The position numbers were made by a program, and so were the translations under genes. A DNA stretch of 22,549 bases from a virus: IMG/VR virus record IMGVR_UViG_3300020061_000027, positions 1-22,549 of that record; one strand, 5' to 3'. The notes beneath the pieces are model-generated. The model worked only from the letters and a program-made list of their open reading frames with translations, did no database searches and was not told the origin of the DNA. How positions within the stretch are numbered: position 1 is the first letter of the stretch; every line of letters begins with the position of its first letter. Below are positions 1-22,549 of this stretch, one piece after another.

Positions 1-1
1 G

Positions 2-2086
2 CAGCAGTCCAGTGCGGGGCCACGTCTCTATACCGGCGAGGGCGGATTCCTGGGCCTTGGCACATTCATCTCGATGAACGGTGTCCGGTCGGTCAACTGG
101 CTCAACCCGGGCTCGATCCTGGGCGCGGTGGGCTCAGTCTTCGGTACTCAGATCGAACCCGTGCGTCTGACCGACGGCACTAGCTTCATTACCGACACAC
201 TGCCCAATGGCGGCGTCATTCAGGCGCAGAGCACTACCCGCATCGAGGCCGCGTCGAGCTACGTCTACGCCCGCGACACCTTACAGCCCTACATCCTGGC
301 TGAGGACGCTTACGTCACCACGATCAAGGCCGAGGGGCTGCAGGCGATCAGTGCCTTCGTCGACGTCCCCTGGGACGACATCGCGGCCACCAATCCCGGC
401 GCGATCACGCACGTGAAGTCCACCGGCACACTCCCGGTGCGCGGTACCGACTGGTGGATCTACCCGGGTCAGCAGCTGCGCGTCTCTGCGGCGGTGATGA
501 AGAAGCTGACCGACACCTCCACAGTCACCGAGCGCAAGCTCACTCTGGAGAGCAGGGTCCGGTTCAACACCACCTCGATCCACCGGTATGACATCAAGAC
601 CCTGAAGCGCGATGCCTCCATCGCTTACTTCGCGGGCCTGCGCGAGGTCCAGCCATTCACCTCGACCTTCATCGCCGGAGAAGACAAGCCCTATTTCGAG
701 TTCCCGCACTACGACACCGACCAGTTCGTCACCACCCACATCCGGCAGGTCGAAAGCGGGTCAACCACCACCCAGCGCAAGATCTACCGCATCGAGAACC
801 GTCTGTTCGAGCGCAACCTCAACAACTGGATCCCCGACAGCTCTGTGTGGTCCTGGGACGGGACGACGGGCCGCTGGCTGCGTGGCACGGCCAAGGCCGC
901 CCTCGACGGTCTGGGCCACACCCTGCTCAGCAATCGGTTGACTGTCGTCCCGGGCGATGAGATCGATCTGGGGGTGTCCCTCAAGTGGGCCGCGCTGACC
1001 GGCCTGGACAACACCGACGTCGCCATCCGGTGGGGTGTGCGCTACTACACCAACGACACGGTACTGAGCACCGACTACCTCGACGACATCAGCTATTCGG
1101 ACTGGTCGACGCACCTGACCGAGGACTGGCAGGACCTGACGGCTACCTCCACGGTGCCCGCCGACGCCAACTGGTTCCGGGTGATCCTGGAGGTCACCAA
1201 CCAGGCCACCGGCGGATCGGTCTGGTTCGAGAACGTCAAGGCCGAGGACCACGACGCCACGACGGCCACTGTGTTCAAGTCCTTGACGACGGCGTCGACC
1301 TTCGCCAAGGTCGGCGTGGACTTCCGTGACTCGGGTCTGTGGCGTGGCGACAGCATGTGGGCCGATGCCAACCCCGACAGCCAGTCGATCGATGACACCG
1401 GTCTGGCTTATTACACCCGCACAATTCCGGAGACGATGCCAGGAGGCTTCTGGGGTGATACGACCAAGACTTGGGCGGCAGATGATGCTGAGTGGGGATC
1501 TCCGTTTGGCGTGGTCAGTGTCACTCTCGATGGTGACCGTCGTTATCAGGGCAAGCGCGTACTTCATTTCCGAAGGGCTGCGGGCGCTGGCGAGGCTGGT
1601 ATCAAGGTCAAACAATGGACCCACTTTGTGCCACTCGGTCTCTTCCGCATCGGTGCGGTCTTCTACAAGCCGCTGGCCAACGACAACCAGGCGATCGTCC
1701 GTCTGCGTCGCCTGTCCGATGGCGTCATCGTGTACGAGGAGACGGTAGACGCCCCATCGGGTCGCTGGTTCGAGTTCCAGACCAAGTTCATCGAGATCCC
1801 TGAGGGGGCCAACCAGGAGTACGAGGTCTACCTCACCCTGGAGGGTGACGACGAGGATGAGCTGTACCTCTCGGACCTCTACACCGAATTGGCTCTCATC
1901 AGGTACTTCGTGCGCCTGGGTGGGGTCGGTGCGTTCCTGCATGAGGTGACCGACCTGCGCTACAACCTGGGGCGGGCCAACGTCACGGTGACTACGCCGG
2001 TCAACGAGATGAGTGTGCAGGCAGCCATTCTGTCGCCGGAGTCATGGTGCTACGGCGTGCGTCTGACACCGACCTATCTGAAATGA
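2..2086 (+). CDS. Tail protein (minor tail / receptor-binding type), 5' truncated
   Basis: The reading frame is open from the window edge to the TGA at 2084-2086, so the true start lies upstream; the in-frame ATG at 74 is probably internal. About 690 residues are visible. The middle part (roughly residues 255-390 counted from the ATG at 74) alternates Trp-rich beta strands and ends in a typical 'TVPADANWFRVILEVTNQ...GGSVWFENV' pattern, which in phages marks a carbohydrate-binding jelly-roll domain. A second beta-rich domain of this kind follows near residues 450-610. No catalytic motif is seen. It is the last gene of a rightward structural block and faces the leftward genes downstream. Family placement is by pattern only; the particle position is inferred. 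Confidence 0.6.
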   Translation, partial: QQSSAGPRLYTGEGGFLGLGTFISMNGVRSVNWLNPGSILGAVGSVFGTQIEPVRLTDGTSFITDTLPNGGVIQAQSTTRIEAASSYVYARDTLQPYILAEDAYVTTIKAEGLQAISAFVDVPWDDIAATNPGAITHVKSTGTLPVRGTDWWIYPGQQLRVSAAVMKKLTDTSTVTERKLTLESRVRFNTTSIHRYDIKTLKRDASIAYFAGLREVQPFTSTFIAGEDKPYFEFPHYDTDQFVTTHIRQVESGSTTTQRKIYRIENRLFERNLNNWIPDSSVWSWDGTTGRWLRGTAKAALDGLGHTLLSNRLTVVPGDEIDLGVSLKWAALTGLDNTDVAIRWGVRYYTNDTVLSTDYLDDISYSDWSTHLTEDWQDLTATSTVPADANWFRVILEVTNQATGGSVWFENVKAEDHDATTATVFKSLTTASTFAKVGVDFRDSGLWRGDSMWADANPDSQSIDDTGLAYYTRTIPETMPGGFWGDTTKTWAADDAEWGSPFGVVSVTLDGDRRYQGKRVLHFRRAAGAGEAGIKVKQWTHFVPLGLFRIGAVFYKPLANDNQAIVRLRRLSDGVIVYEETVDAPSGRWFEFQTKFIEIPEGANQEYEVYLTLEGDDEDELYLSDLYTELALIRYFVRLGGVGAFLHEVTDLRYNLGRANVTVTTPVNEMSVQAAILSPESWCYGVRLTPTYLK

Positions 2087-2093
2087 GTGTGTG

Positions 2094-2119
2094 GGGAGCG
2101 CGCCCAGTTCGCGCATCCC
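2094..2119. terminator. Hairpin between convergent genes, candidate bidirectional terminator
   Basis: GGGAGCGCG at 2094-2102 pairs with CGCGC-A-TCCC at 2110-2119 (one bulged A, 7-nt loop). It lies just after the tail-gene stop and before the end of the leftward frame that stops at 2144. No U-run follows, so termination is inferred from position. Confidence 0.4.
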
Positions 2120-2143
2120 TCAAGGCTTTCCTCGGTAGTCGAC

Positions 2144-2386
2144 TCACTCCTGTATGTCGGAGCACTGCGTCCCTTTGAGGCCGTGCAGGGTGCCTTTGTA
2201 GCTCGTACGGGTAACGATCCCGCCCTTCCAGCTTGAGAAACTGGTGTGCTTCCAATACACAAACGAGCCGTGTGCCAGGCTAGCAGAAGCCCTGGCCGTC
2301 GCACTAGGCCGCGTGGCTGTGGTGCCGACCGGGGAGACCGGCGAGTACCAGGACCGTGCCAGTGATGCCGTCGATCGAGGAGTCGG
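2144..2386 (-). pseudogene. Continuation of the 2304-2582 gene in the +1 frame
   Basis: This frame is open from just after a TGA at 2387-2389 to a TGA at 2144-2146 and has no usable ATG or TTG at its head. Its C-terminal part (HGSFVYWKHTSFSSWKGG...) looks like real protein with normal codon choice. Joining it to the upstream frame by removing one C from CCCC gives '...VLVLAGLP-VGTTATRPS...' without a break. It is either a frameshift mutation, a sequencing error in a homopolymer, or programmed +1 slippage at a Pro codon. The sequence alone cannot separate these. Confidence 0.5.
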
Positions 2387-2582
2387 TCACCCTCCAGAGG
2401 GTGGCGTTGGTGCCCTCGACCCGAGCAACCTTGGTCCACTCTTCGGAGGTCTCGACGCCGTGATAGTCGATGTGGACCTCGGTCTGGGTGGAGCCGACCG
2501 AGCCAGTGACCTTGGCGATCGTGATGGCCTGTTGTGCTTGGTCGAGACCCTTGGCGCTGAGTACTTCGGTGCTGATTGCCAT
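2304..2582 (-). CDS. Hypothetical protein (first part of a frameshifted gene)
   Basis: The start is the ATG at 2580-2582 (MAISTEVLSAKGLD...), chosen because AAGGAG sits just upstream within the recurrent CACTCACGCACTCAAGGAG-type leader; the longer frame upstream is non-coding in character. The product is 92 residues with no domain I recognise. It is beta-rich and shares an 'LWRVT' stretch with the neighbour at 2990-3223. The last dozen residues (GRHHSHAA) look non-native: in the +1 frame from the run of four C's near 2329-2332 the sequence continues as protein-like coding to a stop at 2144 (see next entry). First or only gene behind the promoter candidate at 2609-2637. Confidence 0.7.
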   Translation of the reverse strand: MAISTEVLSAKGLDQAQQAITIAKVTGSVGSTQTEVHIDYHGVETSEEWTKVARVEGTNATLWRVTDSSIDGITGTVLVLAGLPGRHHSHAA

Positions 2583-2608
2583 GATGTTCTCCTTGAGTGC
2601 GTGAGTGG

Positions 2609-2637
2609 ATCTTACCTCTGTTGTAACCGGACTATAG
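2609..2637 (-). promoter_or_regulatory. Promoter candidate for the 2582 gene
   Basis: On the minus strand CTATAG (2632-2637), a 17-nt spacer and TAAGAT (2609-2614) precede the leader. The spacer contains GGTTACAA. The same arrangement, CTATGG-N17-TAAGAC with GGTTACAA in the spacer, precedes the gene at 4071. Confidence 0.45.
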
Positions 2638-2650
2638 CCTGATTCATTCC

Positions 2651-2989
2651 CTAGTAGTTGCGCGTCATCGCGAACCAGGCGATGACCTGGCCCTTCTTGT
2701 TCTTGCCCTCGGCACGATCGCTGACGCTGACAAAACTGCCGTCCATCGCTGCCTGGTCGCACGGAGTGTGCAGAACGGCCTGGCGAAGGATGTCTTTCTG
2801 AGGGGTGTACCAGACCTGGACCTCTTCCTTGAGCGGGTAGCCCGCGTGGTTGGCCAGCCGCTGGAGGTGACTAGTGATCGGCAACGTCACCTCGCGGGCG
2901 AAGGTGTCGAGCCACGGCAGGCGTCGCGGTTCTTCTTCGACCCAGCCGTATGCCTTGGCGGTTGCGATGATGTCTTCTCGGGTGCTCAT
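2651..2989 (-). CDS. Hypothetical protein, 112 aa
   Basis: ATG at 2987-2989 directly follows the TAG of the upstream gene (2990-2992). The SD GGAGG lies in that gene's last codons, so the pair is translationally coupled. The N-terminal part (residues 1-40) is helical with acidic and Arg-rich segments. The middle contains a YTPQKDILRQAVLHT stretch, and the end a beta-type 'KKGQVIAWFAM' strand. I recognise no family. It is leftward, between two other small leftward genes. Confidence 0.7.
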   Translation of the reverse strand: MSTREDIIATAKAYGWVEEEPRRLPWLDTFAREVTLPITSHLQRLANHAGYPLKEEVQVWYTPQKDILRQAVLHTPCDQAAMDGSFVSVSDRAEGKNKKGQVIAWFAMTRNY

Positions 2990-3223
2990 CTATCCCTCCA
3001 GGATGGACTTGAGGATGCGGAGCTGCACGTGCTCGGGCAGTGTGCCTGAGACGCGGACGTGTGGGGTCTCGTTGCGGGTACCGCTCTTGGCGAACTTGGG
3101 AAAGGTCACCCTCCAGAGGTTGCCCTCGCCGGTACGTCGCGCTGAGGCGACTGTCGCGCCGGTCAGGACGTTCCTGCCGACGAAGTGGTCTGGTCCGAGA
3201 CGGACCACGTGATTGAAAGCCAT
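2990..3223 (-). CDS. Hypothetical protein, 77 aa
   Basis: The start is the ATG at 3221-3223 (MAFNHVVRLG...), chosen for CAGGAG six bases upstream inside a CACTCACACAATCAGGAG leader; the frame runs further upstream without such support. The product is basic and beta-rich, with an LWRVTFPKF segment resembling the LWRVT of the gene at 2304-2582, so the two may be distant paralogues. It is the first gene of the leftward trio. No function can be assigned. Confidence 0.7.
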   Translation of the reverse strand: MAFNHVVRLGPDHFVGRNVLTGATVASARRTGEGNLWRVTFPKFAKSGTRNETPHVRVSGTLPEHVQLRILKSILEG

Positions 3224-3494
3224 GATGATCTCCTGATTGTGTGAGTGGATGGGGTGAATCGGGTAGTCCCTGGTCAGGCGGCTAAGCTCGGCGGTCACCA
3301 CTCCGAGGCCCTATCGGCAATCCAACAACTCCCTGTCTCCCTTCGTCTGTGGTCGTGTGGCGCAGGCCAGCTAATCCGAATGGTCTAGGCCCGTCAAAAC
3401 GGGTTTCACATCCGTGGCAGTCCTGCCGTGTTCTCCCTCGCGAGTCGAACATCTTCTACAACCTGACTGTAGGGCGATCCATTCCGACATGCTA
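3224..3494. other. Intergenic region between divergent gene groups
   Basis: This gap separates the leftward trio from the rightward run. It holds a short hairpin CCCGT-caaa-ACGGG near 3390-3403 and a GGCAG-tc-CTGCC hairpin near 3415-3427. The stretch around 3355-3455 has some tRNA-like look but no clean acceptor stem, anticodon arm or T-arm, so no RNA gene is called. Confidence 0.3.
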
Positions 3495-3510
3495 TGTGAC
3501 GTGCATCACA
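3495..3510. promoter_or_regulatory. Perfect CRP-type operator TGTGA-N6-TCACA
   Basis: TGTGA at 3495-3499 and TCACA at 3506-3510 are separated by six bases; the palindrome extends by one base on each side. This is the known consensus of E. coli CRP and of mycobacterial CRP (Rv3676-type). Its centre lies about 43 nt upstream of the start point predicted from the -10 candidate TATCGT at 3534-3539, a class II activator geometry. Host CRP control is inferred. Confidence 0.55.
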
Positions 3511-3539
3511 TGGCCTCAGGGAATGAGTGGGGGTATCGT
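3511..3539 (+). promoter_or_regulatory. Weak promoter candidate upstream of the 3584 gene
   Basis: TGGCCT (3511-3516), 17 nt and TATCGT (3534-3539). The -35 is poor, as expected for an activator-dependent promoter placed next to the CRP-type site. Assignment rests on spacing only. Confidence 0.3.
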
Positions 3540-3583
3540 CTGGTTGTACGAGGTGTTCGACACTCACCCACACAGGAGACATC

Positions 3584-3982
3584 ATGACACGCACCTACGA
3601 ACGCCAGATCATCAAGTACTCGCGCTCTGCCATCGATCAACTCGAAGCCGAAGGCCGCGCGGTTTATTTCCCGGGCCTGCCCGGATACGTCCTCGACAAG
3701 AAGATCCCGGTGCGCAACCACCAGATCCTCGAAGACGAGGCCCCCTTCGTCAATCATTCCGAGGACCCGGACGCTGCCTACGAGCGCTTCCTGGAGACCC
3801 GCTACGCCGATGAACACCGGGCCGAAGAGGCCGTCGAGCGGGCCAATGGCGCTCTCGATCACTACGAGGCCGCTGCAGCCGCCGCAGGCGTCTCGGTCGG
3901 CGAGTACACCGACGGTGAGTACGGCTCGTTCGGCCCGGATTCCGCCGAGGAAGACGCCCTGCTGGCGAAGTTCGGCCTCTGA
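3584..3982 (+). CDS. Hypothetical acidic protein, 132 aa
   Basis: ATG at 3584 follows ACAGGAG inside a CACTCACCCACACAGGAG leader, which decides the start over the longer frame. The product (MTRTYERQIIKYSR...) has an N-terminal basic part, then an acidic helical stretch with EEAVERANGALDHYEAAAAAA (about residues 84-104), consistent with a coiled or amphipathic helix. No known domain is recognised. It opens the rightward run and is the only gene in the window with a perfect CRP-type operator upstream. Confidence 0.75.
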   Translation: MTRTYERQIIKYSRSAIDQLEAEGRAVYFPGLPGYVLDKKIPVRNHQILEDEAPFVNHSEDPDAAYERFLETRYADEHRAEEAVERANGALDHYEAAAAAAGVSVGEYTDGEYGSFGPDSAEEDALLAKFGL

Positions 3983-4008
3983 CCCATTACCTCGGGGAAT
4001 GAAACCAC

Positions 4009-4037
4009 CTATGGTGTGGTTACAATGAGGGTAAGAC
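4009..4037 (+). promoter_or_regulatory. Promoter candidate for the 4071 gene
   Basis: CTATGG (4009-4014), a 17-nt spacer containing GGTTACAA, and TAAGAC (4032-4037). It closely matches the candidate at 2609-2637. The -35 box overlaps a small AACCAC/GTGGTT hairpin. Confidence 0.45.
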
Positions 4038-4070
4038 ACACGCACACAGACACACAGACAGGAACTAGAA

Positions 4071-4232
4071 ATGTCCACCATCACTGCCCTCGGAGTCTCG
4101 AACATCGGGCGCGTCCAGGCCGATCAGGCTCGCCGCCGTAGCAACGCGGCGACCACCAAGAACGTCCGCGCTCTCGCCCGTAAGGGTGTCGGCAAGGGTG
4201 GCAAGCAATCTTGGCGAAAGGAGGCCTGGTGA
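4071..4232 (+). CDS. Small basic protein, 53 aa
   Basis: ATG at 4071 lies after a purine-rich leader (CACACAGACAGGAACTAGAA). The product starts MSTITALGVSNIGRVQADQA and is rich in Arg and Lys from residue 20 to the end, with a KGVGKGGKQSWRK tail, so nucleic-acid binding is possible. The stop overlaps the GTG start of the HNH gene (GTGA at 4229-4232), which implies coupled translation. No homologue is recognised. Confidence 0.65.
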   Translation: MSTITALGVSNIGRVQADQARRRSNAATTKNVRALARKGVGKGGKQSWRKEAW

Positions 4233-4699
4233 CGCAGTGGAGGTCTGTAGTTGGGTGGCCTAAATACCTCATCTCTGATGACGGTCAGACCATCGGACCA
4301 CATGGACACGTGCTGAAATCACGTCCTGACAAGGATGGTTATCTGCGCGTAAATCTCTACAACGGTTCTCGTGAGTCGATGACCACCGGCAAGATTCATG
4401 TACTCATGTTGGAGGCTTTCGTTGGATCACGTCCCGAAGGACTGTTAGGTCTTCATCGCAATGGACAAAACACTGATAATCGAGTCGAGAATTTGTACTG
4501 GGGCACGCCGACAGAGAATGTCGCTGATGCCATTCGACATGGGACTTATCGAAACGGGTGGTCCGACAGAACTCACTGCAAGAATCAGCACGAATACACA
4601 CCTGAAAATACTCGTTGGCTTGCACGCGGAGGCCGTGAATGTAGGGCTTGTCGAAGAGATTTTGATCAGCGTCGATGGGCTGCAAGCAAGAAGAAATGA
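4229..4699 (+). CDS. HNH homing endonuclease, NUMOD4-like
   Basis: GTG at 4229 is preferred to the TTG at 4211 because AAAGGAGG sits 5 nt upstream and the start overlaps the previous stop. Residues 1-35 (TQWRSVVGWPKYLISDDGQ) match the NUMOD4-type N-terminus of phage and intron HNH enzymes. The HNH region is VLMLEAFVG-x-RPEGLLGLHRNG-x-NTDNRVENLYWGT-xx-EN, with the catalytic His and Asn visible. A CxxC pair (ECRAC) follows near the C-terminus. Its codons are clearly richer in A/T in third position than those of the neighbours, as expected of a mobile gene. It probably nicks or cuts DNA at a specific site and spreads itself. Confidence 0.85.
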   Translation: MTQWRSVVGWPKYLISDDGQTIGPHGHVLKSRPDKDGYLRVNLYNGSRESMTTGKIHVLMLEAFVGSRPEGLLGLHRNGQNTDNRVENLYWGTPTENVADAIRHGTYRNGWSDRTHCKNQHEYTPENTRWLARGGRECRACRRDFDQRRWAASKKK

Positions 4700-4731
4700 C
4701 CCATTTCACCACTCACACAGAAGGAGCCACC

Positions 4732-4995
4732 ATGACCACCAGCATCCTCCCCTCCCTGAAGGGGTCCATCCGGACACACAACACAACCAGCTTCGCCGTT
4801 GCCTACGGCGATGCCACCGCGCTCTTCCTCGACGGCACTCACACCATCGGCGGGCGGCGCAAGGAGAAGTTCGAGCAGGCCCGGGGCCGCGCGCAGACCG
4901 CGCTGGCCTACACCGACGAGCCGGTCGAGAAGCTGCTCGCCGCCCAGTTCCTCTCGGTCCTCAAGCTCGCTGAGCAGCGTGGGTGGGACTTCTGA
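4732..4995 (+). CDS. Hypothetical protein, 87 aa
   Basis: ATG at 4732 follows the canonical CACTCACACAGAAGGAG leader, which rules out the longer frame from 4675. The product has a small beta-rich N-terminal half (SFAVAYGDATALFLDGTH) and a helical C-terminal half ending QRGWDF. The stop overlaps the next ATG (TGATG at 4993-4997). No family is recognised. Confidence 0.7.
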   Translation: MTTSILPSLKGSIRTHNTTSFAVAYGDATALFLDGTHTIGGRRKEKFEQARGRAQTALAYTDEPVEKLLAAQFLSVLKLAEQRGWDF

Positions 4996-5151
4996 TGGCC
5001 ACTATCACGATCACGGTGTCCGACCTGGATGAGGTCGAACACATGGCCGACTACCTGCGCGAGGTGGCCGACCGACCAAGTCGAGAACGGATTCACCAGC
5101 GGGCACGTCGATCGCGACCGGCATTGGGCTAGTGAAGGGATCACGATCTGA
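4995..5151 (+). pseudogene. Small conserved-type protein broken by a 4-nt duplication
   Basis: The ATG at 4995 opens MATITITVSDLDEVEHMADY-LREVAD and then runs into an Arg-rich frame that stops early (TAG after PALG). The +1 frame continues VENGFTSGHVDRDRHWASEG and ends in TGA at 5149-5151, overlapping the next ATG exactly like its neighbours. At the junction GACC is repeated in tandem (GACCGACC near 5070-5077); removing one copy restores LREVAD-QVENGFTSGHVD. The intact form would have 50 residues. It is a recent duplication or a read error; programmed shifting is less likely. Confidence 0.65.
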
Positions 5152-5303
5152 TGGCCGCCACCTACAAGATCGTGCGGTTCTACGCCGACGACCGTCCGCG
5201 CGAGGTCATCAACACCGGCTTCACGCTGAAGCAGGCCCAGACGCACTGCACCGATGAGGCCACTTCCGGCCCCGACTGGTTCGACGGATACGAGGAGGAG
5301 TGA
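5151..5303 (+). CDS. Small hypothetical phage protein, 50 aa
   Basis: ATG at 5151 overlaps the previous TGA. The sequence MAATYKIVRFYADDRPREVI, then a TLKQAQTHC motif and a WFDGYEEE end, follows a pattern common in small actinobacteriophage proteins of unknown function (KIVRFY...TLEEAQ.HC...WFDGY). Stop and next start overlap (TGATG at 5301-5305). The tight coupling suggests a co-translated set from 4732 to 6794. Confidence 0.7.
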   Translation: MAATYKIVRFYADDRPREVINTGFTLKQAQTHCTDEATSGPDWFDGYEEE

Positions 5304-5614
5304 TGGCTGACAGCATCAAGGAGGTGCTCGGCGCGATCTCCAAAGCCGCAGCGGCTCAAGGCATCGAGTTCAAGCTGCACCGCAAGGGCAAGAAACACCT
5401 GATCTACCACCTGGGCGACACCGTCGTCCTACCCGTCCCGCACAGCACCGTGCCGTCGCGGATCAAGTTCGAGATGTTCAAACAATGCGAGGCAGAGCTG
5501 GGCTACCGTTGGTGGCAACCTGCCGACCGTCGAGTGGAAGCAGTTCAACATGACGTACCTACGACCTACGCCCGAGGCTATCGGGGACCCCGAGGCAAGC
5601 ATGTCCCAGCTTGA
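5303..5614 (+). CDS. HicA-like (dsRBD-fold) small protein with odd C-terminal tail
   Basis: ATG at 5303. Residues 12-75 contain GIEFKLHRKGKKHLIYHLGD, then VVLPVPHSTVPSRIKFEMFK and QCEAELG, which matches the HicA mRNA-interferase pattern (R-x-KGSHH-x-Y, then VPHP...P..T...ILKQ..L). The His after GKK fits the HicA catalytic histidine. No HicB antitoxin is seen next to it. The last 30 residues (after YRWWQ) have poor codon choice, whereas the +1 frame there looks coding, so the original C-terminus may have been altered by an indel. RNA cleavage is a family inference; it may be a domesticated RNA-binding protein. Confidence 0.55.
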   Translation: MADSIKEVLGAISKAAAAQGIEFKLHRKGKKHLIYHLGDTVVLPVPHSTVPSRIKFEMFKQCEAELGYRWWQPADRRVEAVQHDVPTTYARGYRGPRGKHVPA

Positions 5615-5705
5615 GTTCCGCAACGGGATGAAGGGGGCGTTCTGGGGCATCGTCTTCAGCGCGCCGGTATGGGCGGTTCTGGTCTGCTGGCTGGTGACTC
5701 GGTGA
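5550..5705 (+). CDS. Small single-span membrane protein, 51 aa
   Basis: ATG at 5550 with GGAAG upstream. The product begins MTYLRPTPEAIGDPEASMSQ; residues 30-50 form a hydrophobic segment (AFWGIVFSAPVWAVLVCWLV) fit for one transmembrane helix, with N-terminus probably inside. It overlaps the tail of the HicA-like frame by 65 nt and the next GTG by 4 nt. A holin-like or membrane-modifying role is possible but not shown. Confidence 0.6.
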   Translation: MTYLRPTPEAIGDPEASMSQLEFRNGMKGAFWGIVFSAPVWAVLVCWLVTR

Positions 5706-6118
5706 GCCAGTGGATTCGTCAAGGCAGCAATCAAGAGATTCAGCTCGACGTTCTCCCGCAAGGTGAGCGTGTTTTCATCCAGGGGTCCAACGGCACCGTG
5801 AAGATCAGGGGAGACGTCGGCGGCACGATCATCGTGCAAGGTAGTAGTGCCATGGTGAAGATCGGTGGTGTCATTCGTAGCACTGCTCGGGTGACTGTGC
5901 AGGGGTCTAATCCCGTCCTCAAGCATCACGGCAGGGACCCTGGAGCCACTGTAGTGCTCCAGGGTTCCAACGCTGAGGAGATCGATAGGAGCAGCAAGCG
6001 TGTGACCGCTCATCCTCCGGATCAAGAGCGGTGGGTCGACGCTGCGCTAGGCCCGAAGGTTCACGACGAGGTCACCATTCAGAAGAGTGGTCGTCCTCGC
6101 GAGCTGTGGGGCACCTAG
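5702..6118 (+). CDS. Beta-solenoid repeat protein (bactofilin-like repeats)
   Basis: GTG at 5702 overlaps the previous stop (GTGA). The 138-residue product carries about five repeats of a 20-25 residue unit with the signature V-x-x-QGSN/S followed by a VKI strand: IRQGSNQEIQ, VFIQGSNGTVKI, IIVQGSSAMVKI, VTVQGSNPVLKH, VVLQGSNAEEI. Regular short strands with conserved Gly-Ser-Asn turns imply a right-handed beta-helix of the kind found in bactofilins and phage spikes. The C-terminal 40 residues are non-repetitive. Assembly into filaments or use as a structural rod is inferred. Confidence 0.6.
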   Translation: MSQWIRQGSNQEIQLDVLPQGERVFIQGSNGTVKIRGDVGGTIIVQGSSAMVKIGGVIRSTARVTVQGSNPVLKHHGRDPGATVVLQGSNAEEIDRSSKRVTAHPPDQERWVDAALGPKVHDEVTIQKSGRPRELWGT

Positions 6119-6342
6119 TGGCCAACGGCATGTGGGACTTGAGCGGCTGGCGCATCATGACCCCAGAGGAGATCGCTCGGGACGAGGAGTGGGCACGCCA
6201 AGAGCGCGAGGAGTCTCTGAAGCGCTGGCCGATGTCTCAGCGCCGCGATCGGTGCTACAACTGCGGTTGCTTCATGCCCAACGTCTCGTACGACCACACT
6301 CGCTGCAAGCGGTGTGGTGAGTCGTTCAACAGTCTCCAATGA
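6118..6342 (+). CDS. Small zinc-ribbon protein, 74 aa
   Basis: GTG at 6118 overlaps the previous TAG by one base (ATG at 6130 is an alternative). The N-terminal half is an acidic helix (EEIARDEEWARQEREESLKR). The C-terminal half contains CYNCG...CKRCG, two CxxC pairs spaced 14 residues apart, typical of a zinc ribbon. The stop overlaps the next ATG (ATGA at 6339-6342). DNA or RNA binding is likely; the role is unknown. Confidence 0.65.
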   Translation: MANGMWDLSGWRIMTPEEIARDEEWARQEREESLKRWPMSQRRDRCYNCGCFMPNVSYDHTRCKRCGESFNSLQ

Positions 6343-6794
6343 TCAAGCATTGCCCGAAGTGCAAGACAGACAAGCCCATCGACGCCTTTTACCCCACGAA
6401 GGCGGGAACCACGGCTTATTGCAGGCCTTGCCACCTGGTTTACATGAAGGAACGGCGAGATAGCCGCAAGGCCAGTGTGGGTGACGCAACGGCTTCTTAC
6501 ACGCGCCGCAAGGCGCTCCAGCAGCGCAACAAGGCCATCGTCTGGGACTATCTGCAGAATCATCCTTGTACTGATTGCGGAGAGTCTGATCCGATCGTGC
6601 TGCAGTTCGATCACGTTCGTGGAGTGAAACTAAAAGACATCAGCATCCTGGTGACTGGTGGATATTCTCTCGAAGTCCTGACGGATGAGATCGCGAAGTG
6701 CGAGGTCAGGTGCGCTAATTGCCATATCAAAGTGACCATGCAGAGGGCTAGGTGGAGCAAGCGTCCGCACTTCTACACGCACAACCCGAGATAA
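6339..6794 (+). CDS. HNH endonuclease with N-terminal zinc finger
   Basis: ATG at 6339 overlaps the upstream stop. Residues 5-31 hold two CxxC pairs (CPKC...CRPC). The HNH part is CTDCGESDPIVLQFDHVRG, then a KCEVRCANCHIKVT segment near residues 120-135, the layout of phage HNH enzymes with CxxC...DH...CxxCH. The catalytic Asp-His (FDH) and the final CxNCH are present. It is the last gene before the tRNA region. It probably cleaves DNA; a free-standing homing or packaging-associated role cannot be separated. Confidence 0.8.
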   Translation: MIKHCPKCKTDKPIDAFYPTKAGTTAYCRPCHLVYMKERRDSRKASVGDATASYTRRKALQQRNKAIVWDYLQNHPCTDCGESDPIVLQFDHVRGVKLKDISILVTGGYSLEVLTDEIAKCEVRCANCHIKVTMQRARWSKRPHFYTHNPR

Positions 6795-6798
6795 TCCC

Positions 6799-6827
6799 TT
6801 CACGATGGTTGGGTCTTCTGATAAGGT
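6799..6827 (+). promoter_or_regulatory. Promoter of the first tRNA cluster (leaderless type)
   Basis: TTCACG (6799-6804), 17 nt, TAAGGT (6822-6827). The ATG at 6835 begins 8 nt after the -10 box, the same distance seen at four other starts in the window. Confidence 0.5.
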
Positions 6828-6834
6828 CTGATTC

Positions 6835-6897
6835 ATGTTCGAGCTGTTCCGCCCCGTGCCCCCGATTTGGCGATATTCGCCGTCTCTGGGTCAGTAG
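6835..6897 (+). CDS. 20-residue leader peptide upstream of tRNA-Pro/Trp/Tyr
   Basis: The ORF reads MFELFRPVPPIWRYSPSLGQ and ends in TAG at 6895-6897. Its ATG lies 8 nt after a -10 box, so the mRNA would be nearly leaderless. It contains four Pro codons, one Trp and one Tyr, and the three tRNAs that follow are Pro, Trp and Tyr. The last codons overlap the left arm of the inverted repeat at 6870-6925. This layout is that of a ribosome-sensing leader (attenuator). Translation is not proven. Confidence 0.45.
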   Translation: MFELFRPVPPIWRYSPSLGQ

Positions 6898-6925
6898 CTC
6901 CTACTCTCAAGACGCCGAATATCGC
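6870..6925. promoter_or_regulatory. Inverted repeat overlapping the leader ORF end
   Basis: GCGATATTCGCCGTC (6870-6884) pairs with GACGCCGAATATCGC (6911-6925) with one mismatch and a 26-nt loop. It ends 16 nt before tRNA-Pro. A stalled ribosome in the leader ORF would cover the left arm. It could be an attenuator stem or a processing stem. Confidence 0.5.
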
Positions 6926-6941
6926 TCTCCCGCAGTAACTA

Positions 6942-7012
6942 CGGGGTGTAGTGAAATGGCATCATGCGTGGTTTGGGACCATGTGGTGGAGGTTCGATTC
7001 CTCCCATCCCGA
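6942..7012 (+). tRNA. tRNA-Pro(TGG)
   Basis: Acceptor CGGGGTG/CATCCCG, anticodon loop TTTGGGA, T-arm GGAGG-TTCGATT-CCTCC, discriminator A. CCA is not encoded. It reads CCA codons and is the first tRNA of the 5' cluster. Confidence 0.88.
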
Positions 7013-7029
7013 CTCAGAGACTTGTCCGT

Positions 7030-7099
7030 GGGGATGAGTGCGTGGGCATGCTTTGGCCTCCAAAACCAAAAGCTGCGGGTTCAACTCCTGCCATCCTCG
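7030..7099 (+). tRNA. tRNA-Trp(CCA)
   Basis: Acceptor GGGGATG/CATCCTC, anticodon loop CTCCAAA, T-arm GCGGG-TTCAACT-CCTGC, discriminator G73 as in other Trp tRNAs. The 31-39 pair of the anticodon stem is a C-A mismatch. Confidence 0.85.
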
Positions 7100-7103
7100 C
7101 CAA

Positions 7104-7182
7104 GCCGGTTGTTCCTGGGAGACATTTGTGGCTGTAACCCACACGCCTTCGGGCTAGAGAGGTTCGATTCCTCTAACCGGTA
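7104..7182 (+). tRNA. tRNA-Tyr(GTA)
   Basis: Acceptor GCCGGTT/AACCGGT, anticodon arm TGTGG-CTGTAAC-CCACA, long variable arm (CGCCTTCGGGCTAG), T-arm with TTCGATT, discriminator A. The class II variable arm is correct for bacterial Tyr. Confidence 0.88.
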
Positions 7183-7237
7183 CCACGATTCATCCTGTAG
7201 TATCCACGCAATGCACGCACTCAAGGAGGTGATCGGC

Positions 7238-7249
7238 ATGGCGTATTAG
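7238..7249 (+). CDS. Three-codon minigene ATG-GCG-TAT-TAG
   Basis: A 12-nt match to the 16S anti-SD complement, AAGGAGGTGATC (7223-7234), precedes an ATG that is followed by only two codons and a TAG. The SD sits in the same GCACTCAAGGAG-type leader used by real genes. Such minigenes can trap peptidyl-tRNA (as lambda bar does) or load ribosomes for the next gene. Function is inferred. Confidence 0.4.
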   Translation: MAY

Positions 7250-7276
7250 ACGCCTACCCGAGAGCGAGGCCCTCCC

Positions 7277-7597
7277 ATGGCCCACACCGACCGCGATTGG
7301 AACCGTTGGTTCTGGTCGAACCATCACACCTACGAATGTCCCAACTCCTACCGCTACGCACTGCGTGAGTACGGCTCCAACTGGCACGATTACGCATTCA
7401 TGAGCCAGACCTGCGACGTCTGCCCCCATGAGCCCCACCGGCGGTACTGGGTCTCCCTGGAGGCCAAGTCCGACTGGAACAAGTCGACGCGGCGCAAGGA
7501 ACGCACCACCTACCGCCAGACCATGCAGCAGCTGCGCAGCGGTCACGTTGATACCGACGAGGTCGTCTTCAACTACCGCCGCCCCTACTACAATTAG
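7277..7597 (+). CDS. Hypothetical protein, 106 aa
   Basis: ATG at 7277 is the first start in frame; the SD is weak (GAGG 8-11 nt upstream), so it may depend on the minigene upstream. The product is rich in Trp, Tyr, His and Arg (WNRWFWSNHHTYECPNSYR), with one CxxC pair (CDVC, about residues 47-50). The aromatic and His content would fit a nucleic-acid or metal-binding protein. No family is recognised. It lies between the Tyr tRNA and the next hypothetical gene. Confidence 0.65.
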   Translation: MAHTDRDWNRWFWSNHHTYECPNSYRYALREYGSNWHDYAFMSQTCDVCPHEPHRRYWVSLEAKSDWNKSTRRKERTTYRQTMQQLRSGHVDTDEVVFNYRRPYYN

Positions 7598-7605
7598 GAC
7601 CCAAC

Positions 7606-7959
7606 ATGGGCAAGCACAGCAAGGATGAACCGAAGGAACTGGGAGATCAAGCGATCGTTCACCAGTTCGTGATCTACGGCAAGACCAAGGCCAAGACCGA
7701 GAAGCGCGCCAACAAGATCATCGACTACCTCTTCGACAAGTACGGTCGTGACATCGGCGTCATGAGCGGACAGTTCGTGCCTGCCGAGGTCATGGAGAAC
7801 TGGGAGAACGCCGCCGAGCGTGCCCTCAAGCGCCTGGAGGAGACCAGGGGTACTCACCCCTTCGGACGCAACCGGTCCTTCACCCACGGCTACTACGCGG
7901 CCATCCGTCACGCCGAGCGTGTTGTGCGCGAGGAATTGACCAAGCATCACGGTCTCTAG
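7606..7959 (+). CDS. Hypothetical protein, 117 aa
   Basis: ATG at 7606, 8 nt after the previous stop, without a strong SD. The product (MGKHSKDEPKELGDQAIVHQ...) has a basic segment KTKAKTEKRANKII near residues 26-39 and a helical middle (EVMENWENAAERALKRLEE). Mixed alpha/beta, soluble, no signal peptide. No known domain. Cotranscribed with the 7277 gene by spacing. Confidence 0.65.
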   Translation: MGKHSKDEPKELGDQAIVHQFVIYGKTKAKTEKRANKIIDYLFDKYGRDIGVMSGQFVPAEVMENWENAAERALKRLEETRGTHPFGRNRSFTHGYYAAIRHAERVVREELTKHHGL

Positions 7960-7978
7960 CAAACTTCAAAATTGGGAC

Positions 7979-8008
7979 TTGACGCCGTGCAGCAATCTGA
8001 TCTAACCT
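7979..8008 (+). promoter_or_regulatory. Strong promoter of the pth2 gene
   Basis: TTGACG (7979-7984), 18 nt, TAACCT (8003-8008). The expected start point falls at or next to 8016, where ATG-TAG-ATG begins, so the transcript is probably leaderless. Confidence 0.65.
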
Positions 8009-8015
8009 GATTGGC

Positions 8016-8021
8016 ATGTAG
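8016..8021 (+). promoter_or_regulatory. AUG-UAG start-stop directly before pth2
   Basis: ATG (8016-8018) and TAG (8019-8021) are in frame with, and touch, the ATG at 8022. If transcription starts near 8016, the mRNA begins with a start-stop. Ribosomes must reinitiate or read UAG to make Pth2; the array also encodes a tRNA with anticodon CTA. Confidence 0.4.
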
Positions 8022-8417
8022 ATGGATACCACGACTCAGTCACAGTCACCGGACAAGCTGTACATCGCCGTTCGCGCTGACCTCCCTCCGGGCCTGCAGT
8101 TGGCTCAGAGCACTCACGCCGCATTCCAATTCTTCGACGAGCACCCTACACAGGCCCGTAGTTGGCTGCACCGGTCGAACTTTCTCGTCGTCGTCGCCGT
8201 CCCCGATGAAGATGCCCTCCTGGCCCTGGCCGCCGAGGCCTCTCTGGGCAAGGGTCTGTGCACCACCAAGGTGCATGAGCCCGACCTGGGCGACGAGTAC
8301 ACCGCCCTCGCCATGCAGCCTGGCCCTGAGGCAGGAACGCTCTGCGCGTCCTACCCGCTGGCCCTGCGCAATGCGGTGGACTACGCCTCGACGATCGCGA
8401 AGGCGGCCAGCATGTAA
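8022..8417 (+). CDS. Peptidyl-tRNA hydrolase, Pth2 family
   Basis: The 131-residue product matches the Pth2 fold: residues 13-34 (LYIAVRADLPPGLQLAQSTH) correspond to the N-terminal strand and the conserved Gly-x-x-x-AQ-x-x-H helix. They are followed by a LVVVAVPDEDALLALAAEA strand-helix and a VHEPDLGDEYTALAMQPG segment, equivalent to the D-x-G-x-T substrate loop. Length is normal for Pth2 (about 115-140). The enzyme frees tRNA from stalled or dropped-off peptidyl-tRNA. It has its own promoter and no SD, and lies directly before the main tRNA/tmRNA array, which fits recycling of phage tRNAs. ATG at 8022 is the first start after the start-stop. Confidence 0.75.
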   Translation: MDTTTQSQSPDKLYIAVRADLPPGLQLAQSTHAAFQFFDEHPTQARSWLHRSNFLVVVAVPDEDALLALAAEASLGKGLCTTKVHEPDLGDEYTALAMQPGPEAGTLCASYPLALRNAVDYASTIAKAASM

Positions 8418-8489
8418 AGAGCTTGTCCCGGAGTACACCTGCTTGCAGGCGTCATACTTCTTGAGGTGTAAGGCCTCACCGGGGCACCA

Positions 8490-8595
8490 CGGTGGGTGCA
8501 GATTGGTGCACCGGACCCAGGACCAGCGCCGAGGGGCACGTGACCCGGAGCGGGAAGACTGGAGAAGGGGTTGGGTTCGAATCCTCCCCCACCGA
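8490..8595 (+). other. tRNA-like element, anticodon not assignable
   Basis: CGGTGGG (8490-8496) pairs perfectly with CCCACCG (8588-8594), with a T-loop-like GGGTTCGAATCC inside. The 106-nt length and weak T-stem do not give a standard tRNA; I find no anticodon loop with U33. It may be a class II (Leu/Ser) tRNA that I cannot fold by hand, or a degenerate one. Confidence 0.35.
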
Positions 8596-8599
8596 CGTT

Positions 8600-8623
8600 G
8601 GGAGGGGCCTCAAAACCCCTCCC
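8600..8623. repeat. Spacer hairpin, 8 bp
   Basis: GGGAGGGG (8600-8607) pairs with CCCCTCCC (8616-8623) around an 8-nt loop. Either a processing stem between tRNA-like elements or the 5' part of the tRNA-like element that ends near 8685. Confidence 0.5.
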
Positions 8624-8685
8624 AGCACCAAGGGAGGCTGGCTTGCTAGCGTCGACCAAGAGGGGTTCGAATCCACTCACTCCCG
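8600..8685 (+). other. tRNA-like element with good T-arm (8600-8685)
   Basis: AGGGG-TTCGAAT-CCACT (near 8660-8676) is followed by CACTCCC, which can pair with GGGAGGG at 8600-8606 with one mismatch. The total of 86 nt suits a class II tRNA. A TTGCTAG stretch could offer anticodon GCT (Ser), but its stem does not pair. Identity is left open. Confidence 0.35.
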
Positions 8686-8714
8686 CAAAGCTGGTAGCAT
8701 GATCTCCAGCAAAG

Positions 8715-8785
8715 GCTCCATTAGCTCAATGGTAGAGCGGCGACTTCTAACCTCGCTGGTGCCGGTTCAACTCCGGCATGGGGCG
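8715..8785 (+). tRNA. tRNA with anticodon CTA (amber-reading candidate)
   Basis: Acceptor GCTCCAT/ATGGGGC, D-arm GCTC-AATGGTA-GAGC, anticodon arm GCGAC-TTCTAAC-CTCGC, T-arm GCCGG-TTCAACT-CCGGC, discriminator G. Standard numbering from the D-stem puts CTA at 34-36, which reads UAG. The 31-39 pair is C-C. Reading it as TCT (Arg) would break more stem pairs, and a separate Arg(TCT) tRNA exists at 12591. Confidence 0.65.
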
Positions 8786-8863
8786 CTCGGGAAATAATCT
8801 GCTTGCGCTGCCAAGCAACAACGCATACCCTGATCAAGTCACCTCGGGCAAGCCTGAGTGGCC

Positions 8864-8887
8864 AGGCCGAAAGAAACTTTTCGGCCT
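8864..8887. repeat. Spacer hairpin, 10 bp
   Basis: AGGCCGAAAG pairs with TTTTCGGCCT (one G-T) around AAAC. It stands between tRNA-CTA and tRNA-fMet; terminator or processing stem. Confidence 0.5.
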
Positions 8888-8910
8888 ACAGAACAATGAC
8901 AACTCCATCG

Positions 8911-8930
8911 CCTGGAAGATCCTTTCCAGG
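8911..8930. repeat. Spacer hairpin, 7 bp
   Basis: CCTGGAA (8911-8917) pairs with TTCCAGG (8924-8930). It ends 6 nt before tRNA-fMet, a likely processing stem. Confidence 0.45.
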
Positions 8931-8936
8931 CAGCGT

Positions 8937-9010
8937 AGCGGTGTAGAGCAGCCCGGTAGCTCGCTAGGCTCATAACCTAGAGGCCGCCAGTTCAAATCTG
9001 GCCACCGCAA
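8937..9010 (+). tRNA. Initiator-type tRNA-fMet(CAT)
   Basis: The D-arm and loop AGAGCAGCCCGGTAGCTCG, the anticodon arm CTAGG-CTCATAA-CCTAG and the T-arm with TTCAAAT follow bacterial initiator tRNA. The first base A1 faces A72 (unpaired), the hallmark that blocks EF-Tu and allows formylation; A11-T24 is also initiator-like. Only two of the three usual G-C pairs (30-40, 31-39) of the anticodon stem are present. Confidence 0.8.
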
Positions 9011-9032
9011 CGACGCAGCAGACCATATCACT

Positions 9033-9137
9033 GGCGAAAACCAGAATCGAACCGTCTGTTGCATCAACTTGAATGCCAGGCCGATGAGTATTTCGGTTAT
9101 CGCCGGTTCAATTCCAGTCTCGGGGACCACATCCCCG
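9033..9137 (+). other. Spacer hairpins with an isolated T-arm-like sequence
   Basis: GGCGA-AAACC near 9033-9043 pairs with GGTT-A-TCGCC near 9094-9104. It is followed by GCCGG-TTCAATT-CCAGT, a T-arm-like segment with no matching acceptor, then a hairpin CTCGGGG-accacat-CCCCGAG (about 9117-9137). It may be a decayed tRNA. No anticodon can be assigned. Confidence 0.3.
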
Positions 9138-9192
9138 AGGAGCCCCGTGTTGGTGGGGCGCCCGGATCTCGCAACATGTCTGGCATCTTCAA

Positions 9193-9263
9193 GCGCCTTT
9201 GACCGAATGGCCAGGTGCTGGCTTGCAAACCCAGTTATCCCAGTTCGACTCTGGGAAGGCGCT
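9193..9263 (+). tRNA. tRNA-Cys(GCA)
   Basis: Acceptor GCGCCTT/AAGGCGC, anticodon loop TTGCAAA, T-arm CCCAG-TTCGACT-CTGGG, discriminator T73, the Cys identity base. The 31-39 pair is C-C, leaving a 4-bp anticodon stem. Confidence 0.88.
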
Positions 9264-9333
9264 CAGTGGACCGCCCCTATTGCTGGGTCATTGCGGCTTT
9301 CCTGCGGCCAAGAGGTCCATGAGCAGGAATCAT

Positions 9334-9407
9334 GGTGTTTGTAGCTCAATCGGGAGAGCGCCGCTCTGTGACAGCGGAGGTAGTGGGATCGAAACCCACC
9401 ATTCACC
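9334..9407 (+). tRNA. tRNA-His(GTG)
   Basis: Encoded G-1 (9334) faces C73 (9407), the His identity pair. Anticodon arm CCGCT-CTGTGAC-AGCGG. The acceptor has two T-T mismatches. T-loop ATCGAAA starts with A54 instead of T54. Confidence 0.85.
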
Positions 9408-9410
9408 CCA

Positions 9411-9483
9411 GGGGTATTAGCTCAATGGGTAGAGCACCTGAGTGGCACTCAGGAGGTACCGGGATCGTAGCCCGGATACTCCA
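9411..9483 (+). tRNA. tRNA-Ala(GGC)
   Basis: Acceptor GGGGTAT/ATACTCC contains the G3-U70 Ala identity pair. Anticodon arm CCTGA-GTGGCAC-TCAGG. T-loop ATCGTAG has A54 and T58, an inversion of the usual T54-A58 pair. Confidence 0.88.
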
Positions 9484-9521
9484 CCGGTCGTATGTCCCCG
9501 CCGACCTTAACTGCGGGCTCT

Positions 9522-9589
9522 GGGATTGTGTCTGGTGAGGCCTCGACTTTTGCAATGTTGGGGACGGGGTCCGATTCCCCGCAGTTCCA
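9522..9589 (+). tRNA. tRNA-Ala(TGC), short D-arm
   Basis: Acceptor GGGATTG/CAGTTCC includes G3-U70. Anticodon loop TTTGCAA on stem CGACT/TGTTG with a T-T at 31-39. The D-arm is reduced, giving only 68 nt. T-arm CGGGG-TCCGATT-CCCCG. Confidence 0.65.
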
Positions 9590-9593
9590 CGTT

Positions 9594-9666
9594 CGTATTG
9601 TCTAAGCCGGGTGTGCCCCGGTGATGCGTTCGGTTTTCTAGATACGCTGTCCCCGTCGGCAATACG
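9594..9666 (+). other. tRNA-sized element closed by 7 bp, no T-arm
   Basis: CGTATTG (9594-9600) pairs perfectly with CAATACG (9660-9666), total 73 nt, exactly tRNA length, with an inner CCGGG-tgtgc-CCCGG hairpin. No T-loop or proper anticodon arm is seen. It may be a tRNA-derived decoy or a processing stem. Confidence 0.35.
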
Positions 9667-9675
9667 GGCAGCACC

Positions 9676-9747
9676 GCCGTCATAGCTCAGTAGGCAGAGC
9701 GCCCGGTTGAAGCCCGGAAGGCCCGAGTTCGAATCTTGGTGTCGGCA
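9676..9747 (+). tRNA. tRNA-Phe(GAA)
   Basis: Acceptor GCCGTCA/TGTCGGC (one T-T), D-arm GCTC...GAGC, anticodon loop TTGAAGC, T-arm CCGAG-TTCGAAT-CTTGG, discriminator A. Confidence 0.88.
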
Positions 9748-9751
9748 CGTT

Positions 9752-9838
9752 GTTCCGGTCGAGGTCCCTGGTAAGTGGCGGGGTGATCAGTTTGACCAGC
9801 TCTGGCTAGCCATAGGACGAGCTGCCGCCTACCGGAAC
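9752..9838. repeat. Large spacer hairpin, 8-bp closing stem
   Basis: GTTCCGGT (9752-9759) pairs perfectly with ACCGGAAC (9831-9838); GGCGG/CCGCC pairs inside. It fills the gap between tRNA-Phe and tRNA-Val. Confidence 0.45.
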
Positions 9839-9842
9839 ACAT

Positions 9843-9914
9843 GCCTGATTAGCTCAGTGGCAGAGCATCGCCGTCACATGGCGCAGCGCGGAGGTTCGAG
9901 TCCTCTATCAGGTA
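9843..9914 (+). tRNA. tRNA-Val(CAC), copy 1
   Basis: Acceptor GCCTGAT/ATCAGGT, anticodon loop GTCACAT, T-arm GGAGG-TTCGAGT-CCTCT, discriminator A. Reads GUG. Confidence 0.87.
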
Positions 9915-9927
9915 CGTAGTAAGTCAT

Positions 9928-10001
9928 GGGCCTATAGCTGAAACTGGTTCTAGCACCGGTCTCTTAAACCGGGGATGAAGGTTCAATTCCTTCTGGGCCT
10001 A
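9928..10001 (+). tRNA. tRNA-Lys(CTT)
   Basis: Acceptor GGGCCTA/TGGGCCT, anticodon arm CCGGT-CTCTTAA-ACCGG, T-arm GAAGG-TTCAATT-CCTTC, discriminator A. Confidence 0.88.
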
Positions 10002-10011
10002 CTTTGAACAA

Positions 10012-10083
10012 GCTCCTGTGGGGTAATGGCTAGCCCTTCGGTTTTTCACACCGATAGACAGGGTTCGATCCCCTGCTGGAGTA
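10012..10083 (+). tRNA. tRNA-Glu(TTC)
   Basis: Acceptor GCTCCTG/CTGGAGT, D-stem GGG/CCC, anticodon arm TCGGT-TTTTCAC-ACCGA, T-arm CAGGG-TTCGATC-CCCTG, discriminator A. Confidence 0.87.
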
Positions 10084-10086
10084 CGT

Positions 10087-10134
10087 AATGACGACCAAAC
10101 GGGCCATGATCCCCACGCTCTACTCGTCGTCATT
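10087..10134 (+). repeat. 30-nt-loop hairpin element, copy 1
   Basis: AATGACGAC (10087-10095) pairs with GTCGTCATT (10126-10134). The loop is 30 nt, starts CA, and has TGATCCCCA at loop positions 12-20. It lies between tRNA-Glu and tRNA-Gly. Confidence 0.8.
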
Positions 10135-10141
10135 CAAACTG

Positions 10142-10211
10142 ACCTCCGGCGCGCTCTGCGGAGGTGTTGTGGGCAGGACTGACAACCAAGCTCTACCCCG
10201 CCGTCAGTCCT
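10142..10211. repeat. Two further spacer hairpins
   Basis: ACCTCCG (10142-10148) pairs with CGGAGGT (10159-10165). AGGACTGAC (10175-10183) pairs with GTCAGTCCT (10203-10211) with a 19-nt loop; the second could be a shortened relative of the 30-nt-loop element but lacks its core. Confidence 0.5.
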
Positions 10212-10225
10212 ACAGGGCGTCACAC

Positions 10226-10296
10226 GCGGATGTGGCATAGTGGCCGTGCTCTAGCCTTCCAAGCTAGCTACGGGAGTTCGATTCTCCTCTTCCGCT
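10226..10296 (+). tRNA. tRNA-Gly(TCC)
   Basis: Acceptor GCGGATG/CTTCCGC, anticodon arm CTAGC-CTTCCAA-GCTAG, T-arm GGGAG-TTCGATT-CTCCT, discriminator T, as in bacterial Gly. Confidence 0.88.
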
Positions 10297-10306
10297 CAAT
10301 CCCCCA

Positions 10307-10406
10307 GAGCCTGACGGCAGCAAGGGTGTAAGGCCTCTGAAGCGTAAAAGGTGACGCACGCCCTTCGTACGGGTGAGAACGCAGTTCGATTCTGCGCAGT
10401 GGCTCA
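10307..10406 (+). other. tRNA-like element, class II size, anticodon not assignable
   Basis: GAGCC (10307-10311) pairs with GGCTC (10401-10405), and CGCAG-TTCGATT-CTGCG is a good T-arm. A variable-arm-like CCC...GGG hairpin is visible. At 100 nt with no clear U33 loop, it is either a Leu/Ser tRNA that I cannot fold or a degenerate one. Confidence 0.35.
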
Positions 10407-10422
10407 GGTCGTGCCCGTGGCC

Positions 10423-10458
10423 GAGGAGGGCAGACGGGACTAGCTTAAAACCCTCCTC
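10423..10458. repeat. Spacer hairpin, 8 bp
   Basis: GAGGAGGG (10423-10430) pairs with CCCTCCTC (10451-10458), 20-nt loop. It ends 3 nt before tRNA-Thr(TGT). Confidence 0.5.
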
Positions 10459-10461
10459 ACT

Positions 10462-10532
10462 GCTTCTATCGTCTAGTGGCAAGACAGCTGCCTTGTAAGC
10501 AGCCTACGGGCGTTCGATTCGTCCTAGAAGCT
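10462..10532 (+). tRNA. tRNA-Thr(TGT)
   Basis: Acceptor GCTTCTA/TAGAAGC, anticodon arm GCTGC-CTTGTAA-GCAGC, T-arm GGGCG-TTCGATT-CGTCC, discriminator T. Confidence 0.88.
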
Positions 10533-10565
10533 CGCAACCACACTCGTCGAGACGGGTGGGCCAGG

Positions 10566-10581
10566 AGGCCCTTCGGGGCCT
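10566..10581. repeat. UUCG-tetraloop spacer hairpin
   Basis: AGGCCC-TTCG-GGGCCT, 6 bp with a hyperstable C(UUCG)G tetraloop, between the two Thr tRNAs. Confidence 0.5.
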
Positions 10582-10592
10582 GTTGCACCAGT

Positions 10593-10664
10593 GCTAGATT
10601 CGTCCAGTGGTAGTGACTCGGTCTTGGTATGACCGAAACCGGGGTTCGATTCCCCGATCTAGCT
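10593..10664 (+). tRNA. tRNA-Thr(GGT)
   Basis: Acceptor GCTAGAT/ATCTAGC perfect, anticodon arm CGGTC-TTGGTAT-GACCG, T-arm CGGGG-TTCGATT-CCCCG, discriminator T. Confidence 0.88.
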
Positions 10665-10717
10665 CGTCGGTATCGGTTACATGTCTGCGCAAGCAGGCCG
10701 ATAGACATCGATAATCA

Positions 10718-10813
10718 GCAGGAGTAGCTCAGCATGGAGATGTCCTCCCTGAGGGGACTCAGAGCACCGGGATCACACCCCGGAGGCCGTCGGTTCGAAT
10801 CCGACCTCCCGCC
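10718..10813 (+). tRNA. tRNA-Val(CAC), copy 2, with hairpin inserted in the D-loop
   Basis: Acceptor GCAGGAG/CTCCCGC, anticodon arm CCGGG-ATCACAC-CCCGG and T-arm GTCGG-TTCGAAT-CCGAC are normal. The D-loop between GCTC (10727) and GAGC is about 31 nt, because it contains a GTCCTC-cctga-GGGGAC hairpin. Total 96 nt. A second Val(CAC) exists at 9843. Confidence 0.7.
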
Positions 10814-10817
10814 CCAC

Positions 10818-10888
10818 GCGCTTGTAGTGAAGTGGCATCACGCGACCTTGCCAAGGTCGTAGTGCGGGTTCGATTCCCGCCTGGCGCT
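10818..10888 (+). tRNA. tRNA-Gly(GCC)
   Basis: Acceptor GCGCTTG/CTGGCGC, D-stem GTGA/TCAC, anticodon loop TTGCCAA, T-arm GCGGG-TTCGATT-CCCGC, discriminator T. Confidence 0.88.
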
Positions 10889-10902
10889 CGCAGTAACAGA
10901 AT

Positions 10903-10974
10903 GGCTCTGAGGCCGAACGGTTAGGCGCTACCTTGTCAAGGTAGTCGTAGCGGGTTCAACTCCCGTCAGGGTCG
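10903..10974 (+). tRNA. tRNA-Asp(GTC)
   Basis: Acceptor GGCTCTG/CAGGGTC, anticodon arm CTACC-TTGTCAA-GGTAG, T-arm GCGGG-TTCAACT-CCCGT, discriminator G73 as required for Asp. Confidence 0.88.
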
Positions 10975-10989
10975 CAGTGGGTTGAGTCG

Positions 10990-11084
10990 CCCCTGAAAGA
11001 ATGGGCAACGGCAATAATGCGCGGGGAGACAATCCGCCCCACCACCAGTCGTGCGGTGGTGGACCCGAACACCGAAGGGGCGAC
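10990..11084. repeat. Nested spacer hairpins between tRNA-Asp and tRNA-Met
   Basis: GTCGCCCCT near 10990 pairs with AGGGGCGAC near 11076; inside, CCACCACC pairs with GGTGGTGG around AGTCGTGC. No RNA gene is recognised in this 145-nt gap. Confidence 0.4.
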
Positions 11085-11119
11085 GGTCCCGCGAAACCGG
11101 CGGTATAACCGGTCTCGAT

Positions 11120-11191
11120 GCCTCTGTGGCCTAACGGTAGGGCTACGTGCTCATAACGCGGAATGTCTTGGTTCGACTCCAAGCAGAGGTA
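11120..11191 (+). tRNA. tRNA-Met(CAT), elongator type
   Basis: Acceptor GCCTCTG/CAGAGGT fully paired (unlike the initiator at 8937), anticodon loop CTCATAA, T-arm CTTGG-TTCGACT-CCAAG, discriminator A. A tRNA-Ile with modified C34 cannot be excluded. Confidence 0.8.
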
Positions 11192-11295
11192 CGTGCCAGA
11201 TCTTGGCTTAGGATCGCGACTTCGCTGGTGCCCTTCGGGGAGGACTGCTATCGCGACACGGTTGCAAGATCGCCCGGGGCTTGGCACCCCCACCT

Positions 11296-11369
11296 TGCCA
11301 TGTGGCGTAAGTGGTAAACGCGCCTCGCTGATAACGAGGAGACACGGGGTTCGACTCCCTGGATGGCAA
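11296..11369 (+). tRNA. tRNA-Ile(GAT)
   Basis: Acceptor TGCCATG/GATGGCA (7-66 G-G mismatch), D-stem GCGT/ACGC, anticodon arm CCTCG-CTGATAA-CGAGG, T-loop TTCGACT, discriminator A. Confidence 0.87.
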
Positions 11370-11383
11370 CGCAAGATAGTTAT

Positions 11384-11456
11384 TTCCCTGTAGCTCAGTG
11401 GATAGAGTGTCTGACTACGAATCAGAAAGCCGGGGGTTCGAATCCCTCCAGGGAAA
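11384..11456 (+). tRNA. tRNA-Arg(ACG)
   Basis: Acceptor TTCCCTG/CAGGGAA perfect, anticodon arm TCTGA-CTACGAA-TCAGA, T-arm GGGGG-TTCGAAT-CCCTC, discriminator A. Reads CGN after A34-to-inosine conversion by host TadA. Confidence 0.88.
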
Positions 11457-11457
11457 C

Positions 11458-11545
11458 TGGGTCATGGTGTAGTTCAGAAAAGCACGCCCCGTGGACGTCG
11501 CAAGACTAGGTAGCGGGGAGGCGGGCGGTGAAACTCCGTTTAGAC
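11458..11545 (+). other. Spacer with tRNA-like traces
   Basis: GGGTC (near 11459) can pair with GACCC (near 11543), and TGTAGTTCAG resembles a D-arm start, but no anticodon arm or T-loop is acceptable. CCCCG/CGGGG forms an inner hairpin. Possibly a decayed tRNA. Confidence 0.25.
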
Positions 11546-11551
11546 CCTCCT

Positions 11552-11623
11552 GTCCGTGTAGCTCAGTGGTAGAGCACCTGCCCGACATGCAGGCGGTCCG
11601 AGGTTCGAATCCTCGTATGGACA
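11552..11623 (+). tRNA. tRNA-Val(GAC) with C33
   Basis: Acceptor GTCCGTG/TATGGAC, anticodon arm CCTGC-CCGACAT-GCAGG, T-arm CGAGG-TTCGAAT-CCTCG, discriminator A. Position 33, almost always U, is C here. Confidence 0.8.
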
Positions 11624-11631
11624 CGGGGCAT

Positions 11632-11659
11632 TGGTCTCCTCACCCTCGTCATGGGAGAC
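11632..11659. repeat. Spacer hairpin GGTCTCC/GGAGACC
   Basis: A 7-bp hairpin with a loop of about 14 nt in the gap after tRNA-Val(GAC). Confidence 0.4.
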
Positions 11660-11698
11660 CCGGTAGAGGACACACCCGACTGGCCGGTGCCTTGGCAC

Positions 11699-11782
11699 GA
11701 AATGGGTCCTCACGCCTTCACCTGCGGATCATGCGCCTGGCCTCCGACGCCGGGATGTCCAGTTCAACTCTGGATGGGGGCA
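11699..11782 (+). other. tRNA-like element with good T-arm, anticodon unclear
   Basis: TCCAG-TTCAACT-CTGGA is a clean T-arm and TGGGGGC can pair with GCCTTGG (11699-11705) mainly through wobble. The 84 nt suit a class II tRNA. I find no acceptable anticodon loop. Confidence 0.3.
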
Positions 11783-11882
11783 CGTTGGTCTCACCGCCCA
11801 CAAGGCGACAAGGGTAGTTGTTCTGGCGATCACCATGGCTATGCCGCCAGGGCTAGGGGAAACGTCGGCCCCGCCGATACCT
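11783..11882. other. Spacer between a tRNA-like element and tRNA-Arg(CCT)
   Basis: It contains a CTGGCG/CGCCAG hairpin near 11823-11850. No gene is seen. Confidence 0.3.
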
Positions 11883-11956
11883 GCCGCAGTAGCTCATCAG
11901 GATAGAGCGGCGCTTTCCTAAAGCGCAGGCAAGGGGTTCGAGTCCTCTCTGTGGCA
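11883..11956 (+). tRNA. tRNA-Arg(CCT)
   Basis: Acceptor GCCGCAG/CTGTGGC, anticodon arm GCGCT-TTCCTAA-AGCGC, T-arm AGGGG-TTCGAGT-CCTCT, discriminator A. Reads AGG, rare in high-GC hosts. Confidence 0.88.
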
Positions 11957-12003
11957 CGCTCGACCTATAGTCATGCTATAGTCGAACACGTAGTACCCAA
12001 GAG

Positions 12004-12402
12004 GGGCCTGACAGGTTTCGACTGGTGAATGGACAATTGAACAGCGGGCGAGCGTTGGACACACTTCTGCTCTGAGTGAACGTGTCAAACCAATAAGCGC
12101 CAAGGATGTTGACGCAACGGTGACCGACGCCGAGATCGAAGCCTTCTTCAACGAAGAGGCTCTGGTCGACGCTTAAGTCACCAGCCACCCGGTTAGCCTG
12201 CTGCTACGCAGCGCTGGGGGCTTCAAAGCTAGTAGCAGCACAACGTCGCACTGATCCATGCTGGGACGTCCTAAACTGCAGCAGATCAAAGGAACCACAC
12301 TCCCTGTCTCTGGGGTCGTATGGGGGTATTCAATCAGGGACTGCGCCCGGAGAACGCTTTTGGAAAGACATCAGGACCCGAGTTCGATTCTCGGCAGGTC
12401 CA
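12004..12402 (+). ncRNA. ssrA: tmRNA (trans-translation RNA)
   Basis: The 5' end GGGCCTGACAGGTTTCGACTGG has the tmRNA D-arm signature. The 3' end carries a T-arm CCGAG-TTCGATT-CTCGG and CAGGTCC pairing with GGGCCTG (12004-12010). The tag ORF runs from the likely resume codon GCC at 12099 to TAA at 12174-12176 and encodes 25 residues, starting AKDVDATVTDAEIEAFF and ending EEALVDA. The core TDAEIEAFF resembles the Bxz1 phage tag as I recall it. The C-terminus LVDA differs from the usual LAA degron. The following 200 nt hold the pseudoknot region. A double TATAG motif lies just upstream. Confidence 0.9.
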
Positions 12403-12405
12403 CGC

Positions 12406-12458
12406 CACCCGATTGCCATGTTGGGCATGATTATCCATAGAAGTGTCGCGATCGGGTG
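12406..12458 (+). repeat. 30-nt-loop hairpin element, copy 2
   Basis: CACCCGATTGC (12406-12416) pairs with GCGATCGGGTG (12448-12458), one G-T. The 31-nt loop starts CA and has TGATTATCCA (a 10-nt core variant) from loop position 12. It lies between tmRNA and tRNA-Gln. Confidence 0.75.
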
Positions 12459-12462
12459 TCTT

Positions 12463-12534
12463 TGGAGACTGGGGTAACGGCAGCCCACGGGTTTTTGGTA
12501 CCCGGCAGTCCAGGTTCGAATCCTGGGTCTCCAG
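12463..12534 (+). tRNA. tRNA-Gln(TTG)
   Basis: Acceptor TGGAGAC/GTCTCCA with the weak T1-A72 pair and G73 typical of Gln; anticodon arm CGGGT-TTTTGGT-ACCCG, T-arm CCAGG-TTCGAAT-CCTGG. Confidence 0.88.
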
Positions 12535-12536
12535 CA

Positions 12537-12588
12537 ATCTCGACGACCAGGCTTGAGACGATGCCCAGAGAAGATTCGTCGTCGAGAT
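12537..12588 (+). repeat. 30-nt-loop hairpin element, copy 3
   Basis: ATCTCGACGAC (12537-12547) pairs perfectly with GTCGTCGAGAT (12578-12588). The 30-nt loop starts CA and has CGATGCCCA at positions 12-20. It lies between tRNA-Gln and tRNA-Arg(TCT). Confidence 0.85.
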
Positions 12589-12590
12589 CT

Positions 12591-12656
12591 GCCTCTGCAT
12601 GGATGGCTCAGGGCCTTCTAAACCCGACAGTGGGAGTTCGACTCTCTCCAGGGGCA
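12591..12656 (+). tRNA. tRNA-Arg(TCT), short D-arm
   Basis: Acceptor GCCTCTG/CAGGGGC, anticodon loop CTTCTAA on a GGG/CCC stem with C-A at 31-39, T-arm GGGAG-TTCGACT-CTCTC, discriminator A. The D-arm is minimal (about 3 bp), giving 66 nt. Confidence 0.7.
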
Positions 12657-12693
12657 CAACGATTTTCGATAGACGCTGCCATAGGCGATGGAG

Positions 12694-12778
12694 TAAAGTC
12701 TCCGTCATGACCGCTAAACGCACCTCGCACCCAGTTCTGGGGGCGTTGGTGAACGCGGCTATCACTCTTGCCTTTTAA
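12694..12778 (+). CDS. Leaderless 23-codon ORF overlapping tRNA-Lys(TTT)
   Basis: A -10 box TAAAGT (12694-12699) ends 8 nt before the ATG at 12707. The ORF runs to TAA at 12776-12778 and begins MTAKRTSHPVLGALVNAAIT, hydrophobic toward its end. It overlaps the 5' half of tRNA-Lys(TTT) and contains one AAA codon. It could be a leader peptide or chance; the promoter geometry matches four other starts in the window. Confidence 0.3.
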
Positions 12779-12812
12779 GCTTGAATACCGGGATCGAGAC
12801 CCGGACGCCCCA
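12740..12812 (+). tRNA. tRNA-Lys(TTT)
   Basis: Acceptor GGGGCGT/ACGCCCC perfect, D-stem GTGA/TCAC, anticodon loop CTTTTAA. The anticodon stem CTTGC/GCTTG has two T-T mismatches (28-42, 29-41). T-loop ATCGAGA starts with A54. Last tRNA of the array. Confidence 0.75.
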
Positions 12813-12825
12813 CAGCTCCACTACA

Positions 12826-12856
12826 CTTCTTCTCAAGACGAGAGGAGGTGAAGAAG
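12826..12856 (+). promoter_or_regulatory. Hairpin enclosing the SD of the 12857 gene
   Basis: CTTCTTC (12826-12832) pairs with GAAGAAG (12850-12856), which ends next to the ATG at 12857, and GAGGAGG lies in the loop. Folding could limit or present the ribosome site. Confidence 0.35.
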
Positions 12857-13102
12857 ATGAGCGTCAGCGCAAAGTTCAAGGTGCAGAGGGTGACTCCGAT
12901 GTCGCCGATCAAGGGCAAGGATGGGTCCATGAAGGACTCAGCCGAGGTCGAGATGGTTCCCGACTACGCCGGTGACCGCAACAAGGACTGGTCGGAGTAC
13001 ACCCCTAGCGGCGTGATCCGGATGTACGTGAACGGACCTGCCCTACTGCAACTCAAGCAGGGCACCGCCCTCACGGTGACGTTCGAGGCCGCCGAAGACT
13101 AG
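12857..13102 (+). CDS. Hypothetical protein, 81 aa
   Basis: ATG at 12857 is chosen over the GTG at 12848 because GGAGG lies at 12843-12847, about 9 nt upstream. The product (MSVSAKFKVQRVTPMSPIKG...) is a compact beta-rich protein ending LTVTFEAAED. Its pattern of a VQRV strand, a GSMKDSAEVEMVPDYA middle and a final TVTFE strand recurs in actinophage small proteins of unknown function. It may be expressed by read-through from the tRNA array. No function is assigned. Confidence 0.7.
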   Translation: MSVSAKFKVQRVTPMSPIKGKDGSMKDSAEVEMVPDYAGDRNKDWSEYTPSGVIRMYVNGPALLQLKQGTALTVTFEAAED

Positions 13103-13182
13103 CCTCGAACGAGTGGCGATGCACAAGGGTGTCCGGAGCCGCCACTACCGACGGGCTATAGGCCGACTATAGGTTGATGTGA

Positions 13183-13188
13183 TACAGT
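13183..13188 (+). promoter_or_regulatory. -10 box of a leaderless transcript (13196 gene)
   Basis: TACAGT ends 8 nt before the ATG. Two TATAGG motifs (near 13158 and 13170) lie upstream; a -35 box is not clear. A GTGGCG/CGCCAC hairpin near 13112-13145 could end the upstream transcript. Confidence 0.5.
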
Positions 13189-13195
13189 CTTCGAC

Positions 13196-13669
13196 ATGAC
13201 CGAACTTCGAGAACTGATCCGCAAGGTATCAAGTCAGTATCCCAACGCTTCCTCAGGTGAGCTTGCTCGACACGTCGCCAAGTTGACGCCAGCAGACGTC
13301 CTGCTGGAGTACTACGAGGAAGCCTTGCGTCCTCAAGTCGCCGAGGTCTTGCGGCTGGATCGCAACGAAGCCATCACCAACGCCCTGTCCGACTCGCCGC
13401 ATCCACTGCCACAGCAGCCTCGTCGCTCCAAGAAGGTCGCAGGCATCGCCAACTGGTGGGCCAAGATGCTGGAACAGATCATTCCTCTGGCCGACGGCCC
13501 CAAGAAGTTGGGCGACGCCACTGTGGAGGACCTGAACTTCGCCATCGATCGCCGCAAGGCCCAGATCGAGCAGGACAAGATCAAGGTTGCCGAGTTCGAG
13601 CAGTTGCGTGACTGGATGCTCACTCACAACGCGACGACCCTGCGAGAGGCACCGCCGATGACGGCCTGA
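13196..13669 (+). CDS. Hypothetical helical protein, 157 aa
   Basis: ATG at 13196 has no SD; the -10 box 8 nt upstream suggests leaderless translation. The product (MTELRELIRKVSSQYPNASS...) is mainly helical, with a Pro-rich linker (PHPLPQQPRRSKK, about residues 68-80) and a C-terminal coiled-coil-like helix (AIDRRKAQIEQDKIKVAEFE, about residues 116-135). The stop is followed within a few bases by the first hairpin of the tandem array. No family is recognised. Confidence 0.7.
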   Translation: MTELRELIRKVSSQYPNASSGELARHVAKLTPADVLLEYYEEALRPQVAEVLRLDRNEAITNALSDSPHPLPQQPRRSKKVAGIANWWAKMLEQIIPLADGPKKLGDATVEDLNFAIDRRKAQIEQDKIKVAEFEQLRDWMLTHNATTLREAPPMTA

Positions 13670-13672
13670 GAC

Positions 13673-13725
13673 TTGGCGTCGGCCATTCAAGCAGCGATCA
13701 CCCACCGCCCCATTGCCGCCGCCAA
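13673..13725 (+). repeat. 30-nt-loop hairpin element, copy 4 (tandem array 1)
   Basis: TTGGCGTCGGC (13673-13683) pairs with GCCGCCGCCAA (13715-13725), one T-C mismatch. The 31-nt loop starts CA and has CGATCACCCA from position 12; the extra base is inside the core. Confidence 0.8.
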
Positions 13726-13731
13726 CCAACT

Positions 13732-13783
13732 TCCAGATCAGCCAAAAGGACCTCGATACCCATCTCCTCCACGCTGATCTGGA
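13732..13783 (+). repeat. 30-nt-loop hairpin element, copy 5 (tandem array 2)
   Basis: TCCAGATCAGC (13732-13742) pairs perfectly with GCTGATCTGGA (13773-13783). The 30-nt loop starts CA and has CGATACCCA at positions 12-20. CCAACT precedes the stem. Confidence 0.87.
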
Positions 13784-13790
13784 CCCAACT

Positions 13791-13844
13791 TCCCCTCCAG
13801 CCATTTCCCCAACGAAATGTCCATTATTCACACGCTGGAGGGGA
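13791..13844 (+). repeat. 30-nt-loop hairpin element, copy 6 (tandem array 3)
   Basis: TCCCCTCCAGC (13791-13801) pairs perfectly with GCTGGAGGGGA (13834-13844). The 32-nt loop starts CA and has CGAAATGTCCA from position 12; two extra bases lie in the core. CCAACT precedes the stem. Confidence 0.82.
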
Positions 13845-13850
13845 CTCAAC

Positions 13851-13906
13851 TTCCGAGACCGACCACATCCCTATCGTCACCTAAAACCTGAACGTCGGTC
13901 TCGGAA
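13851..13906 (+). repeat. 30-nt-loop hairpin element, copy 7 (tandem array 4)
   Basis: TTCCGAGACCGAC (13851-13863) pairs perfectly with GTCGGTCTCGGAA (13894-13906). The 30-nt loop starts CA and has the diverged core CGTCACCTA from position 12. It ends just before the leader of the 13937 gene. Confidence 0.82.
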
Positions 13907-13936
13907 CACCCACTCACACAGAAGGAGCATCATCAC

Positions 13937-14947
13937 ATGAGCACCAACAAGACTCCCCAGGCCGACCATGAGGGAAGCGAAGCCCATATGGCCTCCGTCG
14001 GTCTGGGAGACATCCTGCGCAGCCCCACCCTCGGCCTCGCCGCCGAGATCGTCGACGATCTGGAGCGCGTACGCATCGCCAATGAGAACCGTCTGCGCCA
14101 GCTCACGCGCACCGAGGAGGACTCCGACGGTATCGTGCGTGGCTTCGAGCTGGACCCTCGTCATCCTGACGTCTTGCGCCTACAGCATCTCGTCGACGGC
14201 CTGTCAGCCTCCTACGACGAGGCCGTGAAGAACCTCCAGAAGACCATGCGCGCCCACCCTCTCGGCGCGTGGGTCAAGAAGACCTCAGGGGTCGGTGAGA
14301 AGCAGGCCGCGCGCCTGCTGGCCGCGATCGGGGACCCGTACTGGAATGACGGGTTCTACCCCGACCCCGACGGCAAGATCGACAAGGAGGGCAAGGTCAT
14401 CACCTACCCCCGCGATCGTCCGCGCACCGTGTCCGAGCTGTGGGCGTTCTGTGGTTACCACGTACTTCCCAGCGGCCAACACACGATCGAAACCCAAGTG
14501 CCAGACGCCGCTGGGACCAACCTTCACGCCGGGAGTCATTGTTCCAGCGATACCCAGAAGACTTCCGCTCCCGGCGTGGCAGCTCGTCGCAAGAAGGGCG
14601 CGAAGATCAACTGGTCCACGACGGCCAAGATGCGCGCATTCCTCATCGCCGAGTCCTGCGTCAAGGCCAAGACCTCGCCCTATCGCAAGGTCTACGACGA
14701 GACGCGAGCCAAGTACGCCGACGCCGTGCACAAGGTGCCCTGTGAGCGCTGTGGACCGTCAGGGAAGCCTGCGCTGCCTGGTTCTGCCCTCAACCCTGGA
14801 CACCAGCACGCACGCGCCCTGAGGGCGATCAGCAAGGCCGTGCTCAAGGACCTCTGGATCGAGTCGAAGCGACTCCACGAACTGCAGCAGATGCAGACCA
14901 TGTACGACTCGGATTCCAATTCAGGAACGTCTGCGTCTGCTGCCTAA
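13937..14947 (+). CDS. IS110-family transposase-like protein (Transposase_20 part only)
   Basis: ATG at 13937 follows the canonical CACTCACACAGAAGGAG leader. The 336-residue product has an N-terminal helical region (about 35-105). It then has the Transposase_20 pattern: TSGVGEKQAARLLAAIGDP (116-134, helix-hairpin-helix), RTVSELWAFCGYHV (163-176), RRKKGAKINW...KMRAFLIAESC (218-241) and HARALRAISKAVLKDL (291-306). The N-terminal DEDD RuvC-like catalytic domain of IS110 transposases is absent, so it looks domesticated or dependent on a partner. A CxxC/HxH group (CERCG...HQH, 269-291) may bind zinc. Residues about 177-215 are encoded by two hairpin elements inserted in frame. Four hairpins precede the gene and two follow it. 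It probably binds structured DNA or RNA; activity is unknown. Confidence 0.6.
   Translation: MSTNKTPQADHEGSEAHMASVGLGDILRSPTLGLAAEIVDDLERVRIANENRLRQLTRTEEDSDGIVRGFELDPRHPDVLRLQHLVDGLSASYDEAVKNLQKTMRAHPLGAWVKKTSGVGEKQAARLLAAIGDPYWNDGFYPDPDGKIDKEGKVITYPRDRPRTVSELWAFCGYHVLPSGQHTIETQVPDAAGTNLHAGSHCSSDTQKTSAPGVAARRKKGAKINWSTTAKMRAFLIAESCVKAKTSPYRKVYDETRAKYADAVHKVPCERCGPSGKPALPGSALNPGHQHARALRAISKAVLKDLWIESKRLHELQQMQTMYDSDSNSGTSASAA
14467..14516 (+). repeat. 30-nt-loop hairpin element, copy 8, inside the IS110-like gene
   Basis: TCCCAGCGGC (14467-14476) pairs perfectly with GCCGCTGGGA (14507-14516). The 30-nt loop starts CA and has CGAAACCCA at positions 12-20. It is read in frame. Confidence 0.85.
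14525..14578 (+). repeat. 30-nt-loop hairpin element, copy 9, inside the IS110-like gene
   Basis: CACGCCGGGAGT (14525-14536) pairs with GCTCCCGGCGTG (14567-14578), one T-G. The 30-nt loop starts CA and has CGATACCCA at positions 12-20. In tandem with copy 8, 58 nt apart. Confidence 0.85.
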
Positions 14948-14955
14948 AAGCCACT

Positions 14956-15005
14956 CGACGGTGACCAACTATGAGGCGAAACCCAAGACCCCTGTGTCGC
15001 CGTCG
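14956..15005 (+). repeat. 30-nt-loop hairpin element, copy 10
   Basis: CGACGGTGAC (14956-14965) pairs with GTCGCCGTCG (14996-15005), one T-G. The 30-nt loop starts CA and has CGAAACCCA at positions 12-20. It follows the stop of the IS110-like gene. Confidence 0.83.
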
Positions 15006-15015
15006 GGTCTGAACT

Positions 15016-15073
15016 GATCCGCCGACGGCCATCCGCGACTCGATACCCAGGACTAGGACGCCGTCGGCGGATC
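15016..15073 (+). repeat. 30-nt-loop hairpin element, copy 11
   Basis: GATCCGCCGACGGC (15016-15029) pairs perfectly with GCCGTCGGCGGATC (15060-15073). The 30-nt loop starts CA and has CGATACCCA at positions 12-20. Its left arm begins exactly 60 nt after that of copy 10. It lies between convergent genes and may also end transcription. Confidence 0.88.
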
Positions 15074-15075
15074 TT

Positions 15076-16998
15076 TCAGTCATCCAATCCAATGAGCCAG
15101 TCGATACTGCCCGACTCTGGCACGTCGATCATGCCATCGCCGTACGACAGCTCTTCTCTGGTTCCTTGCACCGCCTCGGCGAGCTGCCGACGCGCCTCGC
15201 AGACCTGCCAGATCCGCTCCTCGACCTTGGACTCCGTCGTGATCATCACGTAGGCCGTCAGGCCGTCCAGATGACTGTCGGCGCGGTCGATGCGGGAGTT
15301 GCGTTGGGTCAGATCGTCGTAGCTGTAGAGCGGATCGATCGAGATGACGTAGCGGGCCTCCTGGAAGTTCAGCCCGTGAGTTCCGGCATCGGAGGTCAGG
15401 AAGCAGGTGATGTCCGAGTTGGTCTTGAAGTCGTCCTGGGCCTTCTGAGAGGCCTTGTCGGTCTGGCCGGTGCCGTAGTGCAAGACGTGGGGCACCTTGA
15501 TCAGCGGGTCCATCGGCAGGATACCGAGCTGAGTCCAGTGGCAGAACACCACGGCCTTGTCCTGGCCCTCCCGGATGCCGTCCAGGCGGTCGTTGAGCAT
15601 CTCCAGCTTGTTGCTCGCCGACGGCACGCACAGGCTGCGGTGCTCGGTCCAGATCTTCTGGGCGATCTCGTTGTCGGAGTGCTGCAGCACCGCCGGGTTG
15701 ATCGCGGCCAGCCGCATGGCCAGATAGTGCGGGGCGCGGCTCTCGCCCTTCTCCCGGCTCTCCCGGGCGTCGGCGGTGATGATCTCGTTGATCTCGGCCA
15801 GCTCCGAGGTCATCGGCACCCACTCCGGGATGCACTGGATTCCTTTGAACTGCTCCTTGATGCCCGGCTCGGTCTTGCGCACCGCCATCATCCGGTCCCC
15901 GACCCGGTGGCGGACCTCATGCAGCTCGGGTAAGTCCCAGTCATATTTGGTGAGGGTGAATTGGCCACCGTTCTTGGCCTTGATCGGGATCGAGGTGACC
16001 TTCTCGGCGTAGCGGTCGACGAAGTCCTGCTTGGATCCCAGCGGATTGTCGCGGGGGTAGGAGTCCAGGGAGAAGACGTCCCGGAAGCGCAGTGGGTTGC
16101 CGCCGACCACGGTGGCCGACATGGGCCACACGATCGCCGTACAGCCCCGTACGAGCTTGTCTAGGGCCTTGCGGGCCTTGTTCTGTCCCGACTCGGCGAT
16201 GACCTTATGGGCTTCATCCAGGACGAACAGCACCCGACGGCCTGCGGTCAGCTCCTCCAGCGCATCGAAGTCGACCCACAACTTTTCGAAGTTCATCACG
16301 AAGGCCTGAATGCCCCCGCCGTCGAGCCGATGATGGGTATCACACACGATGTGGACGGCGGAGGCAGCTTCAGCATATCGTGCCCGCCGCGTGGCGGGTT
16401 TGGCGTGGTCGTTGATCATGACCCGCAGCCCGGCGTCGTTGACCCAGGTGCGCTTGAGGTTCTCCTTGAGCTTGCTCAGCGTGCAGGCGATCACCACGTC
16501 GACGTCGCCGGAGTCGAGCAGGGCCTTCACCGCCGCCCCGGAGCAGAAGCTCTTGCCCGCCCCCGCCGACCAATTCCAGAAGAACATCCGCTCGCCGTGG
16601 GTGCCGCCCTGGCGCGCACGCTCCAGCGCGTGGTTGAGCCCGAAGTTCTGAAACGCCCGCAGCTCGTAGCCCTCGATCTCCAGGGGTAGTGACCAGCGGG
16701 CGTGATCGGCCAGCATGGCCTTCGTCGACGGGGTGAAGAGGTAGGAGTAGCCGTCCTTGGTCAGTTGGGCGGCGAACTGGTCGAGTAGGTGCAGACCGTT
16801 GAGGATGAAGTGTCGACTCATCCAGTCGTGGTACTCGGTGTAGAAGGCGCCGCGTGCGTCGGCGTCGAGCGGCTCGACGTGCAGATATCCCTCGAATTCA
16901 GGGTGGTCGGCGAAGATCACGATCTTGGAGAGGTCGACGCCTTGGTCCAGAAACGTGATCGCGGCAGCCTCGACATCCTCGACTACGCTGAATGCCAT
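15076..16998 (-). CDS. SNF2-type DEAD/DEAH helicase (DNA-dependent ATPase)
   Basis: The ATG at 16996-16998 (MAFSVVEDVEAAAITFLDQG) is chosen because a -10 box TAGACT ends 8 nt upstream; the frame open further upstream has no support. The 640-residue product shows Walker A GAGKS (146-150), DEAH box in VLFVLDEAHK (261-264), motif III SAT (294-296), motif V in TSDAGTHGLNFQEA and motif VI QRNSRIDR (565-572). The two RecA lobes and Q-R-x-x-R of superfamily 2 SNF2 enzymes are therefore complete. It probably translocates on DNA in replication or recombination. It is the only leftward gene after 3.2 kb. A hairpin element is inserted in frame at residues 212-229. Confidence 0.85.
   Translation of the reverse strand: MAFSVVEDVEAAAITFLDQGVDLSKIVIFADHPEFEGYLHVEPLDADARGAFYTEYHDWMSRHFILNGLHLLDQFAAQLTKDGYSYLFTPSTKAMLADHARWSLPLEIEGYELRAFQNFGLNHALERARQGGTHGERMFFWNWSAGAGKSFCSGAAVKALLDSGDVDVVIACTLSKLKENLKRTWVNDAGLRVMINDHAKPATRRARYAEAASAVHIVCDTHHRLDGGGIQAFVMNFEKLWVDFDALEELTAGRRVLFVLDEAHKVIAESGQNKARKALDKLVRGCTAIVWPMSATVVGGNPLRFRDVFSLDSYPRDNPLGSKQDFVDRYAEKVTSIPIKAKNGGQFTLTKYDWDLPELHEVRHRVGDRMMAVRKTEPGIKEQFKGIQCIPEWVPMTSELAEINEIITADARESREKGESRAPHYLAMRLAAINPAVLQHSDNEIAQKIWTEHRSLCVPSASNKLEMLNDRLDGIREGQDKAVVFCHWTQLGILPMDPLIKVPHVLHYGTGQTDKASQKAQDDFKTNSDITCFLTSDAGTHGLNFQEARYVISIDPLYSYDDLTQRNSRIDRADSHLDGLTAYVMITTESKVEERIWQVCEARRQLAEAVQGTREELSYGDGMIDVPESGSIDWLIGLDD
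16312..16365 (-). repeat. 30-nt-loop hairpin element, copy 12, inside the helicase gene
   Basis: On the minus strand GCCTCCGCCGTC pairs with GACGGCGGGGGC (12 bp, one T-G). The 30-nt loop starts CA and has TGATACCCA at positions 12-20. Orientation is that of the helicase coding strand, and it encodes residues 212-229. Confidence 0.75.
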
Positions 16999-17005
16999 GT
17001 TGATT

Positions 17006-17011
17006 AGTCTA
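17006..17011 (-). promoter_or_regulatory. -10 box of the leaderless helicase transcript
   Basis: TAGACT on the minus strand ends 8 nt before the ATG, with TTCGAT 17 nt further upstream as a weak -35. Confidence 0.5.
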
Positions 17012-17073
17012 TAGGACGAGGCCGCCAGATCGAAATGGCTAGGTTGCGCGGACACCCCAGCAGGTGTACAGAT

Positions 17074-17123
17074 AACGGTGCCCCTCTTCACAGGCCATGG
17101 AAGCCTCGGAGGGGCACCGTTTT
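17074..17123 (+). terminator. Rho-independent-type terminator
   Basis: AACGGTGCCCCTC (17074-17086) pairs perfectly with GAGGGGCACCGTT (17109-17121), 22-nt loop, followed by TTTT on the plus strand. It faces transcription from the left toward the 17.5 kb run. Confidence 0.65.
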
Positions 17124-17517
17124 ACTCGAACCGCTGTCTCATATCTTAGCCGCTATGGTTTGTGATACACAACCTGCAGTGGTGATGCCGTGCGATGGCC
17201 CCTACATCTAGGAGAGCCACCCGGCGCTTTCGGAGTGAATCAGCCGGTATTCACGAACCACTCCTCCCCTTGACGTCGCAACCCTTAGCACGGACGACGT
17301 CGTGCTTCTGCCCAAAGATCTGCCCAAGGGGACAGACACCCACCTTCGTATCTGATCAGCATCGGAGACGGGTTAGTCGGCATCTAGCTCCTCAGGCCAC
17401 AAGTGCCTGAGGGGCCAGACGTGGTGCGGTGACAACGGAAGCGGTCAATTGGGAGGTCGTTGCCTGGGAGGTCACCAGGAGCATGGCACTTCTCTACCCT
17501 CTGAAAGGATGGTCTAC
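17124..17517. other. Long intergenic region upstream of the 17.5 kb gene run
   Basis: No convincing gene. It holds a CCCCTTG (17266-17272) / CAAGGGG (17325-17331) stem enclosing GACGTCG/CGACGTC, a hairpin CCTCAGGC-cacaagt-GCCTGAGG (17390-17412), and a direct repeat GGGAGGTC, two copies 17 nt apart near 17453-17477, which could be an operator. A clear promoter is not found, though one is expected here. Confidence 0.35.
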
Positions 17518-18153
17518 GTGGCTCGTCCGGCTGCCGAACGCCAGCAAACACGCTCAAAGCCACGCAGAGACCCCAGCAAACTGACATATGAGTGGTACAT
17601 CAATTCCGCCGCTTGGGACCGCAGGAAGGCCGCCTACTACTCACGTCATCCCAAGAAGTGCCGAGCGTGTGGAGATACCGAGAACATCCATCTGCACCAC
17701 CACACCTACACCCGTCTGGGTGCTGAGCATGATGACGATCTGATCCCGCTGTGCAAGGACCATCACGACACCGTGCACCGACTCCATCGGTCAGCTGACA
17801 ACAAGTTCTCGTTGACACAGGCCACGCGTGCAGTCATCGGTGGTCCTCTTCACCCGGCACGCCAGCGCCAGAAGCCGCGTGATTCAGTCAAGCGGCAACG
17901 CTCACGGGGATCGCGCAAGATCAAGAAGAAGACCGTCTCGCCGCCACCTCCGCCCAAGATTGCTCCGCTCCTGATTGGTGAGCGTGTGATCGTCACACCC
18001 GAATCGAGCATTCTCTCCTGGGCAAAGGGCAGGCACGGCACGGTGAGAGAAGCGACTGGTCCGACTAGCTGGACCGTGGAGCTGGACGGTATGCCCCTGT
18101 CTCGCATGGCTGTCACCCTGACGAGCATCCGTCGCGAGAACGCCAGGAGATAA
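17518..18153 (+). CDS. HNH endonuclease fused to a C-terminal SH3/KOW-like barrel
   Basis: GTG at 17518 is preferred (AAAGGA nine bases upstream); ATG at 17509 overlaps that SD. The 211-residue product has an HNH core: KCRACGDTENIHLHHHTYTR followed by LGAEHDDDLIPLCKDHH-DTVH (about residues 42-83), with CxxC, HHH and the final LCxxHH. After a basic, Pro-rich linker (KIKKKTVSPPPPPK) comes a small beta domain (GERVIVTPESS...GRHGTVREATGPTSWTVELD) of KOW/SH3 type. The fusion suggests a nuclease targeted by a nucleic-acid or protein-binding barrel. Confidence 0.75.
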   Translation: MARPAAERQQTRSKPRRDPSKLTYEWYINSAAWDRRKAAYYSRHPKKCRACGDTENIHLHHHTYTRLGAEHDDDLIPLCKDHHDTVHRLHRSADNKFSLTQATRAVIGGPLHPARQRQKPRDSVKRQRSRGSRKIKKKTVSPPPPPKIAPLLIGERVIVTPESSILSWAKGRHGTVREATGPTSWTVELDGMPLSRMAVTLTSIRRENARR

Positions 18154-18162
18154 GGTAGGGCC

Positions 18163-18561
18163 ATGCAGGTCAAAGATGAGCAAGCCTGGACGACCCAGCT
18201 CATGGAGTTGGAGGCAGACGATTACACCCGCAAGTTCAAGACCTTCCTGGTCTTCTGGATGGACACTGCGGACAAGATGGTCCTCGAACAGTTCCCGCTA
18301 AACTCAGATCACCCAAAACTGCAGCTCGCAGCCGCTGTCGGCAAAGCCCTTGCCGTTGCCGAGCAAACATTCGGCTTCCTCGCCGTCGAGTGGATCGCCC
18401 AGATGCTGCTGATCATGACCGAGCACTGGAAGTACGGCGACGACCTCTACGAGGACCTCTCGCTCATCGAGCGGAGACTGGTCGATACGGCCATCGCGAT
18501 GAAGCTCACAGACCTTCAGGAGAGTGCCCGGTTGGGTGCTAGTATTCCTACAGAGGAGTGA
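18163..18561 (+). CDS. Hypothetical helical protein, 132 aa
   Basis: ATG at 18163 lies 9 nt after the HNH stop, with GTAGGG as a poor SD. The product (MQVKDEQAWTTQLMELEADD...) is almost all helical and has a hydrophobic stretch AVEWIAQMLLIM (about residues 74-85), too polar around it for a sure membrane span. No domain is recognised. Expressed with the HNH gene by spacing. Confidence 0.7.
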   Translation: MQVKDEQAWTTQLMELEADDYTRKFKTFLVFWMDTADKMVLEQFPLNSDHPKLQLAAAVGKALAVAEQTFGFLAVEWIAQMLLIMTEHWKYGDDLYEDLSLIERRLVDTAIAMKLTDLQESARLGASIPTEE

Positions 18562-18593
18562 CAATCGCCCTCTCACGCACACAGGAGGCCTAA

Positions 18594-18761
18594 GTGGCAC
18601 ACACCAACGATCTCAACGCCGCGCGCAAGGCGGCGGAGGGCATCACCGACCCGCTCGACAAGGCATCTGTCTATGCTGAGATCGCCAAGGCCAGCGCCTT
18701 CACCGACATCGCGACCGCACTCGAAGACGCGTCCTACGCCTACGCCAGGCAGGTCCGGTGA
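18594..18761 (+). CDS. Small helical protein, 55 aa
   Basis: GTG at 18594 follows a CTCACGCACACAGGAGG leader of the recurrent type. The product starts MAHTNDLNAARKAAEGITDP and is Ala-rich, one or two amphipathic helices, with no known motif. The stop overlaps the next GTG (GTGA at 18758-18761). Confidence 0.65.
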   Translation: MAHTNDLNAARKAAEGITDPLDKASVYAEIAKASAFTDIATALEDASYAYARQVR

Positions 18762-18883
18762 GCAAGCCGCTCTGGTCGATCCCGATCGGTGACCTCTCCT
18801 TCGACGGTCCGCGCCTGCCCCACCCTCACTTCTGGTGGGGCATGGCGTTCGGCGTCTTCGTCATGTGGCTGGTCTTCCTGTGA
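18758..18883 (+). CDS. Small membrane protein, 41 aa
   Basis: GTG at 18758 overlaps the previous stop. The product begins MSKPLWSIPIGDLSFDGPRL and ends in a hydrophobic segment (FWWGMAFGVFVMWLVFL) that can span the membrane once. It overlaps the next gene by 4 nt. The pair of adjacent small membrane proteins could act together; a role in lysis or membrane change is only a guess. Confidence 0.6.
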   Translation: MSKPLWSIPIGDLSFDGPRLPHPHFWWGMAFGVFVMWLVFL

Positions 18884-19188
18884 CCGGCTGGGCGTTGGGC
18901 AAGATCGTCATCGATTGCGGGACCGGTAACTGCACCCAGGTCCCGTGGCAGGACCCCGTCACCATCATCGCGGTCCCGTTCTGGCAGTCGACCTGGATGT
19001 TGGTCATCTGCGCGATCCTGGTCTTCGTCCTCGTCGTGGCCATCGGCATGGTCCGGTTCCGACGCCAGGAACGTCTGGAGGCCGAATCGACCTCGGACAA
19101 CCAGGTGGAGATTGCCAAGGCCAACCGCAAGACCGCCGCCTGCCCCACCTGTGGCACCGTCTACGTCCCTGAGAAGGTGCAAGCTTGA
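18880..19188 (+). CDS. Membrane protein with cytoplasmic CxxC tail, 102 aa
   Basis: GTG at 18880 overlaps the upstream TGA. Residues about 30-57 contain one strong transmembrane segment (STWMLVICAILVFVLVVAIG) followed by positive charges (RFRRQER), giving an outside N-terminus. The cytoplasmic tail ends with a single CPTCG knuckle. A short N-terminal Cys pair (DCGTGNC) faces outside and could form a disulfide. No family is recognised. The stop overlaps the next TTG. Confidence 0.65.
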   Translation: MTGWALGKIVIDCGTGNCTQVPWQDPVTIIAVPFWQSTWMLVICAILVFVLVVAIGMVRFRRQERLEAESTSDNQVEIAKANRKTAACPTCGTVYVPEKVQA

Positions 19189-19343
19189 GTCTGGCCCGTA
19201 GTCTCCGCCGTCTGACCCTGGTCCCCCGCGCCCTCCGTGTGGCCCGTGAGCGCCAGTACCAGGAGCTGGACCAGTTCCTGGATGCCATTCGCCAGGAACG
19301 CAAGGGGCAGCCGCCCTGGCAGCGAAGGCATGCCGATGACTGA
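19185..19343 (+). CDS. Small basic protein, 52 aa
   Basis: The TTG at 19185 overlaps the previous TGA (TTGA). The product begins MSLARSLRRLTLVPRALRVA and is strongly basic and helical, then Gln/Glu-rich. Membrane-surface or nucleic-acid binding is possible. It overlaps the next ATG by 8 nt in another frame. Confidence 0.55.
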   Translation: MSLARSLRRLTLVPRALRVARERQYQELDQFLDAIRQERKGQPPWQRRHADD

Positions 19344-19497
19344 GCGTTGTGGCGGCAAGTACTGCAATCGTCCGGTGGTCAAGGTGCGCTTCGCCGAGAA
19401 GGACCAGTGGTACCACGCCGATTACCTCGGCATGGAGGGTGTGCCCGATCCGACCTCACCGGCGCATGCACGACCCAAGGAGAGCCGCCATGTCTGA
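19336..19497 (+). CDS. Small protein with one Cys pair, 53 aa
   Basis: ATG at 19336. The product starts MTERCGGKYCNRPVVKVRFA and has a CGGKYC pair, then a KDQWYHADYLG segment; C-C...H-x-x-Y resembles half a zinc finger. The C-terminus is Pro-rich. It overlaps the next ATG by 8 nt and supplies the AAGGAG used by it. Confidence 0.55.
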   Translation: MTERCGGKYCNRPVVKVRFAEKDQWYHADYLGMEGVPDPTSPAHARPKESRHV

Positions 19498-19741
19498 CAG
19501 TGAGATCGAGTCCTTCTCCATCACCGCGCGACTGGACGTCACGATCAAGGTCAACGACTCGGACTTCTACAAGCCCGGGGCCGAGGGCACGATCAAGTTC
19601 AAGAAGCTGCCCAGCACCGAGGCCATCGAGACCGCCTACCAGTACCTGGTGTTCGAGATCATCGACCGCCAGATGACCGGCGCGCTGGAGAAGGTCATGG
19701 AGCGACTGGAGGAGCAGCGGAAGGCGGTCTCTGGTGGGTAA
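19490..19741 (+). CDS. Hypothetical protein, 83 aa
   Basis: ATG at 19490 has AAGGAG 8 nt upstream; the longer frame from 19349 overlaps a real gene. The product (MSDSEIESFSITARLDVTIK...) has an N-terminal beta strand pair and a C-terminal helix with MTGALEKVMERLEEQRKAV. No family is recognised. A single-strand DNA or structural role cannot be told. Confidence 0.7.
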   Translation: MSDSEIESFSITARLDVTIKVNDSDFYKPGAEGTIKFKKLPSTEAIETAYQYLVFEIIDRQMTGALEKVMERLEEQRKAVSGG

Positions 19742-19744
19742 AAC

Positions 19745-19918
19745 TTGATTCTGGTCTGCCACGACTGCGACGGTCGTTGGCCTGGCGAGGCGAAGCAGTG
19801 GCGCTACCCCTGCATCGACTGCGCGACGTCGTTCTTGGCCAGCCACCGTGCTCAGGGGCATGACATCGCCTCTCGCGCCGAGAGGCCCTCTGACAAGTAC
19901 CGATTCGCCGCGTTTTGA
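19745..19918 (+). CDS. Small zinc-finger protein, 57 aa
   Basis: TTG at 19745 is the only start after an in-frame TAA; the SD is weak. The product begins MILVCHDCDGRWPGEAKQWR and contains two CxxC pairs (CHDC, CIDC) 15 residues apart, a zinc ribbon, then His-containing helix. It is the last gene before the promoter at 19926. Confidence 0.55.
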   Translation: MILVCHDCDGRWPGEAKQWRYPCIDCATSFLASHRAQGHDIASRAERPSDKYRFAAF

Positions 19919-19925
19919 GTCGCAC

Positions 19926-19953
19926 TTGTCAGTGACTATAGGTAAGCTACACT
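19926..19953 (+). promoter_or_regulatory. Promoter of the 19996 gene
   Basis: TTGTCA (19926-19931), 16 nt containing CTATAGG, TACACT (19948-19953). It is followed by the CACCCACTCACAGAAGGAG leader. Confidence 0.6.
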
Positions 19954-19995
19954 CGTAACAACACAGGGAACACCCACTCACAGAAGGAGTCACAC

Positions 19996-20724
19996 ATGGC
20001 AGACCACGCCCTCATCAACAACGAAGTCCAGGCCTTCCTCGACACCGTCGGTGGCGATTACGTCGCGGCCTACAACGAGATCCTGGCCGACGAGCAGACC
20101 AGGGCCGTCGCCAAGCGCGCGCCCTCGAACGCTGAGACTCGTAAGGCCGCCTACAACAAGGCCATCGCGGTGCTCGACCGCAAGACGCTGGCCTCCATCG
20201 GGAAGACGGTGCGCGGCTTCCTCCCGCTGATCCGCGCCAACGCGGTCATCACCAACCAGACCGGCCCGCTGGATGAGCGTGAGGCCGAGGACCTGATGGT
20301 CGAGGTCCTGGAGGTCAAGCGTCTCATCGAGGTCGCGACCGCCCGCAAGGAGTCGGTGCGCAAGCGCATCTTCAGCGCTATCGATGAGGGCCTGGCCGAG
20401 CAGGGAGAGAAGGACCCCCAGGTGCAGCCTGGCTACATCGAGGTCCCCAAGCTGGGGCTGAAGTTCACCCGCGAGGGCGGCGGCTTCAAGGACCCCGAGC
20501 TGCAAGAATACGTGCTCGAAGCTGCTGTCGGCCCCGAGATCTGGCAGCGTGTGACGACCGTCGAGGTCATCCCCGCCCAAGAGATCCGTAGCTTCGATGC
20601 CGACCTGTTCCTCAAGGAGGCTCGGCGCAAGCCTGGTCTGCTGGAGGAACTTCGCAAGGCCCTGAAGGTGGGCGAACCGGCCCCATTGCGGTTCAACCAG
20701 AGGGCCATGGAACCCAAGGAGTAA
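19996..20724 (+). CDS. Hypothetical protein, 242 aa
   Basis: ATG at 19996 follows AAGGAG in the recurrent leader and has its own promoter. The N-terminal two thirds are helical, with a long charged helix near residues 90-120 (DLMVEVLEVKRLIEVATARK). The C-terminal third holds a GLKFTREGGGFKDPEL motif and short strands. It resembles phage-encoded proteins of unknown function that sit before DNA-binding genes. A host nuclease inhibitor-like role came to mind, but the match is not good enough to name. Confidence 0.7.
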   Translation: MADHALINNEVQAFLDTVGGDYVAAYNEILADEQTRAVAKRAPSNAETRKAAYNKAIAVLDRKTLASIGKTVRGFLPLIRANAVITNQTGPLDEREAEDLMVEVLEVKRLIEVATARKESVRKRIFSAIDEGLAEQGEKDPQVQPGYIEVPKLGLKFTREGGGFKDPELQEYVLEAAVGPEIWQRVTTVEVIPAQEIRSFDADLFLKEARRKPGLLEELRKALKVGEPAPLRFNQRAMEPKE

Positions 20725-20730
20725 AGCAAC

Positions 20731-21513
20731 GTGCAGCCACAGGTCAACGAGGATGTAGGGACCGGCGGCTCCGACCAGGAACCCCTTCGCCTAGACGCGG
20801 AGGGGCATCCTGTGTTTGCGGAGTGGGACGAGTCTGATCCTAGCCATGGCGAGATGGCCGTCCCCGACGGCGTTCAAGCCGAGTGGGTCGATGGAACACT
20901 CCAGGTGCCTCAGAATGAGGACCGGATCTCCAGGGAGATCGCCGAGTTGGACAAGGCATCTGATTCGAACCTGATGGCCATGGCGGGTATAGAGCCGATC
21001 GTGAGCACTACCGAGGCCGCCGAGTACTTCGATCGCACCAGCCAATGGATGTATTGGGGGCTCAAGCCCGATCCCGAGACGGGCGAGCACGTCTTCGTCT
21101 GGCCCGACGGGACGCCCATCGTCCCCGAACGCATCGGTGATCCCGCCACCGGCAGGAGACGCTTCACCATGCCGATCCTGCGCGCTATCCTGCAAGCCTC
21201 TTACCGCAGGGGCAACATCGAGGCAGGTGAGCTTCAGACCGTCATCCGGCGCATCCGTTACACCGAGCTGGGCGTGGAATGGAGAGACCGCGAGGGCTGG
21301 AAGTACGTCGATCTCGGTCGCAACCGGCACCGGTGGGTCAGGCCCGAGAACGCCTACTACGATCGCCGTGCCAAGGTCTGGAAGCTCAAGAAGGACGCCA
21401 AACTCGACGAAGGCGTCCCGGTCACCGACAAGGCCGTCGTCGTCAATACCGAAGTCGTCGACGCCGAGATCATCGACGTCGAAGAGGTCCCCCTGGAAGG
21501 CCCCGACCAGTGA
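20731..21513 (+). CDS. Helix-turn-helix (MerR/excisionase-like) DNA-binding protein
   Basis: GTG at 20731 with AAGGAG 8 nt upstream; 260 residues. The acidic N-terminal 80 residues look disordered. Residues about 90-108 (IVSTTEAAEYFDRTSQWMYW) match the winged-HTH start of MerR/Xis-type proteins (x-x-TTxEAAxxL-x-x-S-x-x-x-x-x-W). The rest includes Arg-rich strands (RRIRYTELGVEWRDREGWKY) and an acidic tail with EVVDAEIIDVEEVPLEG. It probably binds DNA as regulator or recombination accessory. It overlaps the next GTG by 4 nt. Confidence 0.65.
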   Translation: MQPQVNEDVGTGGSDQEPLRLDAEGHPVFAEWDESDPSHGEMAVPDGVQAEWVDGTLQVPQNEDRISREIAELDKASDSNLMAMAGIEPIVSTTEAAEYFDRTSQWMYWGLKPDPETGEHVFVWPDGTPIVPERIGDPATGRRRFTMPILRAILQASYRRGNIEAGELQTVIRRIRYTELGVEWRDREGWKYVDLGRNRHRWVRPENAYYDRRAKVWKLKKDAKLDEGVPVTDKAVVVNTEVVDAEIIDVEEVPLEGPDQ

Positions 21514-21761
21514 CAGCTGACGCCGACATGGTGAACCATCCTCCGCACTACACCCGAGGCCCGACGGTGACCTGCCCGAGCTGTGACACCTCGTTCGTGC
21601 TGGAGTGCATTCAGGTCGTCCGCTACATCCGCGACTTCCGGCTGGCCACGGCGATGAAGTACCTGTGGCGGGTAGGGTTCGGCGGCAAGGCCGACGACGT
21701 CGAGGACGTCAACAAGGCCGTCTGGTACGTCACCGACTACACGGAGAACCCCATCGAATGA
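21510..21761 (+). CDS. DUF3310 (SaV-like) protein with CxxC insert, 83 aa
   Basis: GTG at 21510 overlaps the previous stop. VNHPPHYT near the N-terminus, then ECIQVVRYIRDFRLATAMKY-LWR and DDVEDVNKAVWYV match the DUF3310 pattern (NHPxHYT...ECIxxxx...A.KYLWR...D..KA.WYL). Between the two halves sits a CPSCDTSF knuckle that many family members lack. The family occurs in phages, often near nucleotide or DNA metabolism genes; its function is not known. Confidence 0.75.
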   Translation: MTADADMVNHPPHYTRGPTVTCPSCDTSFVLECIQVVRYIRDFRLATAMKYLWRVGFGGKADDVEDVNKAVWYVTDYTENPIE

Positions 21762-22549
21762 GCACACCGGACGAGACGATCAGGAAGGCCATCGACGAGG
21801 TTGTTGGGCCACTGATCGCCGATCATCGGACCTATCTGGCCGACGTCAACTCCCCGCTGCTGGCCGTCTCGCGTACCGAGCTGCACTATGTCTTCGATCA
21901 GTACCACAACCAGCTGCTCGACTTCAGTGCCGACATGATGCCAGTCGGCCACCGCCACCCGTTCGTGCACGACGCGATCAAGGAGCACATGGAGTACTAC
22001 ATGCGCACCGCGCCGGTCGGCGACCACGTATTGCGTTGGCCGGTCGAATACGCCCGCGCGCTGGTCGAGACCTTCACTGAGGAAGACGTCGAACCCAAGC
22101 ACAAGGTCTTGTTCACCGAGGGTGAACGCGAGGCCCTTGTCACCGCCGTCAACATCGCCCGGGAGAAGTCGGGCCGCACCAGGATCGCCCTAGTCGACAC
22201 CGACCAGCACAACTGGTATTCAGGCATCAACCACGTCGACATGCGACTGCTCCCACTGGATGAATTCTGGCTCAAGGACTTCCGGTGGGAGGATCTCGGC
22301 GCTCTTGTGATGGCTCTGGTGACCGTCGACGGCAGTGTCTTGGAGCCCCGCTGGGTGCAGTCCGTGGTCGATCAGGCCAAGCGCCACGGCGTGCCGGTGA
22401 TCATCGACGAGTCACGCACCGGGTTCGGTCGTCTGGGCACCATGTGGGGCCAGCAGGCCGTCAATGTCGATGCCGACATCACCGTGCTGGGAGGCCCCGT
22501 CGGCGGCGGTCTGGCTCTCGGTGCGGTAGTCACCACCAGCGAGCACTTT
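21758..22549 (+). CDS. PLP-dependent aminotransferase class III homologue lacking the catalytic Lys, 3' truncated
   Basis: ATG at 21758 overlaps the previous TGA; 264 codons are in the window and the gene runs on. The fold resembles glutamate-1-semialdehyde aminomutase and other class III enzymes: DFSADMMPVGHRHPFVHDAI, an NIAREKSGRTRIALVD strand-helix, VIIDESRTGFGRLGTMWG with the PLP-binding Asp (D217), and DADITVLGGPVGGGLALGAV. In known enzymes the last motif reads LGK-x-x-GGG; here the Lys position is Gly246 (GGC at 22493-22495). The GTEA-type phosphate loop is also altered (EGEREAL). It is therefore probably not a normal transaminase; a pseudoenzyme or a cofactor/substrate-binding protein fits better. 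Confidence 0.7.
   Translation, partial: MSTPDETIRKAIDEVVGPLIADHRTYLADVNSPLLAVSRTELHYVFDQYHNQLLDFSADMMPVGHRHPFVHDAIKEHMEYYMRTAPVGDHVLRWPVEYARALVETFTEEDVEPKHKVLFTEGEREALVTAVNIAREKSGRTRIALVDTDQHNWYSGINHVDMRLLPLDEFWLKDFRWEDLGALVMALVTVDGSVLEPRWVQSVVDQAKRHGVPVIIDESRTGFGRLGTMWGQQAVNVDADITVLGGPVGGGLALGAVVTTSEHF

Follow-up and report, generated by a model that had tools for sequence, protein, structure and literature searches.

Leaderless leader peptides matched in codon content to the tRNA genes that follow them suggest attenuation of mycobacteriophage tRNA blocks

Blocks of tRNA genes in a group of mycobacteriophages begin with a very short open reading frame (ORF) whose codons are those read by the tRNAs of the block. 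Leaderless promoter geometry, the match between codons and tRNAs, the position of a hairpin relative to the control codons, and the conservation of this arrangement are shown by the sequences reported here. The best explanation, which we consider likely, is codon-specific leader-peptide attenuation of each phage tRNA block. As no expression or ribosome data were available, we infer that the leaders are translated and that ribosomes stall on them, and likewise the direction of the response and the manner of termination. If the explanation is true, a phage can probably sense the shortage of a given tRNA and adjust the output of its own copy.

The window, meaning the whole stretch of DNA that was analyzed, is a 22.5-kb IMG/VR virus record. 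It is a phage genome fragment that resembles the Bixzunavirus mycobacteriophages of cluster C1 (Ceeclamvirinae), and it contains the following features around a Pro/Trp/Tyr tRNA block, a region that was found in about 190 mycobacteriophage records.

6799..6804, plus strand: -35-like hexamer TTCACG (4/6 matches to TTGACA), 17 nt before the -10 hexamer
6822..6827, plus strand: -10 hexamer TAAGGT (TANNNT), separated from the ATG by exactly 7 nt; transcription is predicted to start at 6835
6835..6897, plus strand: predicted leaderless leader-peptide ORF MFELFRPVPPIWRYSPSLGQ; ATG, 20 codons, TAG stop at 6895-6897
6868..6882, plus strand: control-codon cluster TGG CGA TAT TCG CCG (Trp-Arg-Tyr-Ser-Pro), which makes up the hairpin 5' arm
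6870..6885, plus strand: hairpin 5' arm (inverted repeat)
6910..6925, plus strand: hairpin 3' arm (inverted repeat)
6942..7013, plus strand: tRNA-Pro(tgg), called by ARAGORN and Rfam
7030..7102, plus strand: tRNA-Trp(cca), called by ARAGORN and Rfam
about 7104..7182, plus strand: tRNA-Tyr(gta), read from the sequence

A preliminary description of this stretch had reported a 20-codon ORF (MFELFRPVPPIWRYSPSLGQ) with four Pro codons, one Trp codon, and one Tyr codon, standing upstream of tRNA genes for the same three amino acids, and both claims held. Neither ARAGORN nor Rfam made a call for tRNA-Tyr at about 7104-7182; it was recognized by eye (the acceptor and T arms match and the anticodon is GTA), and C1 relatives have it annotated at the corresponding position. 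Also claimed was a 15-bp inverted repeat at 6870-6925 whose left arm is overlapped by the end of the ORF. The repeat held, with its arms corrected to 16 nt (94% complementary, 24 nt between them), and the overlap needed correction: the TAG stop sits in the hairpin loop, and it is the Trp-Arg-Tyr-Ser-Pro codons that form the left arm. The fold of the window leader beats 198/200 dinucleotide shuffles (z of -2.8). When the 200 nt upstream of the tRNA were shuffled, the -10/ATG geometry together with an ORF of 8 to 40 codons containing Pro, Trp, and Tyr arose in 0.17%. Because 7 nt separate the -10 box from the ATG, the mRNA of the window leader is probably leaderless, from a start that is predicted and has not been mapped. 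It is established that mycobacteria initiate translation at an RTG that coincides with the transcription start and that no Shine-Dalgarno sequence is needed there (PMC4633059).

We compared nine Pro/Trp/Tyr leaders, from the window, Tonenili, Yucca, ET08, a Mycolicibacterium llatzerense prophage, Myrna, Phabba, ScoobyDoobyDoo, and the metagenomic contig 3300042922_000265 (here referred to as G003). In all nine, TANNNT is followed after 6 or 7 nt by ATG or GTG, and a consensus TTGACA occupies the equivalent -35 place in G003 and ScoobyDoobyDoo. The order of promoter, ORF, stop, and hairpin is present in both Ceeclamvirinae genera, in the metagenomic phage G003, and in the prophage; the upstream DNA differs among the Tonenili, Yucca, prophage, and window versions, yet the leader geometry is kept. 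C1-type leaders (window, Tonenili type, Yucca type, and prophage locus L006) end in WRYxPSLG[RQ], of which WRYxPSLG is found in all of them. C2-type leaders (Myrnavirus and G003), with the same geometry, resemble MFTTADTTRGxLERAxYRPWH.. and share the ending ..YRPWH.. in Myrna, Phabba, ScoobyDoobyDoo, and G003. A model (R1) built from the C1-type hairpin gave no score on the Myrna leader, and only direct inspection of the region revealed the Myrna type. Pro, Trp, and Tyr codons occur in every leader of this block that we examined, including the differing Myrnavirus sequence, and are clustered in both types. The tRNA trio behind both types is Pro-Trp-Tyr, with the order Trp-Pro-Tyr in ScoobyDoobyDoo; in Myrna, the block continues into a long array, and codons for the array's other amino acids are not represented in the leader. 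By composition alone, enrichment in the Pro/Trp/Tyr leaders is weak (p of 0.02 to 0.58), and their case rests on the presence and conservation of all three residues.

The M. llatzerense prophage leader retains its Tyr codon, and no tRNA-Tyr was found beside it. As a separate observation, this prophage (loci L006 and L013 on contig NZ_JXST01000003) is siphovirus-like and unlike cluster C, and it carries the same leader with tRNA-Pro and a degenerate Trp-type tRNA; we take the occurrence of leader and tRNA in such a prophage as a sign that both move together.

The C1 hairpin shows two double compensatory changes between the window and Tonenili (GCGATATTCG:CGAATATCGC versus GCGATATCAG:CTGATATCGC). 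The identity of the stop codon varies (TAG, TAA, or TGA), and its position in or at the edge of the hairpin is kept. Distances from the start to the Trp codon in C1-type leaders are 33, 42, 30, and 30 nt, which differ by multiples of three. One alternative is that conservation reflects an RNA structure that serves pre-tRNA processing or stability (an RNase III/RNase P leader) and that the ORF is incidental. In its favor, a hairpin with two compensatory pairs lies near the 5' end of the first tRNA, and constraints on the ORF and on the RNA overlap. However, this alternative leaves unexplained the leaderless start, the changed-but-kept stop codons, the multiple-of-three length differences in C1-type leaders, and an ORF composition that tracks tRNA identity in three blocks, and we regard it as very unlikely.

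The match is not confined to one block. The same phages carry two further tRNA blocks far off in the genome, each with its own leaderless leader and the same promoter geometry as the Pro/Trp/Tyr leaders. Ahead of tRNA-Ser(gct)-Leu(cag)-Leu(gag)-Leu(..), the leaders, each ending in a stop codon, are MFTRLSLSSSLRLS in G003, MFALLSLSSSLRLS in Myrna and Phabba, MIAFRLSLSSSLVS in Tonenili, and MFARLSLSSSLRLS in Breeniome and ScoobyDoobyDoo. Ahead of tRNA-Gln(ctg)-Asn(gtt), they are MFTTAMNRQQ in G003, MRTNRLNRQQ in Myrna, MRTSSQQNRQQ in Tonenili and I3, and MRTNVNRQQ in ScoobyDoobyDoo, again each followed by a stop. Ser and Leu make up 8 to 10 of 13 residues in the former (binomial p of 3.5e-5 to 1.4e-7); for Gln and Asn in the latter, the binomial p is 4e-4 to 2e-2. 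In the Ser-Ser-Ser run, Tonenili (TCC TCA TCG) and Breeniome (TCA TCC TCC) differ at three places, all synonymous, which suggests that the peptide or its codons are under selection. The hairpin of every block contains the control codons or the stop, or lies directly against them, as in CAG-TAG...CTACTGC (Gln/Asn), CTA CGA CTT TCG TAG (Ser/Leu), and the WRYSP codons (C1 Pro/Trp/Tyr). The preliminary description had proposed conservation of codon content in related phages as a check, and this held, with the leaders of the further blocks matching their own Ser/Leu or Gln/Asn tRNAs. Relatives with the same tRNAs but without such codons, which it had named as refuting, were looked for; there were none among the relatives examined, and the idea survived.

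These additional blocks bear on two other readings. The first is that the leaders are arrest peptides, in which the nascent chain senses a drug or effector (as in TnaC or ErmL) and not tRNA charging. The short conserved C-terminal motif of the Pro/Trp/Tyr leaders (WRYxPSLG or YRPWH) would fit this reading; however, the Ser/Leu and Gln/Asn leaders lack that motif and yet have the same layout and the same tRNA match, which makes it very unlikely. The second is chance, i.e., that short ORFs in GC-rich phage DNA happen to hold such codons. Some Pro codons are to be expected in any 20-codon ORF, and the composition of the Pro/Trp/Tyr leaders taken alone does not argue strongly against it. However, when upstream regions were shuffled locus by locus, the geometry appeared in 1 to 5%, and in only 0.07 to 2% was it accompanied by the full set of matching residues. 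Furthermore, leaders stand before 13 of 14 block-first tRNAs, the fourteenth being the ATG-TAG block described below, and before none of 126 interior tRNAs. Of the 216 possible assignments of leaders to blocks, the actual one fits best, ahead of all 215 permuted ones. The comparative data thus already contradict chance, which we consider all but excluded. Replicates within one block are related by descent and are not independent, so the independent evidence amounts essentially to three to four blocks.

The system appears to be restricted in its distribution. No codon-matched leader was found in two more distant tRNA-rich phages (contig G006 and Rhodococcus phage Francesca), and therefore it looks confined to Ceeclamvirinae and one prophage. 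At this locus, no tRNA array is annotated in Gordonia, Rhodococcus, and Settecandela relatives. IMG/VR searches with single proteins of the downstream genes returned nothing; an alignment query did give matches. Pattern hits at L012, L014, L015, and L063 and weak model hits at L044-L050 have no tRNA nearby and were set aside as chance.

We propose the following mechanism. RNA polymerase would start at the A of the leader ATG, and ribosomes would load directly on the leaderless mRNA and translate a peptide of 9 to 26 codons, rich in codons of that block's own tRNAs. The control codons, or the stop just after them, would form or abut the hairpin that precedes the first tRNA. With matching charged tRNAs plentiful, the ribosome would finish and leave, the hairpin would form, and less transcription would reach the tRNA genes. 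With the same tRNAs scarce, the ribosome would stall on the control codons and cover a hairpin arm, and the tRNA genes would be transcribed. That shortage turns the tRNA genes on is inferred from biological sense. Opening of the stem by stalling under charged-tRNA shortage, which the preliminary description had suggested, is supported as the best explanation, with the hairpin not proven to be a terminator and with translation and the sign of the response inferred.

A possible cause of scarcity would be host anticodon nucleases that cut tRNAs. Mycobacterial toxins cut tRNAs, some are activated by phage infection, and anticodon-loop changes in C1 phage tRNAs should confer resistance (PMC10264068); tRNA shortage during infection is thus plausible. 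The same phage group carries genes for RNA ligase, polynucleotide kinase, and nucleotidyltransferase.

How the hairpin would lower tRNA output is less clear. A U-tract after the hairpins is not conserved and is absent from the window and from the C1 and most C2 leaders examined; the Myrna leader has TTTTCT, and those of Phabba and ScoobyDoobyDoo have no U-tract. Because of this, an intrinsic terminator is unproven, and we rejected that reading as a general one. For the whole leaders of Tonenili, Yucca, and the prophage, an alternative fold that excludes the hairpin is predicted (CCGACCC:GGGTCGG in Yucca). This mutually exclusive fold is not the minimum-energy fold predicted for the window or ET08, and relatives differ in the minimum-energy fold that is predicted for the whole leader. 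Rfam identified no known RNA family in the leaders and no T-box even at E values up to 10. The leaders would work like an attenuator, yet we do not class them with the classical intrinsic-terminator type. The termination step may involve Rho or suboptimal intrinsic termination, and it is possible that either of these, or RNA decay, is the hairpin's way of lowering output.

An alternative is a codon-matched sensor of opposite sign, in which translation through the leader, with tRNAs available, shields the C-rich RNA ahead of the tRNA genes from Rho or RNase so that the tRNA genes are on only when translation is healthy (feed-forward). The lack of conserved U-tracts and the C-rich stretch that follows the stop codon in C1 leaders speak for it, as does the role of Rho and translated upstream ORFs in shaping premature termination in Mycobacterium tuberculosis (known to us from the title of a reference cited in PMC13236596). 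Against it, the hairpin arms consist of control codons, which fits occlusion by a stalled ribosome, and a switch that produced tRNAs solely in times of plenty would bring no evident benefit. We consider it unlikely and retain attenuation relieved by shortage as the preferred reading.

A fourth kind of block, the second one in the window, differs in its proposed control codon, and its features are as follows.

7979..7984, plus strand: -35 hexamer TTGACG, 18 nt before the -10 hexamer
8003..8008, plus strand: -10 hexamer TAACCT, 7 nt (N7) before the ATG
8016..8021, plus strand: ATG-TAG start-stop, leaderless and in frame with the gene that follows; its TAG corresponds to the suppressor tRNA encoded downstream
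8022..8417, plus strand: peptidyl-tRNA hydrolase homologue, with 72-73% identity to proteins annotated as peptidyl tRNA hydrolase
8715..8786, plus strand: tRNA(cta) of the amber-suppressor type, called by ARAGORN (label tRNA-Pyl) and Rfam

A leaderless [ATG/GTG]-TAG start is found at 7/7 Ceeclamvirinae-type loci (the window, two C1 phages, G003, Myrna, Phabba, and ScoobyDoobyDoo), and a TAG in frame likewise lies ahead of the hydrolase core at hydrolase-tRNA(cta) loci that are more distant. We infer from sequence alone that the control codon of this block would be the amber codon. Given the in-frame TAG, amber suppression by the adjoining tRNA(cta) may be required for the hydrolase or for a start-stop sensor. 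A bolder reading, which we think could as easily prove wrong as right, is that the leaders act across the whole genome as sensors of tRNA shortage. The first element of each tRNA block, amber included, would be a leaderless mini-ORF composed of the codons that the tRNAs of the block read (Pro/Trp/Tyr, Ser/Leu, Gln/Asn, or TAG), the phage would recognize which tRNAs of the host had been destroyed and would replace only these, and ATG-TAG would tie the hydrolase to the adjoining suppressor tRNA.

Several observations stand apart from these arguments. Peptidyl-tRNA hydrolase loci beside tRNA(cta) with an in-frame TAG are L032 to L041 (around 4000). In L041 (IMG/VR 3300037258_000035; also L052, on the minus strand), a distant phage that carries over 30 tRNAs, the hydrolase reads MTFA-TAG-IPSTPPSKLYIVVRADLPP after TTGACA...TATAAA and is followed by two tRNA(cta) genes; it is likely a read-through gene. 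Elsewhere in the window, Rfam places an unusually long tRNA of 96 nt at 10718-10813 (51 bits), for which ARAGORN gives no call. A single tRNA-Glu(ctc) lies on the minus strand at 2198-2269, right after a minor tail gene; the Glu(ctc) gene of C1 phages is instead within the main array, between Cys and His. Between 13732 and 16366, at least six perfect or near-perfect inverted repeats (arms of 11 to 15 bp, about 30 nt apart) fall inside genes, at 13732/13773, 13791/13834, 13851/13894, 14884/14929, 15016/15060, and 16311/16354; the constant arm spacing looks non-random.

Explanations for the presence of tRNA genes in phages have been disputed for decades, and the regulation of such genes has received hardly any study. 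From a leader written in the codons of its own tRNAs, one can read which shortage the block answers to. Codon-matched leaders make the idea of tRNAs as counter-defence directly testable by simple reporters, and they offer ready-made sensors for the depletion of single tRNAs in mycobacteria. The preliminary description had held that such control of phage tRNAs would be new, and the open-access literature that we searched (subscription papers were outside its scope) yielded no description of phage tRNAs controlled by a leader peptide. To our knowledge, this would be the first case in which a leader peptide attenuates tRNA genes.

The phage tRNA leaders are likely a variant of leader-peptide attenuation in a place for which we found no prior description. 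As in the attenuators of amino acid operons (trp, his, and ilv type; M. tuberculosis ilvB1, PMC13236596), a short ORF with the relevant codons precedes hairpins, and stalling would pick the RNA fold. Unlike them, the phage leaders would regulate tRNA genes and not biosynthetic genes, and what they sense would be the product itself; they are also leaderless and have no conserved intrinsic terminator. Leaderless short ORFs with cysteine codons are reported to attenuate mycobacterial operons (Canestrari et al. 2020, known to us by title only, cited in PMC13236596) and are alike in being leaderless short ORFs with control codons in mycobacteria. Those, however, precede protein-coding operons and concern one amino acid, whereas each phage leader carries a code of two or three residues that equals the set of tRNAs encoded downstream. 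T-box riboswitches likewise control genes by the charging state of specific tRNAs, but they bind uncharged tRNA directly via structured RNA, whereas in the phage leaders the reader would be the ribosome. Finally, the nuclease-resistant tRNAs described for cluster C1 mycobacteriophages (PMC10264068) belong to the same phages and tRNA genes and give a reason for host tRNA shortage; that work concerns tRNA sequence, whereas the leaders described here concern the regulation of tRNA genes.

What the first reader, a model, noticed from the sequence alone, without database searches (positions are those of the whole stretch)
10087..16365. A 12-copy family of hairpins with 30-nt loops and a CGATnCCCA core
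Twelve inverted repeats share one architecture: 9-14 bp stem, loop of 30 nt (31 in two, 32 in one), loop starting CA, and a core close to CGATnCCCA beginning at loop position 12. Length variants are explained by extra bases inside the core (CGATCACCCA, TGATTATCCA, CGAAATGTCCA). The stems have unrelated sequences yet pair, with some G-T pairs, which is strong covariation for a conserved structure. Nine bases before and ten bases after the core vary freely, like guides or spacers. Left-arm starts: 10087, 12406, 12537, 13673, 13732, 13791, 13851, 14467, 14525, 14956, 15016 (plus), and 16365 (minus). I know of no described phage element with this form.
Basis: seen in the sequence. Interest (0 to 1): 0.95.

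Follow-up and report, generated by a model that had tools for sequence, protein, structure and literature searches.

The report
Phage RNA-guide hairpin array (TIGR-Tas)
The hairpins are a phage's set of small RNA guides of the recently described TIGR-Tas system, lying beside and even inside the gene of their partner protein; related phages of a laboratory host keep the hairpin stems but swap the guides, which makes it possible to ask what these guides aim at.

Summary
With a written grammar the window holds 15 units, against 0.045 per shuffled copy. Each is a variable, covarying stem closed by CCA - 9 nt - YG - short linker - CCA - 9 nt - YG. That is the anatomy of stem-loop TIGR arrays (Faure 2025): two spacers between box C (CCA) and box D motifs. 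The gene among them (13937-14947), labelled 'transposase' in PHROGs, is a TIGR-Tas protein: NCBIfam NF052498 at 226 bits (cut-off 100), and Foldseek's 11 significant PDB hits are all TasR or TasH. It lacks a nuclease domain, so it is TasA. I collected about 340 distinct units from about 80 related loci; nearly all lie on the tas strand. Three features are absent from the article text: guides embedded in frame inside tasA and, here, inside a helicase gene; isolates whose array slots share stems while guides differ by 57-66% (tasA fourfold sites 8%); and a second gene (phrog_4604) just upstream of the array in 55 of 56 loci. No target was found. Transcription, processing and DNA binding are inferred from the published systems. 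Verdict: a known kind of system, new variant, tractable in M. smegmatis phages.

The parts
9012..9065 (+). tigRNA unit: stem 12 bp, spacer A TATCACTGG, box D CG, linker AAAA, box C CCA, spacer B GAATCGAAC; between two tRNA genes
   Evidence: grammar scan
10087..10134 (+). tigRNA unit in tRNA array; A AACGGGCCA, B CGCTCTACT
12406..12458 (+). tigRNA unit after tmRNA; A TGTTGGGCA, B TAGAAGTGT
12537..12588 (+). tigRNA unit after tRNA-Gln; A GGCTTGAGA, B GAGAAGATT
13196..13669 (+). companion gene (phrog_4604, 157 aa, unknown function), directly upstream of the array
13673..13725 (+). tigRNA unit, array 1; A TTCAAGCAG, B CCGCCCCAT
13732..13783 (+). tigRNA unit, array 2; A AAAGGACCT, B TCTCCTCCA
13791..13844 (+). 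tigRNA unit, array 3; A TTTCCCCAA, B TTATTCACA (6-nt linker)
13851..13906 (+). tigRNA unit, array 4; A CATCCCTAT, box C CTA, B AAACCTGAA
13937..14947 (+). tasA: solo Nop-domain TIGR-associated protein, 336 aa
   Evidence: NF052498 226.5 bits; 9mty 2.7e-28; Foldseek
13956..14007 (+). tigRNA unit inside the tasA reading frame (aa 7-24); A TGAGGGAAG, B TATGGCCTC
14467..14516 (+). tigRNA unit inside tasA (aa 177-194); A ACACACGAT, B AGTGCCAGA
14524..14579 (+). tigRNA unit inside tasA (aa 196-215); A TTGTTCCAG, B GAAGACTTC
14884..14943 (+). tigRNA unit at the 3' end of tasA (aa 316-336); A TGTACGACT, B ATTCAGGAA
14953..15008 (+). tigRNA unit downstream of tasA; A ACTATGAGG, B AGACCCCTG
15016..15073 (+). 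tigRNA unit downstream of tasA; A TCCGCGACT, B GGACTAGGA
16311..16366 (-). tigRNA unit in frame inside the helicase gene (15076-17091, minus); coincides with a 16-aa insertion relative to the Tonenili helicase; A CATCGTGTG, B TCATCGGCT

Best explanation
The hairpins are the guide units of a stem-loop TIGR-Tas system of the nuclease-free (TasA) type in a Bixzunavirus-like actinophage. Shown here: unit anatomy (two 9-nt spacers, each between a CCA and a YG motif, closed by a covarying stem), a Tas-family Nop protein encoded in the middle of the units, conservation of this arrangement across actinophages and prophages, and a conserved second gene directly upstream. Inferred from the published TIGR systems: the units are transcribed with the surrounding genes and cut into single hairpins. 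A TasA dimer holds each hairpin by its two box C/D pairs. Spacer A pairs with one strand and spacer B with the other strand of an about 18-bp DNA site reading 5'-spacer A + reverse complement of spacer B-3'. Without a nuclease, TasA would bind, unwind and bend the site, and so block transcription or replication of a rival element or modulate a host gene. Turnover of spacers in fixed stems suggests rapidly changing targets, most simply other mobile elements.
For: Protein: NCBIfam TIGR_Tas_endo 226.5 bits, cut-off 100, against IS110 12.4 bits, cut-off 140; profile against PDB sequences: TasR 9mty 2.7e-28, TasH 9.4e-15; AF2 model pLDDT 83.5, with Foldseek's 11 hits at E<0.001 all TasR/TasH. RNA: 15 window units against 0.045 per shuffle; 342 distinct units: box C CCA in 335, box D CG or TG in all (the grammar requires YG), linker 4 nt in 306; covariation; 398 of 400 units on the tas strand. 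Spacers A and B show the same position-specific composition, as expected for a symmetric dimer. The published definition of stem-loop TIGR arrays (PMC12045711) matches point by point. The helicase unit is a minus-strand unit in a minus-strand gene, as RNA function requires.
Against: No RNA or binding data. No target found in own flanks, 41 kb of the Barriga genome, 98 mycobacterial genomes, three host genomes or, for the 18-mers tried, exact matches in 50,697 phage records. The query was probably too long to report an 18-mer, and only one search carried a positive control. Box D here is mostly CG rather than the UG of TasR. Several of the most distant tas loci show no units by the 9/9 grammar.
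Confidence: 0.9

Rival explanations
1. The hairpins are snoRNA-like guides by which TasA acts on RNA (for example tRNAs of the phage's own tRNA array) and not on DNA.
For: Nop-domain relatives include box C/D snoRNPs; some units lie among tRNA genes; spacer B of unit 9012 is exactly complementary to a tRNA T-arm (GTTCGATTC) and its whole predicted 18-nt site reads like a variable loop plus T-arm.
Against: The other 14 window units match the tRNA/tmRNA set no better than controls; closest solved relatives bind DNA; no fibrillarin-like partner seen.
Confidence: 0.06
2. Bridge-RNA-like elements of an IS110-type RNA-guided transposase.
For: The PHROG name is 'transposase'; weak similarity to the IS110 C-terminal region.
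Against: IS110 model 12.4 bits against cut-off 140; no DEDD catalytic domain found and no Pfam hit; many short units and not one bridge RNA.
Confidence: 0.02
3. Mobile or regulatory hairpins (REP/attC-like DNA elements, mRNA processing or terminator hairpins) that only happen to lie near a Tas gene.
For: Dispersed copies, including an in-frame insertion in a helicase gene and copies in a tRNA array.
Against: Stems differ in every copy of the window while 9-nt spacings and CCA/YG motifs are fixed; units cluster at tas (198 of 294 within 1 kb upstream and 71 inside) and are absent from tas-free controls; strand bias 398 of 400.
Confidence: 0.02

Closest known systems
TIGR-TasA with stem-loop array (Peromyscus gut contig; Faure et al. 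2025, PMC12045711)
   Same: Solo Nop-domain Tas; hairpin units with variable palindromic stems, two spacers of 8-12 nt between box C and box D; units in several groups around the gene
   Different: Here units also lie in frame inside tasA and a helicase gene and in a tRNA array; spacers are nearly always 9 + 9; a second gene (phrog_4604) is constant; homologous slots keep stems and change spacers. The article's supplement could not be read, so I cannot say whether any of this is shown there.
TIGR dual-repeat arrays with TasR/TasH (9mty, 21kl, 9vzx)
   Same: Nop fold and coiled coil, two 9-nt spacers, CCA motif, tetraloop-like linker in the loop repeat
   Different: No edge repeats (stems replace them); no RuvC or HNH domain
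IS110 transposase with bridge RNA
   Same: Related RNA-binding domain; two-guide loops on stems
   Different: No DEDD domain; many independent units; no transposon ends examined or seen
Archaeal/eukaryotic box C/D sRNP (Nop5/Nop56, Prp31)
   Same: Nop domain architecture, weak Foldseek hits
   Different: No K-turn/L7Ae partner seen; not shown to modify RNA

Membership tests
TIGR-Tas, stem-loop type | Nop-domain Tas protein encoded beside the array | tested here: met
   NF052498 226.5 bits against cut-off 100; 9mty 2.7e-28; Foldseek TasR/TasH only below 0.001
[quoted passage not shown]
   9 + 9 nt; CCA in 335 of 342, YG boxes
TIGR-Tas, stem-loop type | Variable but palindromic flanks in place of edge repeats | tested here: met
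   98.9% paired, covariation 0.93 against 0.24
TIGR-Tas, stem-loop type | Array transcribed and processed into single hairpin units bound by Tas | not testable with these tools
   No RNA data
TIGR-Tas, stem-loop type | Spacers bind opposite strands of a DNA target | not testable with these tools
   Sequence search for targets was negative
TasR or TasH (nuclease Tas) | N-terminal RuvC or HNH domain | tested here: not met
   Profile match to 9mty begins at TasR residue 140; no nuclease domain by Pfam; about 30 residues precede the first long helix
IS110 transposase | Full-length IS110 protein with DEDD domain | tested here: not met
   12.4 bits against cut-off 140, no Pfam hit
Described RNA families (Rfam 15) | Match above gathering score at the hairpins | tested here: not met
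   Only tRNA and tmRNA in the window
Box C/D snoRNA | K-turn and L7Ae/fibrillarin partners | not tested
   No such gene noticed; not searched systematically

The most novel reading that the evidence does not exclude
Actinophage TIGR is a two-protein system with its own guide-diversifying process: the phrog_4604 protein acts with TasA (in guide maturation, target choice or spacer exchange), spacers are replaced singly inside constant stems, and guides are stored even within the coding sequence of tasA and other genes.
Probability: 0.3. Interest if true: 0.92.

Novelty: new variant of a known kind. Interest (0 to 1): 0.78.

Why it matters
Faure et al. name three open questions for TIGR systems: the natural targets, the origin and turnover of spacers, and the role of nuclease-free TasA. 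They say most systems are known only from metagenomes. Here the same system is found in about 76 records of cultured phages of Mycobacterium (nearly all M. smegmatis) and in phages of Gordonia terrae. Their arrays keep stems, change spacers, and are linked to one more conserved gene. That offers genetics, a known host, natural guide alleles and a candidate second component in one laboratory system.

Tried and rejected
Targets: 18-nt sites (spacer A + reverse complement of B, gaps 0-2) were sought in 0.96 Mb of tas loci with four geometries; real counts were close to re-paired controls. In 41 kb of the Barriga genome the result equalled controls. Own host genomes of three prophages gave no aligned hit. 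In 98 mycobacterial genomes there was no consistent hit; matches pile up on GC-rich or junction stretches. In phage records, about a dozen 18-mers were tried: one search included a control 18-mer that was found, one search was probably too long a query to report an 18-mer, and none gave an exact match. In IMG/VR, five patterns gave scattered hits in unrelated, mostly low-GC phages; one hit (TTCGACGCACTGGTTCTA) falls in frame in a phage lysozyme but I judge it chance. tRNA target idea for unit 9012: 2 one-mismatch hits in 396 actinobacterial genomes, neither in a tRNA, about the number expected by chance. Impression that slot alleles encode homologous peptides: not upheld by the hits. Family search of viral contigs with the companion alignment was impossible for lack of conserved columns.

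Full report
What the window is. The record is a 22,549-base viral fragment with a long tRNA array and a tmRNA gene. Its nearest relatives are Bixzunavirus (cluster C) mycobacteriophages at about 80% identity over parts of the region. In those relatives (Tonenili, Rabinovish) the tas-array segment is absent and no hairpin unit is found.

The observation. All twelve hairpins are present as stated. Reading them with box C/D anatomy gives a tighter grammar: left arm ending in C (or T), CA, nine variable bases, YG, a short linker (usually four bases, ATAC-like), CCA, nine variable bases, then Y and the G that opens the right arm. Two hundred dinucleotide shuffles give 0.045 units on average and never more than one; tas-free control sequences give none. 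In 24 units with four-base linkers, nine of ten stem pairs show changes on both sides, 98.9% of cells pair (65.2% after shuffling) and the covariation score is 0.93 (0.24 shuffled, at most 0.20 when slid).

The protein. The gene 13937-14947 is called 'transposase' in PHROGs (phrog_4285). NCBIfam has since defined TIGR_Tas_endo (NF052498), which it matches with 226.5 bits against a cut-off of 100, while the IS110 model gives 12.4 against 140. A profile of 37 sequences finds TasR (9mty, 2.7e-28) and TasH (9.4e-15) among PDB sequences. The AlphaFold2 model (pLDDT 83.5, pTM 0.79) has as its only PDB matches below E 0.001 eleven TasR and TasH chains; Nop5 and Prp31 follow weakly. The match to TasR starts after the RuvC domain and no nuclease domain was found, so it is a TasA despite the word endonuclease in the NCBIfam name.

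Comparison with the published definition. Faure et al. (PMC12045711) describe, for some Tas clades, stem-loop arrays: two 8-12 nt spacers flanked by box C (CCA) and box D (UG), variable palindromic flanks in place of edge repeats, and a loop sequence that may be conserved. The window meets each sequence-testable point. The features that need experiments (processing, RNP formation, two-strand DNA binding) are untested here.

Relatives. With the Tas alignment (A1) I collected 69 viral and 7 genomic loci, all in actinobacterial phages or prophages as far as they are named. They hold, with the first loci and the window, 400 units, 398 of them on the tas strand; 342 are distinct, with CCA in 335, CG in 318 and TG in 24 (YG itself is required by the grammar). 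Spacers A and B share one position profile (A/T at position 1, G/C at position 6), as expected if both sit in equivalent halves of a symmetric dimer. Of 294 units in 56 reference loci, 198 are within 1 kb upstream of tas, 71 inside it, 9 just downstream.

Guides inside genes. 29 of 56 tas genes carry at least one unit well inside the reading frame, 53 units in all, and none of the 56 reading frames is interrupted. In the window, two units occupy residues 177-215; the model's least certain loop is 185-209. The cluster A mycobacteriophage TasA lacks this segment. The minus-strand unit 16311-16366 lies in a minus-strand helicase gene and coincides with a 16-residue in-frame insertion relative to the 68% identical Tonenili helicase. 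So guide units are carried in coding sequence in the sense orientation.

Guide turnover. In 23 cluster A mycobacteriophages (loci) the tas gene differs by 2.8% on average (8.4% at fourfold sites), and most stem and linker stretches by 0.4-3% (two stretches 11-13%), but the loops by 28-49%. Spacers in two anchored slots differ by 57-66% on average, close to the 73% of random unit pairs. Twenty of 23 five-slot combinations are distinct; pairs differing by 7 bases in 660 of tas share none of five slots. Some alleles share one spacer and differ in the other. Three Gordonia phages repeat the pattern: same stems, spacer mismatch 0.54-0.80, tas mismatch 0.16-0.20, including a unit inside the tas coding sequence. 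Point change, single-spacer replacement and slot reassortment all seem to occur; the process and the selection behind it are unknown.

A second gene. The gene just upstream of the array (window 13196-13669, phrog_4604, unknown function) has a homologue directly upstream of tas in 55 of 56 loci. In a comparison of all flanking reading frames only tas (54 of 54 loci) and this gene (53 of 54) are general; apart from overlapping-frame shadows of tas, the next family occurs in 10 loci. In the phage collection the Barriga version matches 76 records (75 Mycobacterium), nearly the number that hold tas (83). In 198 mycobacterial genomes it occurs three times, each time with tas next door and with hairpins. 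It has no Pfam or NCBIfam match above cut-off, and its confident helical model (pLDDT 92) has no significant PDB match. The article text says TIGR systems generally consist of one protein with the array, apart from a ParB-like partner; I saw no ParB match here.

Mechanism. Best reading (RNA-guided DNA binding by a TasA dimer): shown are anatomy, protein family, linkage and evolutionary pattern; inferred are transcription, processing, the 18-bp two-strand target and the effect. The site layout A + rc(B) is my derivation from the article's cut position and overhang. Target searches were negative (see tried and rejected), so rival mobile elements as targets are only an inference from guide turnover.

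Limits. The window is a fragment, so the array may continue. The article's supplement could not be read: it cites a mycobacteriophage review for tailed phages, so some of these loci may already be listed there. Loci L065, L066, L074-L076 and L080/L088 have tas but no 9/9 units; L066 shows some 8/8 candidates.

Noticed in passing
window 13196-13669: phrog_4604 gene constantly found directly upstream of tas arrays (55 of 56 loci); possible second component of actinophage TIGR systems.
   Followed up: partly
L012 2190-2993, L091-L101: In cluster A phages a gene annotated as Cas4 exonuclease follows tas (directly or after one more gene); not general in other loci, so probably incidental.
   Followed up: no
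window 9012-9065: Predicted 18-nt site TATCACTGGGTTCGATTC reads like a tRNA variable loop plus T-arm; no genomic tRNA match found.
   Followed up: partly
L013 5608-6882, L120 2944-4143, L121 2716-3972: Annotated 'transposase'/hypothetical genes in Gordonia phages probably start too far upstream and read through the hairpin array.
   Followed up: no
window 8715-8786: ARAGORN calls a tRNA with anticodon CTA (amber-reading type, labelled Pyl) in the phage tRNA array; relatives annotate a stop tRNA at the same place.
   Followed up: no
L065, L066, L074-L076, L080: Distant tas loci without 9/9 units; perhaps other spacer lengths or box motifs.
   Followed up: partly
L105 12130-12147: Exact in-frame match of a cluster A slot 4 guide pair to a phage lysozyme gene; judged chance.
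   Followed up: partly

What the first reader, a model, noticed from the sequence alone, without database searches (positions are those of the whole stretch)
13673..15073. Tandem hairpin array embedding an IS110-like gene: possible guide-RNA or REP/RAYT-like system
Eight of the twelve hairpins sit around or inside the gene at 13937-14947: four in tandem upstream at 59-60 nt period, two within, two downstream (60 nt apart). The gene product has the Transposase_20 part of IS110 transposases without the RuvC-like part. IS110 elements are known to carry structured bridge RNAs in the non-coding end next to the transposase gene, with internal loops that hold target and donor guides. REP palindromes are known to cluster around RAYT transposases. 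Either model would explain a conserved core flanked by variable loop sequence. A type III toxin-antitoxin-like repeat RNA is a third option.
Basis: partly seen in the sequence, partly recalled or inferred. Interest (0 to 1): 0.88.

Follow-up and report, generated by a model that had tools for sequence, protein, structure and literature searches.

The report
Phage guide-RNA array with TasA
This phage carries a TIGR-Tas system, a recently described RNA-guided DNA-binding machine, and its guide hairpins sit inside the effector gene and right against tRNA genes, in a family of phages whose guides change rapidly while everything around them stays the same.

Summary
The hairpins are real. They are guide units of a TIGR-Tas stem-loop array, and the gene is tasA (nuclease-less Nop-domain effector), not an IS110 transposase. 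The window protein scores 226.5 bits against NCBIfam TIGR_Tas_endo (cut-off 100). Its predicted fold is closest to solved TasR (Z 17.8, 1.7 A over 188 residues). Each hairpin reads stem-CCA-9 nt-YG-linker-CCA-9 nt-YG-stem, the published box C/box D dual-spacer design. The class is known (Faure et al. 2025, PMC12045711). I did not find these features in its main text: (1) guides lie between tRNA genes; 16 of 21 abut a tRNA/tmRNA end within 5 nt, 1.7 expected; (2) 96 of 184 hairpins lie inside the tasA frame, only at non-conserved positions; (3) a partner gene, phrog_4604, sits upstream in 76 of 77 loci; (4) spacers are replaced in place while stems, boxes and flanks stay fixed; (5) three relatives of phage Omega without tasA each keep one guide. 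Omega's published 'IS110-like transposon' is such a cassette. No natural target was found. New variant of a known kind.

The parts
13937..14947 (+). tasA: solo Nop-domain TIGR-Tas effector, 336 aa, annotated elsewhere as transposase or hypothetical protein
   Evidence: NCBIfam NF052498 E 3.6e-67, 226.5 bits, cut-off 100; AF2 model pLDDT 84, nearest solved structures TasR 9mty and TasH 21kl
13196..13669 (+). conserved upstream partner gene, 157 aa, phrog_4604, function unknown, all-helical model
   Evidence: phrog_4604 E 4.5e-26; homologue upstream of tasA in 76 of 77 loci; model pLDDT 92.4, no PDB match at E 0.001
13673..13725 (+). guide hairpin, upstream tandem 1
   Evidence: motif CCA-N9-YG-N5-CCA-N9-YG in an 11-bp stem with mismatch
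13732..13783 (+). guide hairpin, upstream tandem 2
13791..13844 (+). guide hairpin, upstream tandem 3
13851..13906 (+). guide hairpin, upstream tandem 4 (inner box C reads CTA)
   Evidence: 13-bp stem, covariance model hit; outside the strict motif
13956..14007 (+). guide hairpin inside tasA reading frame, N-terminal extension
   Evidence: encoded residues have low pLDDT
14467..14516 (+). guide hairpin inside tasA, encodes a disordered loop
14525..14578 (+). guide hairpin inside tasA, same disordered loop
   Evidence: 12-bp stem, covariance model hit
14884..14943 (+). guide hairpin inside tasA, C-terminal extension, 15-bp stem
14953..15008 (+). guide hairpin just downstream of tasA
15016..15073 (+). 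guide hairpin downstream of tasA, 14-bp perfect stem
9015..9062 (+). guide-like hairpin 3 nt after the 3' end of tRNA-Met
   Evidence: weakest of the set (9-bp stem)
10087..10134 (+). guide hairpin 2 nt after the 3' end of tRNA-Glu
12406..12458 (+). guide hairpin 2 nt after tmRNA and 4 nt before tRNA-Gln
12537..12588 (+). guide hairpin 1 nt after the 3' end of tRNA-Gln
16311..16366 (-). guide hairpin inside the helicase gene, on that gene's sense strand

Best explanation
This is a TIGR-TasA system of the stem-loop type. The hairpins are transcribed as guide RNAs. In each, a variable stem closes a loop that holds two 9-nt spacers, each set between a CCA box C and a YG box D. TasA binds a guide as a dimer, one box C/D pair per protomer. 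By analogy with TasR it pairs spacer A with one DNA strand and spacer B with the other over about 18 bp, and bends or blocks the target without cutting it, because it lacks a nuclease domain. Guides are made from three kinds of place: tandem arrays beside tasA, the tasA mRNA itself, and tRNA/tmRNA operons, where guide hairpins lie flush against tRNA ends, so tRNA-end processing (RNase P, RNase Z or the bacterial equivalents) would free them. Spacers change fast while stems and boxes stay, which fits a system aimed at changing opponents, most likely competing phages or other mobile elements. Shown here by sequence and structure comparison: protein family, fold, guide architecture, tRNA abutment, coding overlap, partner gene, spacer turnover. 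Inferred: transcription, dimer binding, processing route, DNA targeting by TasA, opponents.
For: Protein: TIGR_Tas_endo model matched by 31 of 31 aligned homologues, window E 3.6e-67. A profile of 31 homologues finds TasR (E 9.8e-29) and TasH (E 7.4e-16) in the PDB. Fold: Z 17.8 to TasR, 17.4 to TasH, 12.0 to IS621. Guides: of 62 unique hairpins with a 30-nt loop, position 12 is a pyrimidine in 62, position 13 is G in 61, position 30 is a pyrimidine in 62, and the 3' arm begins with G in 60; none of these four positions was used as a filter. The paper gives box C CCA, box D UG and 9-nt spacers for TasR, and variable palindromic stems for stem-loop arrays. Stems covary: 7 of 8 pairs with changes on both sides in 36 sequences, score 0.967 against 0.205 shuffled. 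Association: 413 of 425 hairpins within 2 kb of tasA. tRNA abutment: 16 of 21 within 5 nt, simulated mean 1.7, maximum 8 in 20,000; the other five abut another guide hairpin within 10 nt. Spacer diversity 0.572 against 0.114 for stems, 0.061 for box C and 0.025 for the tasA gene in 13 cluster A loci.
Against: No target was found for any guide in own genomes, loci, Mycobacterium genomes or phages at better than chance. Nothing here shows transcription or processing. tRNA arrays of five other tasA phages (G001, G039, G004, Peregrin, Talia1610) showed no guides by the strict motif. The Arthrobacter phage locus L012 has stem-loops with poorly matching boxes.
Confidence: 0.88

Rival explanations
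1. TasA with these guides acts on RNA rather than DNA, like box C/D sRNPs: the guides pair with transcripts, for example of the host or of rival phages.
For: The Nop fold and box C/D guides are shared with snoRNPs; a C/D sRNA directly downstream of a tRNA, with proposed RNase Z release, is described in Nanoarchaeum. No DNA target was found.
Against: TasR and TasH, the nearest solved relatives, bind DNA; TasR had no activity on RNA substrates. No enrichment of guide matches in 247 tRNAs.
Confidence: 0.15
2. An IS110-like element with a bridge RNA, as the first reader proposed and as phage annotations and the Omega paper state.
For: phrog_4285 is labelled transposase; Omega carries a discrete insertion with a 5-bp duplication.
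Against: 12.4 bits against a cut-off of 140 for the IS110 model; no DEDD domain; many single-loop guide units instead of one two-loop bridge RNA; closer in fold to TasR/TasH than to IS621.
Confidence: 0.03
3. REP/RAYT-like mobile palindromes spread by a domesticated transposase.
For: Hairpins cluster at the gene and occur at dispersed sites.
Against: Stem sequences differ between units while box motifs and 9-nt spacing are fixed; no HUH transposase match in Pfam; almost all on one strand.
Confidence: 0.02
4. The tRNA abutment reflects where guide units insert or recombine, not how they are processed.
For: tRNA ends are recombination sites in phages (recalled knowledge); five tasA phages with tRNAs have no guides among them.
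Against: Guides abut both 5' and 3' tRNA ends, always on the tRNA strand, and three fill a gap between two RNA genes to within 5 nt on both sides (L135 12921-12964, L164 12009-12060, window 12406-12458; L157 9867-9918 is similar with a 1-nt overlap).
Confidence: 0.3

Closest known systems
TIGR-Tas stem-loop arrays with TasA (Faure et al. 2025, PMC12045711, Peromyscus gut contig example)
   Same: Solo Nop-domain effector; tandem stem-loops with variable palindromic stems; [quoted passage not shown] arrays beside the gene (passages and sections read).
   Different: Here guides also lie inside the tasA frame and flush against tRNA/tmRNA genes, and a partner gene phrog_4604 is conserved; the paper's main text reports no clear protein association for TasA and mentions tRNA only in references. 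Its supplement could not be read.
TasR (9mty) and TasH (21kl)
   Same: Nop fold; for TasR 9-nt dual spacers and CCA/UG boxes.
   Different: They carry RuvC or HNH nuclease domains and dual-repeat arrays; the window protein has neither.
IS110/IS621 recombinase and bridge RNA
   Same: Shared Nop-like RNA-binding fold, dual guides in loops.
   Different: No DEDD domain, no bridge RNA, no transposon ends found in the window.
Archaeal and plant tRNA-linked C/D guide RNAs (Nanoarchaeum equitans, PMC3491384, passages read; Kruszka 2003, seen only as a citation)
   Same: C/D-type guide RNA directly next to a tRNA, with proposed RNase Z release.
   Different: Phage-encoded, many guides per tRNA array, DNA-targeting relatives.
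Mycobacteriophage Omega gp21 'IS110-like transposon' (PMC3706429, one section and passages read)
   Same: Same family: NF052498 match E 1.8e-65, with guides and partner gene in the same 2.2-kb insertion.
   Different: Published as a transposon; here read as a complete TIGR-TasA cassette.

Membership tests
TIGR-Tas (TasA, stem-loop array) | Nop-domain Tas effector | tested here: met
   NCBIfam NF052498 226.5 bits, cut-off 100; Z 17.8 to TasR
[quoted passage not shown]
   CCA-N9-YG twice per loop; 62 unique 30-nt loops, the four unfiltered positions conserved in 60-62 of 62
TIGR-Tas (TasA, stem-loop array) | Variable but palindromic stems in place of edge repeats | tested here: met
   covariation in 7 of 8 pairs; units were found by their stems, so the percentage paired is circular, the variety of pair types is not
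TIGR-Tas (TasA, stem-loop array) | Array beside the tas gene | tested here: met
   413 of 425 hairpins within 2 kb, 75 of 77 loci
TIGR-Tas (TasA, stem-loop array) | No nuclease domain (TasA as opposed to TasH or TasR) | tested here: met
   TIGR model covers residues 33-310 of 336; the aligned part of TasR starts at its residue 112
TIGR-Tas (TasA, stem-loop array) | Guides transcribed, processed and bound by the protein | not testable with these tools
   needs RNA sequencing and pull-down
TIGR-Tas (TasA, stem-loop array) | Spacer pairs match a DNA target, A on one strand and B on the other | tested here: inconclusive
   no target above chance
IS110 transposon | DEDD (RuvC-like) plus Tnp domains at family cut-off | tested here: not met
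   12.4 bits, cut-off 140
IS110 transposon | One bridge RNA with a target loop and a donor loop | tested here: not met
   15 separate one-loop units in the window
REP/RAYT | HUH (Y1) transposase | tested here: not met
   no Pfam family at E 0.1
Type III toxin-antitoxin | Tandem near-identical repeats with a ToxN-like nuclease | tested here: not met
   tandem repeat finder reports none; no Pfam family for the gene

The most novel reading that the evidence does not exclude
A phage RNA-guided system in which tRNA-end processing matures guides set between tRNA genes, and in which the paired spacers are swapped in place, within fixed stems and flanks, by an active diversification or exchange process. 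Phages without tasA keep single guides that could work with a TasA supplied by another phage or prophage.
Probability: 0.35. Interest if true: 0.92.

Novelty: new variant of a known kind. Interest (0 to 1): 0.8.

Why it matters
The TIGR-Tas paper lists as open: how guides are matured, where spacers come from, what TasA does, and natural targets, and it notes that most loci are metagenomic. Here the system sits in sequenced, culturable phages of Mycobacterium smegmatis and Gordonia terrae with close relatives that differ mainly in spacers. Guides flush with tRNA ends make a concrete, testable proposal for maturation, the phage counterpart of tRNA-linked C/D guide RNAs in an archaeon. In-place spacer replacement in otherwise near-identical DNA (Omega, Ariel and six other cluster J phages) is a clean natural experiment on spacer turnover. 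Genes now labelled 'transposase', 'DNA binding domain protein' or 'hypothetical' in 83 phage records can be renamed.

Tried and rejected
Targets. (a) 361 guides against 1.58 Mb (both strands) of loci, both pairing geometries, up to 2 mismatches: 68 matches for real pairs against 46 and 44 for two shuffles of B; the real count includes one site counted in 10 near-identical cluster A loci and one low-complexity 16-nt guide, so I do not read it as an excess. (b) Own guides of 14 phage genomes, 80 guides, gaps -2 to +3, up to 3 mismatches: no excess. (c) 24 of 73 available nine-plus-nine guides of the mycobacterial set against 98 Mycobacterium genomes: best 17 nt, no recurrent full site. (d) Two guides in the phages collection: no match. 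(e) Three cluster A guides, exact, in IMG/VR: none. (f) The conserved cluster J guide: 3 exact matches in IMG/VR, not followed up and possibly chance; in the phages collection best 16 nt. (g) 399 guides against 247 tRNAs: no enrichment. A target in unsequenced rivals cannot be excluded.

Geometry. I used A + reverse complement of B as the main target form because, with cleavage 5' of the fifth paired base, only it gives the 8-nt 3' overhangs stated in the paper (my derivation, where two passages word the cut side differently). The other form was also tried in (a), (b) and (g).

Partner. phrog_4604 has no convincing Pfam, NCBIfam or PDB match; its four viral structure matches at E 0.001 were phage proteins, two of them named, from Omega and Rich.

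Weak points. ORF starts are the first start codon after a stop, so the N-extension count (74) may be high; the internal-loop (17) and C-extension (5) counts are not affected. Flank diversity of 0.223 is inflated by a hairpin with a longer linker that the strict scan did not label. The 77 loci leave out 14 loci (L014-L027) that are shorter copies of included contigs; 7 pairs among the 77 are identical, removed. Cluster A loci are close relatives, not independent.

Full report
Observation. The window is a 22.5-kb fragment of an uncultured phage. Its helicase gene is about 79% identical to that of Bxz1-type mycobacteriophages, and it carries 25 tRNA genes and a tmRNA gene. Four more lie in the tRNA array and one lies on the minus strand inside the helicase gene. 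Loop length is mostly exactly 30 nt. Stems differ in sequence from unit to unit.

Architecture. I collected 97 unique hairpins from the loci then in hand with a filter on the loop start and on a CCA-like motif in the middle. In the 62 with a 30-nt loop, the positions not used by the filter are also fixed: a pyrimidine at 12 (62 of 62), G at 13 (61), a pyrimidine at 30 (62) and G as the first base of the 3' arm (60). The unit therefore reads stem-CCA-9 nt-YG-4 nt-CCA-9 nt-YG-stem. The two 9-nt segments are free in sequence. Stem pairs covary. The same units surround nearly every homologous gene examined: 425 on the gene's strand against 4 on the other in 77 loci, 75 of which have at least one, 413 of the 425 within 2 kb of the gene; 374 against 4 in 70 distinct loci. 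Alice, a related phage without the gene, has none by the covariance model in its whole genome.

Identity. A literature search led to the TIGR-Tas paper (sections and passages read). It describes Nop-domain Tas proteins with arrays of dual-spacer guides, box C CCA and box D UG, 9-nt spacers for TasR, and in two clades stem-loop arrays with variable palindromic stems. The window protein matches NCBIfam TIGR_Tas_endo with 226.5 bits (cut-off 100) and the IS110 model with 12.4 (cut-off 140). A profile of 31 homologues finds TasR and TasH among solved sequences. A confident model aligns to TasR with Z 17.8, to TasH with 17.4 and to IS621 with 12.0. There is no nuclease domain, so this is TasA. The model's two low-confidence stretches, residues 1-20 and 180-208, fall where guide hairpins are encoded.

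Guides inside the effector gene. In 31 loci, 96 of 184 strict hairpins lie wholly within the tasA reading frame, in 21 of 31 loci: 74 in N-terminal extensions, 17 in one internal loop, 5 in C-terminal extensions, none in the conserved core. The N-terminal count depends on the chosen start codon.

Guides between tRNA genes. The four window guides in the tRNA array start 1-3 nt after the 3' end of a tRNA or tmRNA. A 118.9-kb phage contig (G014) has 37 tRNA genes in one stretch and 13 guides among them on the same strand. Two more phages have one and three. In total 16 of 21 lie within 5 nt of a tRNA or tmRNA end; random placement gives 1.7 on average and at most 8 in 20,000 trials. The other five abut another guide within 10 nt, so all 21 abut an RNA gene or another guide. 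Five tasA phages with tRNAs show no such guides by the strict motif. The closest precedent I read is a C/D sRNA directly downstream of a tRNA in Nanoarchaeum equitans, where RNase Z would form its 5' end (passages). I infer that tRNA-end processing frees these guides; it is not shown.

Partner gene. A roughly 155-aa helical protein of phrog_4604 is encoded upstream of tasA in 76 of 77 loci. A tblastn search with it finds 76 phage records, against 83 for TasA. Its function is unknown, and it has no solved relative by fold at E 0.001. The paper's main text says TasA has no clear association with other proteins.

Spacer turnover. In 13 cluster A loci the four orthologous hairpins examined have 2-4 stem variants but 6-10 loop variants each. 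Mean nucleotide diversity is 0.572 in spacers, 0.114 in stems, 0.061 in box C and 0.025 in the tasA gene. Around phage Omega the picture is cleaner. A published 'IS110-like transposon' in Omega (section read) is a 2.2-kb insertion that contains four guides, the partner gene, one guide, tasA and two guides; Ariel, LittleE and Courthouse have the empty site (the locus L083 is taken to be Omega from its length, its gene and these relatives). Just outside it, eight cluster J phages share one guide with nearly identical flanks, an almost identical stem and the same boxes, but three different spacer pairs. Ariel, LittleE and Courthouse lack tasA in their whole genomes and carry this single guide only. 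These orphan guides may use a TasA from another phage or prophage, or be remnants; I cannot tell which.

Targets. None found; details are under Tried and rejected. This is the main gap.

Mechanism. Shown: family, fold, guide design, positions, turnover. Inferred from TasR and TasH: guided binding of double-stranded DNA, A on one strand and B on the other, without cutting. Inferred from position: maturation by tRNA processing. Inferred from turnover: use against changing opponents.

Novelty. The class is known. I found no paper joining mycobacteriophage and TIGR-Tas other than the original, which cites a mycobacteriophage review only (also searches). Its supplement was not open to me, so the clade itself may be listed there. 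The tRNA-linked guides, the in-frame guides, the partner gene, the in-place spacer replacement and the orphan guides were not in the main text as far as my term searches and read sections show.

Noticed in passing
window 18163-18558 (+): Encodes a Tad4-type inhibitor of Thoeris defence (Pfam PF25186, E 1.3e-20), 3 kb from the TIGR locus.
   Followed up: no
window 9015-9062: Spacer B of this guide reads as the complement of a tRNA T-loop; the only one of 399 guides to do so. It may be chance, a decayed tRNA, or a target in a tRNA gene.
   Followed up: partly
window 17074-17121: Perfect 13-bp inverted repeat with a 22-nt loop between the start of the helicase gene and the next gene; not of the guide design.
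   Followed up: no
window 6870-6925: Near-perfect 16-bp inverted repeat with a 24-nt loop just before the first tRNA of the array; not of the guide design.
   Followed up: no
window 8715-8786: tRNA with a CTA anticodon, labelled Pyl by ARAGORN; the related phage Alice has a tRNA annotated as a CTA suppressor in its own array.
   Followed up: no
L083 2947-5127: The published Omega 'IS110-like transposon' is a whole TIGR-TasA cassette, which suggests the cassette moves as a unit by an unknown means.
   Followed up: partly
L007 3711-3775: One cluster A guide has a 39-nt loop in which the linker itself can form a small GGC/GCC hairpin before box C.
   Followed up: no
L176, L177, L178: Exact 18-nt matches in IMG/VR to the predicted target of the conserved cluster J guide; identity of the contigs not examined.
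   Followed up: no
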